The notes beneath the pieces are model-generated. The model made no database searches. It worked only from the letters and a program-made list of their open reading frames with translations, and was not told the DNA's origin. Shown in pieces: positions 1-46,725 of a DNA stretch of 46,725 bases; positions within the stretch are counted from its first letter, which is position 1, and each line of letters opens with the position of its first letter. The stretch covers positions 1 through 46,725 of IMG/VR virus record IMGVR_UViG_3300025383_000040. One strand, given 5' to 3'. The DNA is from a virus. Both the position numbers and the translations under genes were made by a program.

Positions 1-110
1 TCTTGCCTCATATTTACAGAAGCTTTAACGAAGTAGTCGCATAGCTGAGTTAAAGATACATAAATGTCTTCATTGTCTTCAATTGTTTTAAGTGTTCCGT
101 TTGCTATCAT
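1..110 (-). CDS. Small conserved phage protein, partial (runs off left edge)
   Basis: The frame opens with ATG at 110, thirteen bases after the terminase stop, and stays open to base 1, giving 36 residues beginning MIANGTLKTIEDNEDIYVSL. A TAG lies four codons upstream in frame, so this ATG is the only sensible start, though no good Shine-Dalgarno site is visible. The segment YVSLTQLCDYFVKASVNMR looks like a short helical domain. I do not recognise a function. From its place just after the large terminase it probably belongs to the packaging operon, before the portal gene that should follow outside the window. Confidence 0.6.
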   Translation of the reverse strand, partial: MIANGTLKTIEDNEDIYVSLTQLCDYFVKASVNMRQ

Positions 111-122
111 GTCTGTAGTCTA

Positions 123-1976
123 CTATAGAATTCTCATGCTGTCAACACGGAATCTTTCTTCTTCTTCGTCTTCATCAATACCCATAAATTCTCTTAAATC
201 TGGTGGCATTATTTTCTTATCTGGAAGTTTAATTGTTTTATTTTGTGCCAATCTAGCGTCTGATTCTTCTCTTAACTTCTCTATCTCTGTTTGGAATACA
301 GTGCCATATGTATAAAGCTCTAAGGCTTGATTTAAATCTCTAGGGGTTAATGCTACAGCATTATAGATAGCACCGCAAACTGCGTCAGATAAGTCTTTAG
401 AGCCTTTTCTTGGGTGATCTACTTTATCCTTCACAATACGAAGTTGCAATAACTCATCAATAAGTAATTGGATCTTAGGCCCAAGCACACGCTCTTCGGT
501 TAAACATAAAGACATATCTTCATAATGCTTCTTAGCAACTGAAAGTAATTCAGTATTGATACCATGAGTTTTTAATTGCTGCATCATATCGTGAGAGTTC
601 CATCGGTCAAATGTAACCAGCTTTAGATTGAATCCCCGCTGCCTTAAACTAATTATGTAATCTTTTACTTCCGTAAAATCTACTGATTTAGATGCAGTCG
701 GGGTCCAAAAACGTACAGCATCAACAATAATTCTAGGTGCTGCTTCCTTATATTTATCACCGATCTTCATTGTTACCCAGCTATCGGTGTGTGCAAGTGC
801 TACAGCACAATGGTCATGTTTTTGTGCAAGGTCAACGTGAACAAAATAAAGTTTGTCTGGATTTGGCTGGAAGTGGTCATCAAATCTACCATATTCATCA
901 ACATTTAATTTTGGATTGCTAAAAGCTTTTTCAATTACTGCACGATTTTTAAAGAACGCATCAGTAGCATCTGGTGGCATACATGCAAAACGAGATAGAG
1001 CATCCGTTGGGTCTGTATAAAAATCTGTAGTAAAATCTTCAATTTTTCTGGTTGGGTTAACTTCCCAAGTTGGCCTCTTTAATGCGAAGATTCTAGGAAT
1101 CCTGTATGAAATAATATGGTCTTCTTCCCATTCGATTTCAAATTCATTTCCTTGTGTGCCATCTGGAAGGTCAGCATCAATCTTCAATGTTTTATGTCTA
1201 AGCACAACTTCTTTTTCAGCTACCGCTTCATTGTATTTTTGCTGGATATAATCGTTTTTAAAGCGTGGAAATGAAAGCAAGATTACTTTACCAAAGTCTG
1301 GGAAACGAGAGTTAACAGAGGCACGATACATTTTATAAATTGATGATGCGGTTTTTGCTTGATCATGACCAGAGGTTGACTCCAGCTCAAAACCTGAGAT
1401 CTCATCAAGAATAACTACAAGAACGTTATAACCTTCCCAGGCTTCTCTTTCTGAGTGACCTGAGTGAACTGTTACAGACTTATCAAACTCCACCATGTTC
1501 GCCTTTGCAATATACTTGCCTTGGAACCACGGGGACTTTTCAATACGTTGATTAAAACCTTTAAAAAATACTCGGTTAGCCTGAATAGCGTTAATAGCAA
1601 TATTAATAATATCAATAGCATCGCCTGGTGGCTTACCGTAATATGTTGCTGGATCGGATAAACAAAGAAGTAAATGCACCATGTAAGCACAAGCAATAGT
1701 TGATGTATAGTCTTTACCAGATCCTTTGCCAAGTTGCAAGATTACTTCATTACATGTTTGTTTAAATATCTTTTCGCCTTCGGCCTCCCCATAAAGTTTA
1801 TACAGGGTTTCTCTTTTATAGATTTGAGTCGAAGCTTTGATTGACTGATATTGTAATTCAGAAAGTGGAGGTAATCCTAAATAGTTTTTATCAGTTACAA
1901 ATTGCTCTAGTGTAACTGGCTTTTCTGAAAATTCATCTCCACTTAAAGCATCTAAAAATTCGTTAAAGTCACTCAT
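123..1976 (-). CDS. terL: Terminase large subunit (ATPase and nuclease)
   Basis: This 617-residue protein is the DNA-packaging motor and headful or cos nuclease. The Walker A motif GKGSGKD is at residues 83-89 and the Walker B strand VLVVILDE at 185-192, with the catalytic Glu after the Asp. The C-terminal RNase H-like nuclease has three acidic positions: D382 in VHVDLAQ, D457 in VTFDRWN and D531 in KDLSDAV. The length is typical of long-tailed phage terminases. The ATG at 1976 overlaps the end of the small subunit gene by eight bases, so the two are translationally coupled. The protein docks on the portal during packaging. Family identity is secure; the packaging type (cos or pac) cannot be read from the sequence alone. 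Confidence 0.95.
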   Translation of the reverse strand: MSDFNEFLDALSGDEFSEKPVTLEQFVTDKNYLGLPPLSELQYQSIKASTQIYKRETLYKLYGEAEGEKIFKQTCNEVILQLGKGSGKDYTSTIACAYMVHLLLCLSDPATYYGKPPGDAIDIINIAINAIQANRVFFKGFNQRIEKSPWFQGKYIAKANMVEFDKSVTVHSGHSEREAWEGYNVLVVILDEISGFELESTSGHDQAKTASSIYKMYRASVNSRFPDFGKVILLSFPRFKNDYIQQKYNEAVAEKEVVLRHKTLKIDADLPDGTQGNEFEIEWEEDHIISYRIPRIFALKRPTWEVNPTRKIEDFTTDFYTDPTDALSRFACMPPDATDAFFKNRAVIEKAFSNPKLNVDEYGRFDDHFQPNPDKLYFVHVDLAQKHDHCAVALAHTDSWVTMKIGDKYKEAAPRIIVDAVRFWTPTASKSVDFTEVKDYIISLRQRGFNLKLVTFDRWNSHDMMQQLKTHGINTELLSVAKKHYEDMSLCLTEERVLGPKIQLLIDELLQLRIVKDKVDHPRKGSKDLSDAVCGAIYNAVALTPRDLNQALELYTYGTVFQTEIEKLREESDARLAQNKTIKLPDKKIMPPDLREFMGIDEDEEEERFRVDSMRIL

Positions 1977-2496
1977 TGATTACAACTGCTTCAACTTGCC
2001 CAGTAACCTGAGAAAGCCTTCTAGCAACCTCCCACTTACAGTGCTCACAGTTTGCTGTAACTTCTTTCAGTATTCCTACAAGAACTTCTTGCTTTCTTTC
2101 TGATTCTAAAATTTGGGACGCCATATCATCATTTTCAAGAACTCCAGCTTTATTAAGCATATCAATTCTTTTTGCTTCAATGTCAGCAATTAGCTTAAGT
2201 GTCTGCGTCTTTACTGGAAGTGCATCTTGAACATCTGCCTGCTCTACTGTTTTCCAGGCTTCCTTGATAAGCATGTTGTAATGCTCGTCTGCTCCCGCCA
2301 AAGCTTCTTTTGCTCTTTCACGAATAGCAGTGCTATCTTGTACGATAGCTTTCCAGTTCTGAATATGTCCTTCGACCTGAACTCTACTTATAGAGAGTGT
2401 TTTGGCAATCTGAGTAGCGGTATTGCCTTTAAGCAATTCCTCTACGACTTTGTTCATTTGATCAAACTTGCCAGCAACTTCTAGTTCATTATCCAT
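1969..2496 (-). CDS. terS: Terminase small subunit (DNA recognition)
   Basis: A 175-residue protein directly before the large terminase. The N-terminal part (about residues 15-50, with LLKGNTATQIAKTLSISRVQ) is a helix-turn-helix expected to bind the packaging site. The rest is helical, as in the oligomerisation core of small terminases, and a CEHC pair sits near the C terminus. A longer frame reaches 2601, but its extra N terminus lies inside the zinc-ribbon gene at 2489-2668. I chose the ATG at 2496, which overlaps that gene's stop and reads MDNELEVAGKFDQ. The assignment rests on the helix-turn-helix, size and position, since small terminases diverge fast. Confidence 0.8.
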   Translation of the reverse strand: MDNELEVAGKFDQMNKVVEELLKGNTATQIAKTLSISRVQVEGHIQNWKAIVQDSTAIRERAKEALAGADEHYNMLIKEAWKTVEQADVQDALPVKTQTLKLIADIEAKRIDMLNKAGVLENDDMASQILESERKQEVLVGILKEVTANCEHCKWEVARRLSQVTGQVEAVVINE

Positions 2497-2668
2497 TATC
2501 TGTTTTATAAAAACCTGATCCCTTAAATTGAATTCCAGCGGGGCTGTAAACACGAGCCATTTTATAACCACATGAAGGGCATGGAGGAAGAACTTCTTCA
2601 TCAGAAAAAGATCTAGTTACCTCTGACTTTTCATCGCATGTAATGCATGAGTATTCATAAACTGGCAT
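2489..2668 (-). CDS. FmdB-type zinc-ribbon protein, 59 aa, leaderless
   Basis: This short gene reads MPVYEYSCITC at its start, CPSC at residues 30-33, and ends GIQFKGSGFYKTDNG. The paired CxxC motifs form a zinc ribbon, and the closing FKGSGFYKTD is the hallmark of the FmdB putative regulatory family. There is no Shine-Dalgarno site. Instead a consensus promoter ends five bases before the ATG, so the transcript should start at or next to the start codon. It is the first gene of the terminase operon and overlaps terS by eight bases. FmdB proteins have no settled biochemical role; here a transcriptional or packaging-linked role is inferred from position only. Confidence 0.85.
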   Translation of the reverse strand: MPVYEYSCITCDEKSEVTRSFSDEEVLPPCPSCGYKMARVYSPAGIQFKGSGFYKTDNG

Positions 2669-2673
2669 ACTTA

Positions 2674-2703
2674 ATTATAGCCCATTCTCTCTGCTCTTGT
2701 CAA
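2674..2703 (-). promoter_or_regulatory. Consensus sigma-70-type promoter of the terminase operon
   Basis: On the minus strand TTGACA (2703-2698), an 18-nt spacer and TATAAT (2679-2674) match both consensus hexamers perfectly. The -10 overlaps the stop of the upstream gene at 2675, and five bases separate it from the ATG at 2668. The expected transcript is leaderless and covers the zinc-ribbon gene, terS and terL. Confidence 0.8.
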
Positions 2704-3016
2704 CCGCAATTTTAAGTAAAATTAAATAACCAATCAAATCATCAATATCGTTGTCTCCAGCGTAGCCTTGATTATTTTTAACACGGTTCAACTTATCGTC
2801 AATTCGCACTTTTAACTGCTCAATGCCGTCAGACTGTGCAAATATTCTACTAGGCGAAAGTGCTGAGTCTCCATAAGATATATTCTTTTCAATTAATAGT
2901 TGTGCAATTTCATGGCATGCATTCCAAATACGCTGACCTGAAGGTGCTGATGAGGCATGCAAATATAAATCACTACAGATAAAATTATGAACATCTTCAT
3001 ATACTGGCTTTAACAT
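2675..3016 (-). CDS. DUF1599-like (nucleotide modification associated domain) protein
   Basis: A 113-residue protein with the pattern KNISYGDSALSPSRIF followed by a run ending RIDDKLNRVKNN and then DNDIDDLIGYLILLKIA. This closely resembles the DUF1599 family of phage and bacterial genomes, which has been linked by genome context to nucleotide modification. That link is weak and no catalytic reaction is known to me. The ATG overlaps the upstream glycosyltransferase stop as TAATG, so it is cotranscribed with the sugar genes. The terminase promoter lies across its last codons. The family call is from memory of the motif. Confidence 0.6.
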   Translation of the reverse strand: MLKPVYEDVHNFICSDLYLHASSAPSGQRIWNACHEIAQLLIEKNISYGDSALSPSRIFAQSDGIEQLKVRIDDKLNRVKNNQGYAGDNDIDDLIGYLILLKIAVDKSRENGL

Positions 3017-3681
3017 TATCTATTGTCCTTATCGTTAAATGGATGATCATAGATCTCAGCTCCGTTTACCCCGCCCCACTTTTTAATGTAGTGGGCAACA
3101 ACAGCAGACCTTTGATCTTCCCAAATCTTTAATTCTTCGGGATTTTTAATTGTATTTGAGGCAGTATGGGTGATATGGTGTTCTGGAATAGTAAATTGTG
3201 GATAGCCAGACTTTGAAAGTCTTCTATAATAATCACAGTCTAGATAGTAGCCAGACTTCTGTGTTGGCCATTCTTCATCTCCCCATTCACCGATGTGTTC
3301 TACTGCTCTAGTATTAAAAGCACATAGGACATCATACAATGTAAAAACAACCCCCCAATCCTCATTTAAGTTTTCAACAAAGTTTACTAGCTTTGAATCT
3401 GTATCATTATGTACCTCACCATCATTATGCATAAAGGAGTAGTAGTCAAAGTTATTCTTGATAGCATATTCACGCATAAAGTTTTGAGTTTCAGTAAAAG
3501 ACTTTGGTTGGTCTGGTATGAATGTTGCAAAAGGAGTTCCTAGGTAAACAGACTCTGGGATCTCTCCACCAGAGTTGTTAAAGATGATATACTCGTCGTA
3601 TATGTTTGGATTTACGCTATGCACAGCTTTTTCTAGTAGGTTCATATTGGAAACTACTGGAATAAAAATAAACTTTTTCAT
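3016..3681 (-). CDS. Glycosyltransferase, GT-A (family 2-like)
   Basis: A 221-residue protein starting MKKFIFIPVVSNMNLLEKAV, a nucleotide-binding strand and helix as in GT-A glycosyltransferases. FMHNDGEV near residue 85 sits where the DxD metal site of these enzymes is expected, although only one of the usual acids is in place. YLDCDYYRRLSKSGY further on resembles the acceptor-side segment of family 2 enzymes. The C terminus is rich in His and Trp. It overlaps the epimerase gene upstream through TAATG, so the pair probably makes and transfers one sugar. The acceptor may be a virion protein, phage DNA or a host surface glycan; the sequence does not say which. Confidence 0.7.
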   Translation of the reverse strand: MKKFIFIPVVSNMNLLEKAVHSVNPNIYDEYIIFNNSGGEIPESVYLGTPFATFIPDQPKSFTETQNFMREYAIKNNFDYYSFMHNDGEVHNDTDSKLVNFVENLNEDWGVVFTLYDVLCAFNTRAVEHIGEWGDEEWPTQKSGYYLDCDYYRRLSKSGYPQFTIPEHHITHTASNTIKNPEELKIWEDQRSAVVAHYIKKWGGVNGAEIYDHPFNDKDNR

Positions 3682-4685
3682 TAAATAAGTTGGTCCGTCC
3701 AGGTCTTAGGAGTTTTTTCTGTAATAAACTCTAATGGTAAATGGTAGTTAAATGGCTTTACACCCTTAATTTTAATCCATTCCGCCATCTCTGTCAAGCC
3801 ATCTTCTAAGTTAGTCGTTGTCTCATACCCTAAAACTTTTCTAGCTAAGTCTGCAGAACATACTGCATGCTTTACTTCTTGTGGTCTTCCAGGCATGTAA
3901 ATAGCATCGCCATCGTAATTCATTATTTTTGAAACAATCTTAAACAATTCATTGATTGTTACAGACTCTTCGTCAGGACCAATATTAATAACCATACCGT
4001 TTGCTACATCTGTTTCACATGCAATGATTAATGGATTTGATACATCTTTCCAGAATGAGAATGATCTTACCTGCTCTCCATCACCATAAATAATTGGTTT
4101 CTTGCCCTGCAATATTCTGTTAATCATAATAGATGCTACATTTCTAAATGGATCATCATATTTTTGCCTTGATCCAATAATGTTATGAGGAACCAAGATA
4201 ACATACTCCATGCCATGAGTTGATGATATATTTGCTACTAACTGCTCTGCAGCTAATTTAGCAATACCATATGGGTCTTGTGGCTTAGGAATCATATCCT
4301 CTGTAAATGGCAAAGTATCTTGCTTACCATATCTAGCCATGGATGACATATGAACAAACTTCTTTACACCATGCTTGATGGAAGCAGACAATGCTACAGT
4401 TGTTATATGAGAAGTATTTCTTGTAACCAATGCTGGTGAAAATACTGACAATCCTTCATAGGCAGTACAAGCTGAATGTACAACTAAATCAATGCCCTTA
4501 AACATTCCTTCTACAGCATCAAAATCATTTAGATCTGCCTGCCACCAGGTAACGCCTTCTGGAACATTATCCTCGTACCCACCTATTAAATTATCAATGC
4601 CATAGACTTCATGTCCTCGCTTGTACAATTCTTCAGCAAGATGGCTGCCCATAAATCCTGCAACCCCAGTTACCAACACCTTCAT
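3681..4685 (-). CDS. NAD-dependent sugar-nucleotide epimerase/dehydratase (extended SDR)
   Basis: A 334-residue extended short-chain dehydrogenase. The N-terminal GVAGFMGSHL is the GxxGxxG dinucleotide-binding motif, followed by GIDNL, which accepts the NAD ribose. The catalytic YxxxK is in DPYGIAKLAAE (about residue 140), with MSS before it supplying the Ser. The C-terminal half is the variable nucleotide-sugar-binding lobe. The likely substrate is a UDP-, GDP- or dTDP-hexose. The gene is coupled to the glycosyltransferase downstream. Such genes are uncommon in siphoviruses of this size and are best read as a surface or glycan modification module. The exact reaction cannot be assigned. Confidence 0.85.
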   Translation of the reverse strand: MKVLVTGVAGFMGSHLAEELYKRGHEVYGIDNLIGGYEDNVPEGVTWWQADLNDFDAVEGMFKGIDLVVHSACTAYEGLSVFSPALVTRNTSHITTVALSASIKHGVKKFVHMSSMARYGKQDTLPFTEDMIPKPQDPYGIAKLAAEQLVANISSTHGMEYVILVPHNIIGSRQKYDDPFRNVASIMINRILQGKKPIIYGDGEQVRSFSFWKDVSNPLIIACETDVANGMVINIGPDEESVTINELFKIVSKIMNYDGDAIYMPGRPQEVKHAVCSADLARKVLGYETTTNLEDGLTEMAEWIKIKGVKPFNYHLPLEFITEKTPKTWTDQLI

Positions 4686-4858
4686 TACTTAGTCCACTTT
4701 CTAGGTTTTTTAATTAAATCAAAACGTTCTAAAGCTCTTTGTATCGTCATATGAGTACATTTTGCTTCCATTGCCATTTGAAGAACAGTTTTCTTTTCAA
4801 CTACGTATCGCTTGTATACCCAGTCTCTATTCTCCCAAAGCTTTGTGCTCTTAGCCAT
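4685..4858 (-). CDS. Small helix-turn-helix protein, 57 aa
   Basis: This gene fills the space between ruvC and the epimerase gene. The ATG at 4858 follows a very strong ribosome-binding site (GAGGAGGT, four bases upstream), and the stop overlaps the next start as TAATG. The protein begins MAKSTKLWENRDWVYKRYVV. Its central run EKKTVLQMAMEAKCTHMTIQ reads as a helix-turn-helix, followed by a basic tail. It resembles the small HTH proteins often found beside phage recombination genes. DNA binding is likely; the target is unknown. Confidence 0.75.
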   Translation of the reverse strand: MAKSTKLWENRDWVYKRYVVEKKTVLQMAMEAKCTHMTIQRALERFDLIKKPRKWTK

Positions 4859-4867
4859 TATACCTCC

Positions 4868-5425
4868 TCACACAACTTCATTTACCGCATACCATGCAAT
4901 TCCCGCAGCATCCGCCACGTTATCGGACTCAGTTTGGATGCCCAGATTTCTAGCAAAGTCAATTGTCCTTTGCTTTCTACGCTCTCTGATCTTTCCCTTA
5001 ATCCAGTTATCGGATTTGTCGGGGAATTCAGCTCTGATTGCATCTTTTTCCGCCTTGGTATAATTTTTATTACCTAGGTAAGATTGCCAGGTTATCGGAT
5101 GGACTTCAACAACCTCTACATTATCACTAAGTAACTCTCCCATTATAGCACCAAATACGTATGCCATCTTCATTCCCGTCGCCACAGACTTAACAGAAAT
5201 AGCTGCTTCAATAACAACAAAATCAAAGTCTAATGTATCTTTAAATGCTTTTATTTTATTTTTGGCATCAAGGATTCTTTCATATACATCTGAACCTTCA
5301 AATGTAACTTCTCCCCATTTTACAGCTTTCTTTTCATTCATTAGGCAAAAAGCAAAGCTATTTGTACTTGCGTCTATACCTAAAACTTTCTTTGCCTTTG
5401 GCTTTACCAATTTAGCTAGAGACAT
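4868..5425 (-). CDS. ruvC: RuvC-like Holliday junction resolvase
   Basis: A 185-residue RNase H-fold nuclease. The expected acidic residues are present: D18 in VLGIDAST, E73 in VVIEAA, and D168 and D172 in SDNVADAAGIAW near the C terminus. These coordinate two metal ions and cut four-way junctions symmetrically. In phages such enzymes clear branched replication or recombination intermediates before packaging, which fits the RecA-like and Cas4-like genes just upstream. The ATG lies inside the end of the preceding zinc-finger gene (14-base overlap). Length and motifs fit the family well. Confidence 0.85.
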   Translation of the reverse strand: MSLAKLVKPKAKKVLGIDASTNSFAFCLMNEKKAVKWGEVTFEGSDVYERILDAKNKIKAFKDTLDFDFVVIEAAISVKSVATGMKMAYVFGAIMGELLSDNVEVVEVHPITWQSYLGNKNYTKAEKDAIRAEFPDKSDNWIKGKIRERRKQRTIDFARNLGIQTESDNVADAAGIAWYAVNEVV

Positions 5426-5705
5426 TTTTTACCATATCCAAAAGAGATTGACGAGCTTTTTCTTTTTCTTCGCTCTTGCATTTATCGCAAACTTTTGTAG
5501 AGTTATAACGACTTAGCTGTACATTACAGCCATGAGTCTTACAGTATCTTTTCTTACCTGCAAGCCTGGCTTTTTGATCGTAATACTTTTCTTTTAGCTT
5601 TTCATTAGTTGCTATACGACAACACTCATCAGAACAATACTTTTGATTGTGTGTTTTTGGCTCAAACTCTTTTTGCCCCTGGCATTTATCGTAAGCACAT
5701 ATCAC
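5412..5705 (-). CDS. Zinc-finger protein with several Cys clusters
   Basis: A 97-residue basic protein with Cys pairs typical of zinc binding: a CAYDKC-type pair at the N terminus, a CSDECC cluster near residue 25, and later C-x4-C and CDKC pairs. The middle is Lys-rich (EKLKEKYYDQKARLAGKKR), which suits nucleic acid binding. The start is GTG at 5705, overlapping the stop of the upstream nuclease gene as GTGA, so translation is probably coupled. It sits between a Cas4-like nuclease and RuvC, so a role in recombination is a reasonable guess. I do not recognise a named family. Confidence 0.65.
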   Translation of the reverse strand: MICAYDKCQGQKEFEPKTHNQKYCSDECCRIATNEKLKEKYYDQKARLAGKKRYCKTHGCNVQLSRYNSTKVCDKCKSEEKEKARQSLLDMVKNVSS

Positions 5706-6487
5706 TTTTCAAGCACCAATGGTTCTATATAAACTTCGCCGAGATCTTTCTTATCTGCCCAACAAACTTTCTTTACTGGACAACCCTTGCAGGCCCATTG
5801 AGATTTAGTAAATGTACGCTCTGGCAAAGTTCCAGCCTCGTATGCAGCATAAACTTTACGCATCCAGTCCCAAACACCATCAACTAGCTTTTGATTTTTT
5901 TCATCCATATTGATTGGTATAATCAAGAAGCTGTTATCATTTTTGTTTTCATAGAAAAAAAAGCCCTGCTGTGCTCCACGAATTTTCATATAAGTTAGTA
6001 GTTGAACCTTATGATAAGGAAGTCCTTGCATTTCTGCTTGACGAATAGCAAAAATTTCTTCTTTGGCAGATTTAATTTCTCCTACTACTTCTTTTCCATT
6101 CCATTCAATAAATGTGTCTGCAAAACCTCGAATTGGTGGATCATCGTAGGTAACTTCTGTTTCATTAGCTTTAAAGACTGGCGTTTTAGCCATGACTTTC
6201 TGTATACGCTCATGCACATACGTACCGTTATCCATGTTAACGACACCCATAGCATCGGTTTCATTTTCAAACTCAGCACCATTAAAAGCAATGAACCAAT
6301 ATCTAGGACAGTTACCATTACCATAACCAATAGAACTAGGACTAAAAGTCTTTTTCTGAGTAAATTCGTTAGGCCTTTTGCCACTTAATACTGCCTCCTC
6401 GTACATGTTTGCAAAAGCTACTGGGTCAAAACCATTAGGATCAGATATTTTTTGAAACTTTAAGTTTGCAATAATATCTCTACCCAT
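5702..6487 (-). CDS. Cas4/AddB-like PD-(D/E)XK exonuclease with Fe-S cluster
   Basis: A 261-residue nuclease. The PD-(D/E)XK core shows H92 (YVHER), D124 in GFADTFIEW, and E137 and K139 in VVGEIKS. Four cysteines frame the core: C60 in NCPRYW, then C233, C236 and C242 in ACKGCPVKKVC. This one-plus-three spacing is the iron-sulphur cluster signature of Cas4 and AddB nucleases. No cas1, cas2 or CRISPR array is present, so a recombination role with the RecA-like protein is more likely, making single-stranded ends for annealing or strand exchange. The ATG overlaps the preceding small gene by eight bases. Confidence 0.85.
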   Translation of the reverse strand: MGRDIIANLKFQKISDPNGFDPVAFANMYEEAVLSGKRPNEFTQKKTFSPSSIGYGNGNCPRYWFIAFNGAEFENETDAMGVVNMDNGTYVHERIQKVMAKTPVFKANETEVTYDDPPIRGFADTFIEWNGKEVVGEIKSAKEEIFAIRQAEMQGLPYHKVQLLTYMKIRGAQQGFFFYENKNDNSFLIIPINMDEKNQKLVDGVWDWMRKVYAAYEAGTLPERTFTKSQWACKGCPVKKVCWADKKDLGEVYIEPLVLEK

Positions 6488-6608
6488 TAGTCATTCTCCA
6501 TCCCAATTGCTTTCCGCAATACTTGCATATGCTATATGTCCTCATGGTAAAAGGACAACTAGACTCTTCTATTTCGTGTTTATGAAATAGTCTTTTTACT
6601 ATATTCAT
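6480..6608 (-). CDS. 42-aa zinc-ribbon microprotein (DUF1660-like)
   Basis: A short gene with ATG at 6608 overlapping the upstream stop as TAATG and a TAG at 6480-6482 inside the start of the Cas4-like gene. The protein starts MNIVKRLFHKHEIEE and continues with SCPFTM and SICKYCGKQLGW. This resembles the small prophage proteins of the DUF1660 type (short basic N terminus, His, then a CxxC). It is probably a zinc-binding accessory protein. The early codons can fold into a hairpin with a 7-bp stem (6569-6590). Confidence 0.6.
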   Translation of the reverse strand: MNIVKRLFHKHEIEESSCPFTMRTYSICKYCGKQLGWRMTNG

Positions 6609-6934
6609 TATACCCCATATCTAGCAGAATACTTTAGGGCATCTACAAGTCTGTTAATAGCTTCTTCAGCTGTGTAATACACGTTCTTCTTCTTTGCATT
6701 TTCCCCGCCTTTTTCAAAGGTGGTGTAGTAACGAGACATAACTGCAAATTTGGCTGATAAAGCCTGCATCTTTACAATAAGATCTGGGGCCTTAGATGAA
6801 GGAACATCTGGTTTGGCAATAAGCTTAATAATTAAGTCCAGTGCATAGTCAAGATCTGGGTCGTTCATGTAAGCTTTCATATCGTTGAACTCTGTAAGTT
6901 CACTAATTAATTCAATAACTGGCTTATCTGTCAT
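6608..6934 (-). CDS. Conserved phage protein of unknown function, 108 aa
   Basis: A helical 108-residue protein with the segment SKAPDLIVKMQALSAKFAVM followed by a basic stretch GGENAKKKNVYYTAEEAINR. The pattern (a Lys- and Asn-rich linker and a final helix ending LVDALKYSAR) recurs in replication regions of many siphoviruses, to my memory without an assigned role. Start and stop overlap the neighbours (four bases with the upstream gene, TAATG with the downstream one), so it is translated within the recombination operon. No catalytic motif is seen. Confidence 0.6.
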   Translation of the reverse strand: MTDKPVIELISELTEFNDMKAYMNDPDLDYALDLIIKLIAKPDVPSSKAPDLIVKMQALSAKFAVMSRYYTTFEKGGENAKKKNVYYTAEEAINRLVDALKYSARYGV

Positions 6935-7113
6935 TCCATAATCCTAACACAGAACTGGCAGGGATCTCCACCCTCTTCCCATTCCTTTTCTTCTTCTTCG
7001 GTTAATGAAGGTACGCCATCATGGGTTGCACAGAACATGTCTGTAATCCAACCTCGTTCAACGCCATTATTAAACCAAATCAAAAACTCAGCTTGATTTT
7101 CTTCAGTTATCAT
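6931..7113 (-). CDS. Small acidic Cys/His protein, 60 aa
   Basis: A 60-residue protein with the layout WITDMFCATHDGVP, a strongly acidic middle (LTEEEEKEWEEGGD) and DPCQFCVR at the end. The CxxH and CxxC pairs could bind one zinc ion. Similar short proteins occur in many actinophage and other siphovirus genomes, with no known function as far as I know. The ATG at 7113 overlaps the upstream gene by eleven bases. Its role is unassigned. Confidence 0.6.
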   Translation of the reverse strand: MITEENQAEFLIWFNNGVERGWITDMFCATHDGVPSLTEEEEKEWEEGGDPCQFCVRIME

Positions 7114-7414
7114 TTTGTGCCTCCCAGCACTCTACCATTTGCTCAAACAATGCCCATTCAATTACTGCAAGTCTGGTCTTTTGACCTTCTCCGCCCAATA
7201 TTAATTTAAGTACAGGATACTTGTCCCTGCTAACCTTAAAAGTATCCGTACAAATTTTCGCCCAAATTTCTTTTGAAATGGAGATGGATTTACTATACTC
7301 CTTATAATCAACCACGAAATCATGCCATTGGCTATCACCCTTTTGATATACGCCTCTACCAGAATTCTTTTGAGCTTTTGCACCATCTCTTTTAATTTCT
7401 CCACGCTCTGACAT
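7103..7414 (-). CDS. Putative PD-(D/E)XK-type nuclease or resolvase-like protein
   Basis: A 103-residue protein with RDGAKAQKNSGRGVYQKGD, then FVVDYKEYSKSIS and VLKLILGGE and RLAVIEW. The FVVDYKE strand matches the D-(x)-(D/E)-x-K half of a PD-(D/E)XK nuclease fold, and the GRGVYQKGD run before it resembles the N-terminal segment of archaeal or phage Holliday-junction-resolvase-like proteins. It lies in the recombination cluster between recA and the Cas4-like gene. A structural role cannot be excluded, because the upstream acidic residue of the active site is not obvious. The ATG overlaps the previous stop (TAATG). Confidence 0.5.
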   Translation of the reverse strand: MSERGEIKRDGAKAQKNSGRGVYQKGDSQWHDFVVDYKEYSKSISISKEIWAKICTDTFKVSRDKYPVLKLILGGEGQKTRLAVIEWALFEQMVECWEAQNDN

Positions 7415-7602
7415 TAAATTGAAACCGCCGAGTCATGACCATTACTGCATGTCCACTTTAGTTTATTATGTGTTCTATCAATATAACCCTCATAAACAAT
7501 CTCTTTGCATTCTGCATTTTGACATGAGAAAGAACCATTGGCTGGCTCCATGTATACATCAACTTGATTTTCTTTCTTCAAAAACTTTTCAAGATTTGTC
7601 AT
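7414..7602 (-). CDS. Small zinc-binding protein, 62 aa
   Basis: The frame could be extended to 7722, but that part lies wholly inside recA. The ATG at 7602 has a good ribosome-binding site (AGGAGATTT) and overlaps the recA stop by 14 bases, so I start there. The protein reads MTNLEKFLKKENQVDVYMEP, then CQNAEC at about residue 28 and CSNGHD near the end. These Cys and His pairs suggest a single zinc site. Function unknown; it is coexpressed with recA. Confidence 0.65.
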   Translation of the reverse strand: MTNLEKFLKKENQVDVYMEPANGSFSCQNAECKEIVYEGYIDRTHNKLKWTCSNGHDSAVSI

Positions 7603-8587
7603 AAATCTCCTGCTTAATCTTTTCAGCAACTTCTGGATTTTCACGCAAATACTCGACAGCCTTAGCACGACCTTGGAATCGCTCTTCATTAACCGTGTAC
7701 CAAGCACCGCCCTTTTGAACAATACCCATCATCTCTGCTGTATCTAGGATTTCTCCAACGGCATCAACTCCGACTTTATCCCCTTGGAAGTAAAAATCAT
7801 ATTGACCGCTGAGTCCCATTGGTCCAGTTTTATTGTAGTCAATGATCCAATTAACGGGCCTGCCAACTTTTTGTTCAATGATCTTGTCACCAACTTGGAT
7901 TCCAGACTTAATAGCATTTGCATCAGCTTCGGATGCCCAAAGCTTGATGACGGTGCTGGAGAAAAACTTAACTGCCATGCCCCCTGTTGGGATATGCGAC
8001 GCATGCATAGAACCAAATTGGTTTCTCTGCTGAGAAATAAGAACCAATAGCGTATTTTTGTTTGCGTAGTTAAGCATTTTGACTGCATGTGTCATATCCT
8101 TTGCTTCTGCACCAATCTGCTTGGTGTCTTCTAACTTCTTAAGATCAGAACTATCTTTCTCAAAATAAATGGCGGGGAGTAGTGCTGAGATAGAATCTAC
8201 AACAATAATATCTACTCCCGCCTCCATAAGTTGTTGTGCAACATCCACCATATCATTAATAGATTTAGCAGGAGAATAGATAAGAGAATCTGAATCTACT
8301 CCAAGACGGGCTGCCCAGACTGGATCATAAGATGCTTCTGCATCAATCCAAGCACATGTTTTTCCTTCTTTTTGAGCTTGTCCAATCATCTGCAAACAGA
8401 ATGATGATTTACCAGCGGATTTGTTTCCCCAAATAAGAACTTGACGACCAAAGCCTAGGCCACCTTTTAGGCCCATAGTCAAACCAATACTAGGTGTCTT
8501 TTGCTTTTCTACGCTTACTGTTGTCGCTAGTTGCAGTCTTGCTCTTGTTTTTGGGTCTAGCTTTGCTAGAATTTCTTCCGTTATCAT
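7589..8587 (-). CDS. recA: RecA/UvsX-like recombinase
   Basis: A 332-residue strand-exchange ATPase. Walker A GNKSAGKS is at residues 54-61, Walker B DIIVVDS at 126-132, and the loop LISQQRNQFG with GGMAVKFFSSTVIKLW corresponds to the L1/L2 DNA-binding region. It forms filaments on single-stranded DNA and pairs it with duplex, driving recombination-dependent replication together with the Cas4-like nuclease and RuvC. It is shorter than bacterial RecA (about 350) and has a reduced C-terminal domain, as in phage versions. The ATG at 8587 lies inside the end of the upstream gene, a 98-base overlap. Confidence 0.9.
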   Translation of the reverse strand: MITEEILAKLDPKTRARLQLATTVSVEKQKTPSIGLTMGLKGGLGFGRQVLIWGNKSAGKSSFCLQMIGQAQKEGKTCAWIDAEASYDPVWAARLGVDSDSLIYSPAKSINDMVDVAQQLMEAGVDIIVVDSISALLPAIYFEKDSSDLKKLEDTKQIGAEAKDMTHAVKMLNYANKNTLLVLISQQRNQFGSMHASHIPTGGMAVKFFSSTVIKLWASEADANAIKSGIQVGDKIIEQKVGRPVNWIIDYNKTGPMGLSGQYDFYFQGDKVGVDAVGEILDTAEMMGIVQKGGAWYTVNEERFQGRAKAVEYLRENPEVAEKIKQEIYDKS

Positions 8588-8744
8588 TCATGCTCTTTTC
8601 TAATTCAATCGCTACTTCTTTAATCTGCTCATTACGACTTGCTGCCAAAATGTCTATAATGGTATAGATTGCTTTTTCATCTTCCGCTCTTACGACCAAA
8701 AGATATTCGTTTTCCGTACCTTTAAGTATGTAGGACTCAGCCAT
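8490..8744 (-). CDS. 84-aa protein with basic tail, overlapping recA
   Basis: The first half (MAESYILKGTENEYLLVVRA and on to a predicted helix) looks like a small alpha/beta domain. The second half, from about residue 51, is a disordered Lys/Arg/Ser-rich tail that overlaps the first 98 bases of recA in another frame. A basic tail beside a recombinase gene suggests DNA binding, but this is inference. There is no Shine-Dalgarno site. A TATAAT box ends eight bases before the ATG, so the mRNA may be leaderless. Part of the tail may exist only because recA constrains the shared DNA. Confidence 0.6.
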   Translation of the reverse strand: MAESYILKGTENEYLLVVRAEDEKAIYTIIDILAASRNEQIKEVAIELEKSMNDNGRNSSKARPKNKSKTATSDNSKRRKAKDT

Positions 8745-8752
8745 ATACTTAT

Positions 8753-8758
8753 ATTATA
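8753..8758 (-). promoter_or_regulatory. -10 box (TATAAT) of a probable leaderless transcript
   Basis: TATAAT reads on the minus strand eight bases before the ATG at 8744, in the 16-base gap after the upstream gene. No clear -35 hexamer is visible at 16-18 bases. The position implies a start of transcription at or just before the start codon of the 84-aa gene, upstream of recA. Confidence 0.45.
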
Positions 8759-8760
8759 CA

Positions 8761-9003
8761 CTATTCTGCGGATTCTGTTTCTTGTGTATCTGCTGCATCA
8801 GCAACCTCAGCTGGAGGCAGATCTGCTAGTGTAAATGTAAGTGCCTTAGTCTCTTCATCCTGATTGATAGCAATAGTCTTGCCTGCATAATTAGTAAGAA
8901 GAACTTCAAGAGGTACCTCTACTGTCTTAATTGTTGCAAGAATTGCTGCACAAATCTGTTCAATTGTAATCTGTGTATTTGGAGCCTGAGTTTCATTTGT
9001 CAT
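8761..9003 (-). CDS. Small acidic protein of unknown function, 80 aa
   Basis: An 80-residue acidic protein with a helical N-terminal part (TIEQICAAILATIKTVEVPL), a short strand region and an acidic, Ala-rich tail ending ADTQETESAE. The ribosome-binding site AAGGAGGTGA is one of the best in the window, so it is likely made in quantity. It overlaps nothing but follows the polymerase gene by three bases. Acidic tails are common in single-strand-binding and DNA-mimic proteins, but there is no firm evidence for either here. Confidence 0.6.
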   Translation of the reverse strand: MTNETQAPNTQITIEQICAAILATIKTVEVPLEVLLTNYAGKTIAINQDEETKALTFTLADLPPAEVADAADTQETESAE

Positions 9004-9006
9004 ATT

Positions 9007-12000
9007 TTAATTCACCTCCTTAACATATAAAGTTCCATCTTCCATCTCAGCGATGGCTGGGTCACAAATTTTTCCTGGCTGCATTTTGCCAAGAGCCTTT
9101 GCGTACAATTTAGGAAAAGCAATAACACGCTCTAGATTCTTATCTGCATCAGAAAGAATAATGTGAGCCATCATCTTATTTGCTTTTGTTTTGTAGTGTG
9201 TAAAGTCTAGCACAAGCCTCTTACCGCTGTCAATCTTTAGCTTATCACGATATAGCCAGTGTACAAATGGATCATCAATTTGGTTAACAACATCATCAAT
9301 AGTTACAAACTTGTGAATACGGTTATCTCCTACCAAGAAGAAGTACATCATACCTGGCTCAATTTGTGTATTCTCTGCATGGAAAATACCTACTGATCCT
9401 GTATCATCTACAAGCTCAACTCTTGACCAGCCCGTGCCTTTCTTGATTGATTTAACCATTGCTAAAAGTACAAAGCATCCTTGCTCTAAAAATTCCTCAA
9501 GTGGGTTCACCTGAGCTTTAATTGCAGGGCTAAGCTTTCCTGTATCAAATTTTGGTATGCCCAAATACTCATAAAGATTTTCATTTTCAGTACCTCTTCG
9601 TGGGTTATCTGGAAATGCTGCAGCACCGATCATATTCAAAGATTCAATTGCTCTTGAATTAATACCGCTACCTTTTTGCAATGATCTTTCAGTAAAGTCT
9701 ATATATGACTTAAAAGGTCTTAGGGATATAATCTTACTTCCAATATTATCTGATATGAACTTAATGTTTGACAAACCAAAGCGAATGGAGTTTCCCTGAA
9801 TGCTAAAGTCCAGCTCTGATTCATTTACATGCGGGAGAAGAACTTTGATACCAAGTCGCTTGGCTTCCAAGAGATAATCTGTTCTAGCATCTTTGTCCTT
9901 CTCGTTTTTGAGAACGGCAAACATAAACTCAAGAGGAAAATAACACTTAAGCCAAGCAGTATAATAAGAAAGCATAGAGTACGCAATAGCGTGAGAGCGG
10001 TTAAACGAATAGCCCGCATGAGCTTCAAAGTCATGCCATAGCTTTGTGGCATCCTCAACAGTAATGTGTTGTGAAGCACCTGAGATAAATTGGTCTTTAT
10101 ACGCATCAAATTCACTTGCATCCTTCTTCTTTCCGATAATCTTTCTAACCTTATCAGCATCAGCCCATGACATTCCGCCCAAATAAACGCAAGCCTGCAT
10201 AACTTGTTCCTGATAAATAATAACGCCATATGTACGTTTTGTAAACTCTTGCATAATAGGATGAGCATAAGTAATCATCTCGTCCCCTCGCTTACGTCTA
10301 ATGTAAGAGCCACCTACAGTATTCATAGCACCTGGACGTACAAGGGCATTTGATGCAGCTAAATCTTCAAATGTGCTTACACCCATTTTCATAAGCAGAT
10401 TAGTATAAGGAGTTGCTTCTGCTTGGAACACACCCTTTGTAAATCCACCTGAAAGCATTTCAAATACCTTTTCATCGTCAAGCTTAATTGACTTAAGATC
10501 AACCTTCTTTTTCTTAATGTGTTCGATAGTCTTTAAGGTATCATCAATAACAGAAAGGGTTTTAAGTCCAAGCACATCCAGCTTAATCAAACCTAAATCT
10601 GCTGTTTGCTCCATGTCATAGGCTACAACTGGAATACGTCCTGACACTGATTCATTAGGGTCTTTGCGTGTTTCAATAGGAACATACTTGCTAATATCGT
10701 CCTTAGCTACTACAACTCCCGCTGCATGCATACCATTGCCACGAATCTTTCCACGTAGCATTGAAGCGTATTTAGTTACCTCTGGATATTTTTTTCTGAA
10801 TTCAGCGGTAGAAGGATTTGTTTCATATTCTTCAAACGTCTCAACACCCTTAAGTGCTTTATTAACTTCGCCAAGTGGGACAAGGAACGCACGAGCAACG
10901 TCACGAATAACTCCTTTATCTTTAAAATACTGATACGTAGAAATAGAAGCAACATGCTTAAATTTTTTACGCAGGTAATCTTTTACTTCTCCACGACGAC
11001 GATCCATAAAGTCTGTATCAATATCGGGGAAGTCATTACGCTCTGGATTAATAAAGCGGAAGAACAGCAAGTCAAATTTGATTGGGTCTACTTCCGTAAT
11101 ACCCATCAAATAACATACTAAAGATCCTGCTGCAGATCCACGTCCTGGTCCAACCATGATTTGGTTTTCTTTTGCCCAACCCACCATATCGCCAACAACA
11201 AGGAAGTAGCTAGCAAAATTTTTATCAGCGATGACTTGAAGCTCTTCTTGTAATCTTTCTCTGTATGTCTCATTGTCTAATCCTTTTTCTACTAGAGACT
11301 TTTCACACAACTCTTTTACAGTTTTTAATGCATTTTTCTTTGGTACTGGAAGCAGATCTAAGTTTTCATGGAAATCGTATTCCTGAATCTTGTCTGCAAT
11401 TTCTACTGATGATTCGTAGATATCTGTTCTTTTAAAACCCGCTTTAACAAAATCTGATTCAATCTCAGAGCGGGATTGAATATAAACGTTAATGTCAGCG
11501 AAACTAATAGGGCGATTGGGATAAAGATGATCAAAGCGATCAAGGACAGTAGATCTTTGACGACCACTGGCATAATCTGCTTCTTTATTTTGCGTGGGTT
11601 TAGTCGAGAGGATAAGGAGGAGTTCTTCCAAATCCCTCTCCTCTTTCTTTGCAAAATGACAGTCTCCTGTAGCAACTGGCTTCACTCCCAGCTCGTCTGC
11701 TAATTCAAGCAGCGAGTTATTCAATTCGACTGGGTTGTGTGCTTGAACTTCAATATAAAAGTCTTTGCCAAAACGATTCTTAAACATCTTGACATATTCT
11801 CTTGCTTTATCGTTATCTCCACGCTCAATTGCCTTAGAGATAAGCCCATTCATACAACCAGACAATACAATTATACCGTCACCAAACTCCCAAAGGGAGT
11901 CAATATCAATACGTGGTTTGCGGTAATAACCTTCTGTCCAAGCAATCTGAGAAAGCTTTTGTAAATTCTTAAGACCTAAGTCATCTTTTGCAAGCAAGAT

Positions 12001-12282
12001 AATATGGTTGTAAACCTGAGTATTATCATCACGCTTCTTAACTTCACGTTTGTCGAACCTATCAGTCTCAGAGATATATGCTTCAATGCCAAGGATTGGT
12101 TTCATTCCCAGCTCTTTTGCAGCAATCTGCATATCTCTATGAGACGATAGTGTTCCGTGGTCCGTAATAGATAGACATGTCTGACCCGCTCCCTTAGCAG
12201 CTTCTAATAACTCACGTGGAGTATTAAGTCCATCCATAAGGGAGTAATGGCTATGGACATGTAGATGCACAAAGTCAGACAT
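9007..12282 (-). CDS. dnaE: DNA polymerase III alpha subunit (DnaE-like)
   Basis: A 1091-residue C-family replicative polymerase. The N-terminal PHP domain opens with HLHVHSHYSLMDG and ITDHGTL, with most metal ligands present. The palm has GPGRGSAAGS near residue 385 and the catalytic DFPDIDTDF near 420, with a further Asp in LIKLDVLGL near 550. The helix-hairpin-helix and an OB-fold-like region follow, but the usual C-terminal tau-binding part is short. The protein extends nucleic acid chains at the phage fork, with the helicase, primase and SSB encoded just upstream. No clamp or clamp loader is visible, so it may borrow the host beta clamp. Confidence 0.95.
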   Translation of the reverse strand: MSDFVHLHVHSHYSLMDGLNTPRELLEAAKGAGQTCLSITDHGTLSSHRDMQIAAKELGMKPILGIEAYISETDRFDKREVKKRDDNTQVYNHIILLAKDDLGLKNLQKLSQIAWTEGYYRKPRIDIDSLWEFGDGIIVLSGCMNGLISKAIERGDNDKAREYVKMFKNRFGKDFYIEVQAHNPVELNNSLLELADELGVKPVATGDCHFAKKEERDLEELLLILSTKPTQNKEADYASGRQRSTVLDRFDHLYPNRPISFADINVYIQSRSEIESDFVKAGFKRTDIYESSVEIADKIQEYDFHENLDLLPVPKKNALKTVKELCEKSLVEKGLDNETYRERLQEELQVIADKNFASYFLVVGDMVGWAKENQIMVGPGRGSAAGSLVCYLMGITEVDPIKFDLLFFRFINPERNDFPDIDTDFMDRRRGEVKDYLRKKFKHVASISTYQYFKDKGVIRDVARAFLVPLGEVNKALKGVETFEEYETNPSTAEFRKKYPEVTKYASMLRGKIRGNGMHAAGVVVAKDDISKYVPIETRKDPNESVSGRIPVVAYDMEQTADLGLIKLDVLGLKTLSVIDDTLKTIEHIKKKKVDLKSIKLDDEKVFEMLSGGFTKGVFQAEATPYTNLLMKMGVSTFEDLAASNALVRPGAMNTVGGSYIRRKRGDEMITYAHPIMQEFTKRTYGVIIYQEQVMQACVYLGGMSWADADKVRKIIGKKKDASEFDAYKDQFISGASQHITVEDATKLWHDFEAHAGYSFNRSHAIAYSMLSYYTAWLKCYFPLEFMFAVLKNEKDKDARTDYLLEAKRLGIKVLLPHVNESELDFSIQGNSIRFGLSNIKFISDNIGSKIISLRPFKSYIDFTERSLQKGSGINSRAIESLNMIGAAAFPDNPRRGTENENLYEYLGIPKFDTGKLSPAIKAQVNPLEEFLEQGCFVLLAMVKSIKKGTGWSRVELVDDTGSVGIFHAENTQIEPGMMYFFLVGDNRIHKFVTIDDVVNQIDDPFVHWLYRDKLKIDSGKRLVLDFTHYKTKANKMMAHIILSDADKNLERVIAFPKLYAKALGKMQPGKICDPAIAEMEDGTLYVKEVN

Positions 12283-12307
12283 AATTATCTTTTCTATTAG
12301 TTAGTTA

Positions 12308-12985
12308 TTACCACTCAACGGCGGATGAGGTGGATGATGCAGATTCATCAGACGCATCAGAAGTAATTCCAAGATAGAAGTTCTCCTGCTCATCGTAAGC
12401 AACATCACGGACTGCAGTCTTCGTGAGGTCAAACAACTCATACTTATCAAAATCAATTGGAGCTACATCTGCTGTAGGCAATGGAATAATTGAGTAGTTA
12501 GTATCAGTTGAAGTTCCTGTACGCTTAAGCTTCCAAGTCAAGTTGGAGATGCTTCCAGTCTCACCTGCGTAGTTGATAATCTCTGGTGTAGCAGACTTTG
12601 GACCTGCTCCCTGAGAAAAGATTGCAACGTATGGCTCATTCTCTCCATCGTCTACAATTACATTTGAATAAAAGCGGGACTTGCCCTTCCAACCAGCCTT
12701 CGGATCACGACGGTGTTGTTCACAACCAAAGCAACGACCTTGGTCTTCAATTGTGCAAAGTGCCTTACGCTTGTAGTCTTTAGGGTTAGTATGTTCAATT
12801 GCAATAAAACCAAGACCAGCCTTCTCAACGTAATTCTTTGAGTCTGCATCTAGTTCCTGCATAAATCTGATTTTTACTGATTGGCCATCTTTAAGCTGTA
12901 GCCATCTCCCCTTTTGTGAATCGCCCGATGTTGCTGGACGTTCCATTTGCTTGTTCATATTTGCCAAACCTGTTACGATTCCCAT
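12308..12985 (-). CDS. ssb: Single-stranded DNA-binding protein (gp32-like)
   Basis: A 225-residue protein starting MGIVTGLANMNKQ. C77, C85, C88 and H91 (in ALCTIEDQGRCFGCEQH) can hold a zinc ion within an OB-fold, as in the T4 gp32 group. The C terminus is Ser- and Asp-rich and ends SAVEW; acidic tails of this kind recruit replication partners. The frame extends upstream to 13072, but the ATG at 12985 has an AAGGAGA ribosome-binding site and is preferred. It lies between primase and polymerase, as expected for a fork protein. It has its own probable promoter at 13032. Confidence 0.75.
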   Translation of the reverse strand: MGIVTGLANMNKQMERPATSGDSQKGRWLQLKDGQSVKIRFMQELDADSKNYVEKAGLGFIAIEHTNPKDYKRKALCTIEDQGRCFGCEQHRRDPKAGWKGKSRFYSNVIVDDGENEPYVAIFSQGAGPKSATPEIINYAGETGSISNLTWKLKRTGTSTDTNYSIIPLPTADVAPIDFDKYELFDLTKTAVRDVAYDEQENFYLGITSDASDESASSTSSAVEW

Positions 12986-13006
12986 ATATATTCTCCTTAG
13001 TGTAGT

Positions 13007-13022
13007 GGGCTGTTTAGTGCCC
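13007..13022 (-). other. Hairpin in the SSB mRNA leader
   Basis: GGGC, an 8-nt loop ACTAAACA and GCCC form a short stem three bases after the predicted transcription start at about 13025. It could stabilise the mRNA or serve as a regulatory site for the SSB, which in T4-like systems binds its own leader. That role is inference. Confidence 0.35.
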
Positions 13023-13031
13023 TGTGTCTTT

Positions 13032-13040
13032 AGTATATCA
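13032..13040 (-). promoter_or_regulatory. Extended -10 promoter upstream of ssb
   Basis: TGATATACT on the minus strand is an extended -10 box (TGn followed by TATACT). A weak -35 (TTGAAT) lies upstream at a 14-nt spacing. The TGA is also the stop codon of the primase gene. It would feed ssb and the polymerase. Confidence 0.45.
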
Positions 13041-14000
13041 CATAACTGCGTATTCAAAATGCGGAATTGCATTTTTTACACACATTTTTATTTCTTCATC
13101 TGTGAGATCGCCCACATCTTTTGCTCCATGTGGATAGACAGTTGCACCATCTACACAAGCCCACAAAACATTTTTATTCTTTAATTTATTAGCAATTGTT
13201 TTACCCAATGACCTGCCTGCTGCATCGTTATCCGTCATAATAATAATTGTAGATGCATACTTATTTAGATGTTGAATATTAATATCTGATATGCTTCCAC
13301 CTAATGTAGCGACAGCATTTGGATATCCCGCCTGCCATAAACGAATAGCATCAAAGCTAGACTCAACAATAATAATAGTACCGCCCTCACGCTTTGCTCT
13401 ATGTAGATTAAACATGGTTTTATTTCTTGGCAGGTTAGGACTATTCTTAAATGACTTGCCTTCTATTGATCTTCCAATCACCCCAACTAGCATTCCATCT
13501 GGAGAATGCAATGGAACCATAGTCATTCTCTGAATTGAAGAAAAACCAAGCTGAAAGTATTCCATTGCTTCTTCACTAATTTTTCTAGAAAGCAAGTAAT
13601 CTTTTGAACCATGGGAATTCGACATCAAAAGCATGTGTGCACCCTCTACTGTTTGAGTAGGAAATACTTCAAACTCTGGCTTATCCTCTAGTAAATCTTT
13701 TAACTCTTCTTCAAGTGCTTGTGCAGCAGTTAACTTATTTGCTTGAATAAACCTTAAAGCTTCAAAATCATTTCTATTTGTCAGCTTCTTAACTAAATCA
13801 AGTATTGTTCCAGCAGAATTACAGCTTTGGTTATAGCAAACATAGAGTCCTTTTGCATAACTTACAGCAAAAGCTGGAGAATCTGTGTTGTGGTGAAATG
13901 GGCAAAGGCAAAGAAAATCTTCTCCTGATTGCGAAACTACTTCAACCCCGCAGGAACGCAAAATAGAGCGGAGATCCGCTTTAGAGTATGCATCCTTCAT
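13038..14000 (-). CDS. dnaG: DnaG-type primase
   Basis: A 320-residue primase. The N-terminal zinc-binding domain has CPFH at residues 33-36 and two further cysteines at 55 and 60 (CYNQSC). A TOPRIM core follows, with IIIVESSFDAI (catalytic Glu) near residue 212 and IIIMTDNDAAG (metal-binding Asp pair) near 253. It makes RNA primers for the phage polymerase. It lacks the C-terminal helicase-binding domain of bacterial DnaG, so contact with the DnaB-like helicase must differ. The ATG has an AAAAGGA ribosome-binding site. Confidence 0.9.
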   Translation of the reverse strand: MKDAYSKADLRSILRSCGVEVVSQSGEDFLCLCPFHHNTDSPAFAVSYAKGLYVCYNQSCNSAGTILDLVKKLTNRNDFEALRFIQANKLTAAQALEEELKDLLEDKPEFEVFPTQTVEGAHMLLMSNSHGSKDYLLSRKISEEAMEYFQLGFSSIQRMTMVPLHSPDGMLVGVIGRSIEGKSFKNSPNLPRNKTMFNLHRAKREGGTIIIVESSFDAIRLWQAGYPNAVATLGGSISDINIQHLNKYASTIIIMTDNDAAGRSLGKTIANKLKNKNVLWACVDGATVYPHGAKDVGDLTDEEIKMCVKNAIPHFEYAVM

Positions 14001-14002
14001 TG

Positions 14003-14284
14003 TTATCCTTTTGGTATTAAACTCTGGCCTGAAAAGCCTTCGTATATCAATGCTTTCTTTTTACCTAAATAAATACCATACATCACTAGATTAAAGCTGT
14101 ATTGGTCTTTACTCTCATTGTATTTTACATTAAATTGTGGTGAGATGTCAAGTACTGGGACATATCCTTTGTCTCGCATTTGCTGAACAAGTAGTCTCTC
14201 ATAATTTTCTCTCGAACTCTGAAATTTAGAATCATCTTTGATTATTCCATTCATCCAGAAATCGTGTATCTTTCTTGGGTACAT
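14003..14284 (-). CDS. Conserved phage protein of unknown function, 93 aa
   Basis: A 93-residue protein beginning MYPRKIHDFWMNG with YVPVLDISPQFNVKYNESKD and YGIYLGKKKALIYEGFSGQ later. It looks like a small alpha/beta domain with a C-terminal strand pair. A GTG two codons upstream could also start it, but the ATG at 14284 has AGGTGA before it. It has its own extended -10 promoter and lies between the 2OG oxygenase-like gene and primase. I do not recognise a family. A role in replication is suggested only by place. Confidence 0.6.
   Translation of the reverse strand: MYPRKIHDFWMNGIIKDDSKFQSSRENYERLLVQQMRDKGYVPVLDISPQFNVKYNESKDQYSFNLVMYGIYLGKKKALIYEGFSGQSLIPKG
14122..14151 (-). promoter_or_regulatory. 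Possible internal promoter before primase
   Basis: Minus-strand TTGACA (14151-14146), 18-nt spacer, TAAAAT (14127-14122), lying inside the 93-aa gene. One base off consensus. It would start transcription about 120 bases before the primase ATG. It may be chance within coding sequence. Confidence 0.3.
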
Positions 14285-14304
14285 GATCACCTATCTTTGT
14301 ATAA

Positions 14305-14313
14305 ATTATACCA
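14305..14313 (-). promoter_or_regulatory. Extended -10 promoter (TGGTATAAT)
   Basis: The 51-base gap between two genes contains TGGTATAAT on the minus strand, with no good -35. The transcript would start near 14298, with a leader of about 14 nt holding the AGGTGA site of the 93-aa gene. The same nonamer occurs at 40054 before the tail chaperone gene. Confidence 0.55.
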
Positions 14314-14335
14314 AGATAAGGAATCATTTCATAAA

Positions 14336-14926
14336 CTAATTGTCCATGTAGTCTCTTTCATAAACTCCAAAAGCAGACTTGGATTTCTTTTGCCACTCTT
14401 CAGTAGTTCTAGGATCCACTCCATTAGTCAATGTCCAATGGTCTTTTGTAATCATATGAAAGAAAATCATAGCGGTATATTGATCATCTGTAAACTTCTG
14501 TCTAGGTCTCCAATGGATCTGGTCCCCGCCTGCAAACACAATAGCCTGATTATTTTTTAAGATAAACTCTTTCTTCTCAATAACAATTGGCCATTCAACG
14601 TTTGCATCAAGTTGATAATCAATAACAAATTCAGTTCTGTTTGCATCAATATGCGGGGGCAAACAAACTTCGCCATATTGGTTGTTGTAATAAGAGTATC
14701 CGATATCTCCTGGAACTAGGTCTTCGCCAGAAGTTTCTCTTGCTAGCTTAACTACGATATCCATGATATCTTCCCTGATCTGATTATCAAGCCCCTTTAG
14801 GTATCTACCATTATGTGGGTCAACAACATCAATCTCCTTTGAATCAATAAATCTTTTGAGCCATTGAATTTGTTCTTCATTAAATAGATTATCAACGACT
14901 ATATTTTGCTGGTCTTTACCTGGCAT
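14336..14926 (-). CDS. 2OG-Fe(II) oxygenase-like protein
   Basis: A 196-residue protein with the double-stranded beta-helix signature of 2-oxoglutarate/Fe(II) dioxygenases: PPHIDANRTEF gives the HxD pair, and GGDQIHWRPRQ gives the distal His and an Arg for 2OG. The spacing (about 50 residues between the two) is normal. YNNQYGEVCLPPH is reminiscent of prolyl-4-hydroxylase-like members. Possible substrates are a phage or host protein or a nucleobase. The gene is coupled to the helicase gene (TAATG), so it may act on DNA or a fork protein. The fold call is moderate; the substrate is unknown. Confidence 0.6.
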   Translation of the reverse strand: MPGKDQQNIVVDNLFNEEQIQWLKRFIDSKEIDVVDPHNGRYLKGLDNQIREDIMDIVVKLARETSGEDLVPGDIGYSYYNNQYGEVCLPPHIDANRTEFVIDYQLDANVEWPIVIEKKEFILKNNQAIVFAGGDQIHWRPRQKFTDDQYTAMIFFHMITKDHWTLTNGVDPRTTEEWQKKSKSAFGVYERDYMDN

Positions 14927-16152
14927 TATGAAATCCCCTTATCGTACAACTCTGTAATTATACCTCTGTTTAGGTCCCAGTCCAAGTAGAAACCGAACTC
15001 GGTTCCATGGCGGTTCTTTCTACTTACAATCTCCATAACATTTGAGTCAGGATTTTTATGAACTGCAATAGCCATATCAGCATCGTATTCAATAGCCTTA
15101 GACCAAGCAACTTGTGATAGCAAAGGTGGACCATCTTGGTCAGATGTATCATCCATAGTTGCAGCAGTGATATCAATAATTGGAATATTATTATTCATAG
15201 CTAATGCCTTGAACGACTTTGAGATATTCATGTTACGTTCTGTTGGAGCCTTCGAACCTTGATTATCAGCAAATAGCTGGTGGTAATCAAGAATAACAAT
15301 ATCGGGTTTGTGCTGGTCAATTTTTGCCTGTACTGTAGCAGGAGTTACTTCGCCAGAACCCTCATTTGATACAAGGATAAACTGATTCTTGTCAGCAAAC
15401 TTTTTAGTTCCCCAATCATCAAACTCGGACATATCAATACTACCTCTAGCAAAATCAGAAGCCTTAAACAATCCCGACCCCATCATAGTATAAATACGGT
15501 CACGCATATTTTCAGGAGTCATTTCAAGAGAGATGATCATAGGCTTAAATCCCTGCTCCCAAGCCTTACAAGCCAGATAAGAAGAAAGCCATGTCTTACC
15601 CCTACCTGGCCAACCAATCATGACGATAAGGTGTCCTGGAGCCATTCCTGTGGGGTATGCATAGTCAATAGCTTTAAATCCAGTCATAATTCCTGGGCTA
15701 CCACCCATAATGTCAGAGCGGTTCTTGACAGCCTCATAGTGCTTTTCAGCAAGTTTAAAGTCTGTTAGATCAACGTCTCTTACATTAGATGTAAGCTTGC
15801 CCAACTTAGAAAGTTCTTTTTGCATGCTATCAATAACTCTAGATGAAGCATCTGTCTTCAAACTAGCTCCAGAAGTTAGGAGTAGGTTTCTTAGACGTGA
15901 TGCAAGATATTCATTCTTTAAAGTATCTAAGTAGTATGCAGTTTGACCTTTTACATTTACTGGCTCAAAATCTTTAAAGCGTTCCTTCAAGACTGAGATA
16001 TCTGGGACTGCTTTAAACTTAAAGTAATAAGATTTTAGCCCATCCCAAACATCTCTATGAGAAGTAAAGACTTCATCAATATTATCAGCAAGAACTACAG
16101 AGATATCTTTGTTCTCACATATTGCAGTTATAACAGCAGCCTCAGCGTTCAT
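14926..16152 (-). CDS. dnaB: DnaB-like replicative helicase
   Basis: A 408-residue hexameric 5'-3' helicase. An N-terminal helical domain of about 120 residues precedes a RecA-fold motor. Walker A GWPGRGKTW is near residue 185, LEMTPENMRDR follows (motif H1a-like), and Walker B is PDIVILDYHQLF near 280. The run SRKNRHGTEFGFYLD close to the end carries the arginine-finger region. A TTG at 16167 is an alternative start, but the ATG at 16152 has a better ribosome-binding site. It overlaps the upstream gene by eleven bases. It unwinds the fork for the phage polymerase. Confidence 0.9.
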   Translation of the reverse strand: MNAEAAVITAICENKDISVVLADNIDEVFTSHRDVWDGLKSYYFKFKAVPDISVLKERFKDFEPVNVKGQTAYYLDTLKNEYLASRLRNLLLTSGASLKTDASSRVIDSMQKELSKLGKLTSNVRDVDLTDFKLAEKHYEAVKNRSDIMGGSPGIMTGFKAIDYAYPTGMAPGHLIVMIGWPGRGKTWLSSYLACKAWEQGFKPMIISLEMTPENMRDRIYTMMGSGLFKASDFARGSIDMSEFDDWGTKKFADKNQFILVSNEGSGEVTPATVQAKIDQHKPDIVILDYHQLFADNQGSKAPTERNMNISKSFKALAMNNNIPIIDITAATMDDTSDQDGPPLLSQVAWSKAIEYDADMAIAVHKNPDSNVMEIVSRKNRHGTEFGFYLDWDLNRGIITELYDKGIS

Positions 16153-16474
16153 TGTCTCTTTCTTCAACCATAGTCTTAGTACGTAATCTGATTAATTCCC
16201 GTCGGGACTTATCTTCTTCTTGCTGTTGCAATGCTAAATCTAACTTCTCGAAGTTATAAAAAAACCACTGCATGCTGTGTGGTGCTTTAGGCACCTTGAA
16301 ATAATACTCAAGCAGAACTTTTGCTCTGTCATATCCTACGCTATCAATGACATCTTGCATTGCCCACTTTTCACGATAACGATTTACAACTGGGGCCTTC
16401 TTGTAATTCTCTTTAAAAAGAGTGCAATAAAGACCTACTAAGCCGTAAGCCAACTTTGCTTCATCTTTTGTCAT
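16142..16474 (-). CDS. Possible helicase loader, 110 aa
   Basis: A helical, basic 110-residue protein (KDEAKLAYGLVGLYCTLFKE at the start; a Gln/Glu/Arg-rich C terminus). The segment RAKVLLEYYFKVPKAPHSMQ and WFFYNFEKLD resembles small proteins encoded just before phage helicases, some of which load the helicase on DNA. No ATPase motif is present. The call rests on position and length, with coupling to dnaB by an 11-base overlap. It has a clear AAAGGTAAG ribosome-binding site. Confidence 0.45.
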   Translation of the reverse strand: MTKDEAKLAYGLVGLYCTLFKENYKKAPVVNRYREKWAMQDVIDSVGYDRAKVLLEYYFKVPKAPHSMQWFFYNFEKLDLALQQQEEDKSRRELIRLRTKTMVEERDNER

Positions 16475-16698
16475 TTCTTACCTTTTAGCTCCGCTTCAAT
16501 CTCGTTGACTTTTTCCATCAACTTACCCTCGACAAAAGTATATACCCTGTTTGTGGCTTCGTCAACTGTTTCATGACTACGCTTAAAATCTTCAACACCA
16601 ATAGAAACCTTCAAGCTTTCATAGTTGCCCAAATTTCTTGTAAACTGCAACTCGACTTTAACATTGGTATTTCCCGACTCGCTAGTCAGATTCGCCAT
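16471..16698 (-). CDS. Conserved phage protein, 75 aa
   Basis: A 75-residue protein with VKVELQFTRNLGNYESLKVS, then a charged helix ending EKVNEIEAELKGKK. The pattern (beta strands then a long helix) looks like a small conserved phage family I cannot name. It overlaps both neighbours (17 bases upstream, four downstream), so it is part of the replication operon. No catalytic motif is visible. Confidence 0.55.
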   Translation of the reverse strand: MANLTSESGNTNVKVELQFTRNLGNYESLKVSIGVEDFKRSHETVDEATNRVYTFVEGKLMEKVNEIEAELKGKK

Positions 16699-16915
16699 CG
16701 TGTACTTCTTCCCTGCTCATAAGAGCAAATCCTGGTTTAAACTTCTTAACATCTTTATCCGAAAGATGCTGGTATAGCATCATCAAACGATCAGATATGC
16801 CTATCATAGCATCTAGGTCGTCCTTTTGTACAGCCATTTCCATAGCATATTCAAGAACTTTTAGTGATTGTTCTAACACATGCTTAGCTTCTTTATTTAA
16901 CTTTTGATCTACCAT
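16682..16915 (-). CDS. Small helical protein, 77 aa
   Basis: A 77-residue, mostly helical protein (NKEAKHVLEQSLKVLEYAME, Met-rich) with an acidic end EEVHDGESD. It is not recognised. It starts with ATG at 16915, overlapping the upstream DNA-binding protein gene by seven bases, and overlaps the following gene by 17 bases. Its place in the operon suggests an accessory replication role, without direct evidence. Confidence 0.5.
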   Translation of the reverse strand: MVDQKLNKEAKHVLEQSLKVLEYAMEMAVQKDDLDAMIGISDRLMMLYQHLSDKDVKKFKPGFALMSREEVHDGESD

Positions 16916-17424
16916 TCAGGCTGTTTCCAAACTGGGACAAACTCCCCCTCGTTATTTTTCATATACAAAACACTTTCTTGATTAATCATAGCCTCTAGCT
17001 CTGCTCTGCTTGGCATATTACCTGGAGTAATTCTACCATCAGTTCTAGGCCTACCTCTATGAACTGTTTTAAAGAAGTCATGCATATTTCTAATATCATC
17101 TTCACTCCAAAAGTATTTTCCTGGAGTTTTGTTTCCATTAAGAGCATATGCTCTTTGTGGATGTTGAAGATTACCTCTGTATAAATGAAGCTTGATTGTG
17201 TCTTCATGTTTACCGATAATCTTTACTACTTCTGAGATGGGGTAAGCGTGTTGTTTATTTTTATTGACATCCGCCAAACTATAAGCAACACGCTTCTCCA
17301 AGCGATAATTCCAAGCAACAAGTAAGTCCTCAGCTCTGGAACGTCTTAGTACCTTATGAAGGTCCCCATTTAAATAGAAGTACCGAAGCTTCTCGCTAGC
17401 TTTTCTTCTACTTTTCCGATCCAT
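16909..17424 (-). CDS. DNA-binding protein with helix-turn-helix and AT-hook-like motif
   Basis: A 171-residue basic protein. The N terminus (MDRKSRRKASEKLRYF) is strongly positive. The middle, YPISEVVKIIGKHEDTIKLH followed by LYRGNLQHP, reads as a MerR-like helix-turn-helix with a wing. HRGRPRTDGR after it is an AT-hook-like motif. It probably binds AT-rich DNA, perhaps as a regulator or at the replication origin. It lies early in the replication operon, after the putative holin and zinc-ribbon genes. A specific target cannot be named. Confidence 0.65.
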   Translation of the reverse strand: MDRKSRRKASEKLRYFYLNGDLHKVLRRSRAEDLLVAWNYRLEKRVAYSLADVNKNKQHAYPISEVVKIIGKHEDTIKLHLYRGNLQHPQRAYALNGNKTPGKYFWSEDDIRNMHDFFKTVHRGRPRTDGRITPGNMPSRAELEAMINQESVLYMKNNEGEFVPVWKQPEW

Positions 17425-17612
17425 GCACCAAACCTGCTATCTCTTCTTACCATCCATCTTTTGCCACACATTATACAAAACAACTCAACTCGCTGATCTT
17501 GTGGATATGTTCTATCAACAAAAACACGACCTAAGCATTTTTTACATTGTAGCTGTATTAACTTTTTAATTTTTTTATTACTTTGCTGCCTTCGCCAAAG
17601 CCTTATCAGCAT
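17370..17612 (-). CDS. Zinc-ribbon protein, start uncertain
   Basis: The core reads LQCKKCLGRVF and then LFCIMCGKRWMVR, two CxxC pairs of a zinc ribbon, followed by a basic C terminus. In-frame starts are poor: ATG at 17612 has no ribosome-binding site and lies inside the previous gene by 35 bases. A start nearer the first Cys pair would need a non-standard codon. I give the ATG at 17612 as the outer limit. The gene is real, judging by the paired cysteines and its overlap with the next gene. Confidence 0.55.
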   Translation of the reverse strand: MLIRLWRRQQSNKKIKKLIQLQCKKCLGRVFVDRTYPQDQRVELFCIMCGKRWMVRRDSRFGAWIGKVEEKLARSFGTSI

Positions 17613-17874
17613 CAGCAATAGCTGTAGTTGCTACCTGAGTAAGAACCGCTGCTTCTGGTGCAGACAAATGCTCTTGCTTTACTAGCTTTGCAACCAAACC
17701 ACGTGGGTTAATCTTTGCAAGAACTGGACCAATAACTCCGTAGATTGCTGCAAATGCAACATGCTTGAGGTTATGGTTTGCTGCTCCACCACGCTGCCAA
17801 AGAATGACAGCTGCTGATGCAGTTGCATATACGTAGTGCTCAACCAGAGTCTTCTCTGAATTTGTGATCTTCAT
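17578..17874 (-). CDS. Small membrane protein, possible holin
   Basis: A 98-residue protein with two hydrophobic stretches: VYATASAAVILW near residues 14-27 and HVAFAAIYGVIGPVLAKI near 38-55, joined by a short Gly/Asn loop, then a charged helical C-terminal half ending KALAKAAK. The layout (two membrane segments, basic tail) suits a class II holin-like protein. I know similar small proteins in actinophages, where the holin name is often provisional. There is no endolysin gene next to it, so this call is weak. AGGAGA precedes the ATG. Confidence 0.4.
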   Translation of the reverse strand: MKITNSEKTLVEHYVYATASAAVILWQRGGAANHNLKHVAFAAIYGVIGPVLAKINPRGLVAKLVKQEHLSAPEAAVLTQVATTAIADADKALAKAAK

Positions 17875-17888
17875 TTTTCTCCTATAGG

Positions 17889-18647
17889 TTATGCGGTAAA
17901 AATTTTACCGTCAACTACACAAGTGTAGTCATGAATTTGAATTAGCTGCATATGTGGATAGTCATTGACAACATGTGCCACTGCAAATCCTGCCTGCCAA
18001 TTCTTTTGTATGGAATAATCCATCTTATCCTCATCGCAAAGATGCCCAATTTCATATCCACGCAACTCTTGTCCCGTGATATTGTATGTTTGATAATAGG
18101 CCCCCATACGATGGGAATGTCCACGTACTAGGGATACCCCCCAGTTGTTAACGTCATTACGCACTGATTCTCCAGAGTGCTTGGAAATGGACTCGCCATG
18201 GTGACCATACATATCGCCATAACGTTTCACAGGAGGCTCGTTATATTCGTGCCAGTGAATGCCATGCTTTTTATATTCATAGAGTGAATCAGGTGTAATG
18301 AATTCTAGAAATGCTGGAGCTTTCTTTGCAAGATAATCTCCATGTCTTGTCCACCCATGATTACCATCATGAAAGTGAATCTCTGCTTCTGACCCCGCCG
18401 TCTTTCTAAGATCAGCAAGAAAATCTCTTGTGCCAGTTACGCCACCGTCAGATACTGGGATAGAAAATTCTGCAGGGTATTCTGCAGCCCAACGTGAGGT
18501 TGAATCTGCATCATCAATATCGCCAAGCAGGTCTACTGCATCTGGCTTGAACCACTTCATAACCTTCATGAACAGTTCTACTTTTCTTGGATCATGGCGG
18601 GGGAAATGAATATCCGATACCATCATCCACTTTAAGTCATTAGTCAT
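17889..18647 (-). CDS. Calcineurin-like metallophosphoesterase
   Basis: A 252-residue two-metal phosphoesterase. All five blocks are present: D12 and H14 in SDIHF, D43 in LLGDIDD, N96 and H97 in HDGNHGW, a His pair in YGHHGES (149-150) and H177/H179 in GHSHR. The family cleaves phosphodiesters or phosphomonoesters of nucleotides, proteins or DNA ends. It is the first gene of the replication half, under a near-consensus promoter, with an AAAAGGA ribosome-binding site. Early expression suggests attack on a host or phage nucleotide or a signal molecule, but this is inference. Confidence 0.85.
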   Translation of the reverse strand: MTNDLKWMMVSDIHFPRHDPRKVELFMKVMKWFKPDAVDLLGDIDDADSTSRWAAEYPAEFSIPVSDGGVTGTRDFLADLRKTAGSEAEIHFHDGNHGWTRHGDYLAKKAPAFLEFITPDSLYEYKKHGIHWHEYNEPPVKRYGDMYGHHGESISKHSGESVRNDVNNWGVSLVRGHSHRMGAYYQTYNITGQELRGYEIGHLCDEDKMDYSIQKNWQAGFAVAHVVNDYPHMQLIQIHDYTCVVDGKIFTA

Positions 18648-18672
18648 ATAATCCTTTTTCTAGGTTTAGTAA

Positions 18673-18702
18673 ATTGTACTACTATGCATTATTATTTGTC
18701 AA
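18673..18702 (-). promoter_or_regulatory. Strong promoter of the replication half
   Basis: Minus-strand TTGACA (18702-18697), 18-nt spacer, TACAAT (18678-18673). The -35 overlaps the stop codon of the HNH gene. The transcript would start near 18666 and begin with the metallophosphoesterase gene. This is the boundary between tail and replication genes. Confidence 0.75.
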
Positions 18703-18959
18703 GCAGCGTGTGCTTTATTATGCTCAATCCGTGAACACAAAAAAAGATTGATTAATCTATTATCAGTTTTATCATGGTTGATATGATGAATAGTTTCCCA
18801 ATCATTGATTATTCTATTTAATTTTTTTTCTATTACTAGCCGATGTTCGTAATACCAGCCTTTAAAGTTTTTAGGATGTTCTGGAACTTTAATTAAAACG
18901 TAGCCTTCTCTACTAACCTTACTTTCCCTCTTTACCCAAGAAGTAAGTGGCTGGTACAT
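18699..18959 (-). CDS. HNH endonuclease, free-standing
   Basis: An 86-residue HNH nuclease starting MYQPLTSWVKRESK. The HNH core is TIHHINHDKTDNRLINLFL with H58/H59, the Asn pair at N67 and N71, and H80/H84 after it. It also carries the upstream YYEHRLVIEK strand typical of phage HNH_3 members. The longer TTG-started form adds only seven residues; the ATG at 18959 overlaps the previous stop as TAATG. Free-standing HNH genes are often selfish homing enzymes; this one sits between the tail and replication modules, with the early promoter directly after it. Confidence 0.85.
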   Translation of the reverse strand: MYQPLTSWVKRESKVSREGYVLIKVPEHPKNFKGWYYEHRLVIEKKLNRIINDWETIHHINHDKTDNRLINLFLCSRIEHNKAHAA

Positions 18960-19375
18960 TAGTAACCTACAGCAACCCAATACAAGTAATAATTTTTATA
19001 AGTGTTACTCTTTGAAACTATTGTAAACACTGCTTCTGAGGCAGTAATTGTTTTAGATACATAAGCATACCCTTGATTGCCACTAGATGTCAAGATTGTT
19101 CCTACAACTGATACTGGGGCACTCTTAAACTGCTTATTAAACTTTACGGTAACAGTTCCAGAGGTAACTGGCGTATGTCCGTAATCAATAACAAGTGGGC
19201 CAGATTGGGTGGCAGGTTGTCCTGTTGCGGGATCAACTGTTGTGCTTGTGCCAAATACCTGTGCTTGCAAATCTTCGATTGCTTTTTGCTGACCATTTAT
19301 TGTATCAATCATTGTGCTAATAGTATTAAGATCTAGGACTGCGTTATCTGATTGAATAATTCTATTACTACTCAC
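18959..19375 (-). CDS. Tail-tip protein with H-type-lectin-like domain
   Basis: A 138-residue protein. Residues 1-45 are a helical stretch (TISTMIDTINGQQKAIEDLQ) suited to trimerisation. A Thr/Pro/Gly linker follows, then a beta domain from about 70 with VTVKFNKQFKSAPVSVVG, SKTITASEAVFTI and YYLYWVAVGY. The F..F...P.V and closing W.A.G pattern resembles the H-type lectin fold of phage receptor-binding proteins. GTG starts it, with GGGAGA before. It is a fair candidate for cell-surface recognition. The fold call is from pattern only. Confidence 0.6.
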   Translation of the reverse strand: MSSNRIIQSDNAVLDLNTISTMIDTINGQQKAIEDLQAQVFGTSTTVDPATGQPATQSGPLVIDYGHTPVTSGTVTVKFNKQFKSAPVSVVGTILTSSGNQGYAYVSKTITASEAVFTIVSKSNTYKNYYLYWVAVGY

Positions 19376-19772
19376 TTAGCTTTTCTCCCTCTGGATGAAC
19401 AAAAATTTCTTTTTGCCCCGCATCTACTATATCTTGCTCTAGCCACTCTAGAACATCTGGCTCAACAACATGCCTACGCTTTGAATCGCTTATAAGATAT
19501 ATTTTACCATCAGATATATCTTTGACCAAAGTACCGTCACGAAATCCAACCACGCCAGCAATCGGTAGGTTGGAAAGCATTTGATCTTTAGTAGAAATAA
19601 TGGGCAGGCTCCAGGACATCGCTGCTCGTTCTGAAACAACAGTATATCTTTTTGAACCCTTTATATAAAAATAGCCCTTTTCAGTATGAGCTATTAATCC
19701 GCTAGGAACAACGGGATAGTATGTTCGCTTTGGCTTAACTTTCTTTTGAAACAAGATTTTCCAACTTTTCAT
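19368..19772 (-). CDS. Putative tail-associated protein, 134 aa
   Basis: A 134-residue beta-rich protein with a basic N terminus (MKSWKILFQKKVKPKRTYYP). The segment GFRDGTLVKDISDGKIYLIS followed by DSKRRHV resembles the small repeat found in several bacterial surface and viral fibre proteins (GTLVK then Y.I..G.KR). I do not know its biochemical role. The gene overlaps the coiled-coil gene upstream by 38 bases and the lectin-like gene downstream by eight, so all are cotranslated. It may be a fibre accessory protein. Confidence 0.5.
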   Translation of the reverse strand: MKSWKILFQKKVKPKRTYYPVVPSGLIAHTEKGYFYIKGSKRYTVVSERAAMSWSLPIISTKDQMLSNLPIAGVVGFRDGTLVKDISDGKIYLISDSKRRHVVEPDVLEWLEQDIVDAGQKEIFVHPEGEKLSE

Positions 19773-19926
19773 TGTAATCTATAATTGCTTTCTCTTTTTC
19801 CTTTTTAGCTTCTTCATTTTGAGTTAATTCAGCTCTAAGGATAGCTTTTTCTAATTCGTGCTGTGCTGCCATCTCTCCAATTCTTTGTTGAAGAGCCATG
19901 ATAATCAATTCTTCTTTACTCGCCAT
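19735..19926 (-). CDS. Small coiled-coil protein, 63 aa
   Basis: A 63-residue protein that is nearly all one charged helix (MASKEELIIMALQQRIGEMA, then ELTQNEEAKKEKEKAIIDYN). Its heptad pattern suggests a coiled coil. The ATG at 19926 overlaps the previous gene by eleven bases. It probably assists assembly of the tail tip or serves as a chaperone for the lectin-like protein, but I have no direct evidence. Confidence 0.5.
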   Translation of the reverse strand: MASKEELIIMALQQRIGEMAAQHELEKAILRAELTQNEEAKKEKEKAIIDYNEKLENLVSKES

Positions 19927-20185
19927 TTTCCACCTTATTTGCGTTTTGTAGTCTTAGTTGTTCTTCATGCTCTAAAGAGTCCAGCTCTTCTTGCAAAATG
20001 GTAATCTGTCTCTGAACATCAGCAGCTTGAGCTTTAATGTCAATTATAGATGCTTCAGAAGGAGAAGCCTTTGAGCTTTCCTGCTTTAAAGACAAGTTTA
20101 AGTTATATTCATTAAACCTGAGATTCTTTTGATGTGATTTTACAATATTAACTTTGTCTTCATACGACAATACTTCATCAGACAT
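19916..20185 (-). CDS. Small coiled-coil protein, 89 aa
   Basis: An 89-residue charged protein with a long helix (DIKAQAADVQRQITILQEEL and on to DSLEHEEQLRLQNANK). It has a strong GGAGGT ribosome-binding site and an extended -10 promoter close upstream. Heptad repeats suggest an oligomeric coiled coil. It heads a set of four small overlapping genes between the last large fibre gene and the HNH gene. Function unassigned. Confidence 0.6.
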   Translation of the reverse strand: MSDEVLSYEDKVNIVKSHQKNLRFNEYNLNLSLKQESSKASPSEASIIDIKAQAADVQRQITILQEELDSLEHEEQLRLQNANKVENGE

Positions 20186-20202
20186 TTATTACCTCCAAGT
20201 TG

Positions 20203-20211
20203 ATTATATCA
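20203..20211 (-). promoter_or_regulatory. Extended -10 promoter (TGATATAAT)
   Basis: In the 29-base gap after the Hint-fibre gene, TGATATAAT reads on the minus strand, followed 12 bases later by the GGAGG site of the 89-aa gene. No clear -35 is visible. The same nonamer occurs at 28947 between two other tail genes. Confidence 0.5.
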
Positions 20212-20214
20212 CGT

Positions 20215-23200
20215 TTAAACATTTTTTTCACCTACATATGAATCATAGCATAGGATATCATTTGAGTAGTAAGGTCTATTTGGTTCAACCTTAATTGATA
20301 TTAAGTCATAAGATGAATCCTCAATTACTTGTACTTTATTTACTTCCGTCCAGGATTGATTGTTGTACGACCATACATAATCACCCTTAGCAACATTATC
20401 GGAGTTAACAAATGACATTATTTTATCTCTGTTAATCAATATTAGATGTTCTTTGGTAAAGTACTCATCATTGATGATAACAACAACGTCAGTCTTTCTA
20501 TTTACAATATCAGCAACTTCCACTAATTCATTACCATAAACCTCTACATTTTTATCTTGCCATAGTGAAAGTGCATCATAATCTATGTAAGAATCTATGT
20601 TAGAGGTTAATACTTTATCCCCCAGCTTTATTGAAGATAGTGGTATCACACCCTCAGTTGTTCTAGCAGATATTGCCAAGTCAAGGCTTGATCCGTATGT
20701 AAAAGCAAAAGGCGTAAAGCTAAAGTGTGGTGTAAAGCCAAATGGGGTAAAGCCAAATGGTGTAAAGCTAAAGTGTGGCGTAAATCCAAATGGGGTAAAG
20801 CCAAATGGTGTAAAGCTGAAGTGTGGAGTAAATCCAAACGGCGTAAACGCAAATGGGGTAAAGCTGAAGTGTGGAGTAAATCCAAACGGTGTAAACGCAA
20901 ATGGGGTAAATGAGAATGGTGTAAAGCTAAACGGTGTAAAACTAAACGGAGTAAAGCTAAATGGAGCAAATGTAAATGTTCCACCACCTGTAGTAACTAT
21001 ATAAGTTCCACTGGCTGATCCACCTGCTTGACCATTATAACCTGAAACAATCTTCCAAGTTAATGTTTCTCCTGCATACGCTCCAGTATACACGTAGGAA
21101 GTTGTTGATGTAGCTCCATCAGGAGATGAGAAACTATTAATATATACAGAATATCCTGTAGCATTTGTTCCAGCTGTCCAGGTGAGTGTGACTGTGCTTA
21201 CACCGTCAAAAGATAATTGAACATTTGTTGGTGGACCTGCGGTTATTTGTACAAATGGTGGAGTAGTAGCTGAACCACTAATAGACCCACCTTCTGTTCC
21301 TGCCGAGTTTACACTAACAATCCTCCAACTTACTGTTTGATTTGGGACAAGTCCGCTAAATGTGTAAGTAGTTCCTGACGTGTTTCCGTCAAGTACGCCA
21401 TTAATATATGCGTTATATGAGGATGCATTTGACCCTGCTGTATAACTAATGGTAAGACTTGCTTGTGTAGAAGAAGTTGAATTTGGAGTTGCTGAAATTA
21501 ATGTAGGTGCTCCCGCAGTTGGAGCTTGATATATTGGTCCCCAGAACCAGTTTCTATTAGACACATCAGAGGCAACTCTTGTTCCAACACCGCCGTAATC
21601 ATTAAGACCCTGAGCCTGAACAATATAGTACCCATTTTGTGGGAAATAATATGTTCCTGAAGATCCTGTTATAGTACCAGAATCCATAGCTGTATAAGAA
21701 ATATCAGTTCCATATCCTGTTACGCCTGTACCGTGTGATCCGTAGTAAACCCAGTAATTTATTGAAGTTGCACCCACAGATGAGATTGTCATGTATCCTT
21801 GCGAAGTAGAGGTTGTTGAGCCAATTCCTGTTCCGTAGTGCGGGATAAATGTTGCTGGGCCTGGTTTTGTATATCCAGTAACTGATACTTCGCCTTCTAA
21901 TGATCCATATCCTGGGTCATATGCATCAATCTTTAAAGTTGCATATCCTCCTGCTACAACATTTGTTACAACAACATCATAGTATCCCGTTGAAGGATTG
22001 TAGGTTGGACCACTATATTGACCATAACTATAAAATGGTCCAGGGCCAGAAGTTGTTCCCCCAGTAAATGTAAAGAGCCAGCTATAGCTTGAATAGTTGG
22101 AATTTGTTATAGAAAACTTAAATCCATCTGAAGTTCCTACTGGAGTAGTTGTTGTAATAGTGATCGGGTTGTGATATGGTGCTTGCGGAGTAAAATAAAC
22201 TGAGCTAGAGTTCGCTGAAGTTCCATTAGCATTTGTAGCAGTAACATAAGCACTAAGTTGATATCCATTGTTACCCAGCCCAGTAAGATTAATCGGGCTT
22301 GTTTGTCCCGTCTTACTTACTGCTACTACTTGATATAAGCTTGCTGGAGCTGTTGCAGTATAGTAAGAAATTGGATATCCACCATTTTGACCGTCAGGAA
22401 CTGTAGCAAAATAAACGTTTGTTTGTTTATCTAAGTTTGAATCAGCACTTATTGCAGTAGGAGAATTAGGAACTGTTGTGACTGTGATAAGATTTGACGC
22501 TCCTGAAGGTGTAGCTAATCCTCCACCATTGTGAGCTGTAGCCCGCATATAATACTGAAATCCTGCTGTCAATCCCGTCCAAAGGTATGAAGTTGATTTT
22601 GTTGTTCCTGCTTGATACCAAGAGGAGCTTCCGTACGGTTGATATTCAACTAAATAATAATCAATTGCATTTCCATTGCTTGGAGGTGCTGACCAAGAAA
22701 CCTGAATAGCACCATTGTTCCAGGGCCTGTTCATTCCTACATCTGATGCAGAAAGATCTGTGATTTGTCCTGGGCCTTGGGGCGGTGTCACTTGAACTGA
22801 ATCAGAAACTGAAACTCCTGTTTGTTGGTCTTTAGCCGTAGCTGTTACAACAAAATTAAAATATGAGCTATTTGGATAAGTGCTTAAAAAGTCTGTGGTT
22901 TGCAAGGCATATTGAACGGACGTTGAAGATCCTTGAGCTGGATTTGATATTGTAAGTGGAGAACCTATGGCTCCAAAGTTTGTGCCATCTGATGATACTT
23001 GAAATACATATGTAAGTGAAGTAATGTCCGATACAGAATCTGACCAATTGTAGTTAGTTCCAGTTAAGGTGGCAGGATAATTTGAGCTGTTTGTAGATAT
23101 AGTTACTTTAGATTTAATGGTTGGAATACGAGATTGAGCAAATACGTTTGTCCAAGCCCCTCCTACTTTCATGTAGGCATTTTTAATTGGTGTCCAGGCA

Positions 23201-23271
23201 CCAGAAATCTTCATATACATGTTTTTAATAGGTTGCCAAACACCGCTAACCTTAATATATGAGTTACCCAT
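20215..23271 (-). CDS. Tail fibre with FN3 domains, FTPF repeats and C-terminal Hint-like domain
   Basis: A 1018-residue protein. Residues 1-45 hold three short repeats of the YMKISGAWTPIKNA type. Several fibronectin-III domains follow up to about 760. Residues 762-860 are an FTPF(S/A/G) repeat tract. The last 155 residues look like a Hint (hedgehog/intein) domain: ARTTEGVIPLSSIKLGDKV, then FTKEHLILI, NVAKGDYVW and YYSNDILCYDS near the end. Hint domains cleave or splice proteins, but the usual first Cys is not at the expected place, so activity is uncertain. AAAGGA precedes the ATG. It is a distal fibre, likely surface-facing. Confidence 0.8.
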   Translation of the reverse strand: MGNSYIKVSGVWQPIKNMYMKISGAWTPIKNAYMKVGGAWTNVFAQSRIPTIKSKVTISTNSSNYPATLTGTNYNWSDSVSDITSLTYVFQVSSDGTNFGAIGSPLTISNPAQGSSTSVQYALQTTDFLSTYPNSSYFNFVVTATAKDQQTGVSVSDSVQVTPPQGPGQITDLSASDVGMNRPWNNGAIQVSWSAPPSNGNAIDYYLVEYQPYGSSSWYQAGTTKSTSYLWTGLTAGFQYYMRATAHNGGGLATPSGASNLITVTTVPNSPTAISADSNLDKQTNVYFATVPDGQNGGYPISYYTATAPASLYQVVAVSKTGQTSPINLTGLGNNGYQLSAYVTATNANGTSANSSSVYFTPQAPYHNPITITTTTPVGTSDGFKFSITNSNYSSYSWLFTFTGGTTSGPGPFYSYGQYSGPTYNPSTGYYDVVVTNVVAGGYATLKIDAYDPGYGSLEGEVSVTGYTKPGPATFIPHYGTGIGSTTSTSQGYMTISSVGATSINYWVYYGSHGTGVTGYGTDISYTAMDSGTITGSSGTYYFPQNGYYIVQAQGLNDYGGVGTRVASDVSNRNWFWGPIYQAPTAGAPTLISATPNSTSSTQASLTISYTAGSNASSYNAYINGVLDGNTSGTTYTFSGLVPNQTVSWRIVSVNSAGTEGGSISGSATTPPFVQITAGPPTNVQLSFDGVSTVTLTWTAGTNATGYSVYINSFSSPDGATSTTSYVYTGAYAGETLTWKIVSGYNGQAGGSASGTYIVTTGGGTFTFAPFSFTPFSFTPFSFTPFSFTPFAFTPFGFTPHFSFTPFAFTPFGFTPHFSFTPFGFTPFGFTPHFSFTPFGFTPFGFTPHFSFTPFAFTYGSSLDLAISARTTEGVIPLSSIKLGDKVLTSNIDSYIDYDALSLWQDKNVEVYGNELVEVADIVNRKTDVVVIINDEYFTKEHLILINRDKIMSFVNSDNVAKGDYVWSYNNQSWTEVNKVQVIEDSSYDLISIKVEPNRPYYSNDILCYDSYVGEKNV
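20698..20979 (-). repeat. In-frame 48-bp minisatellite (FTPF repeats)
   Basis: The coding DNA repeats in 15-bp units (FTPFS, FTPFA, FTPFG) and a 48-bp higher unit that encodes FTPFxFTPFGFTPHFS, present four times. The tract is aromatic and proline-rich, with no charge. Close copies at the DNA level suggest recent expansion and possible length variation by slippage or recombination. Confidence 0.85.
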
Positions 23272-23280
23272 TTATATCCT

Positions 23281-26200
23281 TTACGCTACGCTAAAGATGA
23301 TATCTCCATCACGACCTACAGAGGAATAATTTCCTCCAGTTATCTGAGTTGATGTAGAACCACTATAGTAAAAAGCTTTTCCTCTGCTAATTCTACCATA
23401 TGAATCTGCCATAAGTACAGCGGAGATATCATTGTAAGATAAATCGTAGTGTGGATTGGTATCTATTGCTGCACTCTTAATATAAACAACTCCTGAGTTG
23501 GCATCAAGTGTTAATGAAGCTTGAATTGAAGATCCATTTTTAGCAACAATATTTACTCCACCCCCAGAAGATCCCGTTGTTACTCCTAGGTAACCGCCAT
23601 AGCTAGATGTGTTATCTCCCATATAAAGAGCAGAAGATCCTGAAGCTTGAGATGGGCTTCCCGTAAAATAAGACCCTGAAAGCCCAGTGCTTACTGATCC
23701 TCCACCGTAGCTGTATGGCAAAATTTGAGCAGACTTCAATTGCATAGATGTATCTGAGAATAAAATGGCATTTCCTGAAGCACCACCATTATTCATAGTA
23801 ATGTTTGAGCCATTGATTGTTGCACCAACCATTGTTACTAATCCCGTGGAATCTACGGTAAAGTTACTTCCTGCATAGATTACTGTATCTCCAGCATATG
23901 TTGGGTTCTTTATTCCTGCAGAATAGTTGGTATTGCTTACTGTTCCCGATATAGTTAAAGATTTTGCTGAGGAGTCTAGAACAAACTGACCTGATGAATC
24001 TGCAATCTGACTTGAATTAACTATCCACCCGCCAATATTTGCAGAGGTTGTTGAAAGTGTATATGTTCCATTTGTTAGGATAGAGGTTGATCCGTTTGAA
24101 CCTAAAGCTGTAATACCTAGTTCACCAAAGTTTACGCTTCCAGTTGTATTAGCGACAAGGCCTGCATACAAAGATCCGCCACTTTGAATATGTACGCTAC
24201 CTGCAAATGATCCGCTTTGAGCAGTAATTTTTCCATTAATATCTGCCCCTGTTGCTTTCATTGCACCATTGGAGTCTACCGTAAAGTTACCACCACCGAC
24301 ATTAATGGTTCCACCATAAATGTTTAAATTGCTTGCATTTACTACACCTGCGGGAGTTACACTAAATTTTGCATTACCGTCATAATTGCCTGATGTATCA
24401 GCACCTGCCCAAAAAGCATACGGACCTGATGCTGAAAGCCCTGTGTAATTATTTCCCGATATGTGCAAGTCATTTTGTATTGTTGATGAGCCTACAAGCC
24501 AATCTGCAATTTGAGCTTTTTGAGTATAAAGAGTTATGTTGTTTGATCCTGTGCCATCTCCATAAAGAGTTGTCGTGGGATTACCATTGTTGTCATAAGC
24601 ATAAATTCCAGTTTTATTAATAAGAACTCTTGGGCCAGTTGTAGGTGAAGCACCCGCCAAAATAGATCCGTCTGTTGAAAATGCTACTGGGTTTTGAATT
24701 AAAGATAAGTTTCCAGGATTCAGTGGTGTAACTATTTGTTGTGCAGAGTTTAAAGAGTAGCCACCAAAATCATCATAGTATCTAACTAATAAATATGTAG
24801 GGCTGTAGAAGTTAGAATAAACATTTGCTGGACTTCCTCCAGAGTAAACTAATACATAGAAGGTATAGGTGCCAGATGCTTGCTGAGTTAAAGAATTATT
24901 TAATGTTACCTGATTGCCAGATACTGATACAACATAAGTATTGTTTGGAATTCCTGGGCCAAGTACAAAATACCCGACAGGGATTGGTACATTTGTATTT
25001 CCGTCATTATCTGTTGCTGAGCTTACAGTCAGAGTTTTACTTCCTGATGCCCCACCTGAAACATAAGTTGCAGTCATGTTATCTGGAGGGTTAGCAGGTG
25101 ATGTTCCCCAATCTGTTGCTTTTTGATAAATTTCTGCATATGTTGCAGAAGATGGAAGGTTGAATGAAACAGTGTATCCATCTGAGACTGCTAGTGCTGT
25201 AAACACTGGAGTTATATTTGCAAGGCCATTTACTCTTGCTGGTACGTTAAATGATATTCCATTTGATCTATTATCTACAGAGCTTGCAGATACAATTGTT
25301 CCAGTGAAGGAGCTGTAGTAAGCACCAAACTGTGCATAAAGGTTTGCCTTTGTTATCTTATAAGTTTGATTAAGGTTATTTGTTCCATCTGGGAAGAAGT
25401 AAAAAGTTCCAGTAGCATTGTTAGGTGCAGTTAAAGTTACTATAAATCTAACTCCCGCATTTGCTGCTGGTTTAGTATAGCTAATTATAATATCACTACC
25501 GCTCCATGCTGCTGATGCTGCTGTTAAATCAGTTGGAGGAGTAGTGTTAACAATTTGTATTGGAGCTGGGGTTACTACCGATGCAGCAGAATAAGCTGTA
25601 TATGTTCCTATCTTATCTGTGAATCTTGCCTTAACCCATCTTTGTTGAACATCAGATGTTGTTATAACTGCAGGGTTTACAGTGTCTAGATAGACTTGTC
25701 TATATGTAACACCTGTAGGTTCAGTTGCACTTGCAGAAATATACTCTTCAATAGATATATAATTAAAGTTTGGTTGACTTGGGGTTGTATATGAAACAGT
25801 ATAACCATTAGTTATTGGAGACACAGTAATGGTTGGCACAGGCAATCCACTATTATAAGCTGGCCCAGTAATTGTTGCTATATCTCCTGCATTGCCAAAC
25901 GCATCAATTGCTTGGACACTAATACTTGAAAAGCTTGTTTGCGGGAACCCAAAGTAGTGTTGGTTTGCAGTTCCTGTAAATACATAAGACTGATGAGTTG
26001 TTGATAGGTTTATATTTGCATTGTTGACAGTGTAAGCTCTACCACCTGAAGGAGTTAAGATAATATTAAATGCTGAAACGAATTGATTGCTTTGTACCGA
26101 TGGGTCAAAATCAAAAGTAATGCTTAAGTCAGATCCGCTCCATGCTGCTGCAAGGTTTGCAATTGAAGAAGGCTTTAGGGATGGAACGCCATTTCCTGGG

Positions 26201-27243
26201 TTGTTATTTTTTAAAGATGAAGCAATATGATAAGCATTTCCTGCCCATGTTCCATCATCATACCAATAGTTTGTTGGGTTGATATAGATACCATTTTTAG
26301 TTCCCGCTGGAGTGCCTGTTGTTGGGCTATTTACAGGGTTAACACCCTTACCAATTACAACACCTCCTGCTGTTACTAACCCTGCAAAGTATGCCTTACC
26401 TGTTGAAGCATCAATCCAAAATTCTTTTGCTCCTGCATTAAATCCAGCTAGCCCAGTCTGATTAAGGATAACTCCAGTCCCAGTTGTTGTGCCATTAACG
26501 ACATCAAAAGCACCTGAATTAATTGGAAATGTTCCAGCAAACAAAGATCCACCAGAAAGCTGGATATCTGTATTAGAGTTTTGTGTAGAAAAGTTTCCAC
26601 CACTAGGTGCAACGTTGGGAGTATTAATTGTAATTGGCGTTGAGTTTGAAGACTTAACAATAGTGCCGTCTGCTTGTGTTGTTACAGAATAAATTTGGAC
26701 TTGATATGTTTGGTTTGGCTCAAGACCAGTTACAGTTAATCCCTGCCTTGTAGATGCTGACAGATCACTTGGCGGAGGAGTTGTTGTTCCTGGAGTTAAA
26801 GCTGTATTTGATCCTGCTCCAGAAGATGGGCCAACTGTAGCACCATTTGCAGAACTACCTATACTGCTTCCAGATGATACCGATCCACCCTGATTGCTTG
26901 ATGTTCCCTGTTGCTGTTGGCTTTGAGTAATGGCTGCCTTTGGCATTTTAATTAAATCGAATGTCTGACCATTTACATAGTGTGTTTGAGTGCCCGAAGT
27001 AGAACCATTTTTAGGAGTTACATTTAAATAATAATTTACGCCTGCAGTCAATCCACTTACAGCAAAGGACTCTTTAGCCCCAACGTTTGCTTTAACATTA
27101 AATGTTTTTGTTACTATTTGAGTAAAATCTTGAGATGTAAATGCTACTACATAAGAGGTTACATTTGAGGGTCTAAGAAAGGAAACTGTAGCTGTATTTG
27201 CTGATACAGATACGCTAATATTTGATATTGTGCCTACAGCCAT
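23281..27243 (-). CDS. Large minor tail/fibre protein with FN3 domains
   Basis: A 1320-residue protein. The N-terminal domain (residues 1-95, with SNVTSYVVAF and TAGVNYYLNVTP) is fibronectin-III-like, and more such domains follow in the first 800 residues, separated by Ser/Gly linkers. From about 880 the pattern changes to IADWLVGSSTIQ, GNFTVDSNGAMKATGADING and KITAQSGSFAGSV, as in the C-terminal parts of host-specificity (J-like) tail proteins. The end YYSGSTSTQITGGNYSSVGR resembles a tip domain. It starts with MAVG after an AAAGGGG site. It probably forms a side or central fibre for host adsorption. Confidence 0.75.
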   Translation of the reverse strand: MAVGTISNISVSVSANTATVSFLRPSNVTSYVVAFTSQDFTQIVTKTFNVKANVGAKESFAVSGLTAGVNYYLNVTPKNGSTSGTQTHYVNGQTFDLIKMPKAAITQSQQQQGTSSNQGGSVSSGSSIGSSANGATVGPSSGAGSNTALTPGTTTPPPSDLSASTRQGLTVTGLEPNQTYQVQIYSVTTQADGTIVKSSNSTPITINTPNVAPSGGNFSTQNSNTDIQLSGGSLFAGTFPINSGAFDVVNGTTTGTGVILNQTGLAGFNAGAKEFWIDASTGKAYFAGLVTAGGVVIGKGVNPVNSPTTGTPAGTKNGIYINPTNYWYDDGTWAGNAYHIASSLKNNNPGNGVPSLKPSSIANLAAAWSGSDLSITFDFDPSVQSNQFVSAFNIILTPSGGRAYTVNNANINLSTTHQSYVFTGTANQHYFGFPQTSFSSISVQAIDAFGNAGDIATITGPAYNSGLPVPTITVSPITNGYTVSYTTPSQPNFNYISIEEYISASATEPTGVTYRQVYLDTVNPAVITTSDVQQRWVKARFTDKIGTYTAYSAASVVTPAPIQIVNTTPPTDLTAASAAWSGSDIIISYTKPAANAGVRFIVTLTAPNNATGTFYFFPDGTNNLNQTYKITKANLYAQFGAYYSSFTGTIVSASSVDNRSNGISFNVPARVNGLANITPVFTALAVSDGYTVSFNLPSSATYAEIYQKATDWGTSPANPPDNMTATYVSGGASGSKTLTVSSATDNDGNTNVPIPVGYFVLGPGIPNNTYVVSVSGNQVTLNNSLTQQASGTYTFYVLVYSGGSPANVYSNFYSPTYLLVRYYDDFGGYSLNSAQQIVTPLNPGNLSLIQNPVAFSTDGSILAGASPTTGPRVLINKTGIYAYDNNGNPTTTLYGDGTGSNNITLYTQKAQIADWLVGSSTIQNDLHISGNNYTGLSASGPYAFWAGADTSGNYDGNAKFSVTPAGVVNASNLNIYGGTINVGGGNFTVDSNGAMKATGADINGKITAQSGSFAGSVHIQSGGSLYAGLVANTTGSVNFGELGITALGSNGSTSILTNGTYTLSTTSANIGGWIVNSSQIADSSGQFVLDSSAKSLTISGTVSNTNYSAGIKNPTYAGDTVIYAGSNFTVDSTGLVTMVGATINGSNITMNNGGASGNAILFSDTSMQLKSAQILPYSYGGGSVSTGLSGSYFTGSPSQASGSSALYMGDNTSSYGGYLGVTTGSSGGGVNIVAKNGSSIQASLTLDANSGVVYIKSAAIDTNPHYDLSYNDISAVLMADSYGRISRGKAFYYSGSTSTQITGGNYSSVGRDGDIIFSVA

Positions 27244-27257
27244 TTTTTACCCCTTTC

Positions 27258-28154
27258 TTATAACAACTGGATATAATATTCAATATCCAGAGGTACCCCA
27301 TAATTTTTTGCTATCGGTGTATTAAGTGAAGACTTACTAATAATAAAATCACTAGATCCCAATTCTTTTGTTACAGAAGCTTTAATAGCATCAATTGTTA
27401 CAACTGCACTTCCGTCTGTCTGTATTGATATTGAGTTAACCGTATTAGTCCAGTGGATTCCTGGAGGGAATGGGGCAGACAATACTTGATATCCATCATT
27501 ATTTTGTAATGTATATGTAAATGGATATTGATTCCCGTATGTATCTGTAAGGGTTACAGTTAGCGTTCCAGCAACTGTATTGTATGCAAGGATCTGCAAT
27601 GTATCAAGATCAGAGTATCCTAGCATGTTAATGTTATATGTATTATTTTGATATGTAGTATTTGGCAGCAGCTCTACTGAATACCCGCCGATTCTTGGAG
27701 AGTTTGACCCTTGCGGAATAAATCCAGTTACTAGCACATTGCCTGCTGTAGCTGTCCAGTTAGAAAGGTCGAAGAAATCTGTTAATATGTTATTGCTTCT
27801 ATTAGCAATATCGGTTGCTCTATCTTCAGGGTATATTCCAACCTCATATATATTGGCATACATGTTTGCTGGCATTTCTGCCCTTACAACAATCATGTCT
27901 GGAGATGTAGGGGTGGCTGATTGAAAAGTTTTTAGAGTAACTGGGAATCTAAGTGTTTCAAAGTTTAACTCTAAATCGTTCACGCTTGGCGTACCTTGAA
28001 TTGCTCCTACAGCCATGTGTGAGGCCCAGTTGTTTTTAATGCCACAAAGGTACTGAAGAAGAACCTTCCTACCATTAGAGGTAATTAGGTTTTCAGATCT
28101 TCCAATTTCTTGGCCATTTTGCTTAAATACATATGTACCTTTAAATTGTGAAAT
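27258..28154 (-). CDS. Minor tail protein, probable AUU start
   Basis: The first ATG (28016, MAVGAIQGTP) lies inside an open frame that continues 46 codons upstream without ATG, GTG or TTG. The extra part reads SQFKGTYVFKQNGQEIGRSE, then NLITSNGRKVLLQYLCGIKN and NWASH, a typical N terminus of phage tail proteins. The frame closes at a TGA (28161-28163). ATT at 28154 follows AAAGGCGGTGA, one base off a perfect Shine-Dalgarno, with nine bases from its core. I take ATT as the start (298 residues). The gene overlaps the end of the upstream gene by 14 bases. It is probably a baseplate or fibre-adaptor protein. Confidence 0.7.
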   Translation of the reverse strand: MSQFKGTYVFKQNGQEIGRSENLITSNGRKVLLQYLCGIKNNWASHMAVGAIQGTPSVNDLELNFETLRFPVTLKTFQSATPTSPDMIVVRAEMPANMYANIYEVGIYPEDRATDIANRSNNILTDFFDLSNWTATAGNVLVTGFIPQGSNSPRIGGYSVELLPNTTYQNNTYNINMLGYSDLDTLQILAYNTVAGTLTVTLTDTYGNQYPFTYTLQNNDGYQVLSAPFPPGIHWTNTVNSISIQTDGSAVVTIDAIKASVTKELGSSDFIISKSSLNTPIAKNYGVPLDIEYYIQLL

Positions 28155-28932
28155 TTCCAGTCACCGCCTTTGATGTACCATTAGGATAAACTACACTAAC
28201 ACTGTAAGTATAAGCTCCTGAGAAAATTTTACCAGACATTGGGTATATACTAAAATATCTGGTTGCATCTGAGGTTGCAGCTTCGTTATAGTCCATTGTA
28301 GCTTTACCATTGCTATTTGCTTGGTTTGCACCTTTAATCTTAACTAAATATGAAGTAGCTCCTGCAAGCTGACCCCATGTCAGTTCAATAAGATTTGCTG
28401 TCTTGTGTGCAACAGTAACTGCAACTGTTTGAAGTTTAGCCTGATTAGTAGAAGCTGTGCCTCCCAAACCTTTACCTCCCGCTGCTGATCCTGAACCTGA
28501 ACCTCCTACTGAACTTGCACCCTGAGAAGTTACTGGGGTCACAACATACTCATATGTTATTGGACCATCAGACTGAACATCATCCGATCCTGGATCAAAC
28601 GTTACATAAACATTTATGGATGTTGATGTTGTACTTGGCACGTATTCAGTAGCATTATTATCTGCATAATCCCAATACAGGTTAGTTGGTGGGTGAAGTG
28701 TGGATACCTCTTTTGAAGGTTCTGGCAAAGTTATTGATGCATCTTGAGGGTTTAGATAAGTATATCTTTTTAGTAAATTCGCATACTCTAAATCAGATAA
28801 AACAACAATTTCTCCATAATAATCCATCTTGTATTTTGGATTATTTCTTGGATCACTCTCAGCAATGTAGAGAGTTTTACGTTTTTGAACAGATGCAGAT
28901 CTACTACTAGCTGGTCTATTACTGTATGCCAT
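28141..28932 (-). CDS. Minor tail protein with FN3-like domain
   Basis: A 263-residue protein. Residues 1-75 are basic then mixed, including KTLYIAESDPRNNPKYKMDY and a helix DLEYANLLKRYTYL. A fibronectin-like beta domain starts near 85 (PPTNLYWDYADN), is broken by a Gly/Ser-rich insert GGSGSGSAAGGKGLGG, and resumes with ELTWGQLAGATSYLVKIKG. ATG at 28932 has GGAGG at a good distance; a start four codons earlier lacks one. It lies between the hub protein and the AUU-started gene, so a baseplate periphery role is likely. Confidence 0.65.
   Translation of the reverse strand: MAYSNRPASSRSASVQKRKTLYIAESDPRNNPKYKMDYYGEIVVLSDLEYANLLKRYTYLNPQDASITLPEPSKEVSTLHPPTNLYWDYADNNATEYVPSTTSTSINVYVTFDPGSDDVQSDGPITYEYVVTPVTSQGASSVGGSGSGSAAGGKGLGGTASTNQAKLQTVAVTVAHKTANLIELTWGQLAGATSYLVKIKGANQANSNGKATMDYNEAATSDATRYFSIYPMSGKIFSGAYTYSVSVVYPNGTSKAVTGNFTI
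28161..28171 (-). promoter_or_regulatory. Ribosome-binding site deciding an AUU start
   Basis: AAAGGCGGTGA on the minus strand, within the last codons of the upstream gene, differs from AAAGGAGGTGA by one base. It is placed six bases before ATT at 28154. CTG at 28160 is directly adjacent and too close to be used. Confidence 0.6.
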
Positions 28933-28946
28933 TTTGCCCTCCATTA

Positions 28947-28955
28947 ATTATATCA
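28947..28955 (-). promoter_or_regulatory. Extended -10 promoter (TGATATAAT)
   Basis: TGATATAAT on the minus strand in the gap between the hub gene and the FN3 gene. No obvious -35. The leader to the ATG at 28932 is short and contains GGAGG. Same nonamer as at 20203. Confidence 0.5.
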
Positions 28956-28956
28956 T

Positions 28957-31900
28957 TTAATAAACTATTGTACATACTACATACCCACCCAAAGATTTAT
29001 CGTTTGCACGAGATTGTAACTTTACAATATGAGGTCCAGAGCCTTCGGTAAATAATCCCATAGATATGTGATTATCTGCTGGATTAACTACTGATTGAGC
29101 AAACCCATAATCTACATTATCAAATGCAAATTCAACTAACGGAGCACCTTCTCCTGGCAACCAATATAACCAATTCTTTGCAGCATCATAGTAAATATTA
29201 TAAGGTGCAGGCAATCCGTTTGTACCCGACCCAGTTGAAGTAGGAGTTATATATCCTGTAGCAGTTGGAGTGTTAGTGCTCGGTGGAGTCACAGGAGGCG
29301 TAGTTGATGTTGTAGTTGGCGGAGCAGATGTAATTGGAGTCGTTGGAGTATTTGAAATTTGATTTAACGTTAGAATGGTTTCAAGTCCACTGTTAAATGT
29401 TTGCTTAACACCTTGAACAAAATAATTTGTATTTTGAATATTTTTTAAGTTGTAATCAATTGTAACAACATCCCCAATTTGTACTAATGGATTTCCATAT
29501 ATTGATATTTGAGTATCTCTACTAAATCCATCTAGTGCTCTAAAAATATTTCTTAGTATACCAATAGCAGCAGTTTTTGATTGAACCCAGTTAGAGTTAA
29601 TTGTAATACTTTCAGACATATTTGCTGGGTCAAAGACCTGACTAATTGACTGCTCTGCACTTAGCTGAATGGCATCGTTTGTATTTACCATAAATGATAC
29701 ATCTATGGAGTTAGTTGTATCTGGGGTTTTCTTTAGCCATATAGATGAAGGTGAGCTATTGATCACAGCAAATCTTCCTCTAAACCCTGAATGATATATA
29801 CCAGAGTAATTTAGTGCATCTTCATTAACAATAATATGATTTTGTACTTCCGCCGTAGTACCATTTGCTGTGGTAACTGGGCCAGGTGCACTGCCTTTTG
29901 CTGGTGTCCAGTAGTACCAAGAGTAGCTGATTGGGACTGGGTAAGCATTAATAGCTGGTGCAAGACTATACTGTACATCGTAATAGTTGATTCCCACAAC
30001 CATTGGTCTGGTCTGTAGCATGTAGTTGATTTCAAAAGTTTTATTTTTACTTGCTATAGTGTTTGCAAAGCTTTCTAATTCATAGTGGTATTGCTTTGTT
30101 GCACTATCTAGTGCAGTTTGACAAGCATAAATTTCTGTAAACGGTATAGATCCTATTGACCCAGCAACTGCACTATGGGCAAATATTCCAAATGTTCCTG
30201 TTGTATCAATAATTACATCTTGGGTTTGAATATTAATCTTATGCTTATTTAAATAGATTTCAAAAGCTGGACTCTTATATGACCCAGTTGCAGAGGTTAC
30301 AATAAATCTTTCTTCTGGTGGCAAAACAACAAACTTTAAATTGACCACTTTACCAAATTCTGCAAAAGGAGAATCAGATGGATATACATCAGATTGATTA
30401 AGTAGAGATGCTGTTACATCATAATATGGTACAGAAAGAAGGGATTGCTTTTCATCTTGATTTTTATAAACATATAAACGATATGAAGGTACGCTAACAC
30501 CTTTTTTATTTATTACTTTTTTCTGAAAGTCTTGTCTGATTTCTACATATACTGGATTTGCTCCATCTAAACCTACTACAATTCCCCCGCCTGCACCGTC
30601 ATTTGGAGTAACAGCATTTGGCCCTATAACCATTTTTGTAGAATATGTATGATAGTCATAGCTAACCTCATGGTTGCCAGAATCATCTTTAGGAACCAAA
30701 ATTGAATACTCACCTGGATTTGCAGGCATAATAATTTCATGGTTTGCAATTGTGCAATTTGATCCTGCAAGAATAGTTGCTTTTTCATCAAGGTCTGATT
30801 TATTGGTGATTATTTTGTGAGTTCTAACTGGACTATTAAATAAACCTCTTTGAACATTTGCAATCTTGCCCGTAGGATAATATTGTATCTGTCCTGTAAA
30901 ACCTGCTTCTGCAGAATATGTGGCTATCGCTGCCTTTAAATCATTTGAGTTGCTGATGATGCTACTATAAGTTCCAGTTGATATGGTCGGAGTTACAGAG
31001 CTTGGATTTGCATCCTGAGTTATAGTGAAAGAATATTCCTTATCAGCAAAGCTTACTATCTCACCTTCAATAATTGCATAGCCATCATGATCTACGCCCC
31101 ATTGTGTGAATGGATTAAGTACGTCATTTGGATCAAGATTAAAATAGTTTTGGGATATTGTATCTATATTGCTGTATAGATAGTTAAAGGTTAATGCGTC
31201 ATCTTTATCCAATGTCCAAAGAACGTCATTCTTATCAATAACTCTTACTGCAGTTGGCCCCTTTAACCCCGTGCCTGAAGGGTCTAATGTTTTATTATTT
31301 TGTGGAATCTTGTACTTAATCGTTGCCTGTCCGATTTTAGTTTTAATTGTTTCAGTATAAGTATCTGTAATAATATTTGGGCTAACCAAAAGAGTTTCAT
31401 TTTCTGGTGTGACCATAACTTTTGGAAGCGTAGAGTCATGAACAATTAAATCACTATTTTGATTACTTAAAATTTGATCAAGGTTCAAAAACTTCATTAC
31501 CCCATAAGTATCAATATATGCACCTATTTGATACGCTTCAAATATTTCACGAAGAACGTCAAACACTTTTTGCTGAGTGCTGTCACAATAAAAATAGGAA
31601 GCTATTATTGGCTGGCTATTAACATATGGACTTCCATTAATAGAAGTACTTCTTAAAGAAACTTTTCTCAAGCTATCATAATCATAATCTGTAAAACCAG
31701 ACATATCTAATATATTACTAATAACATTAAAGATATTTTCTGATTGACAAACATAATCCGTTGGAGACAAAAATTGTAGGTATTTTGTTATATCAAAAAG
31801 GTTAACCGTGACTTTTTCTATATCCTTATTGTCCCAGGACTCTGCGTACCAAACTCCACCAGGCAGCACTCTATCTGCGGGGGTGGTACCTGAAACAGCA

Positions 31901-33426
31901 TCTTGAATTACATAGTTGATGTAAAACTTTACATTCTTCTTAAACAAACCTTTAAGCGGTGAAGTAGATGAGTTATTTGAAAACAAACTTAAAACATTGT
32001 TGCTAACAACTAATGGAACATTTGACAATTCTATCGTTGCACTATTTGATGAAATTGCTGAAATTGGCAATGGGCTTTGCTTGTTATCTAGCTCAGATGT
32101 AGTATCAAATGTCATCAAGAAGTATGTTAGATCTACTTCTAATCTTGGAGAAATTTCTACAACTTGCAATCTGCTCATGTCAGAATGTGCAACATCTGAA
32201 GAGCTAGCAAAATTAGAATTTATGCTAAAGCTAGTTTGATGTAATACAATTTTGTTAATTGGCTGATACGCTTCTACTTGAGATGCAATTCCAAAACGTA
32301 TATCTCCTGCAAGATTAAAGGCTGGCATTGTAGACCAGGTTCCTCTTGATGCCCAAGATCCGTCTACCTGTAGATAAAGAATGCATAGTCCAGAATCATC
32401 AACATCTGCATCAGTTAGCGATATAGATCTTGAATACCCAGTCACTGTATTAGATAGGGCAACTGTAAATGCACTTGGCTTTCCATATGCTACATTAAAC
32501 TTTAAAACTATTTTATTAGTATTTAGTATCTGATCATAAACTCCACCTAGGTATGGGGAGCCAATATCTGAAACAAAATATCTATAAGTAGAGTAATCTG
32601 AAACCATTCCATTTTTATAAAGAGGATTTGAATTTGCTAGGCCCAAAAGTCTTGGGTGAAATACAGCTGGGCTAATTGGCATTTGTGTTGGCCAAGTTTT
32701 TGATGTTGATAAATCTGTGCTTACTCTTCTAAAGTTATTTGGCAATGGTGTTAAAGAATTACCTGAAGGTACATAGCTTTCACCTGGTCTAAAATGTGTA
32801 AATGGTGCAGAAGTTGGCCATAAATTTCCATACTGATAATCAAATATGCTAGTTTGATAAATTTGAAGTTGATCTACAAATATATCAATTTCATTAAAGC
32901 TTGTGTCAATAGCTGTGTAATCAAGGGTTAGCGTAAAGTTGCTATATGGTGTATCAACAGGCCTTGAACTAACAAGCACTTCTACACGTGTCCATATAGC
33001 ACTATCCAGAACAACAGATGTTGTTGAAGATCTATGAGAATCTATATATGTTTGTGCAGATAAAGTAACTTGAGTATCTTGGTTTACTCTTGCAAAGAAT
33101 ACAACTTTATAGGTATTAAGTCCATTAGGGACTGAAACATTTATCTTTGCAGCTCCCGCTTGATTTATTGTGGAAAGCTTAAGTGAACTATGTGGAGATG
33201 GATATGCGGTAGTAAATCTTCCGACACCTTCGTTGCTTACAGATGAGCCTGTTGCAGTCCACTGATCAGCATTTGTCCAATCTAAAGATACTTGAGATCC
33301 ATCTCCAGAGAAAGTGGTAAGAGGTGTATAAAAGAGGTTATAGTTCCACTCAGCAGAAACTGCTGGTGTAACGTGGTGTGTGCTTCCTGATGAGAAATAT
33401 TGTTTTACTGGAGTTGTTCCTAGCAT
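28957..33426 (-). CDS. Tail hub/minor tail protein (Tal-like), 1489 aa
   Basis: A very large baseplate protein. The first 200 residues contain a jelly-roll-like, carbohydrate-binding-type domain (YSNFTLTLDYTAIDTSFNEI and on). The middle, around 560-690, has NVISNILDMSGFTDYDYDSL and VFDVLREIFEAYQIGAYIDT, as in hub proteins. Near 1290-1360, IYGNPLVQIGDVVTIDY and YFVQGVKQTFNSGLETILTL are the usual closing OB-like motif. A Thr/Pro linker (about 1365-1395) leads to a small beta C-terminal domain. The ATG overlaps the previous stop (TAATG). It forms the tail tip hub and may carry adsorption or cell-wall-binding functions. Confidence 0.75.
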   Translation of the reverse strand: MLGTTPVKQYFSSGSTHHVTPAVSAEWNYNLFYTPLTTFSGDGSQVSLDWTNADQWTATGSSVSNEGVGRFTTAYPSPHSSLKLSTINQAGAAKINVSVPNGLNTYKVVFFARVNQDTQVTLSAQTYIDSHRSSTTSVVLDSAIWTRVEVLVSSRPVDTPYSNFTLTLDYTAIDTSFNEIDIFVDQLQIYQTSIFDYQYGNLWPTSAPFTHFRPGESYVPSGNSLTPLPNNFRRVSTDLSTSKTWPTQMPISPAVFHPRLLGLANSNPLYKNGMVSDYSTYRYFVSDIGSPYLGGVYDQILNTNKIVLKFNVAYGKPSAFTVALSNTVTGYSRSISLTDADVDDSGLCILYLQVDGSWASRGTWSTMPAFNLAGDIRFGIASQVEAYQPINKIVLHQTSFSINSNFASSSDVAHSDMSRLQVVEISPRLEVDLTYFLMTFDTTSELDNKQSPLPISAISSNSATIELSNVPLVVSNNVLSLFSNNSSTSPLKGLFKKNVKFYINYVIQDAVSGTTPADRVLPGGVWYAESWDNKDIEKVTVNLFDITKYLQFLSPTDYVCQSENIFNVISNILDMSGFTDYDYDSLRKVSLRSTSINGSPYVNSQPIIASYFYCDSTQQKVFDVLREIFEAYQIGAYIDTYGVMKFLNLDQILSNQNSDLIVHDSTLPKVMVTPENETLLVSPNIITDTYTETIKTKIGQATIKYKIPQNNKTLDPSGTGLKGPTAVRVIDKNDVLWTLDKDDALTFNYLYSNIDTISQNYFNLDPNDVLNPFTQWGVDHDGYAIIEGEIVSFADKEYSFTITQDANPSSVTPTISTGTYSSIISNSNDLKAAIATYSAEAGFTGQIQYYPTGKIANVQRGLFNSPVRTHKIITNKSDLDEKATILAGSNCTIANHEIIMPANPGEYSILVPKDDSGNHEVSYDYHTYSTKMVIGPNAVTPNDGAGGGIVVGLDGANPVYVEIRQDFQKKVINKKGVSVPSYRLYVYKNQDEKQSLLSVPYYDVTASLLNQSDVYPSDSPFAEFGKVVNLKFVVLPPEERFIVTSATGSYKSPAFEIYLNKHKINIQTQDVIIDTTGTFGIFAHSAVAGSIGSIPFTEIYACQTALDSATKQYHYELESFANTIASKNKTFEINYMLQTRPMVVGINYYDVQYSLAPAINAYPVPISYSWYYWTPAKGSAPGPVTTANGTTAEVQNHIIVNEDALNYSGIYHSGFRGRFAVINSSPSSIWLKKTPDTTNSIDVSFMVNTNDAIQLSAEQSISQVFDPANMSESITINSNWVQSKTAAIGILRNIFRALDGFSRDTQISIYGNPLVQIGDVVTIDYNLKNIQNTNYFVQGVKQTFNSGLETILTLNQISNTPTTPITSAPPTTTSTTPPVTPPSTNTPTATGYITPTSTGSGTNGLPAPYNIYYDAAKNWLYWLPGEGAPLVEFAFDNVDYGFAQSVVNPADNHISMGLFTEGSGPHIVKLQSRANDKSLGGYVVCTIVY

Positions 33427-33932
33427 TATATCTCCGTAAATTCTATATTAGCTGTGACCAAATCTTGGGTATTGCTTCTCTTCTCTACATCATATGTAAA
33501 AGATGTCATGAATACAGTATACACGGAAGAGTTGTTTACTGCACTTAAAAAGGTTCCTGGGTCGGGGGTAAATGGAGTTGGATTAGCAGAATCAGTAGAT
33601 AATCCTGAGCTAATTACCTTTACGTATATTGGAACAAATACATTTGCTTCATAAAATGATTTCAACCATGCAAGACCTACGCCTTTATAGTTGTTTGGCA
33701 AAACTGCATGATCCCAAGTTATTACGCTTGAAGATGATGTAAGCTTCCAATCAGTGGCTATCTTATGTTTTCTAGCAATAACAAATCTTCTTAAAGTTCC
33801 GTCTGCCATACGGTTGGTTTTTTCAATTACCTCGTATGAAATCTTAATTGGGTTTCTATTTTCATCAGTAATATAATACCAATTTGTATTGTCAGTAGAA
33901 ACTGCAATACCGCCGTTAATTAAATGAGACAT
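33426..33932 (-). CDS. Minor tail protein, probable distal tail component
   Basis: A 168-residue beta-rich protein. Strands such as VSTDNTNWYYITDENRNPI and FMTSFTYDVEKRS suggest a tube-like fold, and its place directly after the tape measure gene matches the distal tail (Dit) position. It is shorter than most Dit proteins, so it may hold only the ring-forming domain. ATG overlaps the tape measure stop as TAATG. The role is inferred from order and size. Confidence 0.6.
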   Translation of the reverse strand: MSHLINGGIAVSTDNTNWYYITDENRNPIKISYEVIEKTNRMADGTLRRFVIARKHKIATDWKLTSSSSVITWDHAVLPNNYKGVGLAWLKSFYEANVFVPIYVKVISSGLSTDSANPTPFTPDPGTFLSAVNNSSVYTVFMTSFTYDVEKRSNTQDLVTANIEFTEI

Positions 33933-36900
33933 TATAGACCTCCAATTGTAAAGCTAGCACCATTTTTCTTTTGCAGCTGATCTAGTGCTTTTGCTATATC
34001 TGCTGCTGATGCCTTACCTGCATTAATTGTAACAAGATATGTGTCTTGAGACGGACTTGCAGAAACTACAGAACCCATTGTTGATGCACCCTTTGCAAGT
34101 GCAACTGCTGCTGGGCTATTCATTGTTGCCTGAGTATATGTTCCCAATTGTACCTTTTGAACATTTTTGAGAGCTTGAATTTGAGCTGCAGTTGGATTAA
34201 GTCCTTGAGAAATAGTGTCTTGGAAATCAGACATTGCAAGTTTTGCATCGTCCAATGCGGACTTATTAGAGTTAGTTATAGACTGTCTATTAAATTCATC
34301 TGTTGATGCTGCTGCATCTTGTCTTAACAGGTTAGCCTTTAAATAATCTCCAGATGCCATTGCTTGAGTAATTTGATTTTGAATATCAGTCTGCTTTGTT
34401 GCATAGCTTAACTGATTTTGAGCAAGAGTGTTAACTCTGTCCATAGCTGTCTGCAATTTATCAAGATATGCAATATGCTTATTTTGCTGATCAATAAGAG
34501 TTTTATATTTATTTTGCAATGCAACTGATGGGTCTACTACAGTTCCGTCATTAGTGCTGCTACTACTTGATGAGCTGGAAGAACCTGGCGGAATTGGAGC
34601 AGTCCAATTATCTGCCCATGTTGCCCAATCTTTATTTTGCTTAAAGAAGTCTCCTGTAGCAATTGTTCCTGCTTTTAATGCTGCTGCATTTTTTTCTTGC
34701 CATGCAATAAATTCTTTTTGCATAGTAATTTCTTTACCCTTAGCAACCCAACTAGAATTCATCAATGTTTGACCGATTACGGTGTTTTCATTTACAAGTC
34801 TTAACTTATCAGCTAGAGTTTTACCGCTTGCACCGACTGTTTGAAGTTGACGTGCAAGGTTTTGCATTGATGGGTCTGTAGATCTTGACATAGCATCCGT
34901 AACGATATCTGGAGCTTTATTATAAGAAGTATTAGCTAAAGCGTTAATATAAGAATCTCTTTTTGCCTTTGATTGAGTTATATCAGTTGCCATCTCAAAT
35001 GTTTGACCCTGGCCCTTATTTGTGATTAAATCATTAATTGAATTAACAGCTTCATTTCTTGCTTGCTGTGAATCTACATAGCTAACGCCAGGGATTGTCA
35101 TTCCGTCCTTAGATTGAGCAAATCCCTTTAAAGTATCATTTGTAACAAAATCAATTTGTCCAGACACAGTATCGGTAATTGCTTTTTGCTGTCCGCCCTT
35201 AAATACAGCAGCAATTGCTGAATTTAATCTATCTCCTGTTACAAAACCTTGACCTGCAGTCTGGGCTAGTCCTGACAAATAACTTGTTACATCTCCTTGC
35301 GACCCACCTCTTGCTGCCTGTGCTTTAGCTAATTTAGTAAGGAAAGCAATCTGTTGATTTCCACTACCATCTCCAATATCTCTCAAACCTTCAAAATTTA
35401 ATCTTTCAACATTGCTCTTATCAAGAGCTTCAATTCTTTTTACGTTTGCAGAAAGTGCATCAGGAGAAAGTCCACCACCTGCGGTACTTCCTGAAGTTGT
35501 CTGATTAATATTTACAGTTACATTCTTTGTGGCTGGAATTGCATTTACATAATCTGCAGTTGAAGAAAGAGCTGAATTAACTTTATCAATTCCATCTTTA
35601 TATTGAGACATAACGCTATCACTTGTTTGATAAGCAGAGTCTGCAGCTGCTTGGTGTTGCTTTTCCATTTCAATAAGTTTAGATACACCTGAGTAGAGTA
35701 GAGAGACTGCAAATACTCCCGCCATAACTTCTGCAGCGTATTCTTTTGGAGCCATCATTCCAGCCATACCTGCAAGTGAACCTGCAGTGCCTAAAGCCGA
35801 ACCTGCACTGCCACCGATCATGCCACCAACCATACCAACACCCATCATACCGCTAGCAAGGCCCATCTTGCTTGAAGCAATTCTACCTACAATGCCTCTA
35901 GTTTTAACAGCCTCTTCTTCGAGTGTTGTATTGATTGCATTTCCAGTCTGCATAGCAAAGTCTTTTGCAATAGCAAGTGCTTCTGGGGTTGTTTCAACAA
36001 TTCCTTTTCCGAGTGCTTCTGGAATAGTTGCACCTATAAGATTAAACTGCTTATCTTCAGCAAGTAGTGTGTTTGCAATGTCTTGCATAGAAGTAGAAAG
36101 CATGTTTTCCATGCCAGGAAGTGTTTCTTGGAAACCTTTTTGAATTCCCTGGCCAATTGGAACACCGACTTCTTCACTAAATAATTCTGAAGGACTATTA
36201 ATTCTTCCTTCTTTTTTGGCTGATACAAGAATTTCATCAACAGCATTTTTACCAGACAGTGCCATAGCTTCTGCATTGAGCATGTCTGATGCTCCCCAAC
36301 CGCCTGCAACTCTGCCTGAATAAGGGCTTGAACCGCCTAATCTATTACCGCCATCTACACGAATTTCAGTAATAGTCTTTTCTGCTTTATCAACTATGCT
36401 TGCAAATGCTGGATATATACCACGAATTTTTTCTCTTACAGATGCCTCAATTTGAGTAATATCTGAATCCATAATGCCAAAATTAGGTCCAACCTTTTCT
36501 TTAAGGTTTTCAAGTTCTTGGACCATTGCATCATCATATGCTTTTTTAGCTTCTAGTACAGTTGGATCATTAGGATTAACTCCAGCATGAACTAATGATT
36601 GATCCCACTTACCCGCACCGCCAGCTTTATAATCATCTACAAACTCACCGAGGTTTGCTCCGCCTTTTCCTGGATGCATGACATTGTTATACTTACCAGC
36701 CATATCGTAGCCTAGGCCACTCTTTATTCCTACACGAGAATCTGGAGACTTTCTAACAAGTTCTTCTAAATCAGTTAATGCCTTACCCTTTAATTCAATA
36801 GCACCGCTTTTAACCTGCATCAACATATCAGATGCAGACATTTGTACACCAGAGCCTACGTGACCGAACTGCATTTGTGATGATGAATTAGCATTCATTC

Positions 36901-39403
36901 CCGCTCTAAATCCTACTGCTGGGACTTCCGTAACTCCCTTGCCCGCAAAGTATGATCGTAATGTTGGGTCAGAAATATCTTCTAAAGCTGTAGAACGAGA
37001 TCTATATGCTGTGCCAAGGCTTCCAGAAGTAAGTTTCTTGCCAGACGATTGTACGTCTTCGATTGCACCTTTAAGATTCTTTCTCATTTCAACAAGTGCT
37101 GCTGGCTTTAAAGAATCTCCAATCTTTGCAGTAGTTGACAAAAGCTTTGATTCTTCAGCATTAATAAGTTGAATTGCTTTAGCTTGTTCTTTTGCATCAA
37201 GAGCTGAAACAACTCCAGCAAGTGGGTGATCTTCTGAAAGCGTTGTTGCGTAGCCCTTTGTTCCACTTCTATGTCTAGGCAATGTACCATCAATCATTGC
37301 TGAAATAAACGGACCATACATTCTTGCCTTATCAGCAGGGATTACTGCCTCACCTGGAGTTAACAATGCTGGATAATTATCTTCATTGCCACTTCCTGGA
37401 ACGCTTGTTGTTCCGCTATTAAATCCAGGTAGGTGCATCTGTGTATATACAGATGCTTCTGTTGTTGCAACTGCACCAATTGTTTGTACTAGGCCATCTA
37501 CTCCCGTTCCAACGTCAAGAGCTTTCACCATTCCATTAATACTAATTGTAAGCTTATCAATTGCACCTGCAAGCAAATCAACAGAGCTTACATTGTTTAA
37601 CATATCATCATTAAACATTCTTGAAGCATTTTGAGCAGCAACAAGTTCTGGAGTTAATAGTTGACCTAAAGTCTTGCCACCTGTTGCAAGTTGCTTAATG
37701 TTAAATATACCCTTAACAAGGAATCCTATAAAGTTGGCCATCAAACCAGTTAACATGATGATTGGTCCAGCCAGAACTACACCAATTGCTATTGCACCCA
37801 TAACTGTTTTAACTGGGCCTGGGAGCTTACCAAATACATTGGCAACAGCATTACCAAAGTTCATGAGTTTGGTTGCAAATTCAAGAATCTTTTGTCCTAC
37901 TGGAACAAGATCGGCTTTAAATGTTTCAAGTGCTCTCTGATATTTAGCAGTTGGAGAAGATGTTGCTTGCTTCATTTCTTGGTTTGCAAGGTCTGCTAAC
38001 TGACTAGATGTTGCTCCTGCAACCTTCAATGCATTTTGGGTTTGAGATCCAATTCTACCAAAGTTGTCAAGAAGTGCTGACACACGAGCAAACTGAAACT
38101 TACCAAAAAGCTTTTCAATTAATTGTTCTCTGACAAGTGGTGTTAATCCTTTAAGACCTTCTTGTAGTTTTTCAATCATTTGTACTGGAGTTCCTGCATT
38201 TTTAACTGCAGATAAATTAATTCCAAATTTAGAAAATTCTTGTGTTGCTGCAGATGTAGGTGCGATGATAGATGCAAATGCAGATTTAAGTGCGTTAGCA
38301 GCTTGTGCAGCTGGTACACCAGCTTCTTTCATAGCAAGAAGCATAACAGCTGTATCCTTATAGCTTCCACCCAACTGCTGCATAATTGGTCCAACACGAG
38401 GGATCGCATCCGTCATATCGGAAAGAGACATTGTTGTTTGCTTTTGCATATCAGATAGGAAGTTAACTGCGTCTGCTAAGTTTGTTGTGCTAACTCTATA
38501 TACGTTTTGAAGAGCAACAATAGCATTGGTTGATTGATTTGTGTCAATACCGCCAAGCTTTGAAAGTCTTTCCGCCTGCATTGTAATATTAAGAAGATCT
38601 TGGCCTTGCTTACCCATTGCTGCAAAGTTAGCAGCAGTCTTAACAGTTTCAGTTTGTGCAATACCCATTGTATTGGCAATTTGCTTTCCTAGCTGTAAAA
38701 CCTGACCTGAAATTTGATCAAGTTCAGCTTGGCTTGGTGGCTTAAGTCCTTCACCATAAAGTCTTTGTAATCTAGTAAGCTCTGTATTTACAGATGTAAA
38801 TGCTGATGTTGCTTGCTGTCCAAATATCATTAATGGTACAGACATACCGACAGTTAACTGACGACCCGCCCACTGTGTATTCTTACCCCAGTTTGTAAGG
38901 GCTTGAGATCCCTTTTGAACTGCAATTGCATAAAGGTTTGCTTCATTTGCAGCTATCCTTGTAGCATTAGAAACTTTGTCAATTTGTGTGGGTGTATATA
39001 CAGATAAAATTCCTTGCTTGGAAGGATCGTTCATGACAATTGAGTTTTGAAGTTTAGTTTGTTCAATAGCTAATGCTTTAACTTGAGTTACAGCCTCAGA
39101 AGTTTTTTGACGAATAATATTATAATAATCTGTAAGCTTTAGTTTACCTGCTGCAAGAGCTGTTCCAAAACGTTCTGTTTCGGATGTCATTGCAACTGTT
39201 GATTGTGTAAACTGCCCAGCTGAAAGCATAGTCTGCTTGAACTGAGCTTGCATGCCTGCTAGGTCTTTTGTTAGTGTTGCATTTAATCCAACACCTGAAA
39301 GATTTTTTTGAAGGAGAGCTACTTGCTCTTGAAGTGATTTAATTCCTGCATTAACAGATGAAAAATCTCCTAATGCTACTATGTTTAATTCAACATTAGC
39401 CAT
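33932..39403 (-). CDS. Tape measure protein
   Basis: An 1823-residue protein that sets tail length. The N-terminal 500 residues are helical (coiled-coil heptads; QEQVALLQKNLSG) and contain the TP901-type core with TMSLSDMTDAIPRVGPIMQQ. A hydrophobic stretch is at about 530-565 (GAIAIGVVLAGPIIMLTGLM) and another Gly/Ala/Met-rich one at 1178-1240. LLTPGEAVIPADKARMYG, near 690, is typical of these proteins. Residues 780-1130 form an unassigned region. A Ser-rich linker is near 1614. At about 0.15 nm per residue the tail would be up to 270 nm. It is coupled to the chaperone gene by TAATG. Confidence 0.92.
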   Translation of the reverse strand: MANVELNIVALGDFSSVNAGIKSLQEQVALLQKNLSGVGLNATLTKDLAGMQAQFKQTMLSAGQFTQSTVAMTSETERFGTALAAGKLKLTDYYNIIRQKTSEAVTQVKALAIEQTKLQNSIVMNDPSKQGILSVYTPTQIDKVSNATRIAANEANLYAIAVQKGSQALTNWGKNTQWAGRQLTVGMSVPLMIFGQQATSAFTSVNTELTRLQRLYGEGLKPPSQAELDQISGQVLQLGKQIANTMGIAQTETVKTAANFAAMGKQGQDLLNITMQAERLSKLGGIDTNQSTNAIVALQNVYRVSTTNLADAVNFLSDMQKQTTMSLSDMTDAIPRVGPIMQQLGGSYKDTAVMLLAMKEAGVPAAQAANALKSAFASIIAPTSAATQEFSKFGINLSAVKNAGTPVQMIEKLQEGLKGLTPLVREQLIEKLFGKFQFARVSALLDNFGRIGSQTQNALKVAGATSSQLADLANQEMKQATSSPTAKYQRALETFKADLVPVGQKILEFATKLMNFGNAVANVFGKLPGPVKTVMGAIAIGVVLAGPIIMLTGLMANFIGFLVKGIFNIKQLATGGKTLGQLLTPELVAAQNASRMFNDDMLNNVSSVDLLAGAIDKLTISINGMVKALDVGTGVDGLVQTIGAVATTEASVYTQMHLPGFNSGTTSVPGSGNEDNYPALLTPGEAVIPADKARMYGPFISAMIDGTLPRHRSGTKGYATTLSEDHPLAGVVSALDAKEQAKAIQLINAEESKLLSTTAKIGDSLKPAALVEMRKNLKGAIEDVQSSGKKLTSGSLGTAYRSRSTALEDISDPTLRSYFAGKGVTEVPAVGFRAGMNANSSSQMQFGHVGSGVQMSASDMLMQVKSGAIELKGKALTDLEELVRKSPDSRVGIKSGLGYDMAGKYNNVMHPGKGGANLGEFVDDYKAGGAGKWDQSLVHAGVNPNDPTVLEAKKAYDDAMVQELENLKEKVGPNFGIMDSDITQIEASVREKIRGIYPAFASIVDKAEKTITEIRVDGGNRLGGSSPYSGRVAGGWGASDMLNAEAMALSGKNAVDEILVSAKKEGRINSPSELFSEEVGVPIGQGIQKGFQETLPGMENMLSTSMQDIANTLLAEDKQFNLIGATIPEALGKGIVETTPEALAIAKDFAMQTGNAINTTLEEEAVKTRGIVGRIASSKMGLASGMMGVGMVGGMIGGSAGSALGTAGSLAGMAGMMAPKEYAAEVMAGVFAVSLLYSGVSKLIEMEKQHQAAADSAYQTSDSVMSQYKDGIDKVNSALSSTADYVNAIPATKNVTVNINQTTSGSTAGGGLSPDALSANVKRIEALDKSNVERLNFEGLRDIGDGSGNQQIAFLTKLAKAQAARGGSQGDVTSYLSGLAQTAGQGFVTGDRLNSAIAAVFKGGQQKAITDTVSGQIDFVTNDTLKGFAQSKDGMTIPGVSYVDSQQARNEAVNSINDLITNKGQGQTFEMATDITQSKAKRDSYINALANTSYNKAPDIVTDAMSRSTDPSMQNLARQLQTVGASGKTLADKLRLVNENTVIGQTLMNSSWVAKGKEITMQKEFIAWQEKNAAALKAGTIATGDFFKQNKDWATWADNWTAPIPPGSSSSSSSSSTNDGTVVDPSVALQNKYKTLIDQQNKHIAYLDKLQTAMDRVNTLAQNQLSYATKQTDIQNQITQAMASGDYLKANLLRQDAAASTDEFNRQSITNSNKSALDDAKLAMSDFQDTISQGLNPTAAQIQALKNVQKVQLGTYTQATMNSPAAVALAKGASTMGSVVSASPSQDTYLVTINAGKASAADIAKALDQLQKKNGASFTIGGL

Positions 39404-40028
39404 TAATCCTCACCCCCTAAAGTCATAAAGCCAAGACCTTCGCCTTCACCGAATCCTTCTTGTTTGGCCTGGAAGCTGTTTCGAAGATCTGCAACATCTA
39501 CAGGTTCTTCCTCAACTTCATCCAACTCAATTCCCTGAATTGCTGCAAGGAACTTTCTGTCTTCAGCTGCTTTCTTTCTTGAAGCATCTAGCAAAGCCAT
39601 CAACTCCTCCAAAGAAATATTACTTTCTAGTTCATCGAAATTTTTCCAATGACCCAGCAAGAAAACTTCAGACTCTAAGGAGCGTAGGTCTAGTTCGTCC
39701 CAACTAGTGCCGCTCCCAGGAGGTTTGGGTCAGTTAATTTTAGACCCCCACAAATTTCAAGAATCTTCATCATTGTAGGAATTTCAATTACATTCTCAAA
39801 CTGATCTCTATCAGTTCCGAGTTCTGGTCTGGCTGATGTTTCGAGGCAAATCATTGCTGCCTTAATAAATATATCCATAGCTGCATTTTCATCTGCATTA
39901 GCTGGATCATCCATTGTCTGAATAACTTCCATAAATTTTCTAATCTGCTTAATAGGCAGAGGCTTCAATGTGATCTGTGATCCGTCACTGAGTTCAATGT
40001 CTACAATATCATATACTGCTGTTGCCAA
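39403..40028 (-). CDS. Tail assembly chaperone, -1 frameshift product (G-GT type)
   Basis: The short chaperone frame (ending at 39690) contains CCCAAAC in the correct zero-frame phase (C CCA AAC). A -1 slip leads from residue 102 into PKPPGSGTSWDELDLRS-like sequence and on through NFDELESNIS to the stop at 39403, giving 208 residues. The second part alone has no proper start, only a TTG inside the fused frame. This matches the G/GT pair of lambda and nearly all long-tailed phages, where a minor fraction of ribosomes shift. The fusion binds tube subunits and the tape measure during tail assembly. It ends on the tape measure ATG. Confidence 0.88.
39690..40028 (-). CDS. Tail assembly chaperone, short form
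   Basis: The 112-residue G-type chaperone. It begins with TTG at 40028 (AAAGGAG seven bases upstream) and reads MATAVYDIVDIELSDG, with a helical middle (PLPIKQIRKFMEVIQTMDD) and EICGGLKLTDPNLLGAALVG at the end. The gene lies between tail tube and tape measure, as in all related phages. Most ribosomes should stop at the TAG at 39690-39692. An extended -10 promoter precedes it, after the tube gene terminator. Confidence 0.85.
   Translation of the reverse strand: MATAVYDIVDIELSDGSQITLKPLPIKQIRKFMEVIQTMDDPANADENAAMDIFIKAAMICLETSARPELGTDRDQFENVIEIPTMMKILEICGGLKLTDPNLLGAALVGTN
39723..39729 (-). other. Programmed -1 frameshift site CCCAAAC
   Basis: The heptamer C CCA AAC is in phase with the chaperone frame (codons CCA at 39728-39726 and AAC at 39725-39723). 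After a -1 shift the next codon is CCT at 39723. A 6-bp hairpin (CTAGTT, loop GGGACG, AACTAG) begins 15 bases downstream and may stimulate the shift; a smaller CTCC/GGAG stem is closer. Confidence 0.85.
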
Positions 40029-40053
40029 TTTATAGCTCCTTTGTGTTAGTTAA

Positions 40054-40062
40054 ATTATACCA
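40054..40062 (-). promoter_or_regulatory. Extended -10 promoter (TGGTATAAT) before the tail chaperone
   Basis: TGGTATAAT on the minus strand, 26 bases before the TTG start at 40028 and just after the tube gene terminator. A partial -35 (TTGTAT) is 16 bases upstream. It restarts transcription for the chaperone and tape measure genes. Confidence 0.6.
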
Positions 40063-40082
40063 ATATTATGCATGAATACAAA

Positions 40083-40115
40083 TTCAAGACCCCCCGATTT
40101 CTCGGAGGGCTTGAA
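40083..40115 (-). terminator. Rho-independent-type terminator after the tail tube gene
   Basis: The minus strand has TTCAAGCCCTCCGA, a GAAA tetraloop and TCGGGGGGTCTTGAA. The stem is about 13 bp with one bulge and a G-T pair. A weak T-rich stretch (TTTGTATT) follows. It should end most tube transcripts. Confidence 0.75.
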
Positions 40116-40146
40116 ATTCTATATTAAGTTATAGTCTAATCAAAGA

Positions 40147-40881
40147 TTAGATAGTTCCCCATACACGGTCAATAACGACACCGTATTCACGGCCTGCGTA
40201 TGATGGATCTGTATCGTCTGGCAAGCAACGGAAGTTCACTGGGAACACGGTTGCTGCATCACGCTTAAGTGCATGCATTGTTGTATCAATAGATACTACA
40301 CGACGTGCAACATAAACACGCTCCTTGTTACGGAGATCAGAAGTTGAACCACCTGTAGCTGCACCAATTGTACGTGGAGCATTACCTACGGCAATGAGTA
40401 CACGCTCTACTGGGGCATCACCAAGAGCACCTGCTGCGAGATTAAGTGTCGCACCAGTTTCGCCTGATACTGGAGTTGATTCATTAAGATTTGTTACTGG
40501 AGCAATTGCAGAACCTGTATTTGCATAATAGGTATCCATTTGACCCCATGAAAGCTGAAGATTCTCGAGAGTTGCTTCTGCAAGCTCTGACTTAAGGATA
40601 ACCTTAAGAGTCTGCTTGAAAAGACGTGCTGCATCAAGAAGCTGATCAACCATAACTTCACCATATACTGGCTCGTATGAAACTTCAAGACCTGTAGATG
40701 TGTAACCTACTTCACGATAATTAGCTGAGTTAATCAAACCTGTACGTGCGGAAGCCTTTGAAGAGCCACCGAACAATGTTGATAGAGCTGCATCTGTTGT
40801 TGCTGGACGGCTTGAGCCAGTTCCTGTGCTTACGAAAAGATCTGCTGCACCAACGATTACGTTTCTAGTATTTGTAGCCAT
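40147..40881 (-). CDS. Major tail tube protein
   Basis: A 244-residue beta-rich protein whose codons look well adapted, as for an abundant product. SANYREVGYTSTGLEVSYEP and YGEVMVDQLLDAARLFKQTL fit the tube fold (a beta sandwich with one helix). SIDTTMHALKRDAATVFPVN and the closing YAGREYGVVIDRVWG are like siphovirus tube proteins. It stacks into hexamer rings around the tape measure. It has its own promoter, the strong leader shared with the capsid gene, and its own terminator. The identity is inferred from order, size and expression signals. Confidence 0.8.
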   Translation of the reverse strand: MATNTRNVIVGAADLFVSTGTGSSRPATTDAALSTLFGGSSKASARTGLINSANYREVGYTSTGLEVSYEPVYGEVMVDQLLDAARLFKQTLKVILKSELAEATLENLQLSWGQMDTYYANTGSAIAPVTNLNESTPVSGETGATLNLAAGALGDAPVERVLIAVGNAPRTIGAATGGSTSDLRNKERVYVARRVVSIDTTMHALKRDAATVFPVNFRCLPDDTDPSYAGREYGVVIDRVWGTI

Positions 40882-40885
40882 TTAT

Positions 40886-40903
40886 TTATTTCACCACCTT
40901 ATT
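40886..40903 (-). promoter_or_regulatory. Strong ribosome-binding leader of the tail tube gene
   Basis: AATAAGGTGGTGAAATAA on the minus strand, directly before the ATG. The same 18 bases precede the major capsid gene at 45229. AAGGTGGTGA differs by one base from the ideal Shine-Dalgarno. Confidence 0.75.
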
Positions 40904-40947
40904 TATTTTAAAATAAAAAAGCATGTAATTCACATTTCCTCAGATAA

Positions 40948-40975
40948 AGCATAGCATTAAAGCTTAATAAAACAA
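40948..40975 (-). promoter_or_regulatory. Probable promoter of the tail tube gene
   Basis: In the 98-base gap, TTGTTT (40975-40970), a 16-nt spacer and TATGCT (40953-40948) with TGC before it form an extended -10 promoter of moderate match. It gives the tube gene its own transcript. Confidence 0.4.
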
Positions 40976-40979
40976 AGTT

Positions 40980-41492
40980 TTACAGGTATCTTCCAGTTAC
41001 TGGATCTAGGTCTCGACTATAGACATAATCTATGGTCATTACACCTGTCATCATCCCGCCTTCTGTCTGAAACGACTGAACTGGGTCATTGCTGACTAGC
41101 TTGAAAAAGTGGAAGTTGTAGGGGCTTTCTGGGTCTAGCTTTAAATTAACCTCAGAAGCTGACTTATCATACCTTCTAAATACGTCTACCATTAAGTTGC
41201 TTACAGTCTGTATCTCTTCGGGAGATGTTGAAGTAATTTCGATTGTCATGCTTTCTTGAGACATCCACCATTGTACGCCATAATTCTTTTGCATAATATC
41301 ATAAACTATATAAGTCTTCCCAGGCAGTAGGTTATTAAATTCTGGAACTTGTTGAGATGGGATAATTGGAATCAGGGGCATAGCAAAGCCATCCGCTACA
41401 TAATCATTTTCATTGAAAAGACCAGCATCTTGAAGTTCTTGCCATATCACTTTTCTTACATCATATGATGCTACTTTTGTATAATCTGCCAT
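40980..41492 (-). CDS. Tail terminator / tail-to-head joining protein
   Basis: A 170-residue protein with MADYTKVASYDVRKVIWQEL, PLIPIIPSQQVPEFNNLLPG and QKNYGVQWWMSQESMTIEI. The fold (helix, strands, a long helix QTVSNLMVDVFRRYDKS) and position before the tube gene match the tail terminator (gpU-like) proteins that cap the tail tube. The ATG overlaps the previous stop as TAATG, with GGAG before it. Identity is inferred from order, length and pattern. Confidence 0.65.
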   Translation of the reverse strand: MADYTKVASYDVRKVIWQELQDAGLFNENDYVADGFAMPLIPIIPSQQVPEFNNLLPGKTYIVYDIMQKNYGVQWWMSQESMTIEITSTSPEEIQTVSNLMVDVFRRYDKSASEVNLKLDPESPYNFHFFKLVSNDPVQSFQTEGGMMTGVMTIDYVYSRDLDPVTGRYL

Positions 41493-42208
41493 TATGCTAT
41501 CTCCTTAATTGTACCGCCAACTTTATCGGCTAAAGCTTTAGCAGCTTTTATAACACCTGCAACGCCTTGACCATCATTAATTGCTTTTGAAGCATCTTTG
41601 ATTAAAGCTTCATAAAAACCAGATGACTGCATAATCTTATTAGGATTCATGCTATACCATTCTACCATGTAGTCAGCAAAAGCATTCTTTGATTCCACCC
41701 CGCCTGGGTTTAGTATGTTTATGATTGTGCCAGGTGCGACAAATGTAGGTCCATTCGAACCCAGGAATGCGAGTACTCTTTGTGAGGAAAATGTAATTGG
41801 AGCACCTTCTTCCATTACTCTTGCCTTGTCTCTAAAAATATTTTTTGCTTGAACAGATTTTCCTGTTCTGCCTGGAGCTAACATTTCTGGAGGAACTGGA
41901 ACTGGAGTTCTAGATGGCAGAAAAGAATAGCTAACAGTTAAGCTACCATTTAATATTGCTAATCTTTCTACAACAAATAATCTTGCTTTTGGATTTCCTA
42001 CATTTCCCCACTCATACACGTGATGCATTTTCTTTGGGTTTTGTGCTGCATAGCGATCTAAATCTAAAACAAACTTTTCTCCAGTAATTGCAAATGCAGC
42101 TTTTGCTACCTCATCAACCACAGAAGGCTTTGTTAACTCTTCTACAGCATTTGTGTAGCTTTTAATTTTATTTATAAAGTTGCTATTGTCTATGGTCAGT
42201 TTTATCAT
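41492..42208 (-). CDS. Tail completion/neck protein (HK97 gp10-like)
   Basis: A 238-residue protein starting MIKLTIDNSNFINKIKSYTN. The start at 42244 is a TTG that would add 12 residues inside the previous gene; the ATG is preferred, although its ribosome-binding site (AAAGGG) is distant. PKKMHHVYEWGNVGNPKARL and VAPGTIINILNPGGVESKNA are seen later. The position between the head-closure gene and the tail terminator matches the gp10-like tail completion proteins. No catalytic residues are visible. Confidence 0.6.
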   Translation of the reverse strand: MIKLTIDNSNFINKIKSYTNAVEELTKPSVVDEVAKAAFAITGEKFVLDLDRYAAQNPKKMHHVYEWGNVGNPKARLFVVERLAILNGSLTVSYSFLPSRTPVPVPPEMLAPGRTGKSVQAKNIFRDKARVMEEGAPITFSSQRVLAFLGSNGPTFVAPGTIINILNPGGVESKNAFADYMVEWYSMNPNKIMQSSGFYEALIKDASKAINDGQGVAGVIKAAKALADKVGGTIKEIA

Positions 42209-42641
42209 TTGACTGTACTGGTACCCTTTGCAAGACTGCTTCAAAATAAGAAACTTTACCGAATGGGTCTAAGACAGCGTGAGAAGAAAATACTTCAAAT
42301 ATTGTGTCTGGGGTGTCAAACTTATCAATTTCAACCCAAACCTGATTGCCATCAGCACCTTTAATGCCAGATATTCTCCAACGCTTACTTAAAAGTTCTA
42401 AAGACTTAACTCTAAGTTGAAGCTTTTCTGTATATCCACCAATTGATCCTTTATCAAATGCTTTGCTATCACCTCTTGTTGAAGCTCCACCTGATTTAAT
42501 TGGTTCAACTTTACATTGAATAGTTTTGTCATAAACCCATTCTCTTGTAATTGCTCCAGTATTTTCATCCTGATAGTTTTGCTGAATGTATAGATCAGCT
42601 TTCATATTCATGATTGATGCCATGATAGATGAATTAAACAT
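42183..42641 (-). CDS. Head closure (stopper) protein
   Basis: A 152-residue beta protein with NMKADLYIQQNYQDENTGA, WVYDKTIQCKVEPIKSGG and RWRISGIKGADGNQVWVEID. The order (after the connector, before the completion protein) and size fit SPP1 gp16-like stoppers that seal the head. The start overlaps the previous stop (TAATG), and its own end overlaps the next gene by 26 bases. Met7 or Met11 are alternative starts. Confidence 0.65.
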   Translation of the reverse strand: MFNSSIMASIMNMKADLYIQQNYQDENTGAITREWVYDKTIQCKVEPIKSGGASTRGDSKAFDKGSIGGYTEKLQLRVKSLELLSKRWRISGIKGADGNQVWVEIDKFDTPDTIFEVFSSHAVLDPFGKVSYFEAVLQRVPVQSNDKTDHRQ

Positions 42642-43591
42642 TAGATTATACCAATGTTCATATTTCTATATTGGTCAAGAATCTTATCTACAGTAACGTT
42701 TCCTGTACCATTAAAAGCTCCGCCAGCCATTTCAAATGAAATTTCTGAAAGATCAACCTTCTTCAAATACTTATTACGCCAGTTAAAGTCATTTGATATG
42801 ATATCGTTAACTAAGAGCATGGTGGCAAGCTTGATATCTTCTGGAACATACTTATAGCCTATGTCACCTTGGAATCTATATCGAGCATGGTCTCTAAATC
42901 TTCCATAATAAAGTACGGTTGGATCAACCTGATTATCATATCTGATATCCCAGCCCGCATCAAAAATTCTTGCTGCAAATCCAGTGTCGCTGATATCAAC
43001 TTCGAATCCAAAGGTATTTAGATACGGATCAACAGTTTTATCAATTACTAGGATGTCGTCTTCCCATAACTTGTCTATGGTCAACATTCTCTCTACAAAT
43101 TCAATAGCATCGGAACCATTGCCAAAAAGTTCTTGACTGCCATATCTTCTACCAAAATCTTGCTGCGTGTAGCCATTAATAATTGTTCTTGCAATCTTCT
43201 CAGCATATTGAAGATCGCTAACAGACTTGTAGTTAACATCTTGAGGTCTTGCTCCGACTCCCAAGAAATCTTCGATATCGCTAATAGTTGCATAGACAGT
43301 TTCTATTGCATAATAGTTTGTTTCTTTTGTTGGAATTGAGTTTACGTGATAATTCCAAACTACCTCTAAGGTTCTGTTAACCTGAGTCAGTGCGGGAGAT
43401 ATAAAGAAACTATAAACTCCCGTCGCTGGCTCGTCTACGGCTGTAATACTTGCAAAACCATTAATTGGTTGACTATCATTATCTGCATCATATACGCTAA
43501 TGATTGGCAATGAATCTGCTTGCGATAGCACTCCATTGTTATATACGTTTAAGTATACCTTCTCTTGACTTCCCTTTTGTATATTCTGCAA
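42641..43591 (-). CDS. Head-tail connector (adaptor) protein with N-terminal beta domain
   Basis: A 316-residue protein. Residues 1-90 form a beta domain (QEKVYLNVYNNGVLSQADSL). The helical part with TISDIEDFLGVGARPQDVNY, YAEKIARTIINGYTQQDF and VPEDIKLATMLLVNDIIS is the connector fold seen in HK97 gp6-type adaptors. It joins portal to stopper. The start is a TTG at 43591 behind GGGGG. An Ig-like or decoration domain fused to an adaptor is unusual in length; typical adaptors have 100-200 residues. Confidence 0.7.
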   Translation of the reverse strand: MQNIQKGSQEKVYLNVYNNGVLSQADSLPIISVYDADNDSQPINGFASITAVDEPATGVYSFFISPALTQVNRTLEVVWNYHVNSIPTKETNYYAIETVYATISDIEDFLGVGARPQDVNYKSVSDLQYAEKIARTIINGYTQQDFGRRYGSQELFGNGSDAIEFVERMLTIDKLWEDDILVIDKTVDPYLNTFGFEVDISDTGFAARIFDAGWDIRYDNQVDPTVLYYGRFRDHARYRFQGDIGYKYVPEDIKLATMLLVNDIISNDFNWRNKYLKKVDLSEISFEMAGGAFNGTGNVTVDKILDQYRNMNIGII

Positions 43592-43607
43592 ATGAATCGC
43601 CCCCTAA

Positions 43608-44006
43608 TTAGTTATAATACTCCTGCAGCTCTCTAGGAGTAGCAGGTCTAAAACCTTGCTGAGTATCAAAAATAGCCTGGGCATCAGATTCTGCCATTGC
43701 GACAAAAGGATGCTCTTGGGTAAAAGTATGACCTCTTACCTGATATGAATGGTTGTCTCTCTCCATCTTAACCAAAATTGAATTCTCTGTTTTCAAAATC
43801 TTCTTCTCTCTCTTCTGCTTTTCAGCAGCTGGTACATCAATTTCTTCCTTTTCGGCACCAGAAAATGAACTGTACATCTGGTACGTAATTCCTTCTTCTT
43901 CTAGAACTGCTGCAATTTCAGTCTTTGTTTTAGCTTCTGAAATATCAACGCCAAATGAATCTGCAACTTTGCGTAGTTCTGTAATTTTTAGATCTGTAAA
44001 TGACAT
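43608..44006 (-). CDS. SAP/Rho-N-like capsid-associated protein
   Basis: A 132-residue protein beginning MSFTDLKITELRKVADSFGV, followed by DISEAKTKTEIAAVLEEEG: this is the helix-turn-helix of SAP or Rho N-terminal domains, which bind nucleic acid. A charged linker leads to a small C-terminal beta part with VKMERDNHSYQVRGHTFTQE and a helix ending LQEYYN. The ATG at 44006 has AGAGGAAA before it; a TTG or ATG six codons earlier is less likely. Proteins of this type often follow actinophage capsid genes and may bind packaged DNA or decorate the head. Confidence 0.65.
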   Translation of the reverse strand: MSFTDLKITELRKVADSFGVDISEAKTKTEIAAVLEEEGITYQMYSSFSGAEKEEIDVPAAEKQKREKKILKTENSILVKMERDNHSYQVRGHTFTQEHPFVAMAESDAQAIFDTQQGFRPATPRELQEYYN

Positions 44007-44029
44007 GTATTTTCCTCTCGTCATTAGCT

Positions 44030-44038
44030 ATTATAGCA
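44030..44038 (-). promoter_or_regulatory. Extended -10 promoter (TGCTATAAT) after the capsid terminator
   Basis: TGCTATAAT on the minus strand, directly after the capsid gene terminator and 23 bases before the ATG at 44006. It restarts transcription for the neck genes. No good -35 is visible. Confidence 0.6.
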
Positions 44039-44044
44039 GAAAAT

Positions 44045-44078
44045 GATCAAGGGGAATACTTTAAGTATTCCCCCGATC
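44045..44078 (-). terminator. Terminator hairpin after the major capsid gene
   Basis: GGGGAATACTT and AAGTATTCCCC form an 11-bp perfect inverted repeat with a 1-nt centre, extended by a GATC pair. On the minus strand a modest T-rich run (ATTTTCT) follows. It should end most capsid transcripts. Confidence 0.75.
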
Positions 44079-44094
44079 TTGCATCTAATTTAAA

Positions 44095-45225
44095 TTAGAA
44101 TGTGTAAGCTCCATTGCCACCCTTGACATGGGCACCGTGTGATACGGAACCGAAGTCTGCTGAGTTAGCTACTGAACCTGCGACCTTAACGTTCTTAACG
44201 ATAACGTGTGCGTCGTAGTTTTCCATCTGTGCACCAACACGGATATAGAGTGTGTACTCAATTGTATCCTTCTTTGGCTGGAACAGACGATAAACTGTTA
44301 CGTCACGCTTGATACCGACGATAAAGTTCTGTGGGAATGTCAAGTGGACATCTCCATGATAACCTGCTGCACCGCTGTAATCACCAGCAACGGTCTCTTC
44401 CATCAACGGAACGTTGATTACTGGAATACCAAATGCGAATGGGGTTACAGTTCCTGGTCCACCATCGTTAGCAGCTACGTCACCACGAATGATGCCAGAA
44501 GCGATATCGAATGGAGTGAAGCCAGAGCTTGTCTCTGCGGTCAAGTTGTATAGGTAATCCTGTACAAGGTTTGATCCTGTGAAGAAACGAAGCTGATTGC
44601 GACGCTGCTTGTACTTACGTGGAAGGGTCTTGATTGCAAGGTTGAATACAGCCTTGTCAAGTCCTACTCCCTGTGCATCAACGACGTGTGCATTGTCAAG
44701 TGCGAGCTGACGGAAGCCCTTGAACGCTGAAAGCAATCCTGAACCAGTACCTGTACCGTTGATCAAGAGATCCTCGATATCGTTACCAGCCTGGGTAGCC
44801 ATCAAACGTGCAATGTGGTCTTCTAGATCTGGACCCTCAACGTTGTCTTCGAGAGACTCAGATGAAAGTTCCCAATCAAGACGAAGCTTGCGGGTTGTTA
44901 GGGAAATCTTTGCGAAAGTTGCTGCTGCATTTGTAATACCACCTGTAGCACCTGTATAATCACGAGGATTATCTTCTTGTGCTACGGTCATAATACGCTG
45001 TCCAACTGCAACACGATCAATCTCGGTTGTGTTAGAACGCATACGAATTGTACGTGCTGCCTTTGCAAGGATTGTTGCATCCCACATGTAATCGAGGAAA
45101 CGATTAGCCTGATCTGGGTAAAGGAGACCATTACCTGAGAGAGCATTAGTATCGCCAGATGCGTTTACAGCATCAGAACCAAGATTAGTTGTATCAATTA
45201 CTTTTTGTAGAAGTTCATTACTCAT
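44095..45225 (-). CDS. Major capsid protein (HK97 fold)
   Basis: A 376-residue protein. The N-terminal arm includes NGLLYPDQANRFLDYMWDAT; TTRKLRLDWELSSESLEDN and AGNDIEDLLINGTGTGS belong to the spine-helix and P-domain; NFIVGIKRDVTVYRLFQPKK and RVGAQMENYDAHVIVKNVKV to the C-terminal P/A domains. The DNA of this gene is visibly less AT-rich than its neighbours, as expected for an abundant product. It has the 18-nt strong leader and a terminator. It forms the icosahedral shell with the scaffold and is processed or expanded after protease action. Confidence 0.93.
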   Translation of the reverse strand: MSNELLQKVIDTTNLGSDAVNASGDTNALSGNGLLYPDQANRFLDYMWDATILAKAARTIRMRSNTTEIDRVAVGQRIMTVAQEDNPRDYTGATGGITNAAATFAKISLTTRKLRLDWELSSESLEDNVEGPDLEDHIARLMATQAGNDIEDLLINGTGTGSGLLSAFKGFRQLALDNAHVVDAQGVGLDKAVFNLAIKTLPRKYKQRRNQLRFFTGSNLVQDYLYNLTAETSSGFTPFDIASGIIRGDVAANDGGPGTVTPFAFGIPVINVPLMEETVAGDYSGAAGYHGDVHLTFPQNFIVGIKRDVTVYRLFQPKKDTIEYTLYIRVGAQMENYDAHVIVKNVKVAGSVANSADFGSVSHGAHVKGGNGAYTF

Positions 45226-45228
45226 TTA

Positions 45229-45246
45229 TTATTTCACCACCTTATT
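45229..45246 (-). promoter_or_regulatory. Strong ribosome-binding leader of the capsid gene
   Basis: AATAAGGTGGTGAAATAA on the minus strand, identical to the tail tube leader. It ends a few bases before the ATG at 45225 and lies in the 31-base gap after the protease/scaffold gene. Confidence 0.75.
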
Positions 45247-45256
45247 TTTTTCTAGA

Positions 45257-45751
45257 TTATTTTGTCAAGCTATTAACACCGAGGAAAGTGCCTTGCCATA
45301 GACTTTTTTGCATTTTTGTTTCGCCAGATGGAGCGTCAACCCCAACGGACTTCTTTACTGCACTCGCTGATTCAAATCCTGCAAAACGATGATCAATATA
45401 ATCAATCTTCGAATACATATCTGTAATGGACTTGTTGAGTGTCTCATACTTTTCGCCAAGCTCTGCGATTTGCTTCTGAACACTAGTTGATGTTTCCTCA
45501 AACATCTTTGTAATCTCTGCAACAGCTGCTGAGCTATCTGAATAATTCTTTGTCAATGACTCACCAACGAAGGTCTTAAAGTCGTTAACCATCTTCTCAA
45601 AATCAAGAGTATTCTCGACCTCTGAAATTTCAACAGCCTTCTCAATTGCCTCTGGAGCAACCTCTGGTGTTTCGTTAACTACAGCAACTTCTTCAGCTGG
45701 AGCCTCTACATCAGTTGCATTTTCAACTGCTGCTTCTGTATTTTCTGTCAT
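45257..45751 (-). CDS. Scaffold protein, nested in-frame in the protease gene
   Basis: An ATG at 45751 in the frame of the protease gene is preceded six bases upstream by AAGGAGGT, the best ribosome-binding site nearby. It would give a 164-residue protein MTENTEAAVENATDVEAPAE, rich in Ala, Glu and Val, followed by a long coiled-coil helix (MFEETSTSVQKQIAELGEKY) and a basic C terminus (KMQKSLWQGTFLG). This is the build of capsid scaffolds. The arrangement repeats that of lambda C and Nu3. The C terminus probably contacts the capsid protein. Confidence 0.8.
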   Translation of the reverse strand: MTENTEAAVENATDVEAPAEEVAVVNETPEVAPEAIEKAVEISEVENTLDFEKMVNDFKTFVGESLTKNYSDSSAAVAEITKMFEETSTSVQKQIAELGEKYETLNKSITDMYSKIDYIDHRFAGFESASAVKKSVGVDAPSGETKMQKSLWQGTFLGVNSLTK

Positions 45752-46621
45752 TTCATTACCTCCTTCATTTAGTGAATTGTCTTCACTCTTTGTGATTTTA
45801 TTTTGATCAGGATACATAAGTGTTGCTACTGTAGTATCAACTACATTAGGCATTACATTTGTTCCCGCCAAACCTGGAGCTGCTGACTCCGTTGCTTCAT
45901 GTGACGATGTTGGAGCATCATCTTTCTTAAAATAAGAATCAATTACTTTTTCAATTGATTCAAACTTTTCAACATCTGCTTGTTCAACCCAACCAATGTT
46001 TTCCATTTGATTGCCACAAACAACACAGTCACGTGACGATGCTGTTGATGTTGAAGATACTTCATCAGACTTACACCAGAAAACATTTTCTGTTACAATG
46101 CCATCTGCCATCTTCTGAATAGAAAAAATATTTGCAAGAGGGTTAGCTGGGGAATCAACAAGTGACAACTCATGCAATTCATACTTATGAATTACTCTAT
46201 GTGAATCTTGTCCATCATCTGACTTTTCCATTTTTGCATCTACAATGTTTCCACCAATTGAGAAACCTGTGTATGTACCATCCAAGCACTTTTCCCAAGC
46301 ATCTGGAGCACCCTTAGATACGTATGCTGTTACATAAATTCCGTTATATTTCTTATTTGTCTTTGGATCAAAAAAAGAATCTTCTTTAAAATTTAACATC
46401 TTACCTACTGCAGAAGGACCGTGCATTTCACGAATGTTCCCTCTAAAACTATCAAACGCTGCCTTGCTTGCCTCAGCAGTTACAACGTCTCCGTGATGAT
46501 CTACGTTGTCCAAAGACGCAAATCCAGAAACGGTTCTTTTCTCCTTGTTTACCTTTGCAATAGGAAAGGAGAGAGCGATAGAAGACTCACTGTTATTCCA
46601 GTACGTTTTTTGTAGTTCCAT
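45257..46621 (-). CDS. Prohead protease fused to scaffold (XkdF/S78-like)
   Basis: A 454-residue protein. Residues 15-165 match the phage prohead protease: IAKVNKEKRTVSGFASLDN, H67 in EMHGPSAVGKML, S121 in GFSIGGNI and ELSLVDSPANP. A zinc-knuckle-like CVVCGNQ follows at 199-205. From 291 on lies the scaffold region with its own internal start. The protease removes the scaffold and the capsid's arm during maturation. The ATG at 46621 lacks a ribosome-binding site but has an extended -10 box ten bases upstream. Confidence 0.88.
   Translation of the reverse strand: MELQKTYWNNSESSIALSFPIAKVNKEKRTVSGFASLDNVDHHGDVVTAEASKAAFDSFRGNIREMHGPSAVGKMLNFKEDSFFDPKTNKKYNGIYVTAYVSKGAPDAWEKCLDGTYTGFSIGGNIVDAKMEKSDDGQDSHRVIHKYELHELSLVDSPANPLANIFSIQKMADGIVTENVFWCKSDEVSSTSTASSRDCVVCGNQMENIGWVEQADVEKFESIEKVIDSYFKKDDAPTSSHEATESAAPGLAGTNVMPNVVDTTVATLMYPDQNKITKSEDNSLNEGGNEMTENTEAAVENATDVEAPAEEVAVVNETPEVAPEAIEKAVEISEVENTLDFEKMVNDFKTFVGESLTKNYSDSSAAVAEITKMFEETSTSVQKQIAELGEKYETLNKSITDMYSKIDYIDHRFAGFESASAVKKSVGVDAPSGETKMQKSLWQGTFLGVNSLTK
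45758..45765 (-). promoter_or_regulatory. Internal ribosome-binding site for the scaffold
   Basis: AAGGAGGT on the minus strand inside the protease gene, encoding part of NEGGNE, six bases before an in-frame ATG at 45751. Its strength, within coding DNA, supports a second product. Confidence 0.75.
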
Positions 46622-46631
46622 ATGTAAATAA

Positions 46632-46640
46632 ATAATATCA
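46632..46640 (-). promoter_or_regulatory. Extended -10 promoter (TGATATTAT), near-leaderless
   Basis: TGATATTAT on the minus strand lies ten bases before the ATG at 46621, in a 104-base stretch to the window edge. No Shine-Dalgarno site is present. A frame open from the edge to a TAA at 46664 may be the end of an upstream gene, possibly portal, but 19 codons are too few to tell. Confidence 0.45.
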
Positions 46641-46725
46641 AGTTTTATAAATAAGTCATAATTTTAGGTGATATTTTTTATTACTCCTGAATTGATTTTT
46701 ATGACTTTTTTAACGTCAGTTCCTT

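Follow-up and report, generated by a model that had tools for sequence, protein, structure and literature searches.

What does a small gene do at the head of a phage packaging operon, and how is it translated when a perfect promoter ends five bases before its start codon? The question arises from a 46,725-nucleotide stretch of viral DNA (positions 1 to 46,725 of IMG/VR record IMGVR_UViG_3300025383_000040; hereafter, the window), in which a first-pass annotation had described a consensus promoter followed by a leaderless gene for an FmdB-type zinc ribbon. We hold with good confidence that this is the packaging-operon head of a phage related to the Stanwilliamsviridae, with a leaderless fmdB expressed from an embedded promoter, a coupled terS, and then terL (Table 1). 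According to this model, a primary-sigma consensus promoter within the 3'-terminal part of the upstream gene would start the message at or within one base of the ATG, so that fmdB, as the first gene, would be translated from a leaderless mRNA; terS would come next by stop-start coupling through the ATGGATAA overlap, followed by terL, and the leaderless element would be the slot rather than FmdB itself. Leaderless genes and phage FmdB genes are known kinds, while their combination and the behavior of the slot are new; among the papers searched, those on FmdB or leaderless starts in connection with phage terminases contained no description of this arrangement.

TABLE 1 Features of the packaging-operon head (window coordinates)
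Feature	Position	Strand	Remarks
Upstream gene, 113 aa	2675-3016	-	PHROG 1485, function not known; promoter in its 3' end
-35 hexamer TTGACA	2703-2698	-	Within codons of the upstream gene
-10 hexamer TATAAT	2679-2674	-	Holds the TAA stop of the upstream gene
Predicted transcript start	2668	-	A of the fmdB ATG, +/- one base; from the 5-base gap
fmdB, 59 aa	2489-2668	-	Zinc ribbon of the FmdB family; lacks the long tail of the cellular form
fmdB/terS stop-start overlap ATGGATAA, 8 bases	2489-2496	-	
terS, 175 aa	1969-2496	-	Small terminase subunit with HTH; PHROG 9507, full length
terL, 617 aa	123-1976	-	Large terminase subunit; 8-base overlap with terS

The promoter was as the first-pass annotation had described it. 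Both hexamers match the consensus (12/12) with a spacer of 18 bases (promoter scan, minus strand, 2703-2674), which places the site in the sigma-70/sigma-A class, defined here as TTGACA and TATAAT separated by 16 to 18 bases. Five bases (2673-2669) separate the TATAAT from the ATG that begins at 2668, and the minus strand reads ...GCGGTTGACAAGAGCAGAGAGAATGGGCTATAATTAAGTATGCCAGTTTATGAA... across the promoter, which occupies the last codons of the upstream gene. This is the single 12/12 site within positions 1 to 8000 and the sole perfect promoter in the window at spacers of 15 to 19 bases; the reversed control pattern gave no perfect matches in the window. When all 1,825 ATGs of the window were scored at the fixed geometry, the ATG of fmdB was the only one above 8/12. 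The center of the -10 hexamer is 8.5 bp from the predicted transcript start; -10 centers in Mycobacterium tuberculosis lie 7 to 12 bp upstream of the start (PMC3898074).

We mapped viral contigs related to the window through terS and through FmdB, which provided 72 distinct upstream sequences, or 71 after removal of L139, an unrelated match from a fecal sample. Exact hexamers were found in 55 of these 71 relatives (spacer of 18 bases in 54 and of 17 in 1), always with a gap of 5 bases to the ATG (55/55), although the relatives share ancestry and their counts are thus not independent. Scores at the fixed geometry were bimodal, with 55 relatives at 12/12, 16 at 8/12 or below, and none at 9 to 11. 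Bimodality is the fair statistic because the spacer-18 set (n = 54) was picked by its hexamers, which biases the count of invariant positions within it (13 of 60, of which 12 are the hexamers). The spacers form 12 clusters with a mean identity of 51%, and the promoter is retained in contigs that have a different upstream gene (L006, L022, L031, L061, and L116). Among the 49 relatives in which the -35 hexamer is coding, its Asp codon is GAC in every case, compared to 26% GAC in the window.

The -10 hexamer lies 5 bases before the start codon in all 55 promoter-bearing relatives, and no SD sequence lies within the predicted transcript, making a leaderless start of fmdB likely, as had been proposed. 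Leaderless genes of Actinobacteria and Deinococcus-Thermus, which carry TANNNT motifs, likewise have a -10 element a few bases before the ATG and no leader (PMC3898074, PMC12340547), and an actinobacterial-type setting is also common to these genes and the locus described here. Unlike the known examples, this locus has a -35 element that is also a perfect consensus, a promoter that lies within the upstream gene, and a slot that is conserved while its gene changes.

It is unlikely, in our estimation, that translation is ordinary despite a real promoter, with fmdB translated mainly from read-through messages of the upstream operon by means of a purine run. An SD-like run just upstream of the -10 hexamer reaches a duplex energy of -4 kcal/mol or lower in 43 of the 55 promoter-bearing relatives, versus 12% of random 13-mers, and given this frequency, read-through messages may be translated in the ordinary way with this run as their SD. 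However, the run ends at the -10 hexamer, 10 to 11 bases before the ATG, and would therefore be missing from messages that start at this promoter; in the window, the signal is weak at -2.4 kcal/mol; the 5-base gap never varies; and fmdB copies without the promoter have their SD-like signal at 4 to 9 bases rather than at 10 to 11. A strict alternation of SD and promoter was also considered but did not hold up, since most promoter-bearing relatives have SD-like purines upstream of the -10 hexamer as well. Leaderless initiation from the embedded promoter remains the reading that we prefer.

Natural gene swaps serve as controls on what is leaderless in this arrangement. In contigs L045, L049, L058, L095, and L248, fmdB is separated from the upstream gene by another gene of about 205 to 215 codons. 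These insertion variants keep the promoter where the upstream gene ends, and the distance from the TATAAT to the start of the inserted gene is 5 bases (L058 and L248) or 6 bases (L045, L049, and L095). A sister clade without FmdB before terS has terS itself 6 to 8 bases after TATACT or TATAAT, preceded by a TTGATT-like -35 element; the spacer holds a conserved palindrome resembling AGTCGACT. Given that either the inserted gene or terS can occupy the position, these comparisons indicate that the leaderless start goes with the operon's first slot and not with FmdB. The proposal of a leaderless FmdB gene thus holds in that this start is likely leaderless, but the property is that of the slot. We postulate, only as a doubtful extension, that the slot has been selected to be leaderless whatever gene it holds, with the SD pathway bypassed and the level of terminase set by FmdB translation through coupling. 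If this is true, packaging proteins would be made from messages that bypass SD recognition, for example by 70S or damaged ribosomes late in infection. Under the preferred model, the locus would be a clear example, legible from sequence alone, of late phage genes that depend on leaderless initiation and on overlaps between genes whose ribosome-binding signals are weak or lacking.

The sister-clade palindrome, TAGTCGACTA, with variants TAGTCAACTA and AGTTGACTAG (L195, L205, L220, L236, and others), lies in the terS promoter between its -35 and -10 elements, some 30 bases upstream of the gene. It is absent from the window and looks like an operator.

Other perfect promoters of these phages vary in their distance to the next gene. 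In viral contigs, the exact arrangement TTGACA-N18-TATAAT-N5-ATG occurs at no fewer than 80 places, and at least 44 of the matches listed open frames of 40 codons or more. FmdB contributes at least 12 of those 44 frames and is one of the main users of the geometry among the matches listed. Another recurring group, which we take from its sequence to be queE, and a third, presumably uvsW, share the geometry; other phage genes therefore use it too. The queE-like loci (L335, L336, L365, L368, L384, L387, L395, L403, L407, and L410) suggest that leaderless consensus promoters may be recurrent in phages. Elsewhere in the window, an 84-aa ORF (8490-8758, minus strand) has a TATAAT 8 bases before its ATG and no evident SD, and is another gene whose leader may be very short or lacking. 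The gene at 43608-44040 (minus strand) has the TATAAT-N5-ATG arrangement (-10 at 44035) but was rejected; an in-frame ATG with a good SD is found 18 bases further on, so this gene probably has a short leader.

The fmdB frame overlaps terS, as had been claimed, by 8 bases, and the same overlap is common to 36 relatives. The first-pass annotation had also warned that skipping the small gene would lead to a wrong, longer terS. A longer terS ORF (210 aa, from 2601) does exist in the window; in 30 of the 36 relatives with the overlap, no usable start would lengthen terS by as many as 30 residues, and for this reason we consider the 175-aa form correct and the terS start corrected to 2496. No SD of -4 kcal/mol or lower was found for terS in any of the 36 overlap-type relatives (median, +1.0 kcal/mol). 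With no SD in the overlap arrangement, terS is probably translated by coupling to FmdB (re-initiation). The terS/terL overlap of 8 bases occurs in 53 relatives, and an SD for terL is frequent in relatives and absent in the window.

The fmdB product matches TIGR02605 over its full length (positions 1 to 52 of 52) at 59.5 bits (cutoff, 31.3) and PF09723 at 43.3 bits (cutoff, 34.4), and the four predicted zinc ligands of the CxxC...CxxC pattern are present (C8, C11, C30, and C33), so its description as a 59-residue FmdB-type zinc ribbon stands. Core motifs are near-invariant in the alignment, the C-terminal FKGxGFYxT most of all. Eleven of the 72 homologues depart from CxxC...CxxC, with three Cys and a His or, in one of them (L031/L034 type), four Cys and a His. 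All 11 carry a His able to replace the lost Cys as a ligand, a pattern suggestive of selection on zinc binding and not on the presence of four redox cysteines. The AlphaFold model of the 59-aa protein has a mean pLDDT of 70 and an undefined tail; a Foldseek search of the PDB returned generic zinc ribbons only (best E value, 0.14), and a PDB sequence search with the protein returned nothing significant.

Among the matches listed, most cellular FmdB relatives are 79 to 137 aa in total, and a few are 67 aa. The phage protein stops near the point at which most cellular proteins continue into a long hydrophilic tail, and can be regarded as a minimal form of the FmdB/Ruc family in phages. At least 6 of 25 cellular FmdB genes among the matches listed have GAGTGCTAAC upstream, which we recognize as the CIRCE half-site of HrcA.

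Ruc (Rv0991c) of M. tuberculosis is the best-studied FmdB relative, a zinc-binding holdase chaperone that is under HrcA control, binds DnaK, and requires its tail for holdase activity, with tails of about 7 to 61 residues reported (PMC7448276). The phage protein shares with the FmdB family and Ruc the full model match, CxxC...CxxC, and the conserved FKGSGFYKTD motif. Its tail of about 7 to 10 residues after the core is at the very short end of the range given in the Ruc paper (PMC7448276) and is not a disordered hydrophilic tail of the Ruc type. We slightly favor a Ruc- or Hsp70-related role, as a tentative choice, and a folding-related or terminase-accessory function seems likelier than a regulatory one. 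That FmdB regulates transcription of the terminase operon or of its own promoter strikes us as quite improbable: the gene is placed at the operon head and PHROG 1076 is annotated as "FmdB-like transcriptional regulator," but "regulator" is an annotation name only, the characterized relative Ruc is a holdase chaperone (PMC7448276), and FmdB does not stay with the promoter arrangement in either the sister clade or the insertion variants. The "putative regulator family" of the earlier reading is a label from the family name, and none of the tests supported a regulator.

Conservation of the 59-residue frame had been named in the first-pass annotation as a point to check. The frame is conserved, with a median dN/dS of 0.21 (pairs with dS below 1.5), every pair below 1, and codon changes concentrated at third positions, which indicates that it is under purifying selection. 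A perfect promoter arising by chance in an AT-rich genome (38% G+C) beside a spurious small ORF has next to no probability even though the reversed control pattern gives some perfect matches in long contigs, since promoter and frame are both conserved, and by these comparisons the promoter is not a chance match.

How closely FmdB is bound to the terminase genes varies among relatives. FmdB was matched in 22 of the 26 records searched, one of the 22 (G025) being a weak fragment of 9 positions; the four Streptomyces-type genomes among the 26 had no match, and none of the Streptomyces or Rhodococcus phage records matched phage FmdB at an E value of 0.01. Some contigs carry fmdB apart from terS, and in the sister clade it lies downstream of terL, roughly 3 to 10 kb downstream of terS. 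The expectation of FmdB beside terS in related phages thus holds where FmdB keeps its conserved place as the leading gene of the terminase operon and fails where FmdB is absent or separated. FmdB is not strictly tied to terS, and the claim that it is "fixed" to terminase expression is contradicted by the Streptomyces relatives without FmdB, the contigs with separated genes, and the sister clade. The uncultured freshwater phages in which this small gene is conserved form a large group, and it is their usual first-slot gene.

The window, a fragment, encodes a TerS about 50% and a TerL 60 to 66% identical to those of Stanwilliamsviridae (Streptomyces phages Coruscant and Navo), and the packaging operon has the same order: cas4-like exonuclease, ruvC, HTH gene, terS, and terL. 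In contrast to the window, no FmdB was found in Coruscant and Navo; in the Streptomyces phages, terS overlaps or directly adjoins a DUF7246 gene, and the purine-rich sequence before terS is SD-like and comes with no promoter of this type. The nearest cellular FmdB proteins are nearly all actinobacterial (48 to 61% identical), a hint that the host belongs to the Actinobacteria, and the phage probably infects freshwater members of this group. Between the HTH gene and the 113-aa gene, the window carries a glycosyltransferase-like gene and a nucleotide-sugar epimerase (3016-4685, minus strand); relatives hold different genes in this interval, which therefore seems to be an insertion hotspot.

The best match in the cellular search, L248 (CAINGU010000031.1; 109,918 bases), is filed as an uncultured cyanobacterium. 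It holds the terS, terL, FmdB, RuvC, and Cas4-like genes of this phage group and is therefore probably a phage contig that was put in the wrong bin. The 79-aa FmdB proteins of L252, from a MAG labeled Bifidobacterium breve, and L257 (Streptomycetaceae) are nearly identical to each other and to that of L261 (Actinomycetota), and at least one label looks wrong.
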